Positions 1 through 48,099 of a stretch of DNA of 48,099 nt are shown in pieces. Positions within the stretch are counted from its first letter, which is position 1, and each line of letters begins with the position of its first letter. Below the pieces are notes generated by a model. That model had not been told where the DNA came from. It worked only from the letters and a program-made list of their open reading frames with translations, and did not search any database. The position numbers and the translations under genes were made by a program. Source of the DNA: a virus. The stretch is from positions 1-48,099 of IMG/VR virus record IMGVR_UViG_3300048930_001370; one strand, 5' to 3'.

Positions 1-501
1 CTACCGCTCGGTCGCAACCTTCATCTCCCTGACCCAACCTTGCAACGCCGTCAGTTGCTCGGAGTTCTCGTGGCAGGCTCGGTAGTTGGCGGCGACGGTT
101 CCGGCGACGGCAGAGAGCGCAATGTCTGCGGCGGCCGCATCAGTATCTCGGGCGGGCTCGGGCAGTTCACCGGTGGCGGCAGCGTCGTGCAGGCGCACAA
201 AGCCACGGTTGATAGTGCAAGCAGCATCGGCTTGAACGGGCACATAGATCGGAACCTCCTTGATGATGGTTTCGCCCTTCTCACGGACGACACGGACGCG
301 GTCGACGTACTGCGTGACGACCTTGACGGTGGCTTGCGCCTGCTGCTCGCGGACGGCGGTGGCTTGCAGGACTTGCTCTTGTAGGGCGGCGTCCCACCTG
401 GCTTGAACGTGGCCCGCGCCCTTGATCCACCCGAAGCCGAACAGCGCGACGCCGAGCGCTACGAGGGCCAGCCAGCGGTAAGGCCACGGAATCAGGCTCA
501 T
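1..501 (-). CDS. Rz: Rz-like inner-membrane spanin subunit
   Basis: Encodes 166 aa beginning MSLIPWPYRW. Residues about 8-26 form one N-terminal membrane segment, followed by a charged, Gln-rich stretch (about 40-80) likely to be a coiled coil in the periplasm. This is the classic i-spanin plan: with Rz1 it bridges inner and outer membranes and fuses them after the endolysin has degraded the wall. The ATG at 499-501 overlaps the endolysin stop as ATGA, which fixes the start; the longer open frame upstream is a shadow of the endolysin gene. Rz1 lies inside it in another frame. Family inferred from architecture and position, since spanins diverge strongly in sequence. Confidence 0.85.
   Translation of the reverse strand: MSLIPWPYRWLALVALGVALFGFGWIKGAGHVQARWDAALQEQVLQATAVREQQAQATVKVVTQYVDRVRVVREKGETIIKEVPIYVPVQADAACTINRGFVRLHDAAATGELPEPARDTDAAAADIALSAVAGTVAANYRACHENSEQLTALQGWVREMKVATER
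51..245 (-). CDS. Rz1: Rz1-like outer-membrane lipoprotein spanin, nested in Rz
   Basis: A 64-aa lipoprotein lying wholly inside Rz in a different frame. It starts MCPFKPMLLALS and has a lipobox L16-C17-A18-C19, so the lipidated Cys would be residue 19 and the mature peptide about 46 aa. The mature part is rich in proline (PPP, SPPE, SPPTTEP), as in lambda Rz1. A strong Shine-Dalgarno AAGGAGG lies 9 nt before the ATG at 243-245, which supports this start over the longer frame to 293. It should pair with Rz to form the spanin complex. Embedded Rz1 genes are known and are easily missed by gene callers. Confidence 0.88.
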   Translation of the reverse strand: MCPFKPMLLALSTVALCACTTLPPPVNCPSPPEILMRPPQTLRSLPSPEPSPPTTEPATRTPSN

Positions 502-1007
502 GACCCTTCCCCGATGCACTGTCGGTACTCGGCCTCCCGCCGCGTGGCCAGCCCACCGCACAGCCGCGCGTTGGCGGGCAGCGCGCAGTCCTTGCCCTGG
601 AAGAAGCGCCAGCGCAGCAGCTCGGTGCAAGCCCCGGCGTAGTCCTCTGCGTTGAGTTTTCTGACCAGCGTGGACTGGCAAAACGCGCGGCTGCCGACGT
701 TGTAGGAGAAGCTTACAAAGGCGTCGTACTCGTGCTGAGCCAGGGGCACGGTCACGCATTGCTTGAGCGCACCCTCGAACTGCTGCACATCGGCGAGTGC
801 GCGAGCCAAAGCCTTCGGTGGCGTGGTCGTGTCGCCGATCTTCACTCCGGCGGTGGTGCCGAAGCCAATGGTCGGCGCATCACCCTTGACCGGAATCACC
901 GCGTGGTCGGTGTAGCCCTCGTGCAGCACGATGCCGACCAGGGCAGCGGCGGACAGCGTCAATCCGGCCACCGTCCTACGTATCACTGGAGATGGTGCAC
1001 CGGTCAT
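498..1007 (-). CDS. Lysozyme-type endolysin (GH24), probably SAR
   Basis: 169-aa glycoside hydrolase family 24 lysozyme that cleaves peptidoglycan at lysis. The expected catalytic region is seen: E30 in HEGYTD, then GD-APTIGFGTT with D43 and T46. Residues about 13-28 are a weakly hydrophobic Ala/Gly/Val/Leu segment with no signal-peptidase site, typical of a signal-arrest-release anchor as in the P21 and P1 endolysins. C-terminal Cys residues (such as in LCGG and YRQC) could control disulfide activation. It overlaps the holin-like gene (1004) and Rz (501) as ATGA junctions, so the lysis genes are translationally coupled. SAR export is inferred from the N-terminus. Confidence 0.9.
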   Translation of the reverse strand: MTGAPSPVIRRTVAGLTLSAAALVGIVLHEGYTDHAVIPVKGDAPTIGFGTTAGVKIGDTTTPPKALARALADVQQFEGALKQCVTVPLAQHEYDAFVSFSYNVGSRAFCQSTLVRKLNAEDYAGACTELLRWRFFQGKDCALPANARLCGGLATRREAEYRQCIGEGS

Positions 1008-1231
1008 CGGCGCATCTCCGGCTGCGCCACGATGCGAGCGACAGTCGCGCCGATACTGGCGGCAAAGGCCAGCAGCACGAAGGCACCACGCGGCAGAACG
1101 TCACCGAACAGCGGCACTAAGACTTCCGCCGCCGTGAAGGCGGCTGCCAGCAGGGAGAGTCGGATGCTCCACGCGCGACGCAACACGCGCCGCCAGTCGT
1201 CGAGCAGACAGATCTTCGGCCGGGCGGTCAT
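1004..1231 (-). CDS. Small membrane protein, putative holin (DUF7940-like)
   Basis: 75 aa starting MTARPKICLLDDWRRVL. Two hydrophobic stretches (about 25-42 and 48-66) suggest two membrane helices, with a basic amphipathic N-terminus (WRRVLRRAW). It resembles the DUF7940 phage family as I remember it, often annotated as holin because it sits before the endolysin. The ATG at 1229-1231 overlaps the preceding gene's stop, and its own stop overlaps the endolysin start. With a SAR endolysin the partner would be a pinholin, which needs only small membrane holes. Function inferred from position and topology. Confidence 0.72.
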   Translation of the reverse strand: MTARPKICLLDDWRRVLRRAWSIRLSLLAAAFTAAEVLVPLFGDVLPRGAFVLLAFAASIGATVARIVAQPEMRR

Positions 1232-1527
1232 TGCGTGCCTCCCATGAGCTTCAACTTGATGGCGGCGGCGACCAGCAGCGCGGCCAGGATGCCGGTGGTC
1301 ACTACCTTGACCGTGGTCTGCCAGGCGGTGCGGCGCGCATCGCGCCACGCTTCCAGCAGGTCGCGCAGCTCACGGATGTCGCGCGCGGCGTGGCCGTTCT
1401 CCAGGCCGAGGTGCGCGAGGCAACGCTCGGCGCCGCGTTCGGCCGCGCGGTTCAGCAGTTCATCGAAGTCCTCGTGGCGCAGCAGGAGGGTCGAGTCGTT
1501 GGTCGGTGCATCGGTGTCGTCGGTCAT
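1228..1527 (-). CDS. Phage membrane protein, DUF6127-like (holin or antiholin candidate)
   Basis: 99 aa. The N-terminal two thirds are acidic and helical (HEDFDELLNRAAERGAER, then ARDIRELRDLLEAWRDARR), followed by one membrane helix at about 74-92 and a short KLKLMGGTQ tail. It resembles the DUF6127 family as I recall it, usually found in phage lysis regions. One C-terminal helix with a soluble N-terminus would suit a regulator of the neighbouring holin. It is the first gene of the lysis cluster and overlaps the next by ATGA. Confidence 0.7.
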   Translation of the reverse strand: MTDDTDAPTNDSTLLLRHEDFDELLNRAAERGAERCLAHLGLENGHAARDIRELRDLLEAWRDARRTAWQTTVKVVTTGILAALLVAAAIKLKLMGGTQ

Positions 1528-1547
1528 GGTCGGTCTCCAGAAATGAC

Positions 1548-1580
1548 GAAACCCGCCCAGCGCGAGCCGGAGCGGGTTTC
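1548..1580 (-). terminator. Hairpin between tail and lysis genes
   Basis: Perfect 9-bp inverted repeat GAAACCCGC / GCGGGTTTC with a 15-nt loop, in the gap between the last tail gene (stop 1609) and the first lysis gene (start 1527). On the minus strand the stem ends in TTTC followed by GTCATTT, a poor U-tract, so this may be a weak terminator or attenuator separating tail from lysis transcription, or only an mRNA processing hairpin. Confidence 0.45.
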
Positions 1581-1608
1581 AGGGGTGAAGCGGTGGAACG
1601 GGCGTTGG

Positions 1609-1830
1609 CTAGATTTCGATCACTTCCAGCGGCAAGGAAGGCGCCTCGCCTTCGATGACGCCATCGCGCACGAACACGGTCTGGCCCAGCGCAGCGTCGC
1701 CGCGGGCATGGATCAGGCCGCCGCCCGGCAAGGCGATCACGACGCGGCTGGCGCCGACCTCGGTCACGATGCCTGCTTGCAGCGGCGGCTCGGGCAGCAA
1801 CTGCCGGAACTGGCGGTAGAGGTTATGCAT
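1609..1830 (-). CDS. Small tail-region protein of unknown function
   Basis: 73 aa starting MHNLYRQFRQLLPEPP. After the short helix it alternates small hydrophobic and glycine residues (VVIALPGGGLIHARGD, then TVFVRDGVIEGEAP), suggesting a compact beta fold. The ATG at 1828-1830 overlaps the end of the large tail-tip gene by 8 nt, so it is very likely co-translated and may be a tail-tip accessory or assembly factor. I do not recognise the family. The longer open frame upstream is a shadow of the tail-tip gene. Confidence 0.65.
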   Translation of the reverse strand: MHNLYRQFRQLLPEPPLQAGIVTEVGASRVVIALPGGGLIHARGDAALGQTVFVRDGVIEGEAPSLPLEVIEI

Positions 1831-3709
1831 GGCACTCGACGCCCAGTGTTTGCCAGACCTCGGGGAAGCCGGCTTCGATGCGCGTGGAGCGCACGATCCC
1901 GAGCCGTGCGACGCGGCCATCCTGGTACTCGACGAACGTGCCTGGCTCAACGATGCCGGTCTCGGGCAGCACCGGCAGGCGCAGGCCCACTTCGAACTGC
2001 TGGCCGGTGTCGGCCAGGATCGCCGTGCCACGTTGGCGCGCCGCCACGGCTTCGGTGATCAGCGCATCGACGACCATGGGTGCGACTCGGTTGCCTGCCG
2101 TGCCAGTTCGCGTGACCTGGCCCAACACACCGGCACTCTGGCCAGACACGAACACCCGGTTGTAGGCCGGCTTCTCCAGCCAGCGCAGCGATTCGCGCGA
2201 GACGGCGTCGACCGGCAGGATCAGGTCAGGCGTGACGGCGTGCCAGTCCCATGGCGCGACCGGATAGCGATGGCGCACGCGCATCGTTGGTTCGGACGGA
2301 TGCGGCAACAGGTAGCCACCGGCAGCGCCAGCGATGCTGGCCAGCGCATCAATCCAGGTGCCCTGTTGCGCGAACACGCCGGCAGGCACGTTCCAGTCGG
2401 TGAGGCCCCAGTCGATGGCCCAGCCAAGTGGCACACCGTTGATCGTCAGCACATCGTCCATGAGCTGCCGCGCAGTGCGCGGATCAGCATTGGCGAAGTT
2501 CATCACTGGCGCGTAAGGCGCCGACAACGCTGCCGAGCGGCCTCGGCCGGAGAGACGCAGGCTGGTGTCGCCGAAGCTGCGCTCACGGCTCAGATTTTCG
2601 GCGAGCACGCGGAAGTTCGTGCCGTTGACGTGCGCCACCAGTTCCACCGGCGAAGCGCCGTCTCCGTGCGCGACCAGCGCCTCGGCGATACCAGGTAGCG
2701 TGGCCTCGAAGCCCCACGCCCAGGAGTCGACGTCGAGACTCAGTGATAGCGAGATCACCGGCACCGGCACGCCATCCGGCCATCGATGCAGCGTGACGTG
2801 GTTCAGCACGACGTAAACCCTCCGAATCGGAACGACAACCGGAGCGTCCTGACCGGGCCCGGGATGGTTCTCGCACACGAAGACCAGGTGGCCATCTGTG
2901 GCCGCCAGCGCCGCGAAGCGCAGGTTGGGATTCGGGGTGTAGCAAGGGATGGGCGGCGGATCGCCGCCACCGGGACGCGTCGGATGCCGGCCGGGCGGCG
3001 GGCGCATGGCGCTTTGCCAGCGCCCCTTGTTCCAGCGCCGAAGCGCGACCGCGACTTGGATCGCCTCGAAGAAGCGCCGACTCGGAAGCGGTGCCGCCAC
3101 GCCGAAGCCCGAGGTCGTCGGCCGATGGCGATCCCGCAGACCGTCTTGATGGTGCAGGCGCCGCTGCAGGCCATCCATGCGCGCCGCGTTGGCATGGACG
3201 AACGGTCCTGCGGTGCGCAGTTGCAGCGCGTCACTGTGCGCGACGCCAATGGCGCCCGGCGATGTCGGCGACGCGAGACAGAACCGCACCGTGGCTGTGA
3301 TCGGCAGTCGCGCCAGCCTGGCGCTGCGACGCGCCTCGACACCCGCAACATGGCCTGTCGCCGGTTGCCATCCGGTTTGCGCTTGCACGGGCGCCTGCTG
3401 GGTCGCCGACGTTCGATGCGCGGCACCGTGCTCGAACCCGCGACCGCGCTGCCAGGTCGAGTAGGTGCTGCCCACCAGCGGACGCGCGGTCCGCGAGGAA
3501 TAGCGCGCCTCGACGAGCATCTCCATCGCAGGGAAGGTGCCGAGGAGTGTCGCTGACGCATTGGGGATAGCGAGCGCATCGAAGCGCAATGCCGGCAGTG
3601 CGCCGATCAACTGTGCGTCGAGCGCGGGTACTGCCCCGGCCGGTTCGCCGCCCAGCAACAGATGCGCACTGCCCGGTGGATGGGCGAAGCGCAGATCGGC
3701 AGCCGTCAT
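1823..3709 (-). CDS. Tail-tip hub-like protein
   Basis: 628 aa. The N-terminal ~270 residues are compositionally plain, with a Pro/Gly-rich linker (about 245-260, with RPGGGDPPP). The C-terminal ~350 residues read as a hub-type tail protein: a beta-rich part (RRVYVVLNHVTLHRWPDG, VISLSLSLDVDSWAWGFEA) then a segment about DVLTINGVPLGWAIDWGL with repeated short beta strands, as in gp27/gpP-like rings. It is the last large gene of the tail module, where lambda-like phages place tip and fibre genes. The hub call is inferred from overall pattern; no catalytic motif was seen. Confidence 0.6.
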   Translation of the reverse strand: MTAADLRFAHPPGSAHLLLGGEPAGAVPALDAQLIGALPALRFDALAIPNASATLLGTFPAMEMLVEARYSSRTARPLVGSTYSTWQRGRGFEHGAAHRTSATQQAPVQAQTGWQPATGHVAGVEARRSARLARLPITATVRFCLASPTSPGAIGVAHSDALQLRTAGPFVHANAARMDGLQRRLHHQDGLRDRHRPTTSGFGVAAPLPSRRFFEAIQVAVALRRWNKGRWQSAMRPPPGRHPTRPGGGDPPPIPCYTPNPNLRFAALAATDGHLVFVCENHPGPGQDAPVVVPIRRVYVVLNHVTLHRWPDGVPVPVISLSLSLDVDSWAWGFEATLPGIAEALVAHGDGASPVELVAHVNGTNFRVLAENLSRERSFGDTSLRLSGRGRSAALSAPYAPVMNFANADPRTARQLMDDVLTINGVPLGWAIDWGLTDWNVPAGVFAQQGTWIDALASIAGAAGGYLLPHPSEPTMRVRHRYPVAPWDWHAVTPDLILPVDAVSRESLRWLEKPAYNRVFVSGQSAGVLGQVTRTGTAGNRVAPMVVDALITEAVAARQRGTAILADTGQQFEVGLRLPVLPETGIVEPGTFVEYQDGRVARLGIVRSTRIEAGFPEVWQTLGVECHA

Positions 3710-3715
3710 CGGCAG

Positions 3716-4105
3716 TCACCCTAGCAGTCCCGTCAGGATGCGGGTGTAGCCGCCCGCGTACAGCGTGGTCGTCGGCAGTCGCAGTTCACCGGTGCCCTCG
3801 AGGTCCGATGCGTCGCAGTCCCAGGCCAGCGCGCCCTGACCATTGACGATGCGTGCCCAGGTCGCCTCGCCGGTGGTCAGGATCAGCGCTTCGTTGGTCG
3901 CGGCCACCTCGAGCACGCCGTCGACGACGGTGCCAAGCGGCTCGGCGAGCACGATGGAGGCGAGCAGCGGCCCCTGCGGCGCCGCACCGAAGCTTGGCCG
4001 AGGCCCCGCGTAGAGATGGGCGCGCGCCTGCTCGGTGCCGAGCGCCAGAAAGGTGATCACGCCCTGCAGCCGGTAGTCGTTGAGCGCGTTCGAGATCTCG
4101 ATCAC
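3716..4105 (-). CDS. Tail-associated protein of unknown function
   Basis: 129 aa with a GTG start overlapping the upstream gene by 4 nt (GTGA). The sequence is small-residue rich and beta-like (GPLLASIVLAEPLGTVVDGV, AALILTTGEATWARIV). The block VVDGVLEVAATNEALILTTGEATW resembles short phage tail proteins that sit next to tip proteins, but I cannot name the family. Its place between two tail-tip genes implies a virion or tail-assembly role. Confidence 0.6.
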   Translation of the reverse strand: MIEISNALNDYRLQGVITFLALGTEQARAHLYAGPRPSFGAAPQGPLLASIVLAEPLGTVVDGVLEVAATNEALILTTGEATWARIVNGQGALAWDCDASDLEGTGELRLPTTTLYAGGYTRILTGLLG

Positions 4106-5070
4106 GCGGGCCCCTGCATCGGTTGAGCGCGCAGGTTGTCGGCGATGACGGCGCGGAAGTTGTGTTTGTAGTCGTAGGCGATCACGACGTAGCGCGGCAC
4201 GGTGCTGATCTTGTCGAAGCAGTAGGTGCCGGTGGTCGGATCGCTCCAGGTCTCGCCCACGACGACGTAGGTGCGTTCGTCGAACAGCAGCACGCGGCGC
4301 GCTACCGGCCGGTCATCCGGAACGCCCTTCTCTTTCACCGTGCCGGTGATCTGGTGGGTGCCGGCGTAGTAGTGGTTGCGCGTGCCCGCCAGGCGGTGAA
4401 AGGCGCGGTGCGAGTAACGCAGTAAGCCAGCCAGGTCCGGCACCGGCTGGGTGCGCGCCACGACGGTCGGCAGCGCCCTGTAATGGGGAGACGGCGCGTC
4501 TGGCAATGCGCTCGGCACACCACCAGATACTCGATGCACGCGCAGGGTCAGGCCGTAGCCGTAGATGGATGGCCGGAAGCGCGCGTAGTGCCGCTTGTAG
4601 CCTTCCCACACGATGCCGTCGTTGTCGCTCACCCGGTACTGCCAGATGCCGTCGTTGCCCCGCTTCGCGTCGACCCGGATGGTGCGGCGAGCGCCGGTCA
4701 CGGCCCACGGCGCTGCGGCATGGGCGGTCAGTTCATACTGATTGCCGCCCGCATCCCAGAAGCTGTGATGCCACTGCTGCTGCCACGCGATCAGTCGGTG
4801 GCCCTCATAGGTCCCCGAGCCAGTCCAAAGCCAGAAGCCAAAGCAGGCCGATGAGTAGGTGATGGCCATCACTTCGGCGTCGATCTCGAACCAGAAGTTC
4901 TCGGCGACCTCGGCCGCGTCGATGCGCCAGAAGTTCTGCGCCTGCGAGAAGACCAGATCGGCGGCCTGCGCTGCTTCATTCCAAGTAGACGTTACGCCGC
5001 CCGCGCCACCCGCGCTGGCAAATCCCGCGGGAATGCCGGTGACAAAATCCTCGTCCACAGGATAGGCCAC
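4102..5070 (-). CDS. Tail-tip protein with lectin-like N-terminus and carboxypeptidase-regulatory-like C-terminus
   Basis: 322 aa, GTG start. Residues about 1-180 are rich in Trp and Tyr in a pattern like a concanavalin/laminin-G jelly roll (NFWFEIDAEVMAITYSSA, FGFWLWTGSGTYEGH, RTIRVDAKRGNDGIWQYRV). Residues about 235-315 match the small beta-sandwich common at the end of phage tail proteins: GTVKEKGVPDDRPVARRVLL, WSDPTTGTYCFDKI, YVVIAYDYKHNFRAVIAD. The combination suggests a surface-exposed tail protein that binds sugars on the host. Function inferred; no enzyme motif is visible. Confidence 0.6.
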   Translation of the reverse strand: MAYPVDEDFVTGIPAGFASAGGAGGVTSTWNEAAQAADLVFSQAQNFWRIDAAEVAENFWFEIDAEVMAITYSSACFGFWLWTGSGTYEGHRLIAWQQQWHHSFWDAGGNQYELTAHAAAPWAVTGARRTIRVDAKRGNDGIWQYRVSDNDGIVWEGYKRHYARFRPSIYGYGLTLRVHRVSGGVPSALPDAPSPHYRALPTVVARTQPVPDLAGLLRYSHRAFHRLAGTRNHYYAGTHQITGTVKEKGVPDDRPVARRVLLFDERTYVVVGETWSDPTTGTYCFDKISTVPRYVVIAYDYKHNFRAVIADNLRAQPMQGPA

Positions 5071-5073
5071 GAC

Positions 5074-6339
5074 TCAGGGTCTCCAGGGACCGGTGATGTC
5101 GAAGGCGAAGCCGCTGGTGTTGCCCTCGTGGGCGTAGTCCAGCGTGACGATGAGGAACTTGCGCCCGGAGTAGCCGAGCACCTGGTCGATGAGCGTCAGG
5201 TGCGCGTAGGGCTGGTTCTGATGAATCCAGTACATCCCGGGCAGCATCCCGCGCAGATGGCCGGTGCTCTCGCGCAGGTAGATCGGGTGCAGGATCAGGC
5301 CGTAGTCGGGGCCATTGGGGAACGGGATGCTGCCCGAGCGCCCGGAGACGTTCTGGTTGTTGCCGTCGTTCAACGAGAACAGACCGAGGCGCGCATTGCC
5401 GCCGACCTGGGTGTAGTCGCGCATGCAGATCTTGCCGGTCGTATCCAGCGAGTGCGTCGAGTAGGTGTCCTGGTTGGGGTAGCTGTTCGGCCACTCGCTG
5501 ACCGTGCGGTAGCGATCGGAGGCAGTCAGGAACGACGCGTAGTTGTCGCCAGGTTTGTAGCTGTCGAAGTCGGTGAAGGTGTAGAGCACGCGGCGATCAC
5601 CACCCCAGCCGGACGCGCACGCCAGGAAGAAGCCGCGGTCGTCGCCGACCAGCACCCAGCTGCGGGCACCGGCGCCGTTGTCGCCATAGGTCTCGGGCGT
5701 GTTGTTGCGGGCGAAGTACCACTTGAACCAGCCCGAGTACATCGAATTGCCGCTGCCCGAAGGCAGTTCATTGCGCGTGGGCGCCGCCGGATCAAACGGC
5801 GCGCGCGCACCGACGAAAGTCTCGATGTCGACCATGTCCTCGGCCAGCGTGACACGCCCAAACTTCGCCCAGGTCGTCGTGTAGCCCTCCGGCAAGCTGT
5901 CATCGACGCGCAGGAACGGCCGATTCGAGAGCGGATTGGGGCTTCGGTAGGCACGCTTGTTCTCGCCGGTGAAGGCGATCTCGAAGCCGAGCGGCGCGAT
6001 CTTGGCGGTGATCCCGAGCACCGTCGTGGCCGGCGAGGCCGGTTCACCCGGAACGGCGAACTGGATGCTGTCCTGAGTGGTTGCGGTGATGGTGAACTCG
6101 CCGTTGTACTCGGGTTCCTCCGCACCCTCGATGCGCACCACCTGATCGACCAGGTAGCCATGCGCCGAACCGACGACAGCAGTCGCGATGCCGCCTTCTC
6201 GAGTCAGCGCCGACACTGGCTTCAGGTGAAAGCCGTTGACGAGCAGCGCATCGAGCAGCGCGGTCAGGCTGCCCCAGTTGTTGGTCAGCACCGGCGCGCC
6301 CGTCATGCCGCTGTGCATCCATTTGACCTTGTTGCTCAC
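5074..6339 (-). CDS. Tail-tip/virion protein of unknown function
   Basis: 421 aa, GTG start (cac at 6337-6339). It is aromatic and Asn/Ser-rich (YSGWFKWYFARNNTPETY, PNSYPNQDTYSTHSLDTT) with no membrane segment. Residues about 40-110 (VRIEGAEEPEYNGEFTITAT) look like a short beta domain, repeating the style of tail-fibre beta sandwiches. It sits between two large tail proteins and is probably a tip or side-fibre component. Not recognised at family level. Confidence 0.6.
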   Translation of the reverse strand: MSNKVKWMHSGMTGAPVLTNNWGSLTALLDALLVNGFHLKPVSALTREGGIATAVVGSAHGYLVDQVVRIEGAEEPEYNGEFTITATTQDSIQFAVPGEPASPATTVLGITAKIAPLGFEIAFTGENKRAYRSPNPLSNRPFLRVDDSLPEGYTTTWAKFGRVTLAEDMVDIETFVGARAPFDPAAPTRNELPSGSGNSMYSGWFKWYFARNNTPETYGDNGAGARSWVLVGDDRGFFLACASGWGGDRRVLYTFTDFDSYKPGDNYASFLTASDRYRTVSEWPNSYPNQDTYSTHSLDTTGKICMRDYTQVGGNARLGLFSLNDGNNQNVSGRSGSIPFPNGPDYGLILHPIYLRESTGHLRGMLPGMYWIHQNQPYAHLTLIDQVLGYSGRKFLIVTLDYAHEGNTSGFAFDITGPWRP

Positions 6340-6368
6340 AAGTCAGAGTCCTCGAAGTGGGTGGCGTG

Positions 6369-9300
6369 TCACGGGCGATCCACGTCGCCGCGCACCAGCA
6401 AGGTGAAGGCATCGCGGGTCACGGTTTCCGGGCCCTGCTGGATCGTGCGCACGACCCAGACCGGAAACAGCGCGCCGATGGTGTTGAAGCGCAGCACGTT
6501 GCCGGCCGCCCAGCCCGAGCCCCAGCCCAGCGCGCGCAGAGTGAAGTAGGGTTTGCCGGTAGCCGGGTTGGTCGGCGCGAGATCGTTGGCGGTGGTGCCG
6601 GTGGCGATCACACCGACGTGCTCGCCGATGACCTGGAACGCCGTGGTGTTGGTGAACTGGATCGCCCAGCGCTCGGTGATCGCGCCGGCGTTAGTCACCG
6701 TGATCGGCGCCAGCACATCGTTGAACGTGGCGGTCGCGGCGTTGCCGACCAGCGCATCGGTGAACGCACCGTTCCAGGTGGCCTGATCGAACAAGCGCGA
6801 CACGTAGGCGCGCAGGTCGCCCGAGACGAGCGCGGAGGAGATGCAGGAGCCGGTGGGGTAGTCGTGGGTGATCTGGCGGGTGAACGCGAGGCGCCCGGAG
6901 ATCTGCACATCCGACACCTGAGCCATGTCCTCGATGCGGTGCTCGACGGTGACCGGCTGGGCGATGCCGGCGACGTCGGTGAACGTCACGCGGCCTGCTT
7001 CCAGATCGACGGTGTAGCCCGCAGTGACCACGACGCCGTTGGCATCCAGCACCCGCACGCGCGACAAGCGCACGCGATGGCAGTCGACCACCTGGCCGGC
7101 GGTGGCGGTCAGCGGGCCGACCGTTTCGGTGTGGCCGATCACCGCGAAGTCGCCCATCCGGAAGATCGGCACGCGACCGTCCTGTGGCAGGCGCACGGGA
7201 TCGAGCCCGATCAGGTCCGCATCGAGCGGCAGGTAGGAGTACGCGACGGCGTTGTACTTGATGGTGTCTGCGAACACCGGCGCCGGCTTGAACACCTTGG
7301 GCACGCCGTCGAGCACGACGACGCCATCGGGATCGAACCAGATCTCGTCCTCGTTGCCGGCCGCCACGACCCACGACCCGAAACGCGCGCGTACCACGCC
7401 GGTCTCGTAATCGATGGCGCCGGTGATGCCTGCGCCGGCGATGATTCCGTGATTGTCGGCGCTGACATTGATCGTGCCGCCGGTCAGCCGAGTGGCCAGC
7501 AGTTGCAGGCTCGACGGCCGCACCGGCGAGGCCGGAATGCGGAAGGTGACCTCATCGACCGGCGTGCCATCGAGGCTGGTGAGCAGCGAGCGCAGTTGGA
7601 CGACGGTGCCTTGGCCCGGCACCCAGGCGTTCAAGGTCACCGCGCCGGTGGCGTAGTTGATGGCGCCGGCCAGGGTTGCGGCGCCGGTGACGGGATTGAG
7701 GTCGTAGTACAGGCTGCCGAGGCGGTCGAAGTAGGTCTTGCCGCCCAGCGTGAAACCGACGCTGCCCGGCACGATGGCTTCGGCGAAGCTCGGCGTCAGA
7801 TCGAGCGCCAGGCCACTGGCCGTGAACGGCTGGGTGACCGAGTTCGAGGTGCCAGCGGCGCGATAGCGCACCTTGGCCCACGCGGTCTCGTCGATGGGCA
7901 TGGCGGCGCCCGCGGTCACGTACTCCCAGTGCGAGAACACGTTGCGATAGACCGGCACCAGCGTGCCGTCTGCGTTGCGCGTCATCCCGATCTGGGTTAC
8001 CAGGTAGCGCGCCACGGGGATGCGCACGGTGGTGTCGGGCAGGAAGCGCACGACGCCGGTGGCGTAGTTCACCGTGCCGTAGAGGAAGCCCTGAGCGTCC
8101 TTGAGGTTGCCATTGCGGTCGTCGCGAACAATCTTGATCGGATCGACCGGGCGCACCAGTTGAAGCTCGGCCGGCGTGGTCGAGATGTAGTCGAAGGTCT
8201 CGATCAGCAGATTCCACTCCAACTCCACCGTGCCCGGAATCAGGCCATCGAACTCCACCTCGACGTCGATGTAGCCGTTGCCATCGCGCATCGGCGCATG
8301 GAATTCCTCCTCGGTCGGCGGGCCCCAGGTGTAGGCGACGTTGTAGGTCTGGCCACCGGCCGGCAAGGCGCCGGGCGTGAACTGGATCAGGCCCGACTGG
8401 TAGTGGATGGTGCCGGTGGCCGCGCCGGTGATGCGCCCAGCGCCATCGTCGGTGGCGGTGCGCGCGACGCCATCGTTCCAGGTGATCGTCACCGACTCTG
8501 GCGTGATGCCGGATTGCGCCAACTGTAGCGACACGGCGGGTGGCGCGATGGTCTGATCGGAACGGTTGAAGTAGTTGGCCTTGCCGCCCCAGGCGTAGAC
8601 GATCTCGCTGCCGACATCGGGCAGCGCGCCCACGGTGACGGCGACCGTGCCGGAGCCGTAGTTCACGGTGCCGACGCCGTACTCGGGGCTGGAGCCCTTG
8701 AGCACGCCCGCGCCGTTGTCGCGCAGGTCGTACCACTTGCCCTGCGCGCGATAGCTCACCTGGAGGGTGCCGGGCGCGGGGCTCGGCAGGATGGTCAGCA
8801 CGTAGTTGTACGCGCGGTTCTCGATGTCGACGCGCACGCCCGCGGTGTCGGCGACGCGGATCGGTGCGGCGGCGGGTCGGAAGGTGATGGTCTTGGTGCC
8901 GCCGTAGTTCGGCGCACTGGTCGCCATCGCGATCTGGCCGCGGGCGTAGTTGACCGTGCCGATCACCGTCGCGCCGGCCATCAGCTGGCCGCCGTTGTCG
9001 GTGAGCGTGGCGCCGCTGACGGTGATCGACAGTGTGCCGGGCTGGATTGCATTGCCGACCGACAGGATCGTGGAAGCGTTGAAGCCGACCGAGGTGGTGT
9101 AGCTCACCGTGCCATTGGCCGACTCGACCAGGGCTTCGGAGGTGCCACCTGCAGTCAGGTCGAGCAGCGGGGTCTCAGTCTGGGCCGAAGGCACCAGCTG
9201 GGTGAAGATGCTGCTGACGCTGGCAGCCACATCGCCCATGGCGATCGGCTGGGTGGTCTTGACCACACCGCAGTACTTGGCGGCATCGGCGACGACGGTG

Positions 9301-9974
9301 TCGCGGGTCTTGGTCTTGCCCGCGGCCATCGTGAACAGGCGATCTGGCGGCGAGCCCGGAAAGTCGAAGCGCAGCGCGTCCGACAGATCGCAGGTGACGA
9401 CGACCGCCTCGTAGTCGACGATGCCGCTGCCCGAGCCGTAGCTGAACGTGCGCGTTTCGGAGGCAACCCGGGTGATGCGGATGTACTGCGAGAACTCGTT
9501 CGCCAAGCCCTCATTGGCGACCAGGTAGAGCGTCTTGCCGATGGCAGGCAGTTCGGCGCCGACGCGCTGGAACAGCTGGATGCTGCGCTGGCCGGTGATG
9601 TGGTTTTCCAGCAGATAGCCGTTCCAGAGCGATCCCTTGTTGAGGTAGGCCTCGATGCGGTCGCGCGCATTGGTGCGCCGGTCGAAGACCTCTTCGGTCG
9701 AGAAGATCGTGACCGCGACGCGTGGATCACTCGGCGCCTCAGCGACGATGACGTTGCCGCCGAGGTAGGTGTCAGTGGTGTCGGTCTGCACGCTGGCGAA
9801 GACCTTGCGCAGGTTGACGCGGCCACCGGCGCGGTCCATCTCCGAGATGTCGTTGAACAGCGAGTTGCTGGTGCCATCGACGATGACGGTCGAGGTGGGC
9901 GCACCGCCGCCTTCGGCGACGTCGTCCATGACCTGGCTGGCAACGAGCTTCACGTCGCCGACGAGAATGGGCAT
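6369..9974 (-). CDS. Large repetitive tail-tip/fibre protein
   Basis: 1201 aa. The N-terminal ~230 residues (MPILVGDVKLVASQVMDDV, then VAVTIFSTEEVFDRRTNARD) form a distinct domain. The rest holds at least six copies of a G-[TA]-[VI]-[NDH]-Y-x-x-G-x-[VI] turn (GTVNYARGQI, GTVNYGSGTV, GTIHYQSGLI, GTVNYATGVV, GAINYATGAV, GAIDYETGVV), encoded near 8930, 8640, 8380, 8050, 7640 and 7395. Each is embedded in an Ig-like or beta-sandwich unit of roughly 85-135 residues with VxYxxG and AWG strands. It lies just after the tape measure and one small gene, the position of tail-tip proteins. The repeats suggest a string of beta domains giving an extended tail appendage. Confidence 0.75.
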   Translation of the reverse strand: MPILVGDVKLVASQVMDDVAEGGGAPTSTVIVDGTSNSLFNDISEMDRAGGRVNLRKVFASVQTDTTDTYLGGNVIVAEAPSDPRVAVTIFSTEEVFDRRTNARDRIEAYLNKGSLWNGYLLENHITGQRSIQLFQRVGAELPAIGKTLYLVANEGLANEFSQYIRITRVASETRTFSYGSGSGIVDYEAVVVTCDLSDALRFDFPGSPPDRLFTMAAGKTKTRDTVVADAAKYCGVVKTTQPIAMGDVAASVSSIFTQLVPSAQTETPLLDLTAGGTSEALVESANGTVSYTTSVGFNASTILSVGNAIQPGTLSITVSGATLTDNGGQLMAGATVIGTVNYARGQIAMATSAPNYGGTKTITFRPAAAPIRVADTAGVRVDIENRAYNYVLTILPSPAPGTLQVSYRAQGKWYDLRDNGAGVLKGSSPEYGVGTVNYGSGTVAVTVGALPDVGSEIVYAWGGKANYFNRSDQTIAPPAVSLQLAQSGITPESVTITWNDGVARTATDDGAGRITGAATGTIHYQSGLIQFTPGALPAGGQTYNVAYTWGPPTEEEFHAPMRDGNGYIDVEVEFDGLIPGTVELEWNLLIETFDYISTTPAELQLVRPVDPIKIVRDDRNGNLKDAQGFLYGTVNYATGVVRFLPDTTVRIPVARYLVTQIGMTRNADGTLVPVYRNVFSHWEYVTAGAAMPIDETAWAKVRYRAAGTSNSVTQPFTASGLALDLTPSFAEAIVPGSVGFTLGGKTYFDRLGSLYYDLNPVTGAATLAGAINYATGAVTLNAWVPGQGTVVQLRSLLTSLDGTPVDEVTFRIPASPVRPSSLQLLATRLTGGTINVSADNHGIIAGAGITGAIDYETGVVRARFGSWVVAAGNEDEIWFDPDGVVVLDGVPKVFKPAPVFADTIKYNAVAYSYLPLDADLIGLDPVRLPQDGRVPIFRMGDFAVIGHTETVGPLTATAGQVVDCHRVRLSRVRVLDANGVVVTAGYTVDLEAGRVTFTDVAGIAQPVTVEHRIEDMAQVSDVQISGRLAFTRQITHDYPTGSCISSALVSGDLRAYVSRLFDQATWNGAFTDALVGNAATATFNDVLAPITVTNAGAITERWAIQFTNTTAFQVIGEHVGVIATGTTANDLAPTNPATGKPYFTLRALGWGSGWAAGNVLRFNTIGALFPVWVVRTIQQGPETVTRDAFTLLVRGDVDRP

Positions 9975-9990
9975 GTGGGTCCTGTGGGTG

Positions 9991-10398
9991 TCAGAGCTGC
10001 AGCAAGCGCAGCGTCAATCGGTAGCGGTCAGCATCGGATCGCGCAGGAAAACCAAGCACGGGCTCGGCCTCGACGCAGACTTCGTCGTGGCGGAAGGCGA
10101 CCTCGAAACTGCGGCCATCGTGCAGGCGCAATTCGAAGCGCCCGTCCTCGGCGGTCAGCGGTACCGCCGCCCAGGCATGCAGCGTCACCACCGTCGCGCG
10201 TGTGACCCAGGCCATGTCGAAAGCGCCTTCCAGCGTGATCGGCCTGCCGGCTTGCCGCGTGGCCGACTGCACCAGCAACGCGCCGGTGATGAGGTAGCTC
10301 GTCGACGCCACAGGGGGTGTCCACGCGTGCTCGTCGACCCAGAGCAAATCATCGGGAAGCGCCAGGACATCGCCGCTGGCGAGGTGTTCGAGTTGCAT
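9991..10398 (-). CDS. Small tail protein downstream of the tape measure
   Basis: 135 aa starting MQLEHLASGDVLALPDDL. Alternating strands such as YLITGALLVQSAT and RFELRLHDGRSFEVAFRH, and an ending YRLTLRLLQL. It sits between the tape measure and the large repetitive protein, where lambda has tail-tip genes M and L. Family not recognised; role as distal tail or tip adaptor is inferred from position. Confidence 0.62.
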   Translation of the reverse strand: MQLEHLASGDVLALPDDLLWVDEHAWTPPVASTSYLITGALLVQSATRQAGRPITLEGAFDMAWVTRATVVTLHAWAAVPLTAEDGRFELRLHDGRSFEVAFRHDEVCVEAEPVLGFPARSDADRYRLTLRLLQL

Positions 10399-10408
10399 GA
10401 GGATCGGA

Positions 10409-13400
10409 TCAGCGCGTCCGGGTGCGCGCAGCGTTCAGCAAGTGCAGCAGCCGAGCCTCGTCGTGCTCATCGATGCTGGCCGCCACCTTGTGCGCTCCGG
10501 CTGCCAGTTCCACGCGTACGGTGCGCGTGGGCCTTCCTTCGCCGAGCATGGCGGGACGCGTCACGGCAGGGCCCACCGGCTTCACGAGTCCGCCACTCGC
10601 ATAGCCCTGTACGCCGCGCAGGGTTCGTGCCGCGAGCGCCTGGGTCGGCGCAGACATTCGGTTGATGGCCTCGAAGAAGCCCGCGCCGAACTTCGCCACC
10701 GTCGACCGATTCACCACGTACTCGCCCGGCGTCAGCAGCGCCGGTACGGTGTCCGAGGATGCGATGCCACCGCGCGCGAAGAACTGGCCCTCCAGGCTCT
10801 CCATGTAGGTGATCAGGTCGCGCTCGAGGTCCTTGCCGACGAGCAGCGCCTGCGCCATCGCCGAGCGCCAGCGGCGCTTGATGCCCTCGACCATGCCGCC
10901 TTCGAGGCCGGTCAGCGTCTTGATGCCGAGCAGCGGCTCCAGGTAGCGCTTGTCCACGCTGGCCTGCTGGCCGTAGTGGCGTTCGGTGTTGAACCGGAAC
11001 AAGGGACTGATCGCCGCGCCACCTGACCGGGCCAAGGCCGAGGCGTAGCTCATCATGCCCTGGTAGCCCAACTCGACGAGCTTCAGGGCTTCGACGACCG
11101 AACGATTTCGCTTGGGGCGCTCGGGTGGCGCGCGATTCGGCGCGGAGGGCGGTGACGGGGGCTCGGGCGAAATCCCGGCCGGGCCACCACTGGCAAACCG
11201 CGCGACCTTCGTCAGACGCGCCAGAGCCGCGATGCCGTACTTGCGCACGGCCGCCTTGCGGATCACGAACGCGCCCGCATCGAGCGTGCGCGGCACGGTG
11301 TCCTGGTCGCCAGAGCCCGGCACCTTGCCGCCCGCCATGCGCGGGAACAAGGGCAGAACCTGGCCACCGCTGGCAAAGCGCGGAAGCCCACGACCCACCA
11401 GGCCGCCGGTGGCGTTGGTCTCGACCTTGGTGACGTAGATCGTGTGCGTGCTAGTGGTGTGCATGCCAGCGAGGCTCATGACCTCGGCCCGGGCGGCATC
11501 GGCGTTGTGCTGGACCAGATGGCGCGATTCGGTCTGCAGCTGCGCCAGCGCGCCGATCTGGCGCTCGACGTTGGTGACGGCGGCCTGGGCCTTCTCCGTC
11601 GACACCTTGAGTTCGAACTGTGCAGACTCGTTGGCGTAGGCCTTGAGTCGGTCGAGCGCTTCCTGCGCCTTGCTGAAATCGGCGTTCACCGGCAGGGTCT
11701 GGCCTTCCTTGAGGCGCTGCTCGTAGTCGCGCAGGGTCTGCTCGGCCTCCTGCAGATCCGCCTGGATCTTCAGCAGGTACTCCTTCTCCTCCAGCGCCGC
11801 ATCCAGTCGCTCGAGGGCCTCATCGAGACGCTCGGTGTCGGCTCGAACGGTAACGGTGAGGCCGTCGCGGAGCTTGGCCGTGAGCGAATCAATCTGCGAT
11901 TCGGTATCGGCCAGGGTGCGCTGGATTTCGCTGCGCGCCGAACGCGCGGCATCGGCGGCGCTGCGATGCGCCTGCGCTTCGGCGTCCAGTGCTCGATTCA
12001 GAATCTCCTCGGCCTCGCGGATGCGGTCGATGGATTGGCGCACGCCGTCCTTACCTTGGGCGATCTGCTGATCGGCCTCGCGCGCCTTGGCCGCCATCTG
12101 CGCGCGCAATTCATTGGCCTGCTGCATCAGGCTGTTGGCGGTGTCGAACTCCTTGCGGGCGCTGGCTTCGCGCGCCTGCGCCTGCAGTTGCGCGACCTGC
12201 GTCGCCGTTTGCTCGGCCTGCTGGCGCGCCTGCTCGCCCCGCTTGGCCTCGGCCGATTGCGTGTTGGCGACCTGGACCGCCAGGTCCATCGCCTTTTGCG
12301 CCAACTGCCGCGCCTGCTCGAACTCGCCTTGGGCGAGGGCTTCGCGCGCCTTTTGCTGCAGCTCGGCAATCTGGCGCTTGCGGTCCTCGGTGGCCTCGTA
12401 CTCGCTCATGCCCTGACGACGGATCTCGCGGATGCGTTCCTCCGTCGTCATCGTCAGCTGACGCTTGGCCTCCTCGATGCGCTGGACTTCGGCGAGGTGG
12501 CGATTGACCTCGGCGTTCAACGCATCGATGTGCTGGCGGTACTCGCCCAGCGCCTGCACCAAGGTCTGCCGTTTGGTCGCGAGAATGTCGTTCTCGACGC
12601 GCTGGACATTGGCCAGGCGCTCGTCCTCGGTTTGCCCCTGGCGCGCCGCGGCCTCACGCCGGGCGGTGGATTCGGCATCGATCAGCTGCAGGACCTGGGT
12701 TGCGGCCTGCTGGCGCAGCGTTGCCTGCTGGGTCAGGGCATCGGATAGGTTCTTCGTCGATTCGATGATGCGCTCCCGCTCCGTGGTGCGGGTGGTCTGC
12801 AGCTCCGCCTGTTCCTGCGCAAAGCGTTCCTTCACCGCGGCGACCTGCTGCTGCAGGTTTGCTTCGACCAGAGCGGTGAAGCCCTTGTAGGCCTCGGCCA
12901 TCTTGGCGGTGGCATCGTTGACCGTGCCGGAAGCTGCACCTGCTGCCTGTTCGACTTCACCGAGGCGGGTCTTCAGCTTCTCGACCGCGCCGTGGACCGC
13001 TTCGATGCCGCGGCCAACGGCCTCTTGCGTGCCCTGCCGCACGGCCTCCAGTCGCTTGGCGATCTCTTCGGCCGCGCTTGCCGCGGTGTTCATCGCGCCC
13101 TTGGCGGCTTCGCTGCCTTGCTGGGCGTCGGCGTACATGTCGCGGAAGATCTGGTTCATTTCCGCGAGGCGCGCTTCGTGACGTGCGGTGGCCTCGGCCA
13201 TCGTGTCACCGGTGAAGATCGCGGCGAACGACTCCCATTGGTACTGCAGGTACTCGATGCTCTTCATGAGCACCTCGACCATGGCCACACCCGCCACGCG
13301 GACGACCGCGAACTTCTCGCGCAGCCAGGTGCCGATCTCCCAGCCGATGATCGCGGCGGCCAGCACCGCGAACGCCGCCCGTAGCTTGCCGACCGTGGCG

Positions 13401-14452
13401 ATGGCATTGGCCAACGACAGGTTTGCCGCCGCCCACGCTGCGCTGGTCGTGGTCGCCGCGGTGACGGCGGCGGCACCCGCGGTCTGCCAGGCGATGATGA
13501 GTGCCGGGATCATCCGGTAGATCAAGACGCCGAGGCCGATCTCGGCCACGCGCGTCAGCCAGCGCATCACGGTATCGAGATTGTCCGCGAGCCATGTCAG
13601 CGCTTCGGCGAGCCTCTTGGTGAATCCGGTGGACTCGTCGACGCGACTGATCCACTGGCCGAAGGCATTGGTGAGGCGCGTGAACGCCGCACTGACCGTC
13701 TGCGGCAGCTGCGTGTATTCGGCTGCGAGCACGTCCTTCTGGCTCATCAGCGCATCGATGACGACATCGGCGGTCAACTGACCTTCCTCGGCGAGCTTGC
13801 GCAGGCGACCGATCGGCACATCGAGACCATCGGCCAGCGCCTTGGCCAGCCGCGGACTGTTCTCGACGACCGAGTTGAACTCCTCACCGCGCAGCACGCC
13901 GGCCGAGAGCGCTTGCCCGAATTGCAGCAAGGAGGACTGCGATTCGGCCGCCGAGGCGCCCGAGATCCGCAGCGCTTGGGAGATGCTCTCGGTGAGCTCG
14001 ATGGCCTGCTGCTGCTCGCCGCCCAACTGGCGCACGGCCTGCTGCAGCTTGCCGTAGAGCGTCGCCGTTTCCTGGATCGGCACGCCGATGCGCTGCGCGA
14101 CTGCGAAGAGTTCGCGCTGTGCGGTCACGTACTCGCGCTGCCCGGCAGTCGCCAGCGACAGGCGCGCAGACATCATGTTCCAGGCATCGGCGACCCGGAT
14201 CAGTTCCTGAACTTGGCCGGCCGCCCAGTTGATCGTCAGGAAGGCGAGCAGTTGGGTCTTGGCGCGCGCGATCTGATCGCCGAAGGCCGACATGCCGGCC
14301 TTGACCTCGGCCATGCCGGCCGCGGCCTTGTCTCCGGCGGTCTTGGCGCTGGACGCCAGTTCACCCAGGCTGCGCTCGGCTGAAGTGATCGCGCGCTTGA
14401 GACCCTCGTCGGCGCCATCGAGCGCGACGAGGACCGAGATGCGTTTGGCCAC
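10409..14452 (-). CDS. Tail tape measure protein
   Basis: 1347 aa, GTG start 3 nt after the previous stop. N-terminal residues about 50-230 carry the tape-measure signature region (VADAWNMMSARLSLATA, SISQALRISGASAAESQSSL, RGEEFNSVVENSPRLAKALA). Hydrophobic segments lie around 305-390 (GLGVLIYRMIPALIIAWQTA, AFAVLAAAIIGWEIGTWL). A long Ala/Gln/Glu/Arg-rich coiled coil fills about 430-1000, and Gly-rich FASGG repeats mark the C-terminus, including DTVPRTLDAGAFVIRK and a second copy DTVPALLTPGEYVVNR. It sets tail length and is ejected with DNA. At about 0.15 nm per residue the tail would be near 200 nm, if the ruler rule holds. Confidence 0.93.
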   Translation of the reverse strand: MAKRISVLVALDGADEGLKRAITSAERSLGELASSAKTAGDKAAAGMAEVKAGMSAFGDQIARAKTQLLAFLTINWAAGQVQELIRVADAWNMMSARLSLATAGQREYVTAQRELFAVAQRIGVPIQETATLYGKLQQAVRQLGGEQQQAIELTESISQALRISGASAAESQSSLLQFGQALSAGVLRGEEFNSVVENSPRLAKALADGLDVPIGRLRKLAEEGQLTADVVIDALMSQKDVLAAEYTQLPQTVSAAFTRLTNAFGQWISRVDESTGFTKRLAEALTWLADNLDTVMRWLTRVAEIGLGVLIYRMIPALIIAWQTAGAAAVTAATTTSAAWAAANLSLANAIATVGKLRAAFAVLAAAIIGWEIGTWLREKFAVVRVAGVAMVEVLMKSIEYLQYQWESFAAIFTGDTMAEATARHEARLAEMNQIFRDMYADAQQGSEAAKGAMNTAASAAEEIAKRLEAVRQGTQEAVGRGIEAVHGAVEKLKTRLGEVEQAAGAASGTVNDATAKMAEAYKGFTALVEANLQQQVAAVKERFAQEQAELQTTRTTERERIIESTKNLSDALTQQATLRQQAATQVLQLIDAESTARREAAARQGQTEDERLANVQRVENDILATKRQTLVQALGEYRQHIDALNAEVNRHLAEVQRIEEAKRQLTMTTEERIREIRRQGMSEYEATEDRKRQIAELQQKAREALAQGEFEQARQLAQKAMDLAVQVANTQSAEAKRGEQARQQAEQTATQVAQLQAQAREASARKEFDTANSLMQQANELRAQMAAKAREADQQIAQGKDGVRQSIDRIREAEEILNRALDAEAQAHRSAADAARSARSEIQRTLADTESQIDSLTAKLRDGLTVTVRADTERLDEALERLDAALEEKEYLLKIQADLQEAEQTLRDYEQRLKEGQTLPVNADFSKAQEALDRLKAYANESAQFELKVSTEKAQAAVTNVERQIGALAQLQTESRHLVQHNADAARAEVMSLAGMHTTSTHTIYVTKVETNATGGLVGRGLPRFASGGQVLPLFPRMAGGKVPGSGDQDTVPRTLDAGAFVIRKAAVRKYGIAALARLTKVARFASGGPAGISPEPPSPPSAPNRAPPERPKRNRSVVEALKLVELGYQGMMSYASALARSGGAAISPLFRFNTERHYGQQASVDKRYLEPLLGIKTLTGLEGGMVEGIKRRWRSAMAQALLVGKDLERDLITYMESLEGQFFARGGIASSDTVPALLTPGEYVVNRSTVAKFGAGFFEAINRMSAPTQALAARTLRGVQGYASGGLVKPVGPAVTRPAMLGEGRPTRTVRVELAAGAHKVAASIDEHDEARLLHLLNAARTRTR

Positions 14453-14455
14453 GGC

Positions 14456-15100
14456 TTAGTCCAGCGTCTCGATCTGCTGCTGGATCGCCGCCGACAGCCG
14501 CGGGATGTGGCCCGCGACCAGGCGCTCGATGTTCAGGCGCTTGCGCAGCGCCACGCGCGGCACCAGGACGGCGATGGGGATGTCGTCGCCGCGCTTGAGC
14601 TTGCCGATGCCTTCGGCCTTGCGGTAGCGGCGCTTGAAGCCGGCGAGCGTGCGGTCGTGGTCCTTGATGTTCTCGGCCATCAGCACGATGTTTCCTCGCT
14701 TGTTCTTGATGAAGTAGGCATTGCCGCCCCGCATGAGGGCGGCGATCTGAGCTTTGAACTTCTTGCGCCCAACCCGCCCGTGCAGAGGGATCAGCATTCG
14801 GCCGTTGATGCGGGTGCCGTACTCGTGCACGCCGGCCCAACTGATGCCCGAGCCCACGTACAGCGCCGGCAGCCGGTTCTTGTCGCGGTCGAGCACCTTG
14901 GTGGTGAAGCCTTTGACGAAGGACTTCTTCACCACGGTTAGGCTGCTGGCGACGTGAGCGCGCACGGCTTGCTTCACCTCGCTGGCTTGCGAGCCGATCC
15001 CTCGTGCGACCGCCTTGTGCGCTTGGGCGCGGAACTCGCCGCCCCAGCGGCGCAACTGCGCCTTGGCCGCGGCACTATCGAGGAGGATCGAGATGCGCAT
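14456..15100 (-). CDS. Tail completion/minor tail protein (gpZ or DUF6441-like)
   Basis: 214 aa starting MRISILLDSAAAKAQLRRW. It is highly basic with an internal Gly-rich LYVGSGISWAGVHEYG motif (Tyr/His/Glu/Tyr-Gly) that recurs in head-tail and tail-completion proteins (the HEYG block). It lies between tail chaperone and tape measure. The reading start overlaps the end of the frameshifted GT product by 26 nt. Best described as a minor tail protein; DUF6441 is a recollection, not a search result. Confidence 0.6.
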   Translation of the reverse strand: MRISILLDSAAAKAQLRRWGGEFRAQAHKAVARGIGSQASEVKQAVRAHVASSLTVVKKSFVKGFTTKVLDRDKNRLPALYVGSGISWAGVHEYGTRINGRMLIPLHGRVGRKKFKAQIAALMRGGNAYFIKNKRGNIVLMAENIKDHDRTLAGFKRRYRKAEGIGKLKRGDDIPIAVLVPRVALRKRLNIERLVAGHIPRLSAAIQQQIETLD

Positions 15101-15685
15101 GCGTGGTCAGGCGGTCGAGGGTCTGGTCGAGGTGGCGGCCATCGCCGCGGGTCCCCACGGCGATCAGGGACAACAGGCGCGCGTCGTGCGCGGCCTGGGA
15201 CCGGCTGACCGCCGCCAGGAAGCCGCGCACCTGCGCCAAGGTGTAGTCGTGGATGTCGCTGAGGCGGTGGCCGTGGCCGATCAGGGACTGGGCGGCGTCG
15301 AACCAGTTGGTGTCGTCGCGTCGCCCACTTGGGCGAACAGCGCGGTGATGCGCGGCATCACCTGGCGGGTAAAAAAATCCGCGTTGACCTCGATGACCGT
15401 GGATGCGAGCAGCACCGCCTCATCGGCGTCGAGGTCATCGACCCACTCACGCGGCTTACCGACCGCAATCCCGATGGCCGACAACAGATCGCTACCGCGC
15501 TCGCCGATCACCGCCCACCAATCAATGCCCGCCCCGGTGACTTGCTGCATGACCGGGGTGATCGCGCGCAGGAAGCCGGGCAACTGGCCGACCTTCAGCG
15601 GCTTGACGGTCAGGGTCTCGCCCGCAACGGTCAGGGACACGCCTTGCGGGATGAGTTTCTCCAGTTCGCTCATGGTCGTGCTCAC
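15075..15685 (-). CDS. Tail assembly chaperone GT, -1 frameshift product
   Basis: After codon 105 of G, ribosomes that slip -1 on T-TTT-TTT (15377-15371) continue into an open frame of 98 codons to TAG at 15075-15077, giving 203 aa. The extension begins YPPGDAAHHRAVRPSG and contains WFDAAQSLIGHGHRLSDI and YTLAQVRGFLAAV, which looks like a real folded domain. No independent start with a good ribosome site was seen for it. The G/GT arrangement is known from lambda and most long-tailed phages: G coats the tape measure and the T part recruits tail tube subunits. The slip is predicted from sequence and not shown experimentally. Confidence 0.85.
15281..15685 (-). CDS. Tail assembly chaperone G
   Basis: 134 aa, acidic and helical (MSELEKLIPQGVSLTVAG, then VDDLDADEAVLLASTVIEV). 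The start at 15685 is GTG overlapping the tube stop (GTGA); an in-frame ATG four codons later is an alternative. It lies directly between tube and tape measure genes as expected for gpG. The zero-frame product ends in a low-complexity TTPTGSTPPSP tail, which looks like the short read-through end of the unshifted protein. See the separate GT entry. Confidence 0.85.
   Translation of the reverse strand: MSTTMSELEKLIPQGVSLTVAGETLTVKPLKVGQLPGFLRAITPVMQQVTGAGIDWWAVIGERGSDLLSAIGIAVGKPREWVDDLDADEAVLLASTVIEVNADFFTRQVMPRITALFAQVGDATTPTGSTPPSP
15371..15377 (-). other. Programmed -1 ribosomal frameshift slippery site
   Basis: Seven T residues on the coding strand placed exactly as X-XXY-YYZ: third base of GAT (codon 103), then TTT TTT (codons 104 and 105). 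This is the ideal phase for tandem tRNA slippage. The -1 frame is open from here to 15075 and codes for a plausible tail-chaperone extension. A homopolymer this long is otherwise rare in this G+C-rich sequence. Confidence 0.85.
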
Positions 15686-16434
15686 AGCTGCACGATCCGG
15701 CCGAACTGGCCCAGCAGCGCGTCGAAGGGCTTGGTCGTATCGGCGAGCAGCGAGCCTTCCAGCTCGAACTTGTTGTACTCGTCCGAGATGAACGAGATCT
15801 CCTTCAGCGGATCGAAGGCGACGCGGTAGAGCTCGACCAAAACCTTGGCGTTGCCTTGGGCGGTGTTGATGCCTTCCAGGCGCAAGAAGCGCTCGGGCAG
15901 TGCCTGCGTGAAGATGCCGATCTCGGTCGCGGTGCCGAAGGTGTAGCTGGCCTTGAACGGCGGCGTGAAGCCGGTGATGTCCAGAAACTGGAGGGCACCG
16001 AAGTCGGTATCGGCCGTGTAGTGCGTGCCGGCCGTCAGGGTCGCGGGGCTCGCGGCCGAATCGGTCAGCACCAGCGCGGCCACCTTGGGGTGGGCGAGGA
16101 AATAGCGGTCGCCGACGATGGGCAGCGGGCCGCCGACCGGTTCATCGGTGACCGAGCCACCCGCGCCGGTGACGTGGTTGCCGTACAGCGCGAGCGCGAG
16201 GTTCTCCTTGGTGAACTCCTCGATGGTCAGGTTCACCGTCGCCGACTTCTGCTTGACCATGCGGTGGTCGAGCGAGCGCTGGCCGGTCTGGCTCTCGAAG
16301 TGTTCGAGCACATCGGTTTTGAGCGAGAGCTTGAGCTCGGCGACGTTGCCTGGCGAGCGCACCTCGAGCGGATTGCCGGCGAGATCGCGCTTGCCGAGGT
16401 AAACGCGGCCCTGAAAACTGGCGTAGGTACTCAT
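15682..16434 (-). CDS. Major tail tube protein
   Basis: 250 aa starting MSTYASFQGRVYLGKRDLAG. Features typical of siphophage tube proteins: early LKLSLKTDVLEHFES strand pattern, TVNLTIEEFTKENLALALYG, a loop insert AALVLTDSAASPATLTAGTHY, and a C-terminal IGIFTQALPERFLRLEGIN plus KVLVELYRVAFDPLKEIS. It forms the stacked rings of the tail around the tape measure. It comes just before the G/GT chaperones and overlaps the DUF7210-like gene by 4 nt. No Ig-like decoration domain is visible at the C-terminus. Confidence 0.85.
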   Translation of the reverse strand: MSTYASFQGRVYLGKRDLAGNPLEVRSPGNVAELKLSLKTDVLEHFESQTGQRSLDHRMVKQKSATVNLTIEEFTKENLALALYGNHVTGAGGSVTDEPVGGPLPIVGDRYFLAHPKVAALVLTDSAASPATLTAGTHYTADTDFGALQFLDITGFTPPFKASYTFGTATEIGIFTQALPERFLRLEGINTAQGNAKVLVELYRVAFDPLKEISFISDEYNKFELEGSLLADTTKPFDALLGQFGRIVQL

Positions 16435-16670
16435 GCTTTGGGTTCCTTGATGCGGTGGGTGGTCTTGGTCGGGGCGGTCGCCGAGGCGGCATCGGCGCCG
16501 ACTTCCTCGTAGTCCTTCTCCAGCGGGGATCGCGCTGCGGCAGCGTCGCGTTGCGCGATACCTTGGGCGATCAGCCAGTCGGCCGTGGTGGGCGACACCG
16601 TGAGGCGGTCGCCAGGGGAATGCGCCTTGCCCGCATGGGAATGGGGGCGCAGCAGAACGAGCGGGGTCAT
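16431..16670 (-). CDS. Small DUF7210-like phage protein
   Basis: 79 aa. The start TPLVLLRPHSHAGKAHSPGD followed by LTVSPTTADWLIAQGIAQRD matches the small DUF7210 type of phage proteins (a hydrophobic strand, HxHAG, then D-x-WLI-x-x-GIA), seen near tail or head genes. The C-terminal part is disordered and charged. It overlaps the tube start as ATGA and is 4 nt from the terminator gene. Function unknown. Confidence 0.72.
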   Translation of the reverse strand: MTPLVLLRPHSHAGKAHSPGDRLTVSPTTADWLIAQGIAQRDAAAARSPLEKDYEEVGADAASATAPTKTTHRIKEPKA

Positions 16671-16674
16671 GGGG

Positions 16675-17121
16675 TCATCCTTGGATGGCCAGGTCTTGGG
16701 CCAGGGTTCGGTAGGTGATGGCGTAGCGCGCCGGCAGCGCGACCACGAGCGTGTCGGCCTCCTCGATCTCGAATTCGCCGTCCTGCTCGCGGATGCCGAG
16801 CGCCAGATCGCCGAGCGTGCCGTCGCGCATCAGCGCGGCATGGGCGACGGTGAGCAGGCGATCGGCCTCGGACTCGGGGACGGCCGGTGGCACCGCGCGA
16901 GCGAGCGCCACCAGCCGGATCGTCAGCTGCCGGGTGACGCGGTCATTGGCGCGCTCGGTGATGGCATCGGCCTCGGGGAAGACGACGAGCGCTGGAGACT
17001 CATCGCGGGTGATCGCCACCGCGGGCGAGCGATGCACGCTGGCACCGAGCGCCTGCGCCGGGCCACGCACGGCATCGAGCACCGCGAGCAGGATTCGCTC
17101 GCGCACAGAGTTCGCCGCCAT
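16675..17121 (-). CDS. Tail terminator (gpU-like)
   Basis: 148 aa starting MAANSVRERILLAVLDAVRG. The plan fits tail terminators: N-terminal helix, a strand with ALVVFPEADAITERAND, then RQLTIRLVALARAV and a helix EADRLLTVAHAALMRD followed by short C-terminal strands (EADTLVVALPARYAITYRTL). It caps the tail tube and joins it to the head. Position between head-tail joining and tube genes supports this. Confidence 0.75.
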   Translation of the reverse strand: MAANSVRERILLAVLDAVRGPAQALGASVHRSPAVAITRDESPALVVFPEADAITERANDRVTRQLTIRLVALARAVPPAVPESEADRLLTVAHAALMRDGTLGDLALGIREQDGEFEIEEADTLVVALPARYAITYRTLAQDLAIQG

Positions 17122-17124
17122 GAA

Positions 17125-17427
17125 TCAGATCCGCGAGAGACGCGCGCGGCGTTCGGAGCCATCGCCGACCGACCGCAGATCGCGCACCTGGAAGGCGATG
17201 CCGTCGATCACGACACCATCGCGCACAGCGATGCCGACGAACGCCGAGGTCGGAAACGTCATCTCGAAGTCGGTGCCGAGCGCGAGGCCGTCGAGCATCG
17301 TCGTGTCCGGCGCCGAGAAGCCCACCGGACGACTCTGCGGGGCGCTGCCGTCGGCTGGTTGCCAGACAGCCGTCTTGAGCAGCCCCGCGCGCGCAGCGGC
17401 GGCGAAGATCTGTTCGACGAAGCCCAT
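17125..17427 (-). CDS. Head-tail joining protein (FII-like)
   Basis: 100 aa starting MGFVEQIFAAAARAGLLKTA. The short beta-rich protein contains RPVGFSAPDTTMLDGLALG, FVGIAVRDGVVIDGIAFQVRD and an ARLSRI end, the usual pattern of small head-tail joining proteins (lambda FII or the Gifsy-2 type). The ATG at 17425-17427 overlaps the capsid stop as ATGA, which fixes the start; a longer frame to 17466 overlaps the capsid gene. Confidence 0.75.
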   Translation of the reverse strand: MGFVEQIFAAAARAGLLKTAVWQPADGSAPQSRPVGFSAPDTTMLDGLALGTDFEMTFPTSAFVGIAVRDGVVIDGIAFQVRDLRSVGDGSERRARLSRI

Positions 17428-18431
17428 CAGAGCGTCAGCTTGACCAGCACGCCCGGGCGGTGACACATCGGCAGCGGGTTCGACTGCGTGTGCAGATCGG
17501 TACCGCGGTCGAACTTGCGCGGCTCCTGCTTGGCGTAAAGCGGCTGACCCAGCGTGTTGACGGTCTCGTTGAAGTCCGCCGGCGCGAAGTACGTGCCGAA
17601 GGTGTCGAGCGTGCCGAGCGGGAACGCATGCGCTTCGCCGGCCGCGATGAAGCGACGCGCGTCGCCAGTCTCCGGATCATTGGCCTGGCCGCGGTACTCC
17701 TCGAAGGTGATGCCGCCGAAGGTGAAGCCGCGGCGCACGTCGTTGATCAGGATCGCGCCGTTCTGCCAGTTCTCGAAGGCCTTCTCGACATTCCCGTGGC
17801 TGGTCAGTGTGGTGAAGAACTCCGGCGAGCACAGGCAGTGAACGCCGTTCATGTACTCGCCCTTGAGCCCTTCCTCGATGGCGGCCAGGGTGGCGATGCA
17901 CTTCGGCTTGACCTTGGTGTTGGCGTTGCCGAGGTCGAAGGCGATGGTCTTGGGCGCGATCTTGAATTCGGCGAACAGGTCGTAGAGCACCGAGCCATCG
18001 GCATCGAGGATCACGCCCTTGAGGGCGCCCATGCGCAGATGCTCCAGGGTGATCGCGTGCTTGTTGCGCATGGTGTCGAGGTGTCGCGCGATGACGCCGG
18101 CCAGGGTCTCGGCTTCGGTCTCCGAGCCGAACGCGCGCAATCCCTGGACTTCGTCCGGGAGCACCACGTCGTCGTGTGGGATGTGCGGCACGACGAAGGA
18201 GCGCAGCGTGCGCTTGCCGCGGATGCCAACCGTGCCCGGCGAGCCGGGCGGCTGGGTTGGCAGCAGGTTCAGCACGCCGTTGCGTTCTTCGACCAGGATC
18301 TGGCGCTGACGCACCGGCTTGGCCGGCATCAGGTTCAGCTGCTCGAGGCGGCCGTAGCGGTTGGGCAGCAGGTTGATGGCCGCCGTCAGCGAGGCCATCG
18401 AGAACGCGGGATTGGCGAAGGGATTGTTCAT
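17427..18431 (-). CDS. Major capsid protein (lambda gpE family)
   Basis: 334 aa starting MNNPFANPAFSMASLTAAIN. It has the recurring gpE signatures: NLLPNRYGRLEQLNLMPAKP, an E-loop region ERNGVLNLLPTQPPGSPG, the QGLRAFGSETEAETLAGVIA spine-like helix, LEHLRMGALKGVILDADGSV, and CSPEFFTTLTSHGNVEKAFE. HK97-fold shell protein, matured by the upstream S49 protease and stabilised by the decoration protein next to it. No N-terminal delta domain is present, consistent with a separate scaffold. Confidence 0.93.
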   Translation of the reverse strand: MNNPFANPAFSMASLTAAINLLPNRYGRLEQLNLMPAKPVRQRQILVEERNGVLNLLPTQPPGSPGTVGIRGKRTLRSFVVPHIPHDDVVLPDEVQGLRAFGSETEAETLAGVIARHLDTMRNKHAITLEHLRMGALKGVILDADGSVLYDLFAEFKIAPKTIAFDLGNANTKVKPKCIATLAAIEEGLKGEYMNGVHCLCSPEFFTTLTSHGNVEKAFENWQNGAILINDVRRGFTFGGITFEEYRGQANDPETGDARRFIAAGEAHAFPLGTLDTFGTYFAPADFNETVNTLGQPLYAKQEPRKFDRGTDLHTQSNPLPMCHRPGVLVKLTL

Positions 18432-18434
18432 GGC

Positions 18435-18812
18435 TCAGGCTCCGTGGCGAACGAGCACGCCGAGCGCCTTCAGCTGCGCGAGCGCAGTCAGGGTTTCGGC
18501 AGCGGTGATGCCTTCGGGCCACTGCAGCGCGTGCTGGGCGACGATGGCGTGGCGCGCGACGATCAAGGCGTCGTCGCGGTCGATGAGGGTGGCGTCGCAG
18601 GCCTGCAGCAGGACACCGGCGGCGACTTGGCGGCCATCGGTCGCGGACGGATCGATGCGCGCGTACTGGCCGGTCGCGGTCACCAAGCCTACGACCGCGC
18701 CGAGCGGCAGGCTCTGGCCGGCACCGACGGTGACGCGGTCACGCGAGTAGAAGTGCGGCGCCTCGTACTTGAGCAGGTCGCCGAGGTTCATCGATTCGAT
18801 CATCTCGGCCAT
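18435..18812 (-). CDS. Head decoration protein (lambda gpD family)
   Basis: 125 aa. Ends and middle match gpD-type trimeric decoration proteins: SRDRVTVGAGQSLPLGAVVG, GQYARIDPSATDGRQVAAGV and DDALIVARHAIVAQHALQWP. It sits between protease and capsid as in lambda (D before E). It stabilises the expanded capsid after packaging. Confidence 0.92.
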   Translation of the reverse strand: MAEMIESMNLGDLLKYEAPHFYSRDRVTVGAGQSLPLGAVVGLVTATGQYARIDPSATDGRQVAAGVLLQACDATLIDRDDALIVARHAIVAQHALQWPEGITAAETLTALAQLKALGVLVRHGA

Positions 18813-18813
18813 G

Positions 18814-19158
18814 TCAGTGACCTCCGGTGGTGGCGTTCGCGGTCGCGGCGAGCTTGCGGGCGGCGTCGATCAGCGGATTGCTGGCCGTTGCGCTCGGCGC
18901 CTGCGCGTCAGGCGCGATGCGACTGCTGATCTCAGGGCTGTCCTCTGCGAGAGCAGCGAGCAGATGCCGGCGCACGGCGTCCGGTGCGGTTTGGGTTTCG
19001 AGGAAGCCGGCGATCAGCTGAGGGCGGCCCGCCAGCGTGCAGATCTGGGCGATCTCCAGCGATTCGGCGAGGCCGTAGGCACTGGCCGACACGGCCGGCG
19101 CAGGTGGGGTGGCGCTGTCCGCCAGGGCGGCGGCAACGGGTTCGGTTTCGGTGGACAT
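18814..19158 (-). CDS. Nested in-frame scaffold protein (Nu3-like)
   Basis: Codon 296 of the protease gene is an ATG (cat at 19156-19158) with GGAG six nt upstream, giving a 114-aa in-frame C-terminal product: MSTETEPVAAAL to the shared stop. In lambda, Nu3 scaffold is made in exactly this way inside gene C. Composition (acidic N-terminal part, then helices TAPDAVRRHLLAALAED) suits a scaffold. Inferred from the start site and the lambda parallel. Confidence 0.6.
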   Translation of the reverse strand: MSTETEPVAAALADSATPPAPAVSASAYGLAESLEIAQICTLAGRPQLIAGFLETQTAPDAVRRHLLAALAEDSPEISSRIAPDAQAPSATASNPLIDAARKLAATANATTGGH

Positions 19159-20043
19159 GGACGACTCCAGCAGTGCGGAACGAGTGAGGCCCGGCGCACG
19201 CATGGCGGGCGTCGGGAGGGACAGCGAAGCGGTCAGTTGCGCGAGCGCTTCATCGAAGCTGCCGACGGCGTCGGCGAGGCCCGCCGATACCGCGTCGGCG
19301 CCGAAGAACAGGCCGGCCTCCCAGGCGCGCACCTGGTCGGCGGTGAGGCCGCGATGCATCGCCACGGTCTCGACAAACAGGCCGAACACCCGCTCGACCT
19401 CTCGGGTCAGGACGGCCTGCGCCTCGTCGGAGATCGGCTCGTGGGGCGACAAGTCGTTCTTGCGCGCCCCAGCAAAGATCGGGGTGTAGCGAACGCCCTC
19501 CTTGGCATCCTTGGCCGAGTGATCGGCATGCAGGGCGATGACACCGACCGAGCCGACGCCGCCGGTGCGCGCGACGAACACGCGGTCGGCCGCCGAGGCG
19601 AGTGCATAGGCGGCGGAGAAGGCTTGGTCATTGGCGACGGCCCACACGGGCTTGACCCGCGTCGCGGCGCGCACGCGGTCGGCGAGATCGAAGACACCAC
19701 CGGATTCACCACCGGGAGAGTCGACATCGAGCAGGATCGCGCGCACCTGCGGATTGGCGAGCGCGGCGTCCAGTTGATCGGCGAGCGCGAGGTAACTGGC
19801 CAGTCCCGAACTCGCTTCCAGGCCGACCGTGCGCCGCACCAGCGTGCCGTGGATCGGGATCACCGCAATGTGCGGCGGATGCGCGCCATGGACGCGCGTT
19901 GGCGGCGCTGAGGGCAGCGGCGCGTCGTGGTCGGTGACGCCGATGCGCGCACCAAGGACCGAGACGATGACGTCGAGCTTGGGGCGATGGATGGCCAGAG
20001 GCACGCCGAAGAGGCGCGCCGCCAGGTGGGGAAGCACGGTCAT
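18814..20043 (-). CDS. S49 (SppA-like) head maturation protease with C-terminal scaffold region
   Basis: 409 aa, equivalent to lambda gpC. The protease domain covers about 55-275: oxyanion region SPGG (109-112), nucleophile S143 in NDQAFSAAYALAS and the general base probably K195 in AGARKNDLSP. After about 280 comes an acidic, Ala/Ser-rich, probably disordered part (MSTETEPVAAALADSATPP) and helices to the end, as expected for a fused scaffold. An internal start for a separate scaffold is described in its own entry. It lies between portal and decoration genes in the lambda order. Confidence 0.92.
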   Translation of the reverse strand: MTVLPHLAARLFGVPLAIHRPKLDVIVSVLGARIGVTDHDAPLPSAPPTRVHGAHPPHIAVIPIHGTLVRRTVGLEASSGLASYLALADQLDAALANPQVRAILLDVDSPGGESGGVFDLADRVRAATRVKPVWAVANDQAFSAAYALASAADRVFVARTGGVGSVGVIALHADHSAKDAKEGVRYTPIFAGARKNDLSPHEPISDEAQAVLTREVERVFGLFVETVAMHRGLTADQVRAWEAGLFFGADAVSAGLADAVGSFDEALAQLTASLSLPTPAMRAPGLTRSALLESSMSTETEPVAAALADSATPPAPAVSASAYGLAESLEIAQICTLAGRPQLIAGFLETQTAPDAVRRHLLAALAEDSPEISSRIAPDAQAPSATASNPLIDAARKLAATANATTGGH

Positions 20044-20063
20044 GGGATTCCTTGCGTGGTGAA

Positions 20064-21557
20064 TCAGGCGTCGTCGTCGTCGGGCGACGAGGCCGGTCGC
20101 GGCGGGGTGCTGCCGCCGTCCTTGGAGGTGCGGCGCGGATCGGAATCGAAGATCAGGCCGAGGTCATCGGCGCGCTGGTTGTCGGCAGCGATCTCGCGGT
20201 CGATGTCCTCGGCGTCGTAACCGTTCGCCGAGATGGCCTCGGACCGGCTCATGAGGCCGGAGCGGATCGCGAGCAGCATCGCTTTGTATTCCTTCTCGGG
20301 ATCGACCCACTGCCAGCCCTGCGGAATCCACTTCACTTGCAGGTAGTGGCGCCGCCGCGCCGGGCCGCCGTGTGCGAATCCGGGCGCCACGAGCGCGCCG
20401 GACAGCACGGCTTGCTTCATCCATGCGGCCCAGATGGGACGGCACAGCTGATGGACCAGCACGGCGTGCTGGACCATCTCGCAGCGGCGTCGAAACTCCA
20501 GCAGGCCCGCGCGGATCGAGGAGTAGTTCACGCCAGTGAGGTCACCGGTCAGCTGCTCGTAGGTGATGCCGATCGCCGCGGCAACCGCCCGAAACTGCGT
20601 GCGCAGGAACTCCGAGTAGGCGCTGCCCACATCGGCCGGATCGGAGAACTTGATGTCCTCGCCGGGCTCCAGGATCTGCAGCGTGCCAGGCTCCAGGCTC
20701 GCCACCGAGATGCCCTCGGCATCCGGCGCACCTTCGCCCATCAGCGAGTCCTCGGGATTCTGGCGGGTTACGAAGCCTGCAAACATCGCCGCGGTCTTCT
20801 TGCGCACCAGTTCGGCATCGTCGTACTGATCGAGCTCGTTGAGTTTGACCAGCGCACGCGACAGCCAGGGCTCGCCACGAATCTGACCCGGGCGCAGCAC
20901 GCGATACAGGTGGGCGATCTCGCGGGCATCGACGCGCACGGTGTCGAGACCGCCTTGGCCGGACATCGGCGCGAGGCGCCCGTCCTCGGGATGCGCGCGG
21001 TAGAGGTGGTAGGCGACGCGCCGGCCGAGCCCATCGAACTCGATGCCGGCGCGCACGACGTTGCCGTTCGCCAGATCGGTGTTGAGGTGCATCGGCAGGT
21101 GCTCGGGTTCGAGCAGCTGGATCTGCAGCGGCACCGCCAGACCATCTTCCGGACGGCGCGGACGCAGCCGGATCAAGCATTCGCCGCCTTCGAGCATGGC
21201 GCGGCAGGCGAGTGCCTGCAGGCCATAGAAGTCGGTCTGGCCCGCGGCGTCGGCGTCGTCCGTCCAGTCGCGCCACAGGGATTGGACGTCGGCACGGAAG
21301 CGCTCATCGGGCGAGAGGCTCTGCGGTTTGATGCCGGTGCCAACGGCATTGGCGACAAATGCCTCCAGTGCGGCCTGCGCCCAGGCATTGCGGCGGACCA
21401 GGTCGCGGCTCTTGATGCGCAGATCGACGCCGGTCGCGAGCATCGCGGCCACGGCGCCCGGATTGCCGGGCATCCATGCCAGCGAGCGGCGGCCACGACC
21501 CGCGGCCTCGTGCACCGGGCTGCCGAAGAAGCTGCGCAGTTTTCCGAACCAGGACAT
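20064..21557 (-). CDS. Portal protein (lambda gpB family)
   Basis: 497 aa starting MSWFGKLRSFFGSPVHEAAG. Lambda-type portal signatures are present: RSRDLVRRNAWAQAALEAFV-like helix, DFYGLQALACRAMLEGGECL, EPEHLPMHLNTDL, and the clip/wing region IGITYEQLTGDLTGVNYSSI, plus WKPQGWQWVDP-like KWIPQGWQWVDPEKEYKAM. It forms the dodecameric ring for packaging and ejection. The ATG at 21555-21557 is one nt from the upstream stop; the longer frame to 21719 runs over the gpW-like gene. The C-terminus is Pro/Asp-rich (TPPRPASSPDDDD). Confidence 0.94.
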   Translation of the reverse strand: MSWFGKLRSFFGSPVHEAAGRGRRSLAWMPGNPGAVAAMLATGVDLRIKSRDLVRRNAWAQAALEAFVANAVGTGIKPQSLSPDERFRADVQSLWRDWTDDADAAGQTDFYGLQALACRAMLEGGECLIRLRPRRPEDGLAVPLQIQLLEPEHLPMHLNTDLANGNVVRAGIEFDGLGRRVAYHLYRAHPEDGRLAPMSGQGGLDTVRVDAREIAHLYRVLRPGQIRGEPWLSRALVKLNELDQYDDAELVRKKTAAMFAGFVTRQNPEDSLMGEGAPDAEGISVASLEPGTLQILEPGEDIKFSDPADVGSAYSEFLRTQFRAVAAAIGITYEQLTGDLTGVNYSSIRAGLLEFRRRCEMVQHAVLVHQLCRPIWAAWMKQAVLSGALVAPGFAHGGPARRRHYLQVKWIPQGWQWVDPEKEYKAMLLAIRSGLMSRSEAISANGYDAEDIDREIAADNQRADDLGLIFDSDPRRTSKDGGSTPPRPASSPDDDDA

Positions 21558-21558
21558 C

Positions 21559-21780
21559 TCAGAAGCCCTTGCGGGTCGTGACCCGGATCTGGCGCGGCGC
21601 ACCGGGCCATAGACCGGTGCTGGCCGCCTGTTCGGCGACGCCGCGCTTGACCTCGTGGATCGCCGCGAGGAGTTCATCAACCGAGCGGTACTCGACCGTG
21701 TTGCCGCCGAAGGTGACACGGCGCTCGCCCTTGGCCAGCGCAGCCTCCAGAGCCTCGAGGTGATCGGAGGTGAAGGCCAT
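21559..21780 (-). CDS. Head completion/connector protein (gpW-like)
   Basis: 73 aa starting MAFTSDHLEALEAALAKGER. It has the alpha/beta plan of lambda gpW: helix LEALEAALAKG, hairpin RRVTFGGNTVEYRSV, helix DELLAAIHEVKRGVAEQ, short basic tail TRKGF. It adds to the portal ring to allow tail joining. Directly precedes the portal gene as W precedes B in lambda, and its own start touches the stop of the fibre-like gene at 21780. Confidence 0.85.
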   Translation of the reverse strand: MAFTSDHLEALEAALAKGERRVTFGGNTVEYRSVDELLAAIHEVKRGVAEQAASTGLWPGAPRQIRVTTRKGF

Positions 21781-22172
21781 CAGCGGTACACCACGACGTT
21801 GATCTCGGCCGAGTCGGTGAAGGTCGAGGCGGCGGTCGCGCAGCTGACGTCGACGAAGCGTGCGGTCTTGAGATCGTCCTCGGCGCGCACGACGGCAAAG
21901 CGTTGCTGCCCGCGATCCACCGAACTGCGTGCCAGTGCCGTCCAGCAGTAGTGGCTATCCGGCAGCCGCGTGGTGAAGTGGATGCGGTAGCGCCCGGCCG
22001 CGAGGCGGTCGACCGCCAACACCTGGTGCGCCGCGCGGATGACGACCTCGCCATCGATCACGCCAAAGCACACCCACGCCCGCGCCACACCCGGATGCGT
22101 GGCGTCGATCTTCGACGCCAGCACCCGACCGATGCGAATAGCGAGATCAGCGATGCGGTCGACCAGCGCCAT
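21780..22172 (-). CDS. Fibre-tip-like protein between terminase and portal
   Basis: 130 aa starting MALVDRIADLAIRIGRVLAS. After one helix, residues about 45-130 match the C-terminal head domain of many phage tail fibres: ARAWVCFGVIDGEVVIRAAH, GRYRIHFTTRLPDSHYCW, then STFTDSAEINVVVYR. This pattern (WV-x-F, Y-x-[IV]-[HN]-FTT-x-[LM]-PD-x-x-Y, D-[ST]-x-x-[IV]-[NV]-V) usually ends a long fibre. Here it is a separate small gene between packaging and head genes. With its neighbour it may form a small two-part fibre. ATG at 22170-22172 lies 1 nt from the neighbour's stop. Confidence 0.68.
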   Translation of the reverse strand: MALVDRIADLAIRIGRVLASKIDATHPGVARAWVCFGVIDGEVVIRAAHQVLAVDRLAAGRYRIHFTTRLPDSHYCWTALARSSVDRGQQRFAVVRAEDDLKTARFVDVSCATAASTFTDSAEINVVVYR

Positions 22173-22173
22173 G

Positions 22174-22665
22174 TCAGGCCAGCGCCGCCTCGAACACGGC
22201 GCTGAAGTCGGTCTCGGGATCGCCGACATCGCTGCTGGCGATTGCGCCGATGTTGCTGCGCACCTGCGACTGCTCCTCACTGGTCAACGCCTGCGCCGCG
22301 TCGAAGCGGACGCGGTTGTTGACCGCCGCCAGCAGCGCATCGAGACCGGTGCTGCCCGAGGTCAGCAGCTCCTGGATCTCCAGCAGCGTGTCGTAGGCGG
22401 CGTCGGCCCCGCCGAGGATCTCGGCCTTCAGGGTGTCGAGCAGATCGACGATCTTGCTCGACGAGTAGGTCGTGCTGGTCGAGACCTGGCCATCGTCGAT
22501 GCCGCTGGTGGCGGTGACGGCGTCCTTGAGCTCATTGATCGCGGCGACGAGGTTGGACTTGTCGGTGGTGGCCAGCTGGGCCAGGTTGCCGGTCTTCGCG
22601 CGCACGTCGATGAACTCCTGCGCGACGCGGATGACCAGACTTTCGATACGGGAAGCCAGACTCAT
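22174..22665 (-). CDS. Fibre shaft-like protein (coiled-coil)
   Basis: 163 aa starting MSLASRIESLVIRVAQEFID. It is a helical repeat protein with the type of units found in phage fibre shafts: NLAQLATTDKSNLVAAINEL, DDGQVSTSTTYSSSKIVDLL, EIQELLTSGSTGLDALLAAV, RFDAAQALTSEEQSQVRSNI, ending SDVGDPETDFSAVFEAALA. Such N-terminal shafts normally carry a tip domain like that of the next gene. The N-terminus resembles that of the neighbour (LxxRIxxLxIRI), suggesting that the two assemble together or come from one split gene. Confidence 0.65.
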   Translation of the reverse strand: MSLASRIESLVIRVAQEFIDVRAKTGNLAQLATTDKSNLVAAINELKDAVTATSGIDDGQVSTSTTYSSSKIVDLLDTLKAEILGGADAAYDTLLEIQELLTSGSTGLDALLAAVNNRVRFDAAQALTSEEQSQVRSNIGAIASSDVGDPETDFSAVFEAALA

Positions 22666-22695
22666 GAAGCACTCCTTGAGATGGGGATGGATCGG

Positions 22696-24654
22696 TTACG
22701 ACAGCCATCGGCTTTTGACGACGCGCCGCCGGATGGGCGCGCCCGGGTGGGCCTGGCCACCACGCGGGGTGGTCGGGTCGTGGGTCGGTAGTGCGAGGGC
22801 GGGCTCGGGCGCGCGTTCGACGCCGAGAGAGCGTTCCAGCTCGCGCCAGTGGCGTTCCTCAAAGCGGTCGAGGCCTGCGGCGGCCGCAGCGGCGCGGGCG
22901 TAGATGTAGCAATCGAGCGCTTCGTTGCGCTCGCGCACCTTCTGCCACTCACGTACCGGAAATCCGTTGCGGTCGCGGCGCGTGATCAGCTGCTCGGCGC
23001 ACAACTGCTGCACGAACTCGGCATCGATCTGCGGCAGGTGCACGAAGCCGGACGGAAACGTCAGGCTCACGTCGTCGTCGCCGACCGTCGCGCTCTTGCG
23101 CAGGTTGTTGTAAAGCTCGAGCTTGGCGATCCCGACCGCGACGGAGAACACCTTGATGCCGCGGCGCAGGCGCTTGCCATCACGCGAGACATCGACCGCA
23201 GTCGGCGTGCCGATCAGGGCGGCGCCACGTGCAGCGCCCTTGACGGCCATCACGCGCGCATCGCGGCAGGCACGCACGAAGGCATAAGCCTCCTGCGTGG
23301 CGAAACCGGTGTCGAGCGCGAAGCGCACCAGCGGCATCAGCGCACCGGAGGCGTGGGTCCAGTGCTCATCAAGCAACGCCGATAGCGCCCGCCACACGCC
23401 CTCGCGTGCGGTGTCGCCCATCAGCACTCGATGCTCGACCAGCCAGGACTCCTTGCCGCGGCCGAAGGCCCAGATCGAGACTTCGATGCGGTCCTTCTGC
23501 ACGTCCGCGCCGCCGACCAGCAGCAGGCCACCGAGCGGCACGGTGCCGATGCGGTAGTCCTCGCGACGTTCGACCAGACGCTGCCAATCCGGCGCTTCGC
23601 CTTCTTCGACCCAGGTCTCGCCGAGCTCGGTGTTTTTGAAGGTCTTGATCGCCGAGGCCGATCCGGACTCCTTGTTGACCGCAGCCTCCCAGGCCGCGGC
23701 GATATCGCGCCAGGCACGCCAGCCCACCGGGCTGTAGAGCGAGGACAAGTGGAAGCCTGCGGTCTTGCCGACGACATCAACGGTCGCGCGCCATTCGCCG
23801 TGTTCGAGCATCCAGGTCTTGTGGTGCTCGGCAATCGCGGTGTCGCAGGCCTCGCAGATGTAGGCGGCCGTCTCCGGCGCGCCCTTGTCCCAGCGCAGCT
23901 GCTCGAAGCGTAGCCATTGCCGGTGCGCGCAATGTGGGCACGGCATAAAGTACCGACGCTGGTCGCTGGCCTCGTACTCGCGCTCGATGGCCGAGGCGCC
24001 GGCAATCGTCGGCGTCGAGACGATGAAAATCTTGCGCCGTGCAAAGGTGCGCGTGCGCGCCTCGGCGAGCGAGATCGCATCGCCTTCGCCCTCGACGTCG
24101 AGCGGGTAGCCATCGACCTCGTCCAGAAACAGGTAGCGCACCGGCATCGAGCGCAGACCGACCGCGCTGTTGGCGCCGGTCATCACCAGCACGCCGCCGC
24201 GGAACTCCTTGGCCAGGATCGTGTTGCCCGAATCGCGCGAGCGCGCCGGCGCGATCAGTTCCGCCAGGACGCCTGACTCCTCGATCAGCGGGTCGATGCG
24301 CTGTTTGGAGTTGCGCTTGGCCATCTCGACGGTCGGCCAGACCGCCATCATCGGACCGGGCGCGTGGTGGATCACGTAACCGATCCAGTTCGAACCCATC
24401 TCGGTGGCGCCGAGCTGCGCCGCCTTCATGAACACCACGCGCTCGACCGGCGAGGTCGGCGACAGGCAGTCCATGATGGCTTTGAGGTACGGCGTGCGGC
24501 TGGTCCGCCAGCGCCCGGGCTCGGCCGAGGCCTTGCTCGACAGCATCCGGTGCCGATCCGACCACTCCGAGACGGTCAATAGCGGGTCGGGGAGCAAGCC
24601 CTCGCGCCAGGCGCGTTCGAGCTCGGCGGCGCCCTCGTAGATCGCGTCGATCAT
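22696..24654 (-). CDS. Terminase large subunit (GpA family)
   Basis: 652 aa packaging motor. N-terminal ATPase: a deviant Walker A in KAAQLGATEMG (about 77-87) and Walker B YLFLDEVD (about 174-181), with IVSTPTIAGASAI as the coupling motif. A zinc ribbon follows with CPHC (239-242) and a CEAC pair. The C-terminal nuclease half carries LLVGGADVQKDRIEVSIWAF, in which D is a likely metal ligand, and ALDTGFATQEAYAF. It cuts concatemers at cos-type sites with the small subunit. The start overlaps the small subunit stop by 4 nt. Cos-type ends are inferred from family. Confidence 0.95.
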   Translation of the reverse strand: MIDAIYEGAAELERAWREGLLPDPLLTVSEWSDRHRMLSSKASAEPGRWRTSRTPYLKAIMDCLSPTSPVERVVFMKAAQLGATEMGSNWIGYVIHHAPGPMMAVWPTVEMAKRNSKQRIDPLIEESGVLAELIAPARSRDSGNTILAKEFRGGVLVMTGANSAVGLRSMPVRYLFLDEVDGYPLDVEGEGDAISLAEARTRTFARRKIFIVSTPTIAGASAIEREYEASDQRRYFMPCPHCAHRQWLRFEQLRWDKGAPETAAYICEACDTAIAEHHKTWMLEHGEWRATVDVVGKTAGFHLSSLYSPVGWRAWRDIAAAWEAAVNKESGSASAIKTFKNTELGETWVEEGEAPDWQRLVERREDYRIGTVPLGGLLLVGGADVQKDRIEVSIWAFGRGKESWLVEHRVLMGDTAREGVWRALSALLDEHWTHASGALMPLVRFALDTGFATQEAYAFVRACRDARVMAVKGAARGAALIGTPTAVDVSRDGKRLRRGIKVFSVAVGIAKLELYNNLRKSATVGDDDVSLTFPSGFVHLPQIDAEFVQQLCAEQLITRRDRNGFPVREWQKVRERNEALDCYIYARAAAAAAGLDRFEERHWRELERSLGVERAPEPALALPTHDPTTPRGGQAHPGAPIRRRVVKSRWLS

Positions 24655-25187
24655 TCGATGCGCGGGCGCAGTTCGCCCAACTCCTGCAGGTGTTCGCGCA
24701 CAGCCGCCTCCAGGGCGACGTGCAAGGTGTGCGGATCAACGCCGAGGCGAGCGGCCATCTGCGCCGAAATGCGCGCCGGCCAGTTCAACCAGGCATCGCG
24801 TTCGGTGCGCGCCAGCTTGAAGACATGCGCGATGGCCTGGTTGCGGTCGACCAGTTCGCCCTTGAGGCGGGCGAGGCGGACCTTGTTGGTCTGCGCCTTG
24901 ACCACCTCGTTGACCGTGCGCGCTTGCAACAGGGACGCGCCACCCGCGGGGAGCGCGGAACCCGCATCGCCTGCGGGTGCAACGTCGGCCGGAACGGGCG
25001 CCCGCGGCGCCGGCGTGCGCGAGCCCACGCGCGGGGCTTCGGTGTTGCGCGACCACTGGGCATCGGCCTGCGTCGGGTTCAGCGTGCCGTCGGCGTTGGG
25101 CGTGATGCGGCCTGCAGCAATGGCTTTGCGAACGGCGGCATCCGATACGCCCCGGTGCCGCGCGTAGGCGCGAATCGACAGTCCCAT
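24651..25187 (-). CDS. Terminase small subunit (Nu1-like)
   Basis: 178 aa. N-terminal DNA-binding HTH: LSIRAYARHRGVSDAAVRKA, then AGRITPNADGTLNPTQADAQW, the winged-helix pattern of Nu1-type subunits. A Pro/Ala-rich linker (about 50-85) leads to a helical assembly region (TNKVRLARLKGELVDRNQAI, ARTERDAWLNWPARISAQM). It recognises the packaging site and recruits the large subunit. First gene of the structural operon, divergent from the plus-strand island. Confidence 0.92.
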   Translation of the reverse strand: MGLSIRAYARHRGVSDAAVRKAIAAGRITPNADGTLNPTQADAQWSRNTEAPRVGSRTPAPRAPVPADVAPAGDAGSALPAGGASLLQARTVNEVVKAQTNKVRLARLKGELVDRNQAIAHVFKLARTERDAWLNWPARISAQMAARLGVDPHTLHVALEAAVREHLQELGELRPRIE

Positions 25188-25224
25188 CGGCCCTTTTCAA
25201 TCAAGTCGAACAAGCGACGAAAAG
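25188..25224. promoter_or_regulatory. Divergent start region between packaging operon and small-gene island
   Basis: The gap from the small terminase start (25187, minus) to the first repeat element (25225) is only 37 nt of relatively A-rich sequence (CAATCAAGTCGAACAAGCGA). The late promoter for the structural operon must lie in or across this gap and the first small gene. No convincing -10/-35 pair was found for the minus direction. Confidence 0.3.
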
Positions 25225-25256
25225 CGCTTGGCTTCACCTCCGCACAGCGCGTTCAT
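25225..25256 (+). repeat. 32-bp shared upstream element, copy 1
   Basis: CGCTTGGCTTC + six bases + GCACAGCGCGTTCAT (the second arm has one change from GAAC to GCAC). It lies 28 nt before the start codon at 25285. Candidate -35 TTGGCT and -10 GTTCAT are separated by 17 nt. See the finding on this element. Confidence 0.85.
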
Positions 25257-25284
25257 CGCCGTCCCCGATCACGAGGACGAGCCG

Positions 25285-25557
25285 ATGAACCCTTCGAACA
25301 TGGACACGCTGGCGAAAGCACTGGCCAACGCCGCGATGACGGTGCTGGTGCGCTCCTGCCGCAAGGAAGTTTCTGGCGCCAGCCACGCGCGCCTAGATGC
25401 GGCCTGCGCCGCGATGCGCGCCAAGGCGCGCCCGGTGCTCGACCAACTGCTCGACGACGCCCGTGCGGCGCCCTGGGTGGCCGAGGCTGCCTTCGCCGCT
25501 GCGGCCCTGGAATTGGCGCAGACCGGCATCGCCGCGCTGAAGGCCTCTGAAGCCTGA
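25285..25557 (+). CDS. Small helical protein of unknown function (cargo gene 1)
   Basis: 90 aa starting MNPSNMDTLAKALANAAMTV. Almost entirely helical and Ala-rich, with one Cys-rich spot (LVRSCRKEV, DAACAAM). The frame extends upstream into the repeat element by chance; ATG at 25285 follows GAGGACGAG, a usable Shine-Dalgarno, and gives the same spacing as the other cargo genes. No family recognised. Confidence 0.65.
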   Translation: MNPSNMDTLAKALANAAMTVLVRSCRKEVSGASHARLDAACAAMRAKARPVLDQLLDDARAAPWVAEAAFAAAALELAQTGIAALKASEA

Positions 25558-25573
25558 ATTTGCTGGCGAACAA

Positions 25574-25605
25574 CGCTTGGCTTCACTGCCGAACAGCGTG
25601 TTCAT
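25574..25605 (+). repeat. 32-bp shared upstream element, copy 2
   Basis: CGCTTGGCTTC + six bases + GAACAGCGTGTTCAT (one change, C to T, in the second arm). It lies 43 nt before the start codon at 25649, the longest gap in the set. Confidence 0.88.
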
Positions 25606-25648
25606 GTGTCCCGCAACGAGCACATCCACACCATCACGGAGCACCACC

Positions 25649-25900
25649 ATGAGCACGACAACCGCCAGGCGCCAGGAGATCGTCGATGAACTCGGCGAGA
25701 TTCAATCTCAGATCCTGGAACTGGTCGAGCAGGCGCGCGGGCTATTGCGCCGCAACGGATTACAGGGGGCGCTGATGCGTGCCGAGTCCTACTGGATCGC
25801 GCATGTCATCGCCGCAGTGAGCAACGACCACGGCTACCTCGGCGGATCGATGGTCAGCCTGCAGAACACCATCGACGAGATCAAGAACGACGACGACTGA
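25649..25900 (+). CDS. Small protein of unknown function (cargo gene 2)
   Basis: 83 aa starting MSTTTARRQEIVDELGEIQS. An N-terminal amphipathic helix (EIVDELGEIQSQILELVEQA) is followed by RGLLRRNGLQGALMRAESYW and a helix IAHVIAAVSNDHGYLGGSM. GGAG lies 8 nt before ATG. Sequence looks genuine (strong codon bias) but I do not recognise it. Confidence 0.72.
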   Translation: MSTTTARRQEIVDELGEIQSQILELVEQARGLLRRNGLQGALMRAESYWIAHVIAAVSNDHGYLGGSMVSLQNTIDEIKNDDD

Positions 25901-25946
25901 GCGCAGCGCCGGGTGGGTCATCTCGCCTGGCCAGCCCCGCCGATGT

Positions 25947-25978
25947 CGCTTGGCTTCACCAACGAACAGCGCGTTCAT
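25947..25978 (+). repeat. 32-bp shared upstream element, copy 3
   Basis: CGCTTGGCTTC + six bases + GAACAGCGCGTTCAT, matching both consensus arms exactly. It lies 35 nt before the start codon at 26014. Confidence 0.9.
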
Positions 25979-26013
25979 CACGCGCACACCCACATCAAAC
26001 CAGGAGCAACACC

Positions 26014-26619
26014 ATGAGCACGATCCAATTGACCTCGACCCAGCACTTCATCCTGGATGCCGCCATCAAGCACACCGAGGGGCGCATCGAACAATTCCCG
26101 GAAAACGTCAAAGGCGGCGCGCGATCCAAGGTGCTCGATGGCCTTTTCAATCGCGCGCTGATCACGCCCGATGGCGAGGGCTGGCGCGTGGCCGCCGAGG
26201 GCTACGACGCGCTGAACTACCCGCGCCCGGGCATCAACCCGAAGCGCATGTCGGCCTTCGAGGCCAAGCTCGACCAGGTCATTGCCAACGCCGACGCGGC
26301 GGCGCAGGCCACACCAGACGGCACAACGGACGCCGTAGACGACGCGGCGATGGAAGACGCGGTCGCCAGCGCCGATGCGAGCTTCGCGGCGCACGACGCG
26401 CCACGCGTGCCACGCACCCGCGAGAACAGCAAGCAGGCAGAGGTTCTGCGGATGCTGCGTCGCCCCGAGGGCGCGACGATCAGCCAGATCTGCGAGAGCA
26501 CCGGCTGGCAGGCGCACACGGTACGCGGGACCTTCGCCGGGGCCTTCAAGAAGAAGCTCGGCTTGGTGCTGACCTCGGAGAAAGCAGCGGGCGCCGAGCG
26601 GGTGTACCGGGTCGCTTGA
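26014..26619 (+). CDS. DUF3489-domain protein (cargo gene 3)
   Basis: 201 aa. N-terminal ~65 residues look like a winged helix (TSTQHFILDAAIKHTEGRIE, LDGLFNRALITPDGEGWRVA). The middle is a disordered Ala/Asp linker. The C-terminal ~70 residues fit DUF3489: TRENSKQAEVLRMLRRPEGA, TISQICESTGWQAHTVRGTF, FKKKLGLVLTSEKAAG, an HTH fold that often neighbours serine recombinase genes with DUF2924, a pairing repeated here at a distance of 16 kb. AGGAG lies before the ATG. Likely a DNA-binding regulator; target unknown. Confidence 0.85.
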   Translation: MSTIQLTSTQHFILDAAIKHTEGRIEQFPENVKGGARSKVLDGLFNRALITPDGEGWRVAAEGYDALNYPRPGINPKRMSAFEAKLDQVIANADAAAQATPDGTTDAVDDAAMEDAVASADASFAAHDAPRVPRTRENSKQAEVLRMLRRPEGATISQICESTGWQAHTVRGTFAGAFKKKLGLVLTSEKAAGAERVYRVA

Positions 26620-26644
26620 ACATGATCGAGAAGCCAGGCGGAAA

Positions 26645-26676
26645 CGCTTGGCTTCTCGCTCGAACAGCGCGTTCAT
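26645..26676 (+). repeat. 32-bp shared upstream element, copy 4
   Basis: CGCTTGGCTTC + six bases + GAACAGCGCGTTCAT, matching both consensus arms exactly. It lies 32 nt before the start codon at 26709. Confidence 0.9.
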
Positions 26677-26708
26677 GGGGTCGTTGCCACACGACCCGGA
26701 GATCTCCC

Positions 26709-26915
26709 ATGAGCACCAACGACCTCTTCACCCGCATCGCCCAGACGCATCTGCACATCGAGACCCTGGAGACGCGCCACCGCGACAGTCTGGACTTCCA
26801 CGACGTGGGCGTGTGGTGCGTGCGCGACGCCCTGCAGGCCGCCTTTGAGGCGGGCGTCGCGGAAGGTCTCCGCAAAACGGGTCGCACCAAGAACGAGAGC
26901 AAGGCCAAGCAGTAA
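26709..26915 (+). CDS. DUF6900-like small protein (cargo gene 4)
   Basis: 68 aa: MSTNDLFTRIAQTHLHIETL, then ETRHRDSLDFHDVGVWCVRD and ALQAAFEAGVAEGLRKTG. The I-x-TLETR-x-x-DSLDFH-[DE]-V motif corresponds to the DUF6900 family as I recall it; these are small proteins seen in phages and integrative elements. Function unknown. The stop is one nt before repeat copy 5. Confidence 0.78.
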   Translation: MSTNDLFTRIAQTHLHIETLETRHRDSLDFHDVGVWCVRDALQAAFEAGVAEGLRKTGRTKNESKAKQ

Positions 26916-26916
26916 T

Positions 26917-26948
26917 TGCTTGGCTTCCGACGCGAACAGCGCGTTCAT
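26917..26948 (+). repeat. 32-bp shared upstream element, copy 5
   Basis: TGCTTGGCTTC (first base C to T) + six bases + GAACAGCGCGTTCAT. It begins directly after the stop codon of the previous gene, so genes and elements are packed with no filler. It lies 30 nt before the start codon at 26979. Confidence 0.9.
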
Positions 26949-26978
26949 GCATCCACACCCAACAACACCGAGATCGCC

Positions 26979-27287
26979 ATGATCGAGAGCATCAAAGTCC
27001 GCTTCGCCCGCAAGCCCAACGATCTGGCCGACGTCCTGGCCACCCTGCGTTACGGCGACCTGGCGAACTATGTCGACATCGAGTCGCGCCAGGCCATGAC
27101 CGAGGCCGAGTACGACGCGTTCACCGGCGCATTGCTGGCCGACCGCGATTGGCTGGCGGGGCGCGGCGGATTCCTGGAGGGCGGCGGACGCAGCGTCGTT
27201 GAAGTCACCGCACCCAATCGCACCACGCTCTACATCGATCCCTCAGGTTCGAAGTACGGGCGTTACGTCGGCATCCGTGCCGACTGA
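26979..27287 (+). CDS. Small protein of unknown function (cargo gene 5)
   Basis: 102 aa starting MIESIKVRFARKPNDLADVL. Contains TLRYGDLANYVDIESRQAMT, LADRDWLAGRGGFLEGGGRS and VVEVTAPNRTTLYIDPSGSK. An alpha/beta protein with a Gly-rich loop; not recognised. The next gene follows after 11 nt without its own element, so these two share one unit. Confidence 0.72.
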   Translation: MIESIKVRFARKPNDLADVLATLRYGDLANYVDIESRQAMTEAEYDAFTGALLADRDWLAGRGGFLEGGGRSVVEVTAPNRTTLYIDPSGSKYGRYVGIRAD

Positions 27288-27298
27288 AGGCCAGAGCC

Positions 27299-27511
27299 AT
27301 GTCCAACTACGTCGATTACCAACTGCAGCAACTGCGCTCCTTGGTGGGCGCGACCATCACTGCCCTGGCGCGAACCGCGCCAGACGAGGGTGAGTTCGAA
27401 CCGGAGTTCTTTGGATTCGTGCTGACCTTGCCGGATGATCAGCAGCGAACGCTGCTTATCTTGTCCGACCCGGAAGGCAATGGGCCCGGCGCCATCGAGA
27501 TCGTCGACTGA
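27299..27511 (+). CDS. Small acidic protein of unknown function (cargo gene 6)
   Basis: 70 aa starting MSNYVDYQLQQLRSLVGATI. Acidic tail: PDEGEFEPEFFGFVLTLPDD then RTLLILSDPEGNGPGAIEIV. It resembles small phage or ICE proteins whose fold binds a partner, but I cannot name it. It is co-transcribed with cargo gene 5 and has no repeat element of its own. Confidence 0.68.
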   Translation: MSNYVDYQLQQLRSLVGATITALARTAPDEGEFEPEFFGFVLTLPDDQQRTLLILSDPEGNGPGAIEIVD

Positions 27512-27547
27512 CTCGGCGTGCGAATGATCGAAGATTCTTCGTGAGGA

Positions 27548-27579
27548 CGCTTGGCTTCGCGGCGGAACAGCGCGTTCAT
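27548..27579 (+). repeat. 32-bp shared upstream element, copy 6
   Basis: CGCTTGGCTTC + six bases + GAACAGCGCGTTCAT, matching both consensus arms exactly. It lies 33 nt before the start codon at 27613. Confidence 0.9.
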
Positions 27580-27612
27580 GGACGCGTCGCCACCCACACC
27601 ACGGAGTCCACC

Positions 27613-27984
27613 ATGAGCCAGACCACCGACACGATCCCCACCACCCGCAACGAGGGTTGGGGCTTCTACGGCACGATGAACGAGCGCGCCGACGACGCCT
27701 GGCCCCTGGCGATGACAGCGGTCGCCAACGCAACCGGCGAGTCCATGGACATCGTGCGTGTTTTCCTCGACAGCCGATTCGGCCGCCACTTCGCGGACGA
27801 CGTCCTCAACGCCGTCGACGAAGGCAACGCCATGGCGGACGCCATCAACGTCGCCACGCGCAAGTGGATGGGATGGACGATTGGGCGCCAGGCCAGCAAG
27901 GACTACGGCATCCCACGCGGGTTGCCCTACCTGACGGGCTACGTGATCCACTGCGGCATTATCGACGAGTCGTGCGCCGCCTGA
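27613..27984 (+). CDS. Conserved-looking protein of unknown function (cargo gene 7)
   Basis: 123 aa starting MSQTTDTIPTTRNEGWGFYG. The stretches NEGWGFYGTMNERADDAWPL, DIVRVFLDSRFGRHFADDVL, RKWMGWTIGRQASKDYGIPR and GLPYLTGYVIHCGIIDES are like a family I remember from integrative elements and phages of pseudomonads and relatives, without a known role. GGAG lies before ATG. ATG of the next gene overlaps its stop (TGATG). Confidence 0.75.
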   Translation: MSQTTDTIPTTRNEGWGFYGTMNERADDAWPLAMTAVANATGESMDIVRVFLDSRFGRHFADDVLNAVDEGNAMADAINVATRKWMGWTIGRQASKDYGIPRGLPYLTGYVIHCGIIDESCAA

Positions 27985-28208
27985 TGAATACGCCTGCTGC
28001 CGAACGGGAGCAGGCGCTGCGTTGGCTGATCGCCAACCGGCGTCCGGACGTCTCCATCGAACAGGCCGTGCGCTTGATGTGCACGGTGCTGCCGCGCGAT
28101 CTCACCACGATGCAACTGCTGCGGCGCATCGCGGAGGAGGAAGACGCCAAAGCGCCTTCGCACCGATTCAACTGGCGCATCCTTCCTGGTCTGCCGCCTC
28201 GCGGATAG
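27984..28208 (+). CDS. Small helical protein of unknown function (cargo gene 8)
   Basis: 74 aa starting MNTPAAEREQALRWLIANRR. Residues PDVSIEQAVRLMCTVLPRDL and TTMQLLRRIAEEEDAKAPSH form a helical bundle; the tail is RFNWRILPGLPPRG. Translationally coupled to the previous gene. Its last 41 nt overlap the 3' end of the methyltransferase on the other strand (convergent overlap). Function unknown. Confidence 0.68.
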   Translation: MNTPAAEREQALRWLIANRRPDVSIEQAVRLMCTVLPRDLTTMQLLRRIAEEEDAKAPSHRFNWRILPGLPPRG

Positions 28209-29409
28209 CCTGCTTGCCGGTGAAGTCCTCCCAACGCCGCACGATCACGTCGGCGTATTTCGGATCCAACTCCATCACACGCGCCACGCGCCCGGACTTC
28301 TCGGCGGCAATCAGCGTGGTGCCGGAGCCGCCAAATGGATCGAGCACCACAGCGCCCGGCCGCGAACTATTGCGCAGCGCGCGCTCGACCAGTTCGACCG
28401 GCTTCATGGTCGGGTGCAGGTCGTTCTTCTGCGGCTTCTTGATCTGCCAGACGTCGCTCTGGTCGCGGTCGCCGCACCAGTGGCGCTCGGCGCCCTCGGG
28501 CCAGCCGTAGAGGATCGGCTCATACTGCCGCTGGTAGTCGGCACGGCCCAGCGTAAAGGTGTGCTTGGCCCAGATGATGAACGTCGACCAGTGGCCGCCG
28601 GCTGCGCGAAAGGCGGCCTGCAGCGCATCCAACTCGCTCGACGACATTGCGACGTAGATCGCGCCATCGCAGCGCGCGAGCATCGGCGTCAGCGCGGCCA
28701 GCAGGAAGTCGTAGAAGCCGTCGCCCAGGTTGTCGTTGAGGATCGCGCGATCCTTGCCGCGCAGCTTGTCCTTGGCGCTGTTGGCGTAGTTCACGTTGTA
28801 CGGCGGATCGGTGAAGACCATGGCCACGCGCTCGTCGCCGAGCAGCGCGTCGTAGCTCGCCGCCAGGGTCGCGTCGCCGCACAGCAGGCGATGCGGGCCC
28901 ATGTGCCAAATGTCGCCGGCGCGGGACACCGGCGCATCGGACACGTCCGGGATGGCATCCTCATCGGTCTGCCCGGCCACATCCGGTTCGTCGCCGGCCA
29001 TCAGTTCTGCGAGCGCGTCGGCGTCGAAGCCGGTGATGTCGAGGTCGAAGCCAGCGCCCTGCAAGTCGGCAAGTTCGACCCGCAGGAGATCCTCATCCCA
29101 AGTCGCGTTCTCGGCGATGCGGTTGTCGGCCAGCACCAGCGCCCGACGCTGCGTCGGCGTGAGATGGTCGAGCACCACGACCGGCACCGTGATGAGCCCA
29201 AGTTTCTGGGCCGCGGCAAGACGCCCGTGCCCGGCAACAATCACGCCGTCGCTGCCCGCAAGAATCGGGTTGGTGAACCCGAACTCCGCGATGCTGGCGG
29301 CGATCTGCGCCACCTGCGCGTCGGAGTGCTGGCGCGCATTGCGGGCGTAAGGGATGAGCTTGGCGGTCGGCCACGGCTCGATCTTTTCGGCGAGCCAGGA
29401 GCGCGTCAT
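28168..29409 (-). CDS. ParB-like nuclease domain fused to DNA adenine/cytosine methyltransferase (DPPY type)
   Basis: 413 aa. Residues about 11-130 are a ParB/Srx-like domain (KLIPYARNARQHSDAQVAQI, then AGHGRLAAAQKLGL, the GHGR signature). Residues about 165-400 are an amino-methyltransferase: DPPY at 201-204 and FGGSGTT at 359-365, in the order of class beta enzymes. DPPY is typical of N6-adenine methylation. No restriction nuclease is adjacent, so it is probably an orphan enzyme for phage DNA protection or regulation. It overlaps the second methyltransferase gene by 4 nt and is its paralogue. Confidence 0.92.
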   Translation of the reverse strand: MTRSWLAEKIEPWPTAKLIPYARNARQHSDAQVAQIAASIAEFGFTNPILAGSDGVIVAGHGRLAAAQKLGLITVPVVVLDHLTPTQRRALVLADNRIAENATWDEDLLRVELADLQGAGFDLDITGFDADALAELMAGDEPDVAGQTDEDAIPDVSDAPVSRAGDIWHMGPHRLLCGDATLAASYDALLGDERVAMVFTDPPYNVNYANSAKDKLRGKDRAILNDNLGDGFYDFLLAALTPMLARCDGAIYVAMSSSELDALQAAFRAAGGHWSTFIIWAKHTFTLGRADYQRQYEPILYGWPEGAERHWCGDRDQSDVWQIKKPQKNDLHPTMKPVELVERALRNSSRPGAVVLDPFGGSGTTLIAAEKSGRVARVMELDPKYADVIVRRWEDFTGKQAIREAADQEGCAS

Positions 29410-30806
29410 GCGCTGGCTCCGGCGCGCGCCGCGGCCACGGCATCGAAACTCTCTCCGGTCGCGTGCAGGCGCACCGGCACGTCTGGAAAGGTCTGGCGAA
29501 AGCGCCGGATCGCCACGTCCACGTACTCCGGCGCGATTTCGACGGCGCGCGCCAGGCGTTTCGTGCGCTGCGCCGCCAGGATCGTCGTGCCAGAGCCACA
29601 GAACGGCTCGAACACGATCTCGCCCTCAGCCGAGTAGGCCTCGATGACGAACTGCGGCAACGCCACCGGGAACACCGCAGGGTGGTCGATGCCTTCCCCG
29701 ATCTTGCCCTTGTGGCGCATGACCCGGATGACCGAGTCGGGGATGCGGTGGTCCTGCGTGGGCTGGCCGGCATGGGTCCAACCCCCAACGTCGCCATCCT
29801 TGCCGCGCAGTGCGGTGGACGAGCCGTCCGCGCGCAGATGCGTTTCTTGCCCGGCGAACTTGCAGGGCACGATCTTGTTCGGCTTGCGCGTGTCACGGTT
29901 GAAATGGAAGACAAACTCGAAGCTCGGCGCGAGCCGGCCGGCCCAGTCGCCTGGCATGCCCGGGCCCTGGTCCCAGACGTACCACGCGAAGCGTCGCCAA
30001 CCCTGGGCGCGCATCCAGCCGAGCCAGGCATCCCAATAGGGGATGAACTCGTTGTCGCGATGGATCAGGCCGAGGTTGACCAGGACCTGGCCGTCGTCGG
30101 CCATCGGCAGCGGCGCGAACACGCCGCGCATCAGCGCATCCCAATCGGCGATGCCGCCGGTGGTGTAGTCGCGCTGGTTGCCGTAGGGCGGCGAGGTGAA
30201 ACACAACTGCGCCCGGTCCTCCGGCATGAGCGCGGCGATCACCTCGCGGTCGCTGGCGTCGCCGCAAATGAGGCGATGCGCGCCAAGCAACCAGACATCG
30301 CCCAGGCGCGATACCGCAACCGTCGGTGCATCGGGCACCTGGTCGGCCGCGTCGTCCTCTTGCGGCGCTTCCTCGGTTTCCTCGGGATCCGCGTCCTCGA
30401 CGTCGGTGAGCAGCGACTGCAGCTCAGCGTCTTCGAAACCGGTCAGGGCGAGGTCGAACCCGGCCTCGGTGAGGTCAGCGAGTTCCAGCGCCAGCATTTC
30501 CTCGTCCCAGCCAGCATCGAGCGCCAGGCGGTTATCGGCGATCACGTAGGCGCGCTTCTGCGCCGGCGACAGATGGGTCAGCTCGATCACCGGGACGTCG
30601 GCCAGCCCCAGCTTGCGCGCGGCGGCCAGACGCCCGTGACCGGCGATGATGCCGTGGTCGGCATCGACCAGGATCGGCGTGGTCCAGCCGAACTCGACGA
30701 TGCTCGCTGCGATCTTGGCGACCTGCGCATCGTTGTGCGTGCGCGGATTGCGGGCATAGGGGATCAGCGTCTCGACCTGGCGGTACTCGACGTGGAGCGG
30801 ATTCAC
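29406..30806 (-). CDS. ParB-like nuclease domain fused to DNA methyltransferase (SPPY type)
   Basis: 466 aa from a GTG at 30804-30806. The ParB-like N-terminus (LIPYARNPRTHNDAQVAKIA, AGHGRLAAARKLGL) matches that of the neighbouring gene closely. The methyltransferase part has TSPPYG with SPPY at 205-208 and FCGSGTT at 402-408; SPPY is the hallmark of N4-cytosine enzymes. An acidic insert (DVEDADPEETEEAPQEDDAA) separates the domains. The open frame continues to 31145, but that stretch has no homology-like pattern, covers a terminator, and is rejected as coding. Tandem paralogue of the next gene. Confidence 0.9.
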   Translation of the reverse strand: MNPLHVEYRQVETLIPYARNPRTHNDAQVAKIAASIVEFGWTTPILVDADHGIIAGHGRLAAARKLGLADVPVIELTHLSPAQKRAYVIADNRLALDAGWDEEMLALELADLTEAGFDLALTGFEDAELQSLLTDVEDADPEETEEAPQEDDAADQVPDAPTVAVSRLGDVWLLGAHRLICGDASDREVIAALMPEDRAQLCFTSPPYGNQRDYTTGGIADWDALMRGVFAPLPMADDGQVLVNLGLIHRDNEFIPYWDAWLGWMRAQGWRRFAWYVWDQGPGMPGDWAGRLAPSFEFVFHFNRDTRKPNKIVPCKFAGQETHLRADGSSTALRGKDGDVGGWTHAGQPTQDHRIPDSVIRVMRHKGKIGEGIDHPAVFPVALPQFVIEAYSAEGEIVFEPFCGSGTTILAAQRTKRLARAVEIAPEYVDVAIRRFRQTFPDVPVRLHATGESFDAVAAARAGASA

Positions 30807-30821
30807 GCGGATGCGGGTCCT

Positions 30822-30858
30822 GAAAATGAAAAACCCGCCAACGAACGCCGTGGCGGGT
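30822..30858 (-). terminator. Rho-independent terminator upstream of the methyltransferase pair
   Basis: Perfect 8-bp stem ACCCGCCA / TGGCGGGT with a 10-nt loop; on the minus strand it is followed by TTTTCATTTT. It would end transcription arriving from the antitoxin-like genes at 31160-32031, so the methyltransferases need their own promoter or read-through. The GTG of the methyltransferase lies 16 nt beyond. Confidence 0.75.
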
Positions 30859-31159
30859 GGAGTGGAATCGGTGGGGTAGTGCGAACCGGGTGCGAACCTG
30901 CGAACCCTGCGAACCTCGGTTCGCACCCTGACGCTAGGGAAGCATCGCGCTCGCGCCCCCCGCATGGCCCTTCCGGCAGGAAGGACCCCTTTTGCCCCGA
31001 GAGCGTTGCGGCGAAGCCACTGTGGCTTCATCGCCACTGCTCCCGAGCATGGATGAAATCCTACTGCGGATCGCCGAATTTGTTGCGCGGCCTGATCGCC
31101 GCGCATGTCCCAACACCACCACAATCGTGGTGCGCGTCCCGCCAAAACACGCCAAAACC
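30859..31159. other. Intergenic region with TGCGAACC site cluster and palindromes
   Basis: About 300 nt with no credible gene. It holds four direct copies of TGCGAACC (30880, 30891, 30899, 30908), then an inverted copy GGTTCGCA (30918-30925), and a perfect 17-nt palindrome GAAGCCAC-T-GTGGCTTC (31013-31029). CACCAC / GTGGTG (31117-31132) forms a small hairpin just downstream of the antitoxin-like gene. It is likely a regulatory region between the two transcription units. Confidence 0.5.
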
Positions 31160-31687
31160 CTACGGAGTGAACTCGTCGCTGACCATTCCCTTGTACTTGG
31201 CTTCCAGCCGGTCGAATACATCACTGGCAGGCTTGCCAATACCACTTGTGTGGCCTGCTTCGATCTCGGCACCACGGTCAAGTAGGGTCATATCGGACCT
31301 GAAGTCACCGCTCGATTCGAACACGCGACCTGCGGTCAAGTCAGAGTAGCCGGCGAGGATTGCCTCTTGCATGGACTGGCTCTCACGCCGTTCCATGGCC
31401 CAAGGCTTGATTCGCTCCAGTTCCGAGGCCAATGCGGCCTTGGCAGCTGCGACCTCATAGTCGAGTTGCAGCCCTGTCCAGAAGCCCTCGGACATGCCAA
31501 AGAAGCGCGACAAGCGCAGCCCAGTGTCCACGGTGATCGCGCGCCGGCCCGCCACGATCTCGCCGATACGTCGCTGCGGCACCCCGATCTCCTTGGCCAG
31601 ACGGTACTGACTGATGCCCCTCGGTTCCAGGAACTCGTGCATCAGAATCTCGCCGGGATGCGGGTATGGAATCGTTCGCATGGCCAT
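31160..31687 (-). CDS. HigA-type antitoxin/regulator with C-terminal extension
   Basis: 175 aa, longer than the ~100 aa usual for HigA. Residues 1-85 are a classic HigA/VapI start: PHPGEILMHEFLEPRGISQY, RLAKEIGVPQRRIGEIVAGR, RAITVDTGLRLSRFFGMSEG, FWTGLQLDYEVAAAKAALAS. Residues about 95-175 are an extra helical tail (RRESQSMQEAILAGYSDLTA, SSGDFRSDMTLLDRGAEIEA). No HigB toxin is next to it, so it is an orphan. It may neutralise a host toxin or act as a regulator. Followed by the upstream XRE gene at 20 nt. Confidence 0.8.
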   Translation of the reverse strand: MAMRTIPYPHPGEILMHEFLEPRGISQYRLAKEIGVPQRRIGEIVAGRRAITVDTGLRLSRFFGMSEGFWTGLQLDYEVAAAKAALASELERIKPWAMERRESQSMQEAILAGYSDLTAGRVFESSGDFRSDMTLLDRGAEIEAGHTSGIGKPASDVFDRLEAKYKGMVSDEFTP

Positions 31688-31707
31688 GAGTCCTCGGAGT
31701 CAATCGA

Positions 31708-32031
31708 TCAGAGCACCGCTTCCAATCCTTTGCGTTCGAGAATGTCCAGCAACTTCTGCGAGGGGCCGCTGGGTCGCTTGTCGCCAACTTCCCACTTGCG
31801 CACGGTCGACAGGCTGGTGTTGAGCACCGAAGCCAGCACGGCCTGACTCAGTTGCAAACGCTCGCGCAAGGCCTTCACCTTAGTTGCGTCGTAATCCTGG
31901 ACGGGCGCCAGGCACAGCACGTCGAATTTGTGCATCTTGCGCTTGTCGATGAAGCCATGACGATGCAGATCGCGTGCAGTTTCGCGAACAGTCTCGAGGA
32001 TGCGGCTCCTCGGTGGGGTCTTGGTCGTCAT
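31708..32031 (-). CDS. XRE-family HigA2/NadS-like regulator, orphan antitoxin
   Basis: 107 aa. N-terminus SRILETVRETARDLHRHGFI is typical of antitoxins paired with RelE/HigB2 toxins; then VKALRERLQLSQAVLASVLN and TSLSTVRKWEVGDKRPSGPS give the HTH, ending QKLLDILERKGLEAVL. The toxin that normally precedes it is missing: only 57 nt separate it from the DUF6362-like gene. Function as autoregulator or anti-toxin inferred. Confidence 0.82.
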   Translation of the reverse strand: MTTKTPPRSRILETVRETARDLHRHGFIDKRKMHKFDVLCLAPVQDYDATKVKALRERLQLSQAVLASVLNTSLSTVRKWEVGDKRPSGPSQKLLDILERKGLEAVL

Positions 32032-32088
32032 GGGAAGATCTCCTGCAACGTCTCGGCGGTGACGGCGGCATCCAGACCAACGCTCCGA

Positions 32089-32520
32089 TCACGTGCGTAG
32101 TGTGCCACCTGGTGGCGCAGAACTGCCGCAAATTCCCACCCGCCTGTTCAGCCGCTCGGCGACAGTCTCCAGCGCCCTTTGCCAACGCCGCCACGCCGTG
32201 CTGCGGTCGCAAGCGAAGCGGATGGTGATGTCGCGCCAGCCGTAGCGCTTGGCGCGCATCCACACCAGGTGGCGCTGCTCTTCGTCGAGCCACTGCACCC
32301 AGTGCATCGTCTCCAGCATGCGGTCGACGGCGGCAGGTGACGGCGGGAACGGGCGATAGACCTTCTCGTCGGCCGAGAAGGCTTCCCAGGCACTGCGGGC
32401 GATGACCGGCCAGGTGTTGAAGTAGCCCTGCACCCGCACGGGCGGCAGGCGGCGACTGGTGCTGGCGGCTTCCTCAAAGCGGGCCGCGACCGCATCGATG
32501 GTCCAGACGGGATCAGCCAC
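32089..32520 (-). CDS. DUF6362-like phage protein
   Basis: 143 aa from GTG at 32518-32520, chosen because GGAGG lies 8 nt upstream; an ATG 15 nt earlier has no such site. Motifs ARFEEAASTSRRLPPVRVQG, FPPSPAAVDRMLETMHWVQW, EEQRHLVWMRAKRYGWRDIT and ACDRSTAWRRWQRALETVAE match the DUF6362 group as I recall it, including an HTH-like C-terminal half. Often located in phage early or late-control regions. Probably DNA-binding; target unknown. Confidence 0.8.
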   Translation of the reverse strand: MADPVWTIDAVAARFEEAASTSRRLPPVRVQGYFNTWPVIARSAWEAFSADEKVYRPFPPSPAAVDRMLETMHWVQWLDEEQRHLVWMRAKRYGWRDITIRFACDRSTAWRRWQRALETVAERLNRRVGICGSSAPPGGTLRT

Positions 32521-32716
32521 GGCGCATGCCTCCATACAGACGTTCGCCGATGGCCTTCACGAACTCCCGCTCGAAGTAGTCGAGCCGGTCGTCAGTCAGG
32601 TGTACGACGAGGATGTGCTGGTCGCGCCAGCCACGTTGCTTCATCGCCTCGAGGTCTGTGGTCTCGGGCTGGATGCGGGCCAAGGGGCAGCGATAAGTGG
32701 GCGTCGGAATCTTCAT
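32513..32716 (-). CDS. Small phage protein of unknown function
   Basis: 67 aa starting MKIPTPTYRCPLARIQPETT. Continues DLEAMKQRGWRDQHILVVHL and TDDRLDYFEREFVKAIGERL. GGAGG lies before ATG, and the start is 1 nt from the RuvC-like stop. The sequence looks conserved among phages with the DUF6362 and RuvC neighbours, but no role is known. Confidence 0.72.
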   Translation of the reverse strand: MKIPTPTYRCPLARIQPETTDLEAMKQRGWRDQHILVVHLTDDRLDYFEREFVKAIGERLYGGMRRG

Positions 32717-32717
32717 C

Positions 32718-33182
32718 TCAGGCCTCCTGGCCGGTGATGGCCCAGTGCAGCAGCGCCAGGGCATCGGCTTCGTTGTCATCACCCGGTGCGTGCCCGCGGG
32801 CGGTCATCGCCGCGATCACCTGCTCCTTGCTGGCGTTGCCCTTGCCGGTCGCGTGCTTCTTGATCGTGCCGACCGGCACGCCCTGGTAGGGAATCTGGTG
32901 CTGCTCGCACCAGGCGCTGAGCGTGGCGAGGAAGCCGCCGTAGGCGTGCGCCGCGTCGGTCGAGACGTGCCGCCGCACTTCCTCGAAGTGCAGTGCATCG
33001 ATACCGGCGCTGGCGTCCTTGATTTCGGCGAGCCAGCGCTTGAAGCGCAAGAAGCGCATGCCGCCGCCTTCAAAGCGCTGCGGGCGGAAGCTCGCGCTGC
33101 CGCTGAGGATGCGGCCGTCGCTGCCGCGCATCGCCCAGCCGGTGGTGGTGCCCAGATCGAGGGCGAGGATCGTCGTGGTCAT
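32718..33182 (-). CDS. RuvC-like Holliday junction resolvase
   Basis: 154 aa starting MTTTILALDLGTTTGWAMRG. The RNase H-fold RuvC plan: first Asp D9 in LALDLGTTTG, Glu in LHFEEVRRHV, and a final acidic cluster GDDNEADALALLHWA. LPVGTIKKHATGKGNASKEQ-like GVPVGTIKKHATGKGNASKE is the basic DNA-binding helix. It resolves branched DNA before packaging. It starts inside an ATGA overlap with a small upstream ORF. Confidence 0.92.
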   Translation of the reverse strand: MTTTILALDLGTTTGWAMRGSDGRILSGSASFRPQRFEGGGMRFLRFKRWLAEIKDASAGIDALHFEEVRRHVSTDAAHAYGGFLATLSAWCEQHQIPYQGVPVGTIKKHATGKGNASKEQVIAAMTARGHAPGDDNEADALALLHWAITGQEA

Positions 33183-33319
33183 GGGTGCAGTCCTTGATTC
33201 GGTGGGGACTGACGGATTGGACGGATCACATCGAAACCCTCCATGAGGTGCGCGCACGTCTCGCGCGCGTAGGAGTTACGACGTAGTCCGTCACATCCGT
33301 CAGTCGTGTCTGTCGGCAT
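33179..33319 (-). CDS. Possible small ORF coupled to the RuvC-like gene
   Basis: 46 codons starting MPTDTTDGCDGLRRNSYARE, with its stop overlapping the RuvC ATG (ATGA) and its start 6 nt from the primase stop. The Shine-Dalgarno is weak. The same DNA carries the GACGGA site cluster, so this may be a leader ORF or only a chance reading frame. Confidence 0.3.
   Translation of the reverse strand: MPTDTTDGCDGLRRNSYARETCAHLMEGFDVIRPIRQSPPNQGLHP
33209..33303. repeat. Symmetric GACGGA site cluster
   Basis: Two direct GACGGAT-type sites (33211 and 33220, nine nt apart) face two inverted ones (33287-33304, nine nt apart). The resulting 17-nt arms CTGACGGATTGGACGGA and TCCGTCACATCCGTCAG match at 15 of 17 positions. 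It lies between the primase-helicase and RuvC genes. It may be a protein-binding array; iterons of a replication origin are one option. Confidence 0.45.
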
Positions 33320-33324
33320 GGCGG

Positions 33325-35607
33325 TCAGTTGTCGGCATAAGGGGTGTAAGCGGGCGTGGGCGGGCTCTTGAGGCCGATGCCGCGGAAGCCACGCAGGCCT
33401 ACCGTGTTGCGCCACTTCTCGACGCCGCGCGCGATTAGCAGATCGGAAAATCGCTTCTGCGAGCCGATGAACTCGCCCGTGGCGTCGGCCCACTGCTTCC
33501 AGTCGTTGAACAACTCTGCGGCGAGCGACTTGGCGTTGGTCTCCCGTACGCAGCGCTCGTCAAGCCAGCGACCCAACGCGTCCTCGGCCTCGAAGTACTC
33601 CTCGGTGGCTTCGAGCACCTGTTGTGGCGGTTCGAGCCGGCCGAGGCGCTGCCAGTCGAGGCAGCCCTGCACGGCCCAGGCGAGGATGCCGTCGCGCTCT
33701 GCCAGCAACTTCTGCTGCAGGTGTTTGTCGCGACGCTCGGGCGGCACGGTGATCGTGAACGGGATCAGGTGCAGACGCCGCTTCATCGCCTCGTCGATGT
33801 TGCGGATGGCTGGCTTGTGGTTGCCGGCCACGACCAACTTGAACTGCGGGAAGAACTCGAAGAAGTCCTGGCGCATGAAGCGGGCAGAGATCTTGTCGCC
33901 ACCGGTCAGGTTCTTGACCTTCGACTCGGCCCAGCGCCGCCCTTGCTCGGTCTCGATGGCGGCCACGAAGCGCGCACCGCGTAGGCCCGCCATGTCGGTC
34001 GGATGCCGGTCGGTGCGCGTCTCCATGAACGTGTCCATCGGCGCGTTGGCCGCGTAGTCGCCGAGGATCGTGGCCAGCGTGTTCACGAACACCGACTTGC
34101 CGTTGGCGCCCGTGCCATACAGGAAGAACAGCGCGTGCTCCTGCGTCGAGCCGGTCAGCGTGTAGCCGGCCATGCGCTGCAGGTAGGCCTGCAGATCGGC
34201 ATCACCTCCGGTGACCTCGACGAGGAACTGCTGCCAGATCGGGCAGATGCCACTCGGCGTTGCCGTGGTGATCTTGGTCATCCGGTCGGCGCGGTCGTGC
34301 GCTCGCTGGCGACCGGTCCGGAGATCGACCACGCCACCGGGCGTGTTGAGGAGCCAGGGGTCGGCGTCCCACTCGGCCGTGGTGGCGGCATGCCGGCGAT
34401 CCGCGCGCGCCAGCCGTTCCACGCCGCCCACGGTGCCGGAAGTCGCGAGCTTGGCTGCGACCTTCGGATTGTCGGCGTGGACGGCTGCGTGCCGGCAGAC
34501 ACAACGGATCAGGTCGGTCGCCGCGAGCGTGTCCTCGGTGCGCCAGCGGTGGCCATCCCACACCAGCCATCGCCCCCACGCGGCGACGTAACGCCAGTCG
34601 CGGTGGTAGCGCCGGGTAAAGGCCAACGCCAACGCATCCTCGGTGCCCCACACCGACTCGTCGCTGCTGACGACCGGCTCGGCGTCCTCGGCCACGTCGT
34701 GCATCTGCAGCCGCGGACCATGGGTCAGGAAGGCCGCGACGTCGAAGCCCTCGGCCACTGCGTCCGCAGCGTCCCAGCCCTCCGCTGCGTCCTCGGGCGG
34801 ATAGAGGATGTGGCAGGTCTTGGCGCCGGCCGAGAGGATCGCCTGCGCGGCCTGCGTGGCGTATTCCCAGCCCGGCTTGTCGCGGTCGGGCCAGATGAGT
34901 ACGGCCTTGCCGGCCAACGGCGCCCAGTCGGTCTTGTCGACCGGCGCGTTCGCGCCGTGCATCGCCGTGGTCGCAGCGATGCCGGCGTCGATCAAGGCCT
35001 GTGCGCACTTCTCGCCCTCGACCAGGACCACCAGGGCTGCACTCGCAATGCCCGGCTGGTTGTAGAGCGGGCGCGGGTCGGGTGGCGTCGTCTTGCGACG
35101 GCGCGCATCCCAGGGGCGGAACTCCTTCTTGCGCCCGGGTGGGTCGTAGCGGTAGACGACCGCGATCAGCTTGCCCGCGGCGTCAAGGTAGTCCCACTTC
35201 GCCGTCGCCGGTCCAAGGTCGTCGACCGGCGCTTCCTTGCGGGATGGCTTGCTCGGTGCAGCCGGCGCGCGCCCGGCAAGATCGGCTGCCGCGTCGAGCA
35301 GACGCGGGAAGTCGGCCACCGGATCAATGCCGCGTGCGGCGGCGATTAGGTCGAAGAGGTCACCGCCGTCGCCGGTGGCGCGGTCGGTCCACAGACCGGC
35401 CTTGTCGCCGGTGAGCACGACCTCGAGGCTGTCGCCGGGACTGCCGAGCACGTCACCTATCAGGAACAGTCCCTTGCGCTTCTTGCCGGCCGGGAACAGC
35501 GCAGACAGCGCGGGCTCGATCCGGGCGATCAGGTCAGCACGGACGGCGTCGCGCAGAGCGCTCCGGTCGGGCGGCGGCGTGGCTCCGGCATCGTTGAAAT
35601 CAAGCAT
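33325..35607 (-). CDS. P4-type primase-helicase (toprim, D5_N, SF3 ATPase)
   Basis: 760 aa from ATG at 35605-35607, which has GGAGG 6 nt upstream; an ATG seven codons earlier is less likely. Toprim motifs: ALVVLVEGEKCAQALIDAG (about 190-210) and AVLIWPDRDKPG. A D5_N region NTPGGVVDLRTGR precedes an SF3 helicase with Walker A YGTGANGKSVF (about 490-500) and a B/sensor region GARFVAAIETEQGRRW. C-terminus: DNA-binding helix region SQKRFSDLLIARGVEKWR. It opens and primes phage DNA; no phage polymerase is present, so host polymerase is needed. Confidence 0.93.
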   Translation of the reverse strand: MLDFNDAGATPPPDRSALRDAVRADLIARIEPALSALFPAGKKRKGLFLIGDVLGSPGDSLEVVLTGDKAGLWTDRATGDGGDLFDLIAAARGIDPVADFPRLLDAAADLAGRAPAAPSKPSRKEAPVDDLGPATAKWDYLDAAGKLIAVVYRYDPPGRKKEFRPWDARRRKTTPPDPRPLYNQPGIASAALVVLVEGEKCAQALIDAGIAATTAMHGANAPVDKTDWAPLAGKAVLIWPDRDKPGWEYATQAAQAILSAGAKTCHILYPPEDAAEGWDAADAVAEGFDVAAFLTHGPRLQMHDVAEDAEPVVSSDESVWGTEDALALAFTRRYHRDWRYVAAWGRWLVWDGHRWRTEDTLAATDLIRCVCRHAAVHADNPKVAAKLATSGTVGGVERLARADRRHAATTAEWDADPWLLNTPGGVVDLRTGRQRAHDRADRMTKITTATPSGICPIWQQFLVEVTGGDADLQAYLQRMAGYTLTGSTQEHALFFLYGTGANGKSVFVNTLATILGDYAANAPMDTFMETRTDRHPTDMAGLRGARFVAAIETEQGRRWAESKVKNLTGGDKISARFMRQDFFEFFPQFKLVVAGNHKPAIRNIDEAMKRRLHLIPFTITVPPERRDKHLQQKLLAERDGILAWAVQGCLDWQRLGRLEPPQQVLEATEEYFEAEDALGRWLDERCVRETNAKSLAAELFNDWKQWADATGEFIGSQKRFSDLLIARGVEKWRNTVGLRGFRGIGLKSPPTPAYTPYADN

Positions 35608-35830
35608 CGGCAGCCTCCTCGGAGGCATCCGACTGCTGCGCCTGCATCCAGGCCAGCAGTTCGCCGAGCTTGAATCGCACCAGTTTGCCGACGCGGTAGT
35701 GCGGGATGCCGCGGTGCTTGCGCTGCTGCTTCTGCGCCAACCAGTGCAACGGCAGGTTCAGGCTCATCGCGGCGCTGCGTGCGTCCACGAGCTTCTCGCC
35801 GATCACCTGTTCAACGGAGGACGTCCTCAT
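35600..35830 (-). CDS. Small HTH-type DNA-binding protein
   Basis: 76 aa starting MRTSSVEQVIGEKLVDARSA. Contains SLNLPLHWLAQKQQRKHRGI followed by PHYRVGKLVRFKLGELLAWM, the pattern of AlpA/excisionase-like winged helices (PHYRVG-K-LVRF). ATG at 35828-35830 overlaps the nuclease stop and has GGAGG 8 nt upstream. It may be a regulator of replication. Confidence 0.78.
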   Translation of the reverse strand: MRTSSVEQVIGEKLVDARSAAMSLNLPLHWLAQKQQRKHRGIPHYRVGKLVRFKLGELLAWMQAQQSDASEEAADA

Positions 35831-36567
35831 GCGGCGGCCCTCCAGCAGCGGTCCTGCCACGCGCACATCCGACACTCGAAGTGGGTGGCCTCGAAGAAGC
35901 GGCGCGGCAGGAGTTCGCCGGCCTCGGTGGCGGTGATCACGCGCACGGCGCGATCCGTCATCTGCTGCGCCAGGGCCGCGTTGAACGGCACCCGCTCGAC
36001 GTAGATCTCCATGGAGTCGGCGTTGATCGCGGTGAAGATCGCCGGGTGCTCGTGCAGTTCGAGATGCGCCTGGTAGAGCGCCACCTGCGCCGCATAGACC
36101 GGCTTGGCGACAGCCAGCCCCTTGGACTCAACCTCACGCCAGGCCTTGGCGCCAAGGCACTTGTTCTCCCAAAGTGCCGGATACGCGAAGCCGTCCGGTC
36201 CGCCGACGATCACGCCGTCGATGTGACCGCGCAGACGGCCATTGGCGTCGGCGAAACCGAACTGCTCGCCGTTGGCGCGACGGGTGCGCAGGTCGAAGCC
36301 GGCATCGCGCAGCCAGGCCACCATGCAGTCTTCCATCACGTGGCCGCGCTGGAAGATGCGCAGCATCCGCCCGTCGATGTCACGCCCGTAGTCCACCGGG
36401 GCCTTGGCGTACTCGAACTGCAGCGCGCGCTCGCACTCGACGCCGAGGCGCGAGGCGCCGAGGTAGTCGCGTACCTTCTCGCTTGCGCGCGCCGCCTGCA
36501 GTCCGCGGTCGATGCGCGCCGAGACCTGCCCGCTGAGGCTCGCCGTTGCATTGAAATCGAGCGTCAT
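35827..36567 (-). CDS. Cas4/YqaJ-like PD-(D/E)XK nuclease with Fe-S type cysteines
   Basis: 246 aa. Nuclease motifs: RLRGHIDGVI with H115 and D117, ALWENKCL with E134 and K136, and the QxxxY motif in AAQVALYQAH (161-165). Four Cys (C45, C232, C235, C241) match the Cas4/AddB iron-sulfur arrangement: one before the nuclease core, three at the C-terminus (ECRMCAWQDRC). A recombination nuclease that would resect DNA ends with the AAA ATPase and ssDNA-binding-like protein next door. No CRISPR genes are present. Confidence 0.9.
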   Translation of the reverse strand: MTLDFNATASLSGQVSARIDRGLQAARASEKVRDYLGASRLGVECERALQFEYAKAPVDYGRDIDGRMLRIFQRGHVMEDCMVAWLRDAGFDLRTRRANGEQFGFADANGRLRGHIDGVIVGGPDGFAYPALWENKCLGAKAWREVESKGLAVAKPVYAAQVALYQAHLELHEHPAIFTAINADSMEIYVERVPFNAALAQQMTDRAVRVITATEAGELLPRRFFEATHFECRMCAWQDRCWRAAA

Positions 36568-37037
36568 GGCGACTTCTCCCAGAACGCCTTGTCCTCCAGG
36601 TCAGAGAAGTCGGTCAGCGGGTCGCGCACTTCGGGCATGCCGCGCACGGGCGGGTACTTCGCCATCTCGTGGTGGGCGGCCATCGCGTTGGTAAAGCAGG
36701 TGACGATGGCGCCGATCACCTGCAGGGCTTCCTGCTCGGCGTACTCGCCGAGCGGCTTTTCGAATCCGATCGCTTCCGCGGCGGCGCCGAAGGCCTTCAA
36801 GCACTTCTGCAGGCACGCGCGCTCGATCTCAGTGGCATCGATCATGTCGGTCTCCGGAATGGGGATTCCCTGGGCGCGCGCGTGCTTCCATCGGCCATAC
36901 AGGGCGTGAAAGGCGTCCTGGCAGCGGCGCGAGCAGAAGACCCAGTCCCAGGGGTGGTGGCGCGGATCGGTCGGCTTGAAGCGGGTGTCGGCATAGCCGA
37001 ACCCGCGTGCCTGTCGTTTGCAGACCCAGCATTTCAC
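36564..37037 (-). CDS. DUF6511-like zinc-binding phage protein
   Basis: 157 aa from a GTG (cac at 37035-37037). N-terminus MKCWVCKRQARGFGYADTRF and FCSRRCQDAFHALYG give C3/C6 and C35/C39 for zinc binding, as in DUF6511. The C-terminal part is helical (EALQVIGAIVTCFTNAMAAH). A Zn-binding accessory factor of the recombination module. Overlaps the nuclease start by 4 nt. Confidence 0.85.
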   Translation of the reverse strand: MKCWVCKRQARGFGYADTRFKPTDPRHHPWDWVFCSRRCQDAFHALYGRWKHARAQGIPIPETDMIDATEIERACLQKCLKAFGAAAEAIGFEKPLGEYAEQEALQVIGAIVTCFTNAMAAHHEMAKYPPVRGMPEVRDPLTDFSDLEDKAFWEKSP

Positions 37038-37046
37038 CGGCTCTCC

Positions 37047-37694
37047 TCAGCTCGCCCAGGCCGGTTTGCCGGTGGGCGCGCGGGTAGCCGTGGCGGTTGC
37101 CGGTGCGGGGGAATGCGCCGGTGCCGCGGCGGCGCGCGCCGTGGGCGCCGACGGTGCGCCGTGGGCGCGGGCCGGCACGCCCATGAGGCGCGCGTAGTCC
37201 GGGTGGTCGGGCTCGACCGCGAGCTTCACCACGTTGCGGTCGCCACCCTTGGCGTCTTTCTCGATGTCGACGCGGGCGAGGAACTCCAAGCCGTCGAGCT
37301 CGTGAAAGCCCGCGATGCGGCGCGCGGCGACGGCGGGCGGAGAGTTGTCCTGTGGATGGACGTTGCGTGCGCTGTTGAGCGCGGCCCGGATGAAACTGCG
37401 GCCCATCTGGCCCCAGGTCGGGCCCTTGGCCGAGTACAGGCCAATGTTGCTCCACAGCTTGCGCTTGGCGAAGTCGCCGCCGGTGACCACGAACTCGGCC
37501 GAGAGGTACACCGCGCCGGTCTCGAAGGACTGCGTGGCGTAGCCACCGGTCCAGCCCTGTGCCGGCTCATCGAAGCCACCGGGCTTGATGGTCATGCGCA
37601 CTGGCACCAGCGTGCCCTTGGGGATCAGGTCGAAGCCGCTCTGGGTGTCGGCGTCGTTAAAGTCGTTCCAGTTCGAAGCAGTAGACGTGGTCAT
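37047..37694 (-). CDS. Phage ssDNA-binding-like protein (DUF669-like)
   Basis: 215 aa starting MTTSTASNWNDFNDADTQSG. The OB-like part is DLIPKGTLVPVRMTIKPGGF, AVYLSAEFVVTGGDFAKRKL, WSNIGLYSAKGPTWGQMGRS and LDGLEFLARVDIEKDAKGGD; the C-terminus is a long Ala/Pro-rich disordered tail ending in WAS, like the acidic/hydrophobic tips of SSB proteins. GGAG lies before ATG. It sits between the AAA ATPase and nuclease, as phage SSB genes do. The functional name is inferred. Confidence 0.72.
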   Translation of the reverse strand: MTTSTASNWNDFNDADTQSGFDLIPKGTLVPVRMTIKPGGFDEPAQGWTGGYATQSFETGAVYLSAEFVVTGGDFAKRKLWSNIGLYSAKGPTWGQMGRSFIRAALNSARNVHPQDNSPPAVAARRIAGFHELDGLEFLARVDIEKDAKGGDRNVVKLAVEPDHPDYARLMGVPARAHGAPSAPTARAAAAPAHSPAPATATATRAPTGKPAWAS

Positions 37695-37697
37695 GGA

Positions 37698-38534
37698 TTA
37701 CTCCTGTGAGGTGGCGGGGGCAGGCGAGGAGGTCGACGCGGCATTCGCCGCGCACTTGGCGATCAGTGCGCCGAGGTCAGGCGGTTCGAGCAGATCGAGG
37801 CGACCGGAGCGGTCTTTGGCCGGGAAGCCGTAGGGGTTGAGCGTGTGGGTGACGAAGGCGCGGTAGGCGCTGCCGTCCTCGGCTTTGATCTCAGCGAGGG
37901 TCACGACCTCGTCGACGATCCCAGGCATCTGCAAGCCGGTTTTGCTGCCCTCGATCTGCGGTTCGAAGACCCTGCGGTTGTAGTCATCGAGACGCTCGTC
38001 GAGGATCGCGACGAACACGACGTTCTTGCCGCGGGCGTGCTGCAGGTGAGTCAGCGCGCCGACCATCTCCTGGCCGAGCAGTCCGTAGGCCGCGCGCAGG
38101 TCGGGTTTTCCGGAGCGGTCGCTGATGGCGCCGGGCTGCGACTTGCACCAGGTGAAGCACAGCCGCGACAGTTGGGTGATCGAATCGACGAAGAAGGTGG
38201 CGTAACGCTGGATCTGCGCGACATCGCCGAACTGGCTGATGACGTGCTCGTAGTGCGCGACGGAGAACGCGGCCTCCGGCGGCAGAGAGCGGTCCGGCCC
38301 CGCGAGATAGACGAACAGGTCCCGGCACTCCGGCCAGGAGGCCGGGCGGATGGTGTCGCCGGGCCAGTCGGCCACCGAGAGATCGCCGGCTTCGATGTCG
38401 ATGAACAGCGTTGTCGACGGATCGAGATCGCGCAGGCGCGTGGTCTTGCCGATCCCCGACTTACCGAGCATCAACAGCTTCACGCCCTTGCGCTCGGCCA
38501 TGCGCTGCTGCGCGGAGATGATGGGGAGGCTCAT
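37698..38534 (-). CDS. AAA family ATPase (RecA-like, phage recombination)
   Basis: 278 aa starting MSLPIISAQQRMAERKGVKL. Walker A GKSGIGKTT (24-32), Walker B in ATFFVDSITQLSR, and LRAAYGLLGQEMVGALTHLQ plus KNVVFVAILDERLDDYNRRV. It matches the phage nucleotide-binding proteins of the AAA_24 type, usually encoded next to an SSB-like gene. Its role is probably to load or drive single-strand annealing. ATG overlaps the antirepressor stop (ATGA); the longer frame to 38762 is a shadow. Confidence 0.86.
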   Translation of the reverse strand: MSLPIISAQQRMAERKGVKLLMLGKSGIGKTTRLRDLDPSTTLFIDIEAGDLSVADWPGDTIRPASWPECRDLFVYLAGPDRSLPPEAAFSVAHYEHVISQFGDVAQIQRYATFFVDSITQLSRLCFTWCKSQPGAISDRSGKPDLRAAYGLLGQEMVGALTHLQHARGKNVVFVAILDERLDDYNRRVFEPQIEGSKTGLQMPGIVDEVVTLAEIKAEDGSAYRAFVTHTLNPYGFPAKDRSGRLDLLEPPDLGALIAKCAANAASTSSPAPATSQE

Positions 38535-39292
38535 GCGGCCTCCTTCAGCATCTCGGCAACTGCCGGATTCCAGAGGATCTGGTAGCCGCTGTGGCCGTTG
38601 CGGGAGTACGGCATGGCTTCCGCCCAAGTCTCGCCGGCCTCGGTCAGTTCCCACTCGTCGCGGTCGTTGCGGATCTGCAAGCCGTGGTCGGACAGCAGCC
38701 GGTTCGTCGCCTTTGGCGAGCGATTCAGCAGCTTCCCGAGCTGGGAGGCATTCAAGGCGCACACCGGCTCGTTGGCCGCCGGCAGCGCGCGCCGCAACAC
38801 CTCGGTGGTGATACCGGTGTTTTCCTGGATGCAGGTCAGCATCGCTGCTGCTGCAATACCGGCCTTGACCCCCGGCACCTTGGCAACCGCTTCGCCGATC
38901 AGCAGGATGGCGCTGACCCGGTCGTGGGTCGGCGCCGGAAGCGCGGTGAGTGCCGCACCTGCCGAGTACGCGCCCGACTTGCGGATCGCGGGCAGGACTT
39001 CGCTGGTCACCCAGCGCTTGAAGCGCTTCGCCGATTCCTTGGTACTGCCGAGGATCAGGGCGTAGAGGCCGGACTCGTTGACGTGGTTGGCGCGCTGCGT
39101 GCGGCCAAGGTTGTCGATGACCTCCAATTTCTGGAGATCATCGGTATCGACGTGTGACTTGATCGCCTGTGACGGATTGCCCATCTCCAGCGCGTCGCAG
39201 ACATCGCTGGCGTTGAACCACGTCGAGCCCGTGGCGTCGACCTGCACGCGGACTGCGTGCGATTCGAAGCTGAAGGGAATGATCGCGCTCAT
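38531..39292 (-). CDS. BRO-N family phage antirepressor
   Basis: 253 aa. N-terminal BRO domain: FNASDVCDALEMGNPSQAIK, SHVDTDDLQKLEVIDNLGRT, VNESGLYALILGSTKESAKR, FKRWVTSEVLPAIRKSGAY, ending about residue 110. The C-terminal half carries a second domain (AALNASQLGKLLNRSPKATN-like CALNASQLGKLLNRSPKATN; RLLSDHGLQIRNDRDEWELT). Such proteins bind repressors and start lytic growth. As part of the early operon it could antagonise the XRE repressor at 45369-45716. Mechanism inferred. Confidence 0.92.
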   Translation of the reverse strand: MSAIIPFSFESHAVRVQVDATGSTWFNASDVCDALEMGNPSQAIKSHVDTDDLQKLEVIDNLGRTQRANHVNESGLYALILGSTKESAKRFKRWVTSEVLPAIRKSGAYSAGAALTALPAPTHDRVSAILLIGEAVAKVPGVKAGIAAAAMLTCIQENTGITTEVLRRALPAANEPVCALNASQLGKLLNRSPKATNRLLSDHGLQIRNDRDEWELTEAGETWAEAMPYSRNGHSGYQILWNPAVAEMLKEAA

Positions 39293-39294
39293 GA

Positions 39295-39576
39295 TCAGCC
39301 CTCCAGATTCACGTCGATGACGCGATCAGCACCGCGCGCCAGGCGCAGCCGAAGCGCGGTGTAGAGGTCTTCCAGCGCCACCCGCTGGCGGGTGATGACG
39401 CTGGCCTCGCGGTGCAGGGTCTGGATCGCGAATGCCAGTTCATCGACCGTCGCGGACTCCAGCGCCACGATCTCGCTGTGGCCAGCGGCGTTGCGGTAGC
39501 GGATGTCGGCGGGAAGGAATTCGCTGTACAGCGAAGGCGCACGTTGGCGCAGCAGCGCAACCGGATTGGTGCTCAT
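39295..39576 (-). CDS. Small early protein of unknown function
   Basis: 93 aa starting MSTNPVALLRQRAPSLYSEF. Helical with LESATVDELAFAIQTLHREA and VALEDLYTALRLRLARGADR; no domain recognised. Closely packed between the antirepressor (2 nt) and the next gene (4 nt). Its charge pattern suits a small DNA- or protein-binding helper. Confidence 0.7.
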   Translation of the reverse strand: MSTNPVALLRQRAPSLYSEFLPADIRYRNAAGHSEIVALESATVDELAFAIQTLHREASVITRQRVALEDLYTALRLRLARGADRVIDVNLEG

Positions 39577-39580
39577 GGGC

Positions 39581-40060
39581 TCAGTCCTCGGAGATAGTGG
39601 TCAGGCGGAAGGTCGGCTTGCCCGGCTTCACGGTGCGGGCGCTGGCGAACTGCTCGCGGAGCGAGGGCGGCCAGTTGTTGAACCGCGACTCGCTGACGGC
39701 GTAGTCGACGTCGATGAAGTCCTCGACCTTTTCGCCGGCGGCGGCGATGCGCTGGGCGATGGCGGCGAGCTTGGTCTGGTCCCAGGACACCCGCTTCGGG
39801 ACGTCGACGGTGACGCGGACAGCGCCGTCGTCGATGTGCACGGTGCCGAAGTCCTTGCCGGCGTCGGCGCGCACTTTCTGGATGCGCTCGGCGTAGCTCT
39901 GGTCCAGCGCCGCATCGACCTTGGCGCGTTGCTGCTTGTGCCAGGTGAGAAGGTCATCGAGGTTGCGGACGATCTCGGCGAGGTGCGTCGTCGGCAGTCC
40001 GACGAGGTCAGCGACGCTGAGTGCGGTGAGGCGGTCGGGCAGAACGGTCATTGCAGTCAT
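39581..40060 (-). CDS. Early phage protein of unknown function
   Basis: 159 aa from ATG at 40058-40060 (GAGG 8 nt upstream); a GTG three codons earlier also fits. It is largely helical: RLTALSVADLVGLPTTHLAE, IVRNLDDLLTWHKQQRAKVD, IDDGAVRVTVDVPKRVSWDQ, TKLAAIAQRIAAAGEKVEDF. The alternation with short beta strands suggests a core alpha/beta domain. I do not recognise it. Follows the HTH gene. Confidence 0.75.
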   Translation of the reverse strand: MTAMTVLPDRLTALSVADLVGLPTTHLAEIVRNLDDLLTWHKQQRAKVDAALDQSYAERIQKVRADAGKDFGTVHIDDGAVRVTVDVPKRVSWDQTKLAAIAQRIAAAGEKVEDFIDVDYAVSESRFNNWPPSLREQFASARTVKPGKPTFRLTTISED

Positions 40061-40070
40061 GGCCGCCACC

Positions 40071-40319
40071 TCACGCCGACGCGTGCTGGTAGGTGGACTC
40101 GTGCAGCACCCGGCGTTCGAAGTCGATCAACGACTCCAGCGGGTAGCCGACGCGCTTGGACAGCTTCAGGTACTTCGGGCCGCGGCCCTCCGAGCGCCAC
40201 CGCTGCAGGGTCTTGGGGCTCACACCCCAGCGGTTGGCGACCTCGTTTTCGTTCAGAACCCGGCGGTCGCCGGGAGCCAGTTCGCTGATGGGCGGGGTGT
40301 TGCGGGCTTGCGCTTGCAT
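40071..40319 (-). CDS. AlpA/excisionase-like HTH protein
   Basis: 82 aa starting MQAQARNTPPISELAPGDRR. The MerR-like HTH reads LNENEVANRWGVSPKTLQRW followed by RSEGRGPKYLKLSKRVGYPL ESL-type wing. First gene of the early minus operon, next to the recombinase region, so it may serve as excisionase or early activator. GGAGG and ACAG precede the ATG. Next to the palindromes at 40333 and 40394. Confidence 0.85.
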   Translation of the reverse strand: MQAQARNTPPISELAPGDRRVLNENEVANRWGVSPKTLQRWRSEGRGPKYLKLSKRVGYPLESLIDFERRVLHESTYQHASA

Positions 40320-40332
40320 CTGTTCCTCCTGT

Positions 40333-40349
40333 GATTCCGCTGCGGAATC
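40333..40349. promoter_or_regulatory. 17-nt palindrome upstream of the early operon
   Basis: GATTCCGC-T-GCGGAATC: perfect 8-bp arms with a single central base, 13 nt before the start codon of the first early gene. Its architecture (8-1-8) equals that of the palindrome at 31013-31029, but the arms differ. A repressor or antirepressor target is plausible. Confidence 0.5.
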
Positions 40350-40393
40350 GGTGGAGGCATTTCAGGTTTTCAGTGACGAATTGCCGATGGACG

Positions 40394-40431
40394 CACTGGC
40401 GAACTTTTTCGATGGCAAATATTCGCCAGTG
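40394..40431. promoter_or_regulatory. 10-bp inverted repeat operator-like site
   Basis: CACTGGCGAA and TTCGCCAGTG are perfect inverted arms, separated by an 18-nt A+T-rich spacer with TTTTTC and GCAAATA. It lies about 75 nt upstream of the early operon start and would fit two DNA turns between half-sites. The spacer is the most A+T-rich place in this gap, so it may be the promoter. Confidence 0.55.
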
Positions 40432-40453
40432 GTTCGCCGACGCCAGAAACGAC

Positions 40454-40478
40454 AACGGCGAGCTCGAGGCTCGCCGTT
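40454..40478 (-). terminator. Hairpin downstream of recombinase operon
   Basis: 9-bp perfect stem AACGGCGAG / CTCGCCGTT with a 7-nt loop, about 25 nt after the stop of the HTH partner gene at 40503. On the minus strand GTCGTTTCTGG follows, a weak U-tract. It probably ends the recombinase transcript before the early operon region. Confidence 0.5.
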
Positions 40479-40502
40479 GAGGTGGATCGTGTTCTGACCA
40501 GG

Positions 40503-40964
40503 TCAGCGTTCGGGAAAGCCGAGCAGGCGTCGCTGTTCGTTCCAGTCGCGCGGGATGATATCGATGCGGCCGCGCAGTGCATGCAGGTTGACGTGGCGCG
40601 GCTGCCGACCTTCGACGATGGCCGTGATGATGTCGGGCGCCAGCAGCGTCATCCGCAAGATCTCCGAAACCCAGCCACGTTCGAGCTTCTGCTTGCGGGC
40701 CAAGTCGCTGACGTGCGCGTAACGGCCCTCGTCGAGTTGCTTTTGCCAGTGAAAGCCTTTCCCGAGCGTCCGGATCATGGATTCGTCGAAGCCTCCGACA
40801 GTGGCATCGGGCAGCGAGGATGGTGGTGGCGTCAACACCTTGCGGTTCTGGCGGCGCTTGATCGTCAGCGGTACCACCGTGACCCGTTGGCCGTTGCTGA
40901 CGTAGTTGCGCGAATCCTCCTTGGCCTCGATGGTGACGGCGAATCGCCGGGCCTGCGTGCTCAT
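40503..40964 (-). CDS. HTH/ParB-like partner of the serine recombinase
   Basis: 153 aa. Contains SDLARKQKLERGWVSEILRM and TLLAPDIITAIVEGRQPRHV, an HTH as in KorB/ParB-type proteins (x-x-ARKxxLxRGWVSEIL). Found in a three-gene cassette with DUF2924 and the recombinase; the stop of the recombinase overlaps its ATG. A directionality or target-binding factor is plausible but unproven. Confidence 0.78.
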   Translation of the reverse strand: MSTQARRFAVTIEAKEDSRNYVSNGQRVTVVPLTIKRRQNRKVLTPPPSSLPDATVGGFDESMIRTLGKGFHWQKQLDEGRYAHVSDLARKQKLERGWVSEILRMTLLAPDIITAIVEGRQPRHVNLHALRGRIDIIPRDWNEQRRLLGFPER

Positions 40965-42373
40965 GCGGCAGCCTCCAGGTCGCGGTGCTCCTCGACGAGT
41001 GGGTGAGTGCAGACGTCAGGCCCGAGGCCGATCCATCCGTCCTCGCGCCAGTGGATGTCGAGGCCATCGCCGTGCAGTTGGATGCGCTCGATCAGCAGCC
41101 GCAGGATGCGTTGCTGCTCGGCCGGGAACAGCTGAGCCCAGACATCGCCGATGCGGCGCATGCCGATCACGACCTGCGCCTCATCCAGACCGGCCCCTTC
41201 AGGATGGCGCAAGCACGCGCGCCATACGCCGATCAGGACTTCCGGCGCGGCGAGCGCGGCATGGACCTGCGCCAGCACTGCGTTTTCGATGTCGGCGGCC
41301 GGCAGATGGCCGAGGTTCGGGGCGATGGCGTTCCGCTGGGTTCCCGCGGCATGGCGCTTGTGCATCTGCGGCACGTAGTACCGGTAGCAGCGCCCGTTCT
41401 TCTTGCGTGTGTAGGAGTGAATCATGCGTTGACCATCCGGCGCGAACAGCAAGCCGGCGAGCAATGCGGGATTCTTTTGCAGGGCGTCGCGCGGGCCTTG
41501 CTTGCGGCGCTCCATGAAGGCCTGCACCGCATCCCACGCCTCGCGCGCGACGATGGCTTGATGCTGGCCGGGATAGGCGCGGCCGCGGTGGGTCAGTTCG
41601 CCCAGGTAGATCCGATTGCGCAGCATCTTGAACAGGAACTTTTGGTCGATGGGGCTGCCTGCGCGTTGGCGCCCGGTCTGCGTCACCCATGCCTTGGTGG
41701 TCACGCCTTCCTCAGCGAGTTCACGCACTATCCGCGCCGCCGATCCGTGTTCGCCGTATCGGCGGAACAGATCGCGCACCAGCGCAGCTTCGGGCGAGTT
41801 GACCACGAGCTTGCGCTCGACCACGTCGTACCCGAGCGGAGGCACACCGCCCATCCACATGCCCTTGGCCTTGCTGGCGGCGATCTTGTCGCGGATGCGC
41901 TCGCCCGTGACCTCGCGCTCGAACTGCGCGAACGAGAGCAGGATGTTCAACGTAAGCCGCCCCATCGACGTCGTGGTGTTGAACTGCTGCGTCACGGACA
42001 CAAAAGAGGCGTTGTTGCGGTCGAACACATCGACGAGCCTGGCGAAATCCGCGAGCGAGCGCGTCAGTCGGTCGATCTTGTAGACGACCACGATGTCGAC
42101 GCGCTTGGCCTCGATGTCGGCGAGCAGGCGCCGTAGTCCCGGGCGCTCCATGTTGCCGCCCGAGAAGCCGCCATCGTCGTAGCCATCGTCCAGCGCCACC
42201 CAGCCTTCGTGGCGCTGGCTGGCGATGAACGCCAGGCCGGCATCGCGCTGGGCTTCGAGGCTGTTGTACTCCTGGTCGAGTCCCTCGTCGCTGGATTTGC
42301 GGGTGTAGATCGCACAGCGTTTCTTGGTGACGACCGGCGCCGGCGGCGCGTAGGCAGTGCGCTGCGGCTTCAT
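40961..42373 (-). CDS. Large serine recombinase (putative integrase)
   Basis: 470 aa. N-terminal resolvase domain with catalytic S27 in AIYTRKSSDEG, then NSLEAQRDAGLAFIASQRHE, DDGGFSGGNMERPGLRRLLA, VVVYKIDRLTRSLADFARLV and SFAQFEREVTGERIRDKIAA. A recombinase domain follows at about 185-260 (PPLGYDVVERKLVVNSPEAA). There is no CxxC zinc ribbon in the C-terminal part; instead a basic region RKKNGRCYRYYVPQ is seen. It likely integrates the phage. The ATG overlaps DUF2924 stop. Confidence 0.94.
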   Translation of the reverse strand: MKPQRTAYAPPAPVVTKKRCAIYTRKSSDEGLDQEYNSLEAQRDAGLAFIASQRHEGWVALDDGYDDGGFSGGNMERPGLRRLLADIEAKRVDIVVVYKIDRLTRSLADFARLVDVFDRNNASFVSVTQQFNTTTSMGRLTLNILLSFAQFEREVTGERIRDKIAASKAKGMWMGGVPPLGYDVVERKLVVNSPEAALVRDLFRRYGEHGSAARIVRELAEEGVTTKAWVTQTGRQRAGSPIDQKFLFKMLRNRIYLGELTHRGRAYPGQHQAIVAREAWDAVQAFMERRKQGPRDALQKNPALLAGLLFAPDGQRMIHSYTRKKNGRCYRYYVPQMHKRHAAGTQRNAIAPNLGHLPAADIENAVLAQVHAALAAPEVLIGVWRACLRHPEGAGLDEAQVVIGMRRIGDVWAQLFPAEQQRILRLLIERIQLHGDGLDIHWREDGWIGLGPDVCTHPLVEEHRDLEAAA

Positions 42374-42831
42374 GCGCGCTCCTTCGTGGTGAGACCGAAG
42401 AAGGCAGGGCCGGACCAGCGCGTGCCGGCGATGTGGCAGGCAATGGCCGTCAGGCTGGTATAGCGACGTCCGTCGTACTCGAAGTCGTTCGGCCCTCGCA
42501 CCAGGACGCGGTGCTCAACGTCGTCGAACATGCGCGTCAGCATCGTGCCCGGCAACAGTCGGTTGGCGTCGCGCCGCATCGCGCGCGGCAGCAAGCCGGT
42601 CTGGCCAATCTCCTCCAGCTGCTTGCGCACCGAAGGCTTCAAACCGCCGAAGGCGCGCTCCTGCATCCGGTAGGCAAGTCGGGATTCGAGCCAAACGCGC
42701 TGGTGGTGGCCGGGGCGTTCGTCGAAGTAGTCGTCCCACAGCGCCCACAGTTGCTCCATCGACAAGTGCGGCAGCTGCGCGACGCGGGCGGCGACCGTTG
42801 CGGCGTCGGGGTGGGTTTCGGTTTTGCGCAT
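42370..42831 (-). CDS. DUF2924-domain protein
   Basis: 153 aa starting MRKTETHPDAATVAARVAQL. Typical DUF2924 pieces: LSMEQLWALWDDYFDERPGH, LAYRMQERAFGGLKPSVRKQ, LLPGTMLTRMFDDVEHRVLV and FEYDGRRYTSLTAIACHIAG TRWSGPAFFGL. This family almost always lies just before a serine recombinase, as here, and its N-terminal part could bind DNA or the recombinase. AAGGAG lies 7 nt upstream of ATG. Preceded by copy 7 of the 32-bp element. Confidence 0.93.
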   Translation of the reverse strand: MRKTETHPDAATVAARVAQLPHLSMEQLWALWDDYFDERPGHHQRVWLESRLAYRMQERAFGGLKPSVRKQLEEIGQTGLLPRAMRRDANRLLPGTMLTRMFDDVEHRVLVRGPNDFEYDGRRYTSLTAIACHIAGTRWSGPAFFGLTTKERA

Positions 42832-42863
42832 CAGCGAACTCCTTTCGGTAGAGAGGGGTTCGC

Positions 42864-42895
42864 ATGAACACGCTGCTGGCCATCGAAGCCAAGGC
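42864..42895 (-). repeat. 32-bp shared upstream element, copy 7 (recombinase operon)
   Basis: Same architecture, minus strand: a diverged first arm GCCTTGGCTTC (first two bases changed) + six bases + CAGCAGCGTGTTCAT. It lies 32 nt before the DUF2924 start at 42831, the same spacing as in the small-gene island. It is diverged in the first two bases and in three bases of the second arm. Confidence 0.7.
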
Positions 42896-43244
42896 CAACT
42901 GCGCTCTTGTCGCAGCCCGCGGAAGACGTCTGCTGGTGGAGGCGCAAGAAGGCGACGGCTAGGAGGTCAGCTATCTCCTGATGCGGGTGGCGGGGCGCGT
43001 CGTGGTCCGAGGAAGGTTTGCGATGAAGCATGGTGGGCGCTCAGGTGGTGAACGCTGCTCATGCTAGGAACCATGGGCACCTGAGGTAACGGGAGTAGGC
43101 GGAAATGCGCGACGGTGATCGCTCAATGCGCGCCCAACCTGCGCTCCATGGAGCAATTGCCTTCATTTCGCCGACCCGGGTCCTCCCTAACGTTCCCGGG
43201 CGCCATCGCATTGGCTCGACAGCTTGCGCCGCTGTCAACTGCGA
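42896..43244. other. Non-coding gap between recombinase operon and SMEK gene
   Basis: About 350 nt without a credible gene. Short ORFs here have no ribosome site. It includes AGGAG / CTCCT (about 42970-42988) and a hairpin GACAGC / GCTGTC at 43218-43236 downstream of the SMEK gene stop. Base composition starts to fall toward 43240, which may mark the edge of an inserted cargo. Confidence 0.4.
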
Positions 43245-44285
43245 CTAGAACGAGGACAGGTCTACTTCGCCGATCACATTGCGCAATTTGAGGCCTTTGG
43301 AATCGAGAAAGCCCAAAAAACAATGGGACAAATCGTCGCATTTCGATGGGATTCGAACGCCAATTTCGGCGGGGCCATCTTCGTGGATATCCTCGCATCG
43401 AATGTCAACGAATCCGGCATCATCGAGAATTCTGAGTTCGCCATCCAGATCGGCCCCGTGGAACTCGCGCTTGACTTTATCAAGCAGCAAAGTCATCCAG
43501 GGCTCTGAGAAACGGCGGGACTTTCTGGATTCTCGGCGAGTAATCAACATTACGAGAAACTCGCGGGTTATCCGTGGAAGGCGAGAAAGCTGTCTTGCCA
43601 AATTCTGGATTTCTTTCGTCAGGAGCGGGTCAACCTCATCTTCGGACACACCGTTGATATCAGCAACAAACTTTCTGAACTCGGCGCCGTTGCCAATCTT
43701 CGGCTTCACTCGCTTTTCCCACAGGTCGTAGCCGCTCGTTGGGTACTTGCCGTTACTGTCCGGGATCTCCAGTTCGACTTTCAGTTTCGCGACTTCCGAA
43801 CGAACCTGTTGGTGTACTTTCTGCAATTGCATGATCTCTAGGCTAACGACGTCTCTAGCGATTGTCTCTAGGTCCCAAATGTCACTCTTTTTGGAGAAGC
43901 GAAGACGCTTCGCTGAGTCCTTGTTGACGGCATATGTGCGTTGCTTTTTTCCAATCACCAGGACTACAAATCGTCGGTATTTGCCCTGGTGCTCGGGCAG
44001 AATGCTGGCGAGAGTGTCGTTGACCTTCTGGGCAGTTGCTGTCGCCGTCACCTGAATTGCAAGACCGCTTGCCTCGTCGCCCAAGTCGAGACCTGGAGCA
44101 TTGGATCGTTCCGTGTTGAGATTAACCAGTGAGATCGCGTGCACCTTATTGAGGAGGTCGCGAAAGAAGTTCTCGGCGAAGACTGACAGATCGGTCATCC
44201 CCAGTTTGTTGCGCATCGAAACCTGCGCAGCGATTGCGGACAGTTCATCGATAATTTCGCCGATGTAGTAGCCCCTGGTGATCAT
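43245..44285 (-). CDS. SMEK-domain-type protein, accessory or defence candidate
   Basis: 346 aa from ATG at 44283-44285 with AGGGAG upstream; the frame to 44483 has a poor N-terminus. The first ~95 residues match the SMEK-type domain as I remember it: MITRGYYIGEIIDELSAIAA, VSMRNKLGMTDLSVFAENFF, RDLLNKVHAISLVNLNTERS, APGLDLGDEASGLAIQVTAT. That family appears at the start of predicted conflict proteins, and the DLGD/E-x-K-like context resembles nuclease folds. The rest is helical with no known fold. G+C here is visibly lower than in neighbours (many A/T-ending codons), which suggests recent gain. Confidence 0.68.
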   Translation of the reverse strand: MITRGYYIGEIIDELSAIAAQVSMRNKLGMTDLSVFAENFFRDLLNKVHAISLVNLNTERSNAPGLDLGDEASGLAIQVTATATAQKVNDTLASILPEHQGKYRRFVVLVIGKKQRTYAVNKDSAKRLRFSKKSDIWDLETIARDVVSLEIMQLQKVHQQVRSEVAKLKVELEIPDSNGKYPTSGYDLWEKRVKPKIGNGAEFRKFVADINGVSEDEVDPLLTKEIQNLARQLSRLPRITREFLVMLITRRESRKSRRFSEPWMTLLLDKVKREFHGADLDGELRILDDAGFVDIRCEDIHEDGPAEIGVRIPSKCDDLSHCFLGFLDSKGLKLRNVIGEVDLSSF

Positions 44286-44442
44286 GATTGCTCCCTGGCT
44301 ATCTGCTGCATGCTCTGATTTCGCCTTACGAAAAGCTTCAGCGAAAATATGAAAGTGGTGGTGGTCATTGGCATTCTCGCTCCTGCAAGAAGTCTGCATT
44401 CCGATGGTAGCGGCGCCGGTTGCACCTTGTGGTTCGATGACT

Positions 44443-45372
44443 TCAGCGAGTCGGGTACTGACCGGAAGAGCGAAACTGATCACTGGCGTTTAGGACGTGC
44501 TCGTCCTTCCACGAATCGTCCCAGTCCCGTGGCTCCGCGCCTTCGAGTAGAAGAAGCGTGATCACGCGGTCCCGGTCGGTGTAGGTGTGCTTGAACTCGC
44601 GCAATTTCATGTGCACGCCCTCTTCAGCGCACCAGATCGCGGCGGAGCATTCCACGCCGTCGAAGCATTGCACCACGCTGTCGTCGGCGGCCAGGGTGCC
44701 GGCGAACGGCTCCTGCGCAGACTCCGACTGGCGGACGCGAGCGCGGGTCATGCGCGCGTTGCGGCTGGCGCGCTGGTACTTGAGGAAACCCTGGTCCCAG
44801 TGGATCAAGATCGCGCGCTGGTCGGTGGCTTCGATGAAGCGCAAGCACAGGGCTTCGAAGGAGACTTCGAATCTGCGCGCGATGTCGCTCAGCAGGTGCA
44901 TGGTGACCTTCCGCTGATCGCCGAGGAGGCGCCGGAGCAGATCCAGGGGCATCAGCAGGTTGCTGGCAAAATCGTTGGCTTCGCGCTCGATGTTCCGACC
45001 GTCGAACTGGCCGGAGGTGACGCCGCGGTTATCGCACTCGAAGCTGTCTTGCAGCGCACGGTGCAGGACGAAGTGGCCCAGCTCATGCGCGATGGTGAAG
45101 CGACTGCGCTCGGGTGTTGCGTATTCCTTGTAGAGGATGCCCCATTCGGCCGGGTCGTCAGGGTTGCGTACCAGGGCGCCTTCGAAGCCGTTGACGTTCA
45201 GCGGCATCGGCGCCTTGATCTCACGGACACCCTTGCCATACGGCGTCCCCGGAAGCATCTGGCGAAGCACATCCAGATTGGTGGCTTCGGGCATGGTCTC
45301 GCCATGCCAGTGGCGCAACCACTTCAGCGCCGTGTTGGCCGCGATGGAGGGGGTGAGATCTGTGTCATTCAC
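44443..45372 (-). CDS. immA: ImmA/IrrE-family metalloprotease
   Basis: 309 aa from GTG overlapping the XRE stop (GTGA). Zinc-site HELGH at 96-100 (SRFTIAHELGHFVLHRA), then NIEREANDFASNLLMPLDLL with a third ligand Glu at about 130. The C-terminal ~120 residues form a second domain that may sense a signal. In ICEBs1 and temperate phages, ImmA cleaves the XRE repressor to allow induction. Paired XRE-ImmA genes are the expected switch here. Confidence 0.92.
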   Translation of the reverse strand: MNDTDLTPSIAANTALKWLRHWHGETMPEATNLDVLRQMLPGTPYGKGVREIKAPMPLNVNGFEGALVRNPDDPAEWGILYKEYATPERSRFTIAHELGHFVLHRALQDSFECDNRGVTSGQFDGRNIEREANDFASNLLMPLDLLRRLLGDQRKVTMHLLSDIARRFEVSFEALCLRFIEATDQRAILIHWDQGFLKYQRASRNARMTRARVRQSESAQEPFAGTLAADDSVVQCFDGVECSAAIWCAEEGVHMKLREFKHTYTDRDRVITLLLLEGAEPRDWDDSWKDEHVLNASDQFRSSGQYPTR

Positions 45373-45716
45373 GACTTGGCGTCACCCTCGCCTCGACCGG
45401 GGAACATGAGCTTCAACGCCTTGCGATAGCGCTCCTTCTCCTCGTCGGTCATGCCAGCGTATTCCCGAAAGAACGCGACATCCTCGGGCTTGGCTTCGTG
45501 AACCGGGCGAGGTGTTTCCTCCATGAGGTCCTCGACCGTGACGCCGAAGGTCTTCGCGAGCAGGAGCACGCGCTCGGCCGTCGGTCTTTGGCCATCCTTC
45601 ATCTCCAGTTCCCAGATGTAGCCGCGGGTGCAGCCGACCGCTTCGGCCACCTGCTGCAGGGTCATGCCTTTGGCTTCGCGTAGGCGCCGAAGCCGGGTTC
45701 CGAGTGTGGTTGCCAT
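45369..45716 (-). CDS. immR: XRE-family repressor, partner of ImmA
   Basis: 115 aa starting MATTLGTRLRRLREAKGMTL. HTH: QQVAEAVGCTRGYIWELEMK, DGQRPTAERVLLLAKTFGVT. C-terminal tail: EDLMEETPRPVHEAKPEDVA, FFREYAGMTDEEKERYRKAL. Likely the lysogeny repressor, cleaved by ImmA. A -10-like TATACT lies about 45 nt upstream and overlaps the operator-like site at 45762. The open frame to 45812 is not supported. Confidence 0.9.
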   Translation of the reverse strand: MATTLGTRLRRLREAKGMTLQQVAEAVGCTRGYIWELEMKDGQRPTAERVLLLAKTFGVTVEDLMEETPRPVHEAKPEDVAFFREYAGMTDEEKERYRKALKLMFPGRGEGDAKS

Positions 45717-45739
45717 CAGTCTGCTTCTAGGGGAAAGGC

Positions 45740-45756
45740 GTCTCAGGACGTGAGAC
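45740..45756. promoter_or_regulatory. 6-bp inverted repeat GTCTCA/TGAGAC
   Basis: GTCTCA-GGACG-TGAGAC, a perfect inverted repeat 24 nt upstream of the XRE start. A third potential operator in this divergent region, or the 5' untranslated leader of the XRE mRNA. Confidence 0.4.
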
Positions 45757-45761
45757 CAGAA

Positions 45762-45780
45762 GTATAGCCACGAGATACAT
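45762..45780 (-). promoter_or_regulatory. Operator-like site A with XRE -10 box
   Basis: Read on the minus strand: ATGTATCTCG then TGGC then TATAC. It contains TATACT, a good -10 for the XRE gene, and shares TGTATCTCG with site B. A repressor bound here would block its own promoter. Confidence 0.5.
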
Positions 45781-45805
45781 GCGCGGGGTGATGCGCTCTC
45801 GATGA

Positions 45806-45852
45806 TTGACAAGCGGAAGTCCGGGCACTAGCCTGCACTGTATCTCGCTACA
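45806..45852 (+). promoter_or_regulatory. Plus-strand promoter with operator-like site B
   Basis: TTGACA at 45806-45811 and TAGCCT at 45829-45834 with a 17-nt spacer. Site B, TGTA-TCTCGC-TACA (45839-45852), lies just downstream and shares TGTATCTCG with site A. It would drive the gene at 45952 under control of the XRE repressor. The -10 match is only partial. Confidence 0.5.
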
Positions 45853-45951
45853 CGACAAACAAACGGAGCGTTGCCTTCAAAGACTGACACTCGTTGTGCC
45901 TGATCCGCGCTGTCCAGACCCCTGCCAGTTCTTTGAAGGAAGCCTCCCGCA

Positions 45952-47178
45952 ATGAAGAAGACGTTTGTCGATGTGCTGCTCGAACTCCCCGTTGATGCCA
46001 CGCTCCAGCAGTTCCTGACCGAGCACGCGCTCCCCGTGCCGCTGGGATTCGCGTGGGACGACACCCCTGAGACCTCCCGTGCGCTGCTCGACTGCGTGCG
46101 CCAATGGCCCGATGTTGATGCCAAGGATCGCCTGATCGGCGAACTGAACGCTTGCCTGCCCTTGGCTGACGGGCCGGGGCAGCAGGCCATCTTCCAGGTG
46201 GCTGCCAGCGGCGGCAGCGCGTTGGTCGGGCTCGCGAGCTGCAAGAGCGATCTGCACCGAGCCTTCTGGTTCTACCGGCACCATCCCGAGCTGTTCCGAC
46301 ACGCGCTCGATGCGGACTTCATCGAGCGTCGTGGCAGCCAGGCTCAGCAGCATGCGCTGGGTATCAAGCGCCATCCGAATATGACCAAGCCCGCGCTCGC
46401 GGCCTTTGGCCAGGCCGTTTCCAGGTTCTATCAGCGGACGCTGAGTTGTGGCGATGGCGTCGAGACCACGATCTTCCAGCGCAGTCCTGGCGTGTTCCTG
46501 CTGACCACGCACGTCAAGGGATTGGCGACGATGCACCTCGAGTTCCAGGGCACGTCGCTGACGCGCCGCATCGGCAACCCGAGCATTCACGGAATGCTGG
46601 AGTACTCCGAGAAGACCGGCGTCGTGCGCACCTTGATCAGGGGTGGTGCCGCCTTTCACCAGATGCTGGCCAGCGAGTTCGCCACCCATGTGCTCGGCCA
46701 GGCCGTGGACGCGAAGCGCATCAAGCCGGAGAAACTCGACCTCACTCAGTTCCGCGCCGGCGTCGATTTCCCGCAGGCGATCAAGGACGGGTTCGTTGCG
46801 GTCCAGCTGAAGCAGATCACGGTGATGAGTCCAACCGGCAAGCTCAAGGTCGAAGCCACGGCGACGGCGATGGCTCAGCACCAGTCGGTCACCGAGTTGA
46901 TGCAGGAAGAGATGCCGGCGCCGCTGGAGGGCGGCTGGACGGTAAACGCCGTGCAGATCAACCTGTACTACCCGGGCGAGGGCGGGCGCAGGCACCGCGT
47001 GGTCACCGCCGAGTTGACCAGCATGGGTCGGCTGCGATTGCCAATGCGCGATCCGGTGATGAAGGCCAACGTCGAGCGCTACCTCGTCGAGAAGGGAATC
47101 CTGGCGCGCGGCCAGACGCTGGATGCGGACGACTTCCCGCAAGTCGACGAGCAGCGGCACTCGATGGCGGAGGACTGA
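45952..47178 (+). CDS. Protein of unknown function, divergent from repressor
   Basis: 408 aa starting MKKTFVDVLLELPVDATLQQ. No membrane segment or catalytic motif was found. Residues about 130-330 look like a mixed alpha/beta domain with HVKGLATMHLEFQGTSLTRR, IGNPSIHGMLEYSEKTGVVR and FVAVQLKQITVMSPTGKLKV; the C-terminal part has VNAVQINLYYPGEGGRRHRV. GGAAG lies before ATG. Arrangement with the downstream zinc-finger protein, close to a repressor-protease switch, suggests an accessory system. Not recognised. Confidence 0.82.
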   Translation: MKKTFVDVLLELPVDATLQQFLTEHALPVPLGFAWDDTPETSRALLDCVRQWPDVDAKDRLIGELNACLPLADGPGQQAIFQVAASGGSALVGLASCKSDLHRAFWFYRHHPELFRHALDADFIERRGSQAQQHALGIKRHPNMTKPALAAFGQAVSRFYQRTLSCGDGVETTIFQRSPGVFLLTTHVKGLATMHLEFQGTSLTRRIGNPSIHGMLEYSEKTGVVRTLIRGGAAFHQMLASEFATHVLGQAVDAKRIKPEKLDLTQFRAGVDFPQAIKDGFVAVQLKQITVMSPTGKLKVEATATAMAQHQSVTELMQEEMPAPLEGGWTVNAVQINLYYPGEGGRRHRVVTAELTSMGRLRLPMRDPVMKANVERYLVEKGILARGQTLDADDFPQVDEQRHSMAED

Positions 47179-47181
47179 TCG

Positions 47182-48099
47182 TTGTCGGCGGATGCGGAGT
47201 GGGCGCTGGTGTGCCGCTTGTTCTCGACCGGCACGCCGGTGATGAGGATGCGACTGCCGGAGTCCGAGGCTGCCTTGCTGCCCGGACTGACCAAGGCGGT
47301 GAAGCCGACCATGATCAACGCCAGCATTGTGCCGTGCCCTTACTGCGTGATGGCCGGTGGCGAAGTGAGGCGCGGTGGTGACGGTTATCTGGAGTGCTGC
47401 TGCGTCGAGTGCGGGCCGGTGTCGGTCGATCCCGACGACCTTACGGCGTTCACGCTCGACGATCAGTGGCTGCACCGCAAGCTGCGAGCAGCACTGGACA
47501 TCGAATCGGATGGCGGGTCGACGACCCTTACGGCGGGGGCGTGGATGCTCGGCCGCAGCGGGAAGACGCCGGTGGTGCTGACGCGCGACATCCCTCGGCT
47601 GTGGCGCGAAGCAGGACTGCTGGAACGAGTCAGGATCGCCAACGGCCCGGTGCGCGTGATCGCGCCGGCCCGGCAGATCGCGATGGGTGTGCCATCCGAT
47701 GCGGGCGTCGAGTGGCTGGCGCTGGAAGATCGGTTCCGATTGCGCGGCGAAGCCATCTCGTTTCTCGGTGCGCCCGGGGCAGTGGTCGCGCGACGCAAGA
47801 ATGATCCGGCGGCACCGGTGCACGGGCCGTTCTCGGCGGACTTCCGTTTCGTGTACCTGGACGGCGAAGAGAGCCCGCCGATTCGGTGCACGAAGGCGCA
47901 GGCCGATGTGTTCCGCGCGCTCTGGGAGTTCGAGGGCAAGGACCGCTCAGCGGAAGACGTGATGACGCGTGCCGGGCGCAAAAGCGCGAAGCCCATCGAC
48001 GTGTTCAAGGCGCATCCCGAGCCCAAGCGAGCCTACGAGGCATTGGTCGATGCCAACCAGAAGGAAGGCTTGTACCGCATGACGTGCGCGGCCCGCTGA
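47182..48099 (+). CDS. Zinc-ribbon and HTH protein of unknown function
   Basis: 305 aa from a TTG at 47182-47184, with GGAGG 8 nt upstream and only 3 nt from the previous stop. Zinc ribbon: CPYC (about 52-55) and CCCVEC (about 72-77). C-terminal HTH-like region: RCTKAQADVFRALWEFEGKD, RSAEDVMTRAGRKSAKPIDV and YEALVDANQKEGLYRMTC. Middle has two beta-rich segments (TPVVLTRDIPRLWREAGLLE, VRVIAPARQIAMGVPSD). Likely DNA- or RNA-binding; co-operonic with the previous gene, so they act together. Family not recognised. The window ends exactly at its stop. Confidence 0.85.
   Translation: MSADAEWALVCRLFSTGTPVMRMRLPESEAALLPGLTKAVKPTMINASIVPCPYCVMAGGEVRRGGDGYLECCCVECGPVSVDPDDLTAFTLDDQWLHRKLRAALDIESDGGSTTLTAGAWMLGRSGKTPVVLTRDIPRLWREAGLLERVRIANGPVRVIAPARQIAMGVPSDAGVEWLALEDRFRLRGEAISFLGAPGAVVARRKNDPAAPVHGPFSADFRFVYLDGEESPPIRCTKAQADVFRALWEFEGKDRSAEDVMTRAGRKSAKPIDVFKAHPEPKRAYEALVDANQKEGLYRMTCAAR

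Follow-up and report, generated by a model that had tools for sequence, protein, structure and literature searches.

Introduction

CapH and CapP, an XRE repressor and an ImmA-type protease encoded next to the operon that they control, accompany CBASS, Bub and other immune operons. The published CapH+CapP switch responds to DNA damage, and immune operons are controlled by CapH+CapP, CapW or CapK+CapS (PMC13373217). In the integrated elements ICEBs1 and TnSmu1 a repressor and a protease, ImmR and ImmA, likewise govern the element, and DNA damage leads to its excision or activation (PMC10233336).

Here we describe a locus in a 48,099-nt virus record (IMGVR_UViG_3300048930_001370, the whole of which we call the window) in which the XRE-ImmA switch is of this known kind and the gene pair that it would control, A and B, is undescribed. 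The layout is that of CapH and CapP, but the genes under putative control are the phage core pair A-B rather than CBASS or another known immune operon, and ssDNA-triggered cleavage is putative here. Unlike ICEBs1 and TnSmu1, the element is a tailed phage whose recombinase is of the serine type, and the available part of their description reports no counterpart of A-B (PMC10233336). We propose, with a probability of about 0.5, that A-B is a DNA-damage-induced, trans-acting phage operon leading to lytic development. XRE binding, cleavage, induction and the trans-acting lytic role are inferred; what could be established directly is the anatomy of the sequence, its conservation and linkage, the placement of the operators and purifying selection.

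Results

The window is the record of a temperate tailed phage, with terminase, portal, head, tail, replication and integrase genes all present (Table 1 lists the features around the switch). The stop codon of B is the final base of the record, and the left end could be placed approximately, at a lysozyme gene where the identity of relatives ends and past which they carry different cargo. A search for att direct repeats of at least 14 nt between both window ends returned scattered 14-mers only, consistent with a very short att core. Phages of the window lineage attach at tRNA 3' ends, and A-B is the last unit on that side, with a distance to the attachment end of usually 279-660 nt. The slot between ImmA and the DUF2924 and integrase genes holds changing, defence-like cargo across relatives, here a SMEK/REase-type gene. 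The phage also encodes HTH82, a small excisionase-like gene, and its replication genes lie on the opposite strand from A-B, so that read-through from A-B cannot turn them on in the window.

Table 1. Positions of the switch, the A-B pair and neighbouring genes in the window
Feature	Position	Strand	Evidence or detail
Large serine recombinase, putative phage integrase	40961-42373	-	Resolvase and Recombinase domains; phrog_95 integrase, 3e-106
DUF2924 protein, integration module	42370-42831	-	PF11149, 7.3e-44
Variable cargo slot gene, SMEK_N/REase-type, 349 aa from ATG 44294	43245-44294	-	PF21941, 2.8e-40; PADLOC Aga_REase-PNTD, 1.6e-37
ImmA/IrrE-type metalloprotease, CapP-like, 309 aa, GTG start 45372	44443-45372	-	PF06114, 5.7e-21
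XRE repressor, CapH-like, 112 aa from ATG 45707	45369-45707	-	PADLOC capH (PDLC04142), E 1.6e-22, residues 2-101; HTH_31, HTH_3
XRE promoter -10, TATACT	45761-45766	-	Conserved AGTATAGC block
Left putative operator half-site, TGTATCTCG	45771-45779	-	Immediately upstream of XRE -10
A promoter, TTGACA (45806-45811), 17 nt, TAGCCT (45829-45834)	45806-45834	+	Conserved TGATTGACAAGCGGAA block
Right putative operator half-site, TGTATCTCG	45839-45847	+	About 5 nt past -10 of A promoter
Gene A, 408 aa, phrog_37634 family	45952-47178	+	Helical N-terminal domain and beta-rich C-terminal half
Gene B, TTG start, 305 aa; Zn ribbon at N terminus, predicted winged helix at C terminus	47182-48099	+	GGAGG about 7 nt upstream of TTG

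An earlier note on this DNA had described A and B as coupled, as divergent from XRE-ImmA and as possibly forming one inducible unit with it. The coupling was borne out by a spacing of 3 nt and by the TTG start and GGAGG of B, and the divergence by the strands of the four genes, while the distance from the XRE ATG to the A ATG is 244 nt and not 235 nt. The gap does contain the matching sites claimed for it: exact copies of TGTATCTCG occur twice in 48 kb (0.12 expected), as an inverted pair unique in the window. Across 73 homologous intergenic regions, which are non-redundant but related and include only 5 groups below 65% identity, both sites were present in 74% at up to 1 mismatch (0.05% in shuffles) and in all 73 at up to 2 mismatches, with a spacing of 68-70 nt. 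As in the window, the operator of relatives directly follows the -10 of the A promoter (TAGAAT or similar), and TTGACA is present in their intergenic regions. The rest of the window was searched for a CapH-operator-like palindrome and has none. Distant phages have the same layout with another operator, a CGTTCGG..CCGAACG palindrome. The idea of a single four-gene unit is upheld by this common operator-bearing divergent promoter region together with the linkage of the genes: among relatives whose contigs reach the unit, XRE-ImmA was divergent in 86/87 A-seeded loci of the lineage, B adjoined A in 87/87, and A-B was found in 40/40 ImmA-seeded phage loci.

Judged by sequence, the repressor, the HExxH protease and the operator-like promoter sites all belong to the CapH/CapP type; the best PADLOC match of ImmA is capP (E 1.2e-49, model 37-242/242), and its HELGH motif is conserved. 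The known immune neighbour operon that would complete this type is missing, since A and B have no PADLOC, Pfam or NCBIfam match, and the XRE-ImmA pair thus resembles CapH/CapP, its role as an immune controller being hypothetical.

For A and B together, searches of Pfam, NCBIfam, PADLOC and PHROGs gave a single match, that of A to phrog_37634 (PHROGs search, E 5e-27, residues 16-363, profile 16-384/416), and a PDB sequence search with four profiles gave none of significance. The match spans most of A, but the family comes without an assigned function, partner gene or controller, and B matches no family; the profile and PDB searches thus returned no described function for either protein, in keeping with the claimed absence of a known catalytic motif. 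No relative of A was found in GenBank phages or PLSDB plasmids. The AF2 model of A is weak (pLDDT 73, pTM 0.45) and its best Foldseek matches in PDB and BFVD (E 0.07 and 1e-3) have TM <0.25, so that we claim no fold for A, which the earlier note had also left without one. Both genes are real by their purifying dN/dS against close relatives, 0.07-0.10 for A (whose alignment was built from 89 relatives) and 0.23 for B.

The zinc ribbon claimed for B held in close relatives, where C52, C55, C72 and C74 of the ribbon (CxxC...CxCxxC) are invariant and C77 nearly so. The AF2 model of B (pLDDT 84.6; residues 231-290 mostly 90-95) predicts a winged helix in the C-terminal part, for which Foldseek returned weak OmpR/PhoB/ToxR-type matches (probability up to 0.94, E 0.1-0.2). 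Its Zn ribbon and predicted winged helix make B a probable DNA-binding factor. It differs from OmpR/PhoB/ToxR-type proteins in having an N-terminal Zn ribbon in place of a receiver domain, and the likeness, at Foldseek E >0.1, has no Pfam match beside it. Phage P2 Ogr and P4 Delta are Zn-binding factors of a phage or satellite that activate phage genes. B may be likened to them by analogy, but it shows no sequence match to them, is larger, and comes with a predicted winged helix and the partner A. Homology of B extends over the whole family (hhalign E 6e-12 across 212 columns), and the ribbon cysteines are lost in distant B proteins; this loss, like the weak model of A and its lack of a known fold, sits uneasily with a lytic factor.

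All of the window lineage has A-B, as does another clade of phages, the second clade, while cargo turns over. In the second clade an excisionase-like gene and early genes come after A-B in the same orientation, but in 5/11 loci measured the same terminator-like hairpin lies downstream of B, ahead of the excisionase-like gene, pointing to a role in trans. We also considered A-B as the head of an early operon acting by read-through, a model weakened by this hairpin in part of the clade and by the window itself, where the gene order is opposite.

Beyond these phages, the A family was found in 32/398 sampled Pseudomonadota genomes (distant A-B pairs, 8%). Had A-B mostly occurred without XRE-ImmA, the idea of a unit would have suffered; within the lineage it does not, whereas in the wider A family only 13/33 distant loci have a divergent XRE-ImmA pair. 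Controllers of distant A-B also include XRE-ImmA fusions, other ImmA-like proteins, and LexA-N-like and WYL proteins, the LexA-like and WYL labels having been read by eye from protein starts and ORFs called greedily. The DUF2924-recombinase module accompanies A-B; three islands (L149, L153 and L154) have a tyrosine recombinase or no recombinase nearby. Distant pairs also reside in satellites or islands, where a ubiquitin-like operon or type I RM genes can be their neighbours, a setting that speaks against a lytic factor unless the islands are satellites.

Discussion

In the lysogen, we propose that the CapH/ImmR-like XRE protein would occupy the inverted TGTATCTCG operators, keeping the A-B promoter silent and regulating its own. 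DNA damage would be expected to lead the CapP-like ImmA to cut XRE, allowing the A-B promoter to fire. A-B would then act in trans as a self-contained two-gene operon, with B as the DNA-binding factor and A as its obligate partner, to drive the prophage into lytic development through excision, replication or lytic transcription. That every complete relative carries A-B makes the pair look core to leaving dormancy rather than optional cargo, and the stress-type controllers of distant pairs count in favour of damage induction. On this reading, which we hold at about even odds, the four genes would serve an uncultivated lineage of temperate siphovirus-type phages as their lysis-lysogeny control unit. 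If A-B is the lytic trigger, this would account for how the lineage exits dormancy although no Cro, CII or antirepressor is recognisable in it, and prophage induction would be linked to CapH/CapP, a switch that is mostly discussed in the context of bacterial immunity. More tentatively, A-B could be an effector pair that is widespread in phages, satellites and islands under interchangeable damage controllers and whose mechanism has no known relative, serving as a lytic activator of a new class or as a new damage-triggered defence. Because one gene pair lies behind several unrelated DNA-damage-type controllers, it becomes possible to test what output these controllers share outside immune systems.

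A less likely role than that of a lytic operon, and one we rate as rather improbable, is that of a prophage-borne defence or superinfection-exclusion system released by CapH/CapP when another phage damages the DNA. CapH+CapP, CapW and CapK+CapS are known to govern immune operons (PMC13373217), several distant pairs stand behind WYL or LexA-like controllers, and others adjoin the RM and ubiquitin-like genes. However, A-B, unlike cargo, does not vary within the phage lineage (87/87); PADLOC matched neither protein in the window or at five distant loci, so in no tested clade; neither protein has a recognisable effector domain; and the defence-like genes of these phages occupy another slot, that between ImmA and DUF2924. 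The accessory or defence role suggested in the earlier note is therefore unsupported.

An early host-takeover or anti-defence operon, directed for example against host RM or DNA repair and made on entry or induction, is unlikely. Such an operon would fit the strong-looking sigma-70-type promoter with its operator adjoining the switch, the terminator of its own in part of the second clade and the RM loci that accompany A-B in islands. Turnover is usual for anti-defence genes, whereas A-B is retained very stably from host to host and between phage clades, and the Zn ribbon and modelled winged helix of B point to DNA binding. Equally doubtful is a recombination directionality or attachment-site factor aiding the serine recombinase in prophage excision, for although A-B lies close to the attachment end and accompanies the DUF2924-recombinase module, two large proteins are atypical of such factors, HTH82 is already present in the phage, and the three islands harbour A-B beside a tyrosine recombinase or none.

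Conservation of the four-gene arrangement

The window spans an entire IMG/VR record of 48,099 bases, and its structural genes (terminase, portal, capsid and tail) and its replication and recombination genes (primase, Cas4-type exonuclease and Sak4-type annealing protein) all lie on the minus strand, as do two adjoining ParB-methyltransferase fusion genes. At the right end, DUF2924, the large serine recombinase, a cargo gene, ImmA and XRE occupy the same strand and are followed by genes A (408 aa) and B (305 aa, zinc ribbon and predicted winged helix). The earlier note described this arrangement correctly in substance; the divergent gap that it put at 235 nt exists but measures 244 nt from the XRE ATG.

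Coordinates of features in the window and in two related loci
Feature	Locus	Positions	Strand	Remark
Gene A	window	45952-47178	+	faces XRE-ImmA
Gene B	window	47182-48099	+	stop is the final base of the record
Slot gene	window	43245-44294	-	SMEK/REase-type
ParB-methyltransferase fusion genes	window	28168-31145	-	two genes, one family (phrog_498)
DUF2188-like small gene	L219	1646-1888		before A
Slot gene	L157	7244-8176	-	beta-lactamase enzyme family (PF13354, 2.4e-44), one prophage

Scans with A as the seed yielded 25 viral contigs plus 74 loci in genomes, chiefly of beta- and gammaproteobacteria, and ImmA-seeded scans returned 57 viral loci; linkage was counted at loci with sufficient flanking sequence (87 and 40, respectively). 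B directly followed A at 87/87 A-seeded loci (with a 3-nt gap in 68), and 86 of them carried divergent XRE-ImmA, the sole exception (L022) having lost the pair and retained a right-operator-like TTGTATCTCATGGTTTTACT. Divergent A-B was likewise present at all 40 ImmA-seeded loci extending far enough. Inside the lineage, A-B therefore does not occur mostly without XRE-ImmA, the outcome that would have spoken against the four genes forming one unit, and their sequences support such a unit. A search of 50,697 GenBank phages turned up neither a relative of A nor a close ImmA relative, so the lineage is apparently known from prophages and metagenomes only.

A CapH-CapP-like switch controls A-B with high probability

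The top PADLOC families were CapH for XRE (1.6e-22) and CapP for ImmA (1.2e-49), with other families scoring lower. CapH and CapP are a repressor and an ssDNA-activated protease through which DNA damage derepresses the adjoining operon (PMC13373217); a parallel pair, ImmR-ImmA, is described as the switch of integrative elements (PMC10233336). The window contains two exact copies of TGTATCTCG, both between XRE and A as previously claimed and mutually inverted. All 73 non-redundant homologous regions contain both sites with two mismatches or fewer (one or none in 74%), spaced by 68-70 nt in nearly every case. The right site lies ~5 nt after a TTGACA-17-TAGCCT promoter, and the left site adjoins the -10 of the XRE promoter. 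At the equivalent position, a second phage clade carrying A-B keeps TTGACA and a TAGAAT-like -10, with TGTATC in most members, and farther phages have another palindrome, CGTTCGGCACACCGAACG, in place of the TGTATCTCG operator, as expected if operator and repressor co-vary. We consider it very probable (roughly 0.85) that XRE regulates A-B, and the proposed inducibility of the unit is supported at the sequence level. The switch is of a kind already known; its output is undescribed.

A belongs to phrog_37634 (annotated as function unknown), and a broad A profile matched 32/398 Pseudomonadota genomes, often more than once per genome. A B-like gene immediately followed A at 28/33 distant loci, the other five looking truncated by a contig end or broken; hhalign matched distant B proteins to B across 212 columns (E 6e-12), although many of them have lost the ribbon cysteines. 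XRE-ImmA was divergent at 13/33 distant loci; others encoded an ImmA-like protein, or XRE and ImmA fused, on the strand of A-B, and still others a LexA-N-like or WYL gene (both labels from sequence reading). A stress-type controller is the feature common to phage A-B loci. A further set lies in islands, where the neighbours are AlpA-like and primase genes, type I RM genes or a ubiquitin-like/JAB/ThiF operon. A-B also recurrently adjoins a gene for a small protein of some 76-113 aa that looks DUF2188-like by eye, either after B (L005, L015, L018, L019) or before A (L219).

A core phage role for A-B is favoured over defence

Sequence searches of solved structures matched neither A nor B, and the poor A model (pLDDT 73, pTM 0.45) had no trustworthy fold relative. 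The B model (pLDDT 84.6) gave weak top matches to OmpR/PhoB/ToxR-type winged helices, from which DNA binding by B is predicted as likely. Both genes are under purifying selection (dN/dS 0.07-0.10 for A, 0.23 for B). The defence role envisaged in the earlier note found no support and is considered less likely. Because A-B stays constant amid a changing set of other genes, we favour a core function in lytic activation, excision or replication, and give a full lytic trigger even odds. In the second clade, an excisionase-like gene and early genes follow A-B on the same strand, and in the window they lie on the opposite strand. Given this orientation and an identical terminator-like hairpin between B and the excisionase-like gene at 5/11 second-clade loci measured, the best reading of A-B is a short trans-acting operon.

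Defence genes, if the window phage has any, more likely reside in the ImmA-DUF2924 slot, which spans 48 bp to 6.7 kb and varies in content among relatives (GmrSD, HEC-05-like, HEC-07-like, SIR2, trypsin-like, OST-HTH, beta-lactamase-family protein). In 74/102 larger slots, no more than 60 nt separate the ImmA stop from the start of the first long gene, which is therefore probably co-expressed with the repressor. The commonest slot gene (L098 group, 26 slots) has a C-terminal OST-HTH/LOTUS domain, which is unusual in phage cargo, and the slot of one phage (L019 and L164) carries catalase-peroxidase-like and Dps-like genes by sequence reading.

Integration at tRNA 3' ends

At most genome loci, B is succeeded by the 3' end of a tRNA gene (Phe, Ala-CGC, Lys, Glu or Met), frequently 279 or about 625-660 nt away, the targets sharing hardly any sequence beyond the CCACCA end, after which a similar hairpin terminator is found. 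One phage occupies tRNA-Phe, and another, 99.9% identical to it over 12.5 kb, occupies tRNA-Lys in a different genome. A few copies lie at non-tRNA sites ending CACCACCA (L082, L043, L062, L023). Ten elements examined had no convincing direct repeats at their ends, in keeping with serine-recombinase chemistry. These are phages in which a serine recombinase goes with specificity for tRNA 3' ends. The near-identical phages L055 and L057 have their right ends at the 3' CCACCA of different tRNA genes (Phe versus Lys-CTT); here and at related tRNA loci the element itself carries the tRNA terminator, and long direct repeats are absent. In L101-L102 and L121-L122, the prophage left end stops at a lysozyme gene, beyond which the genomes differ and may hold RM-like or other cargo.
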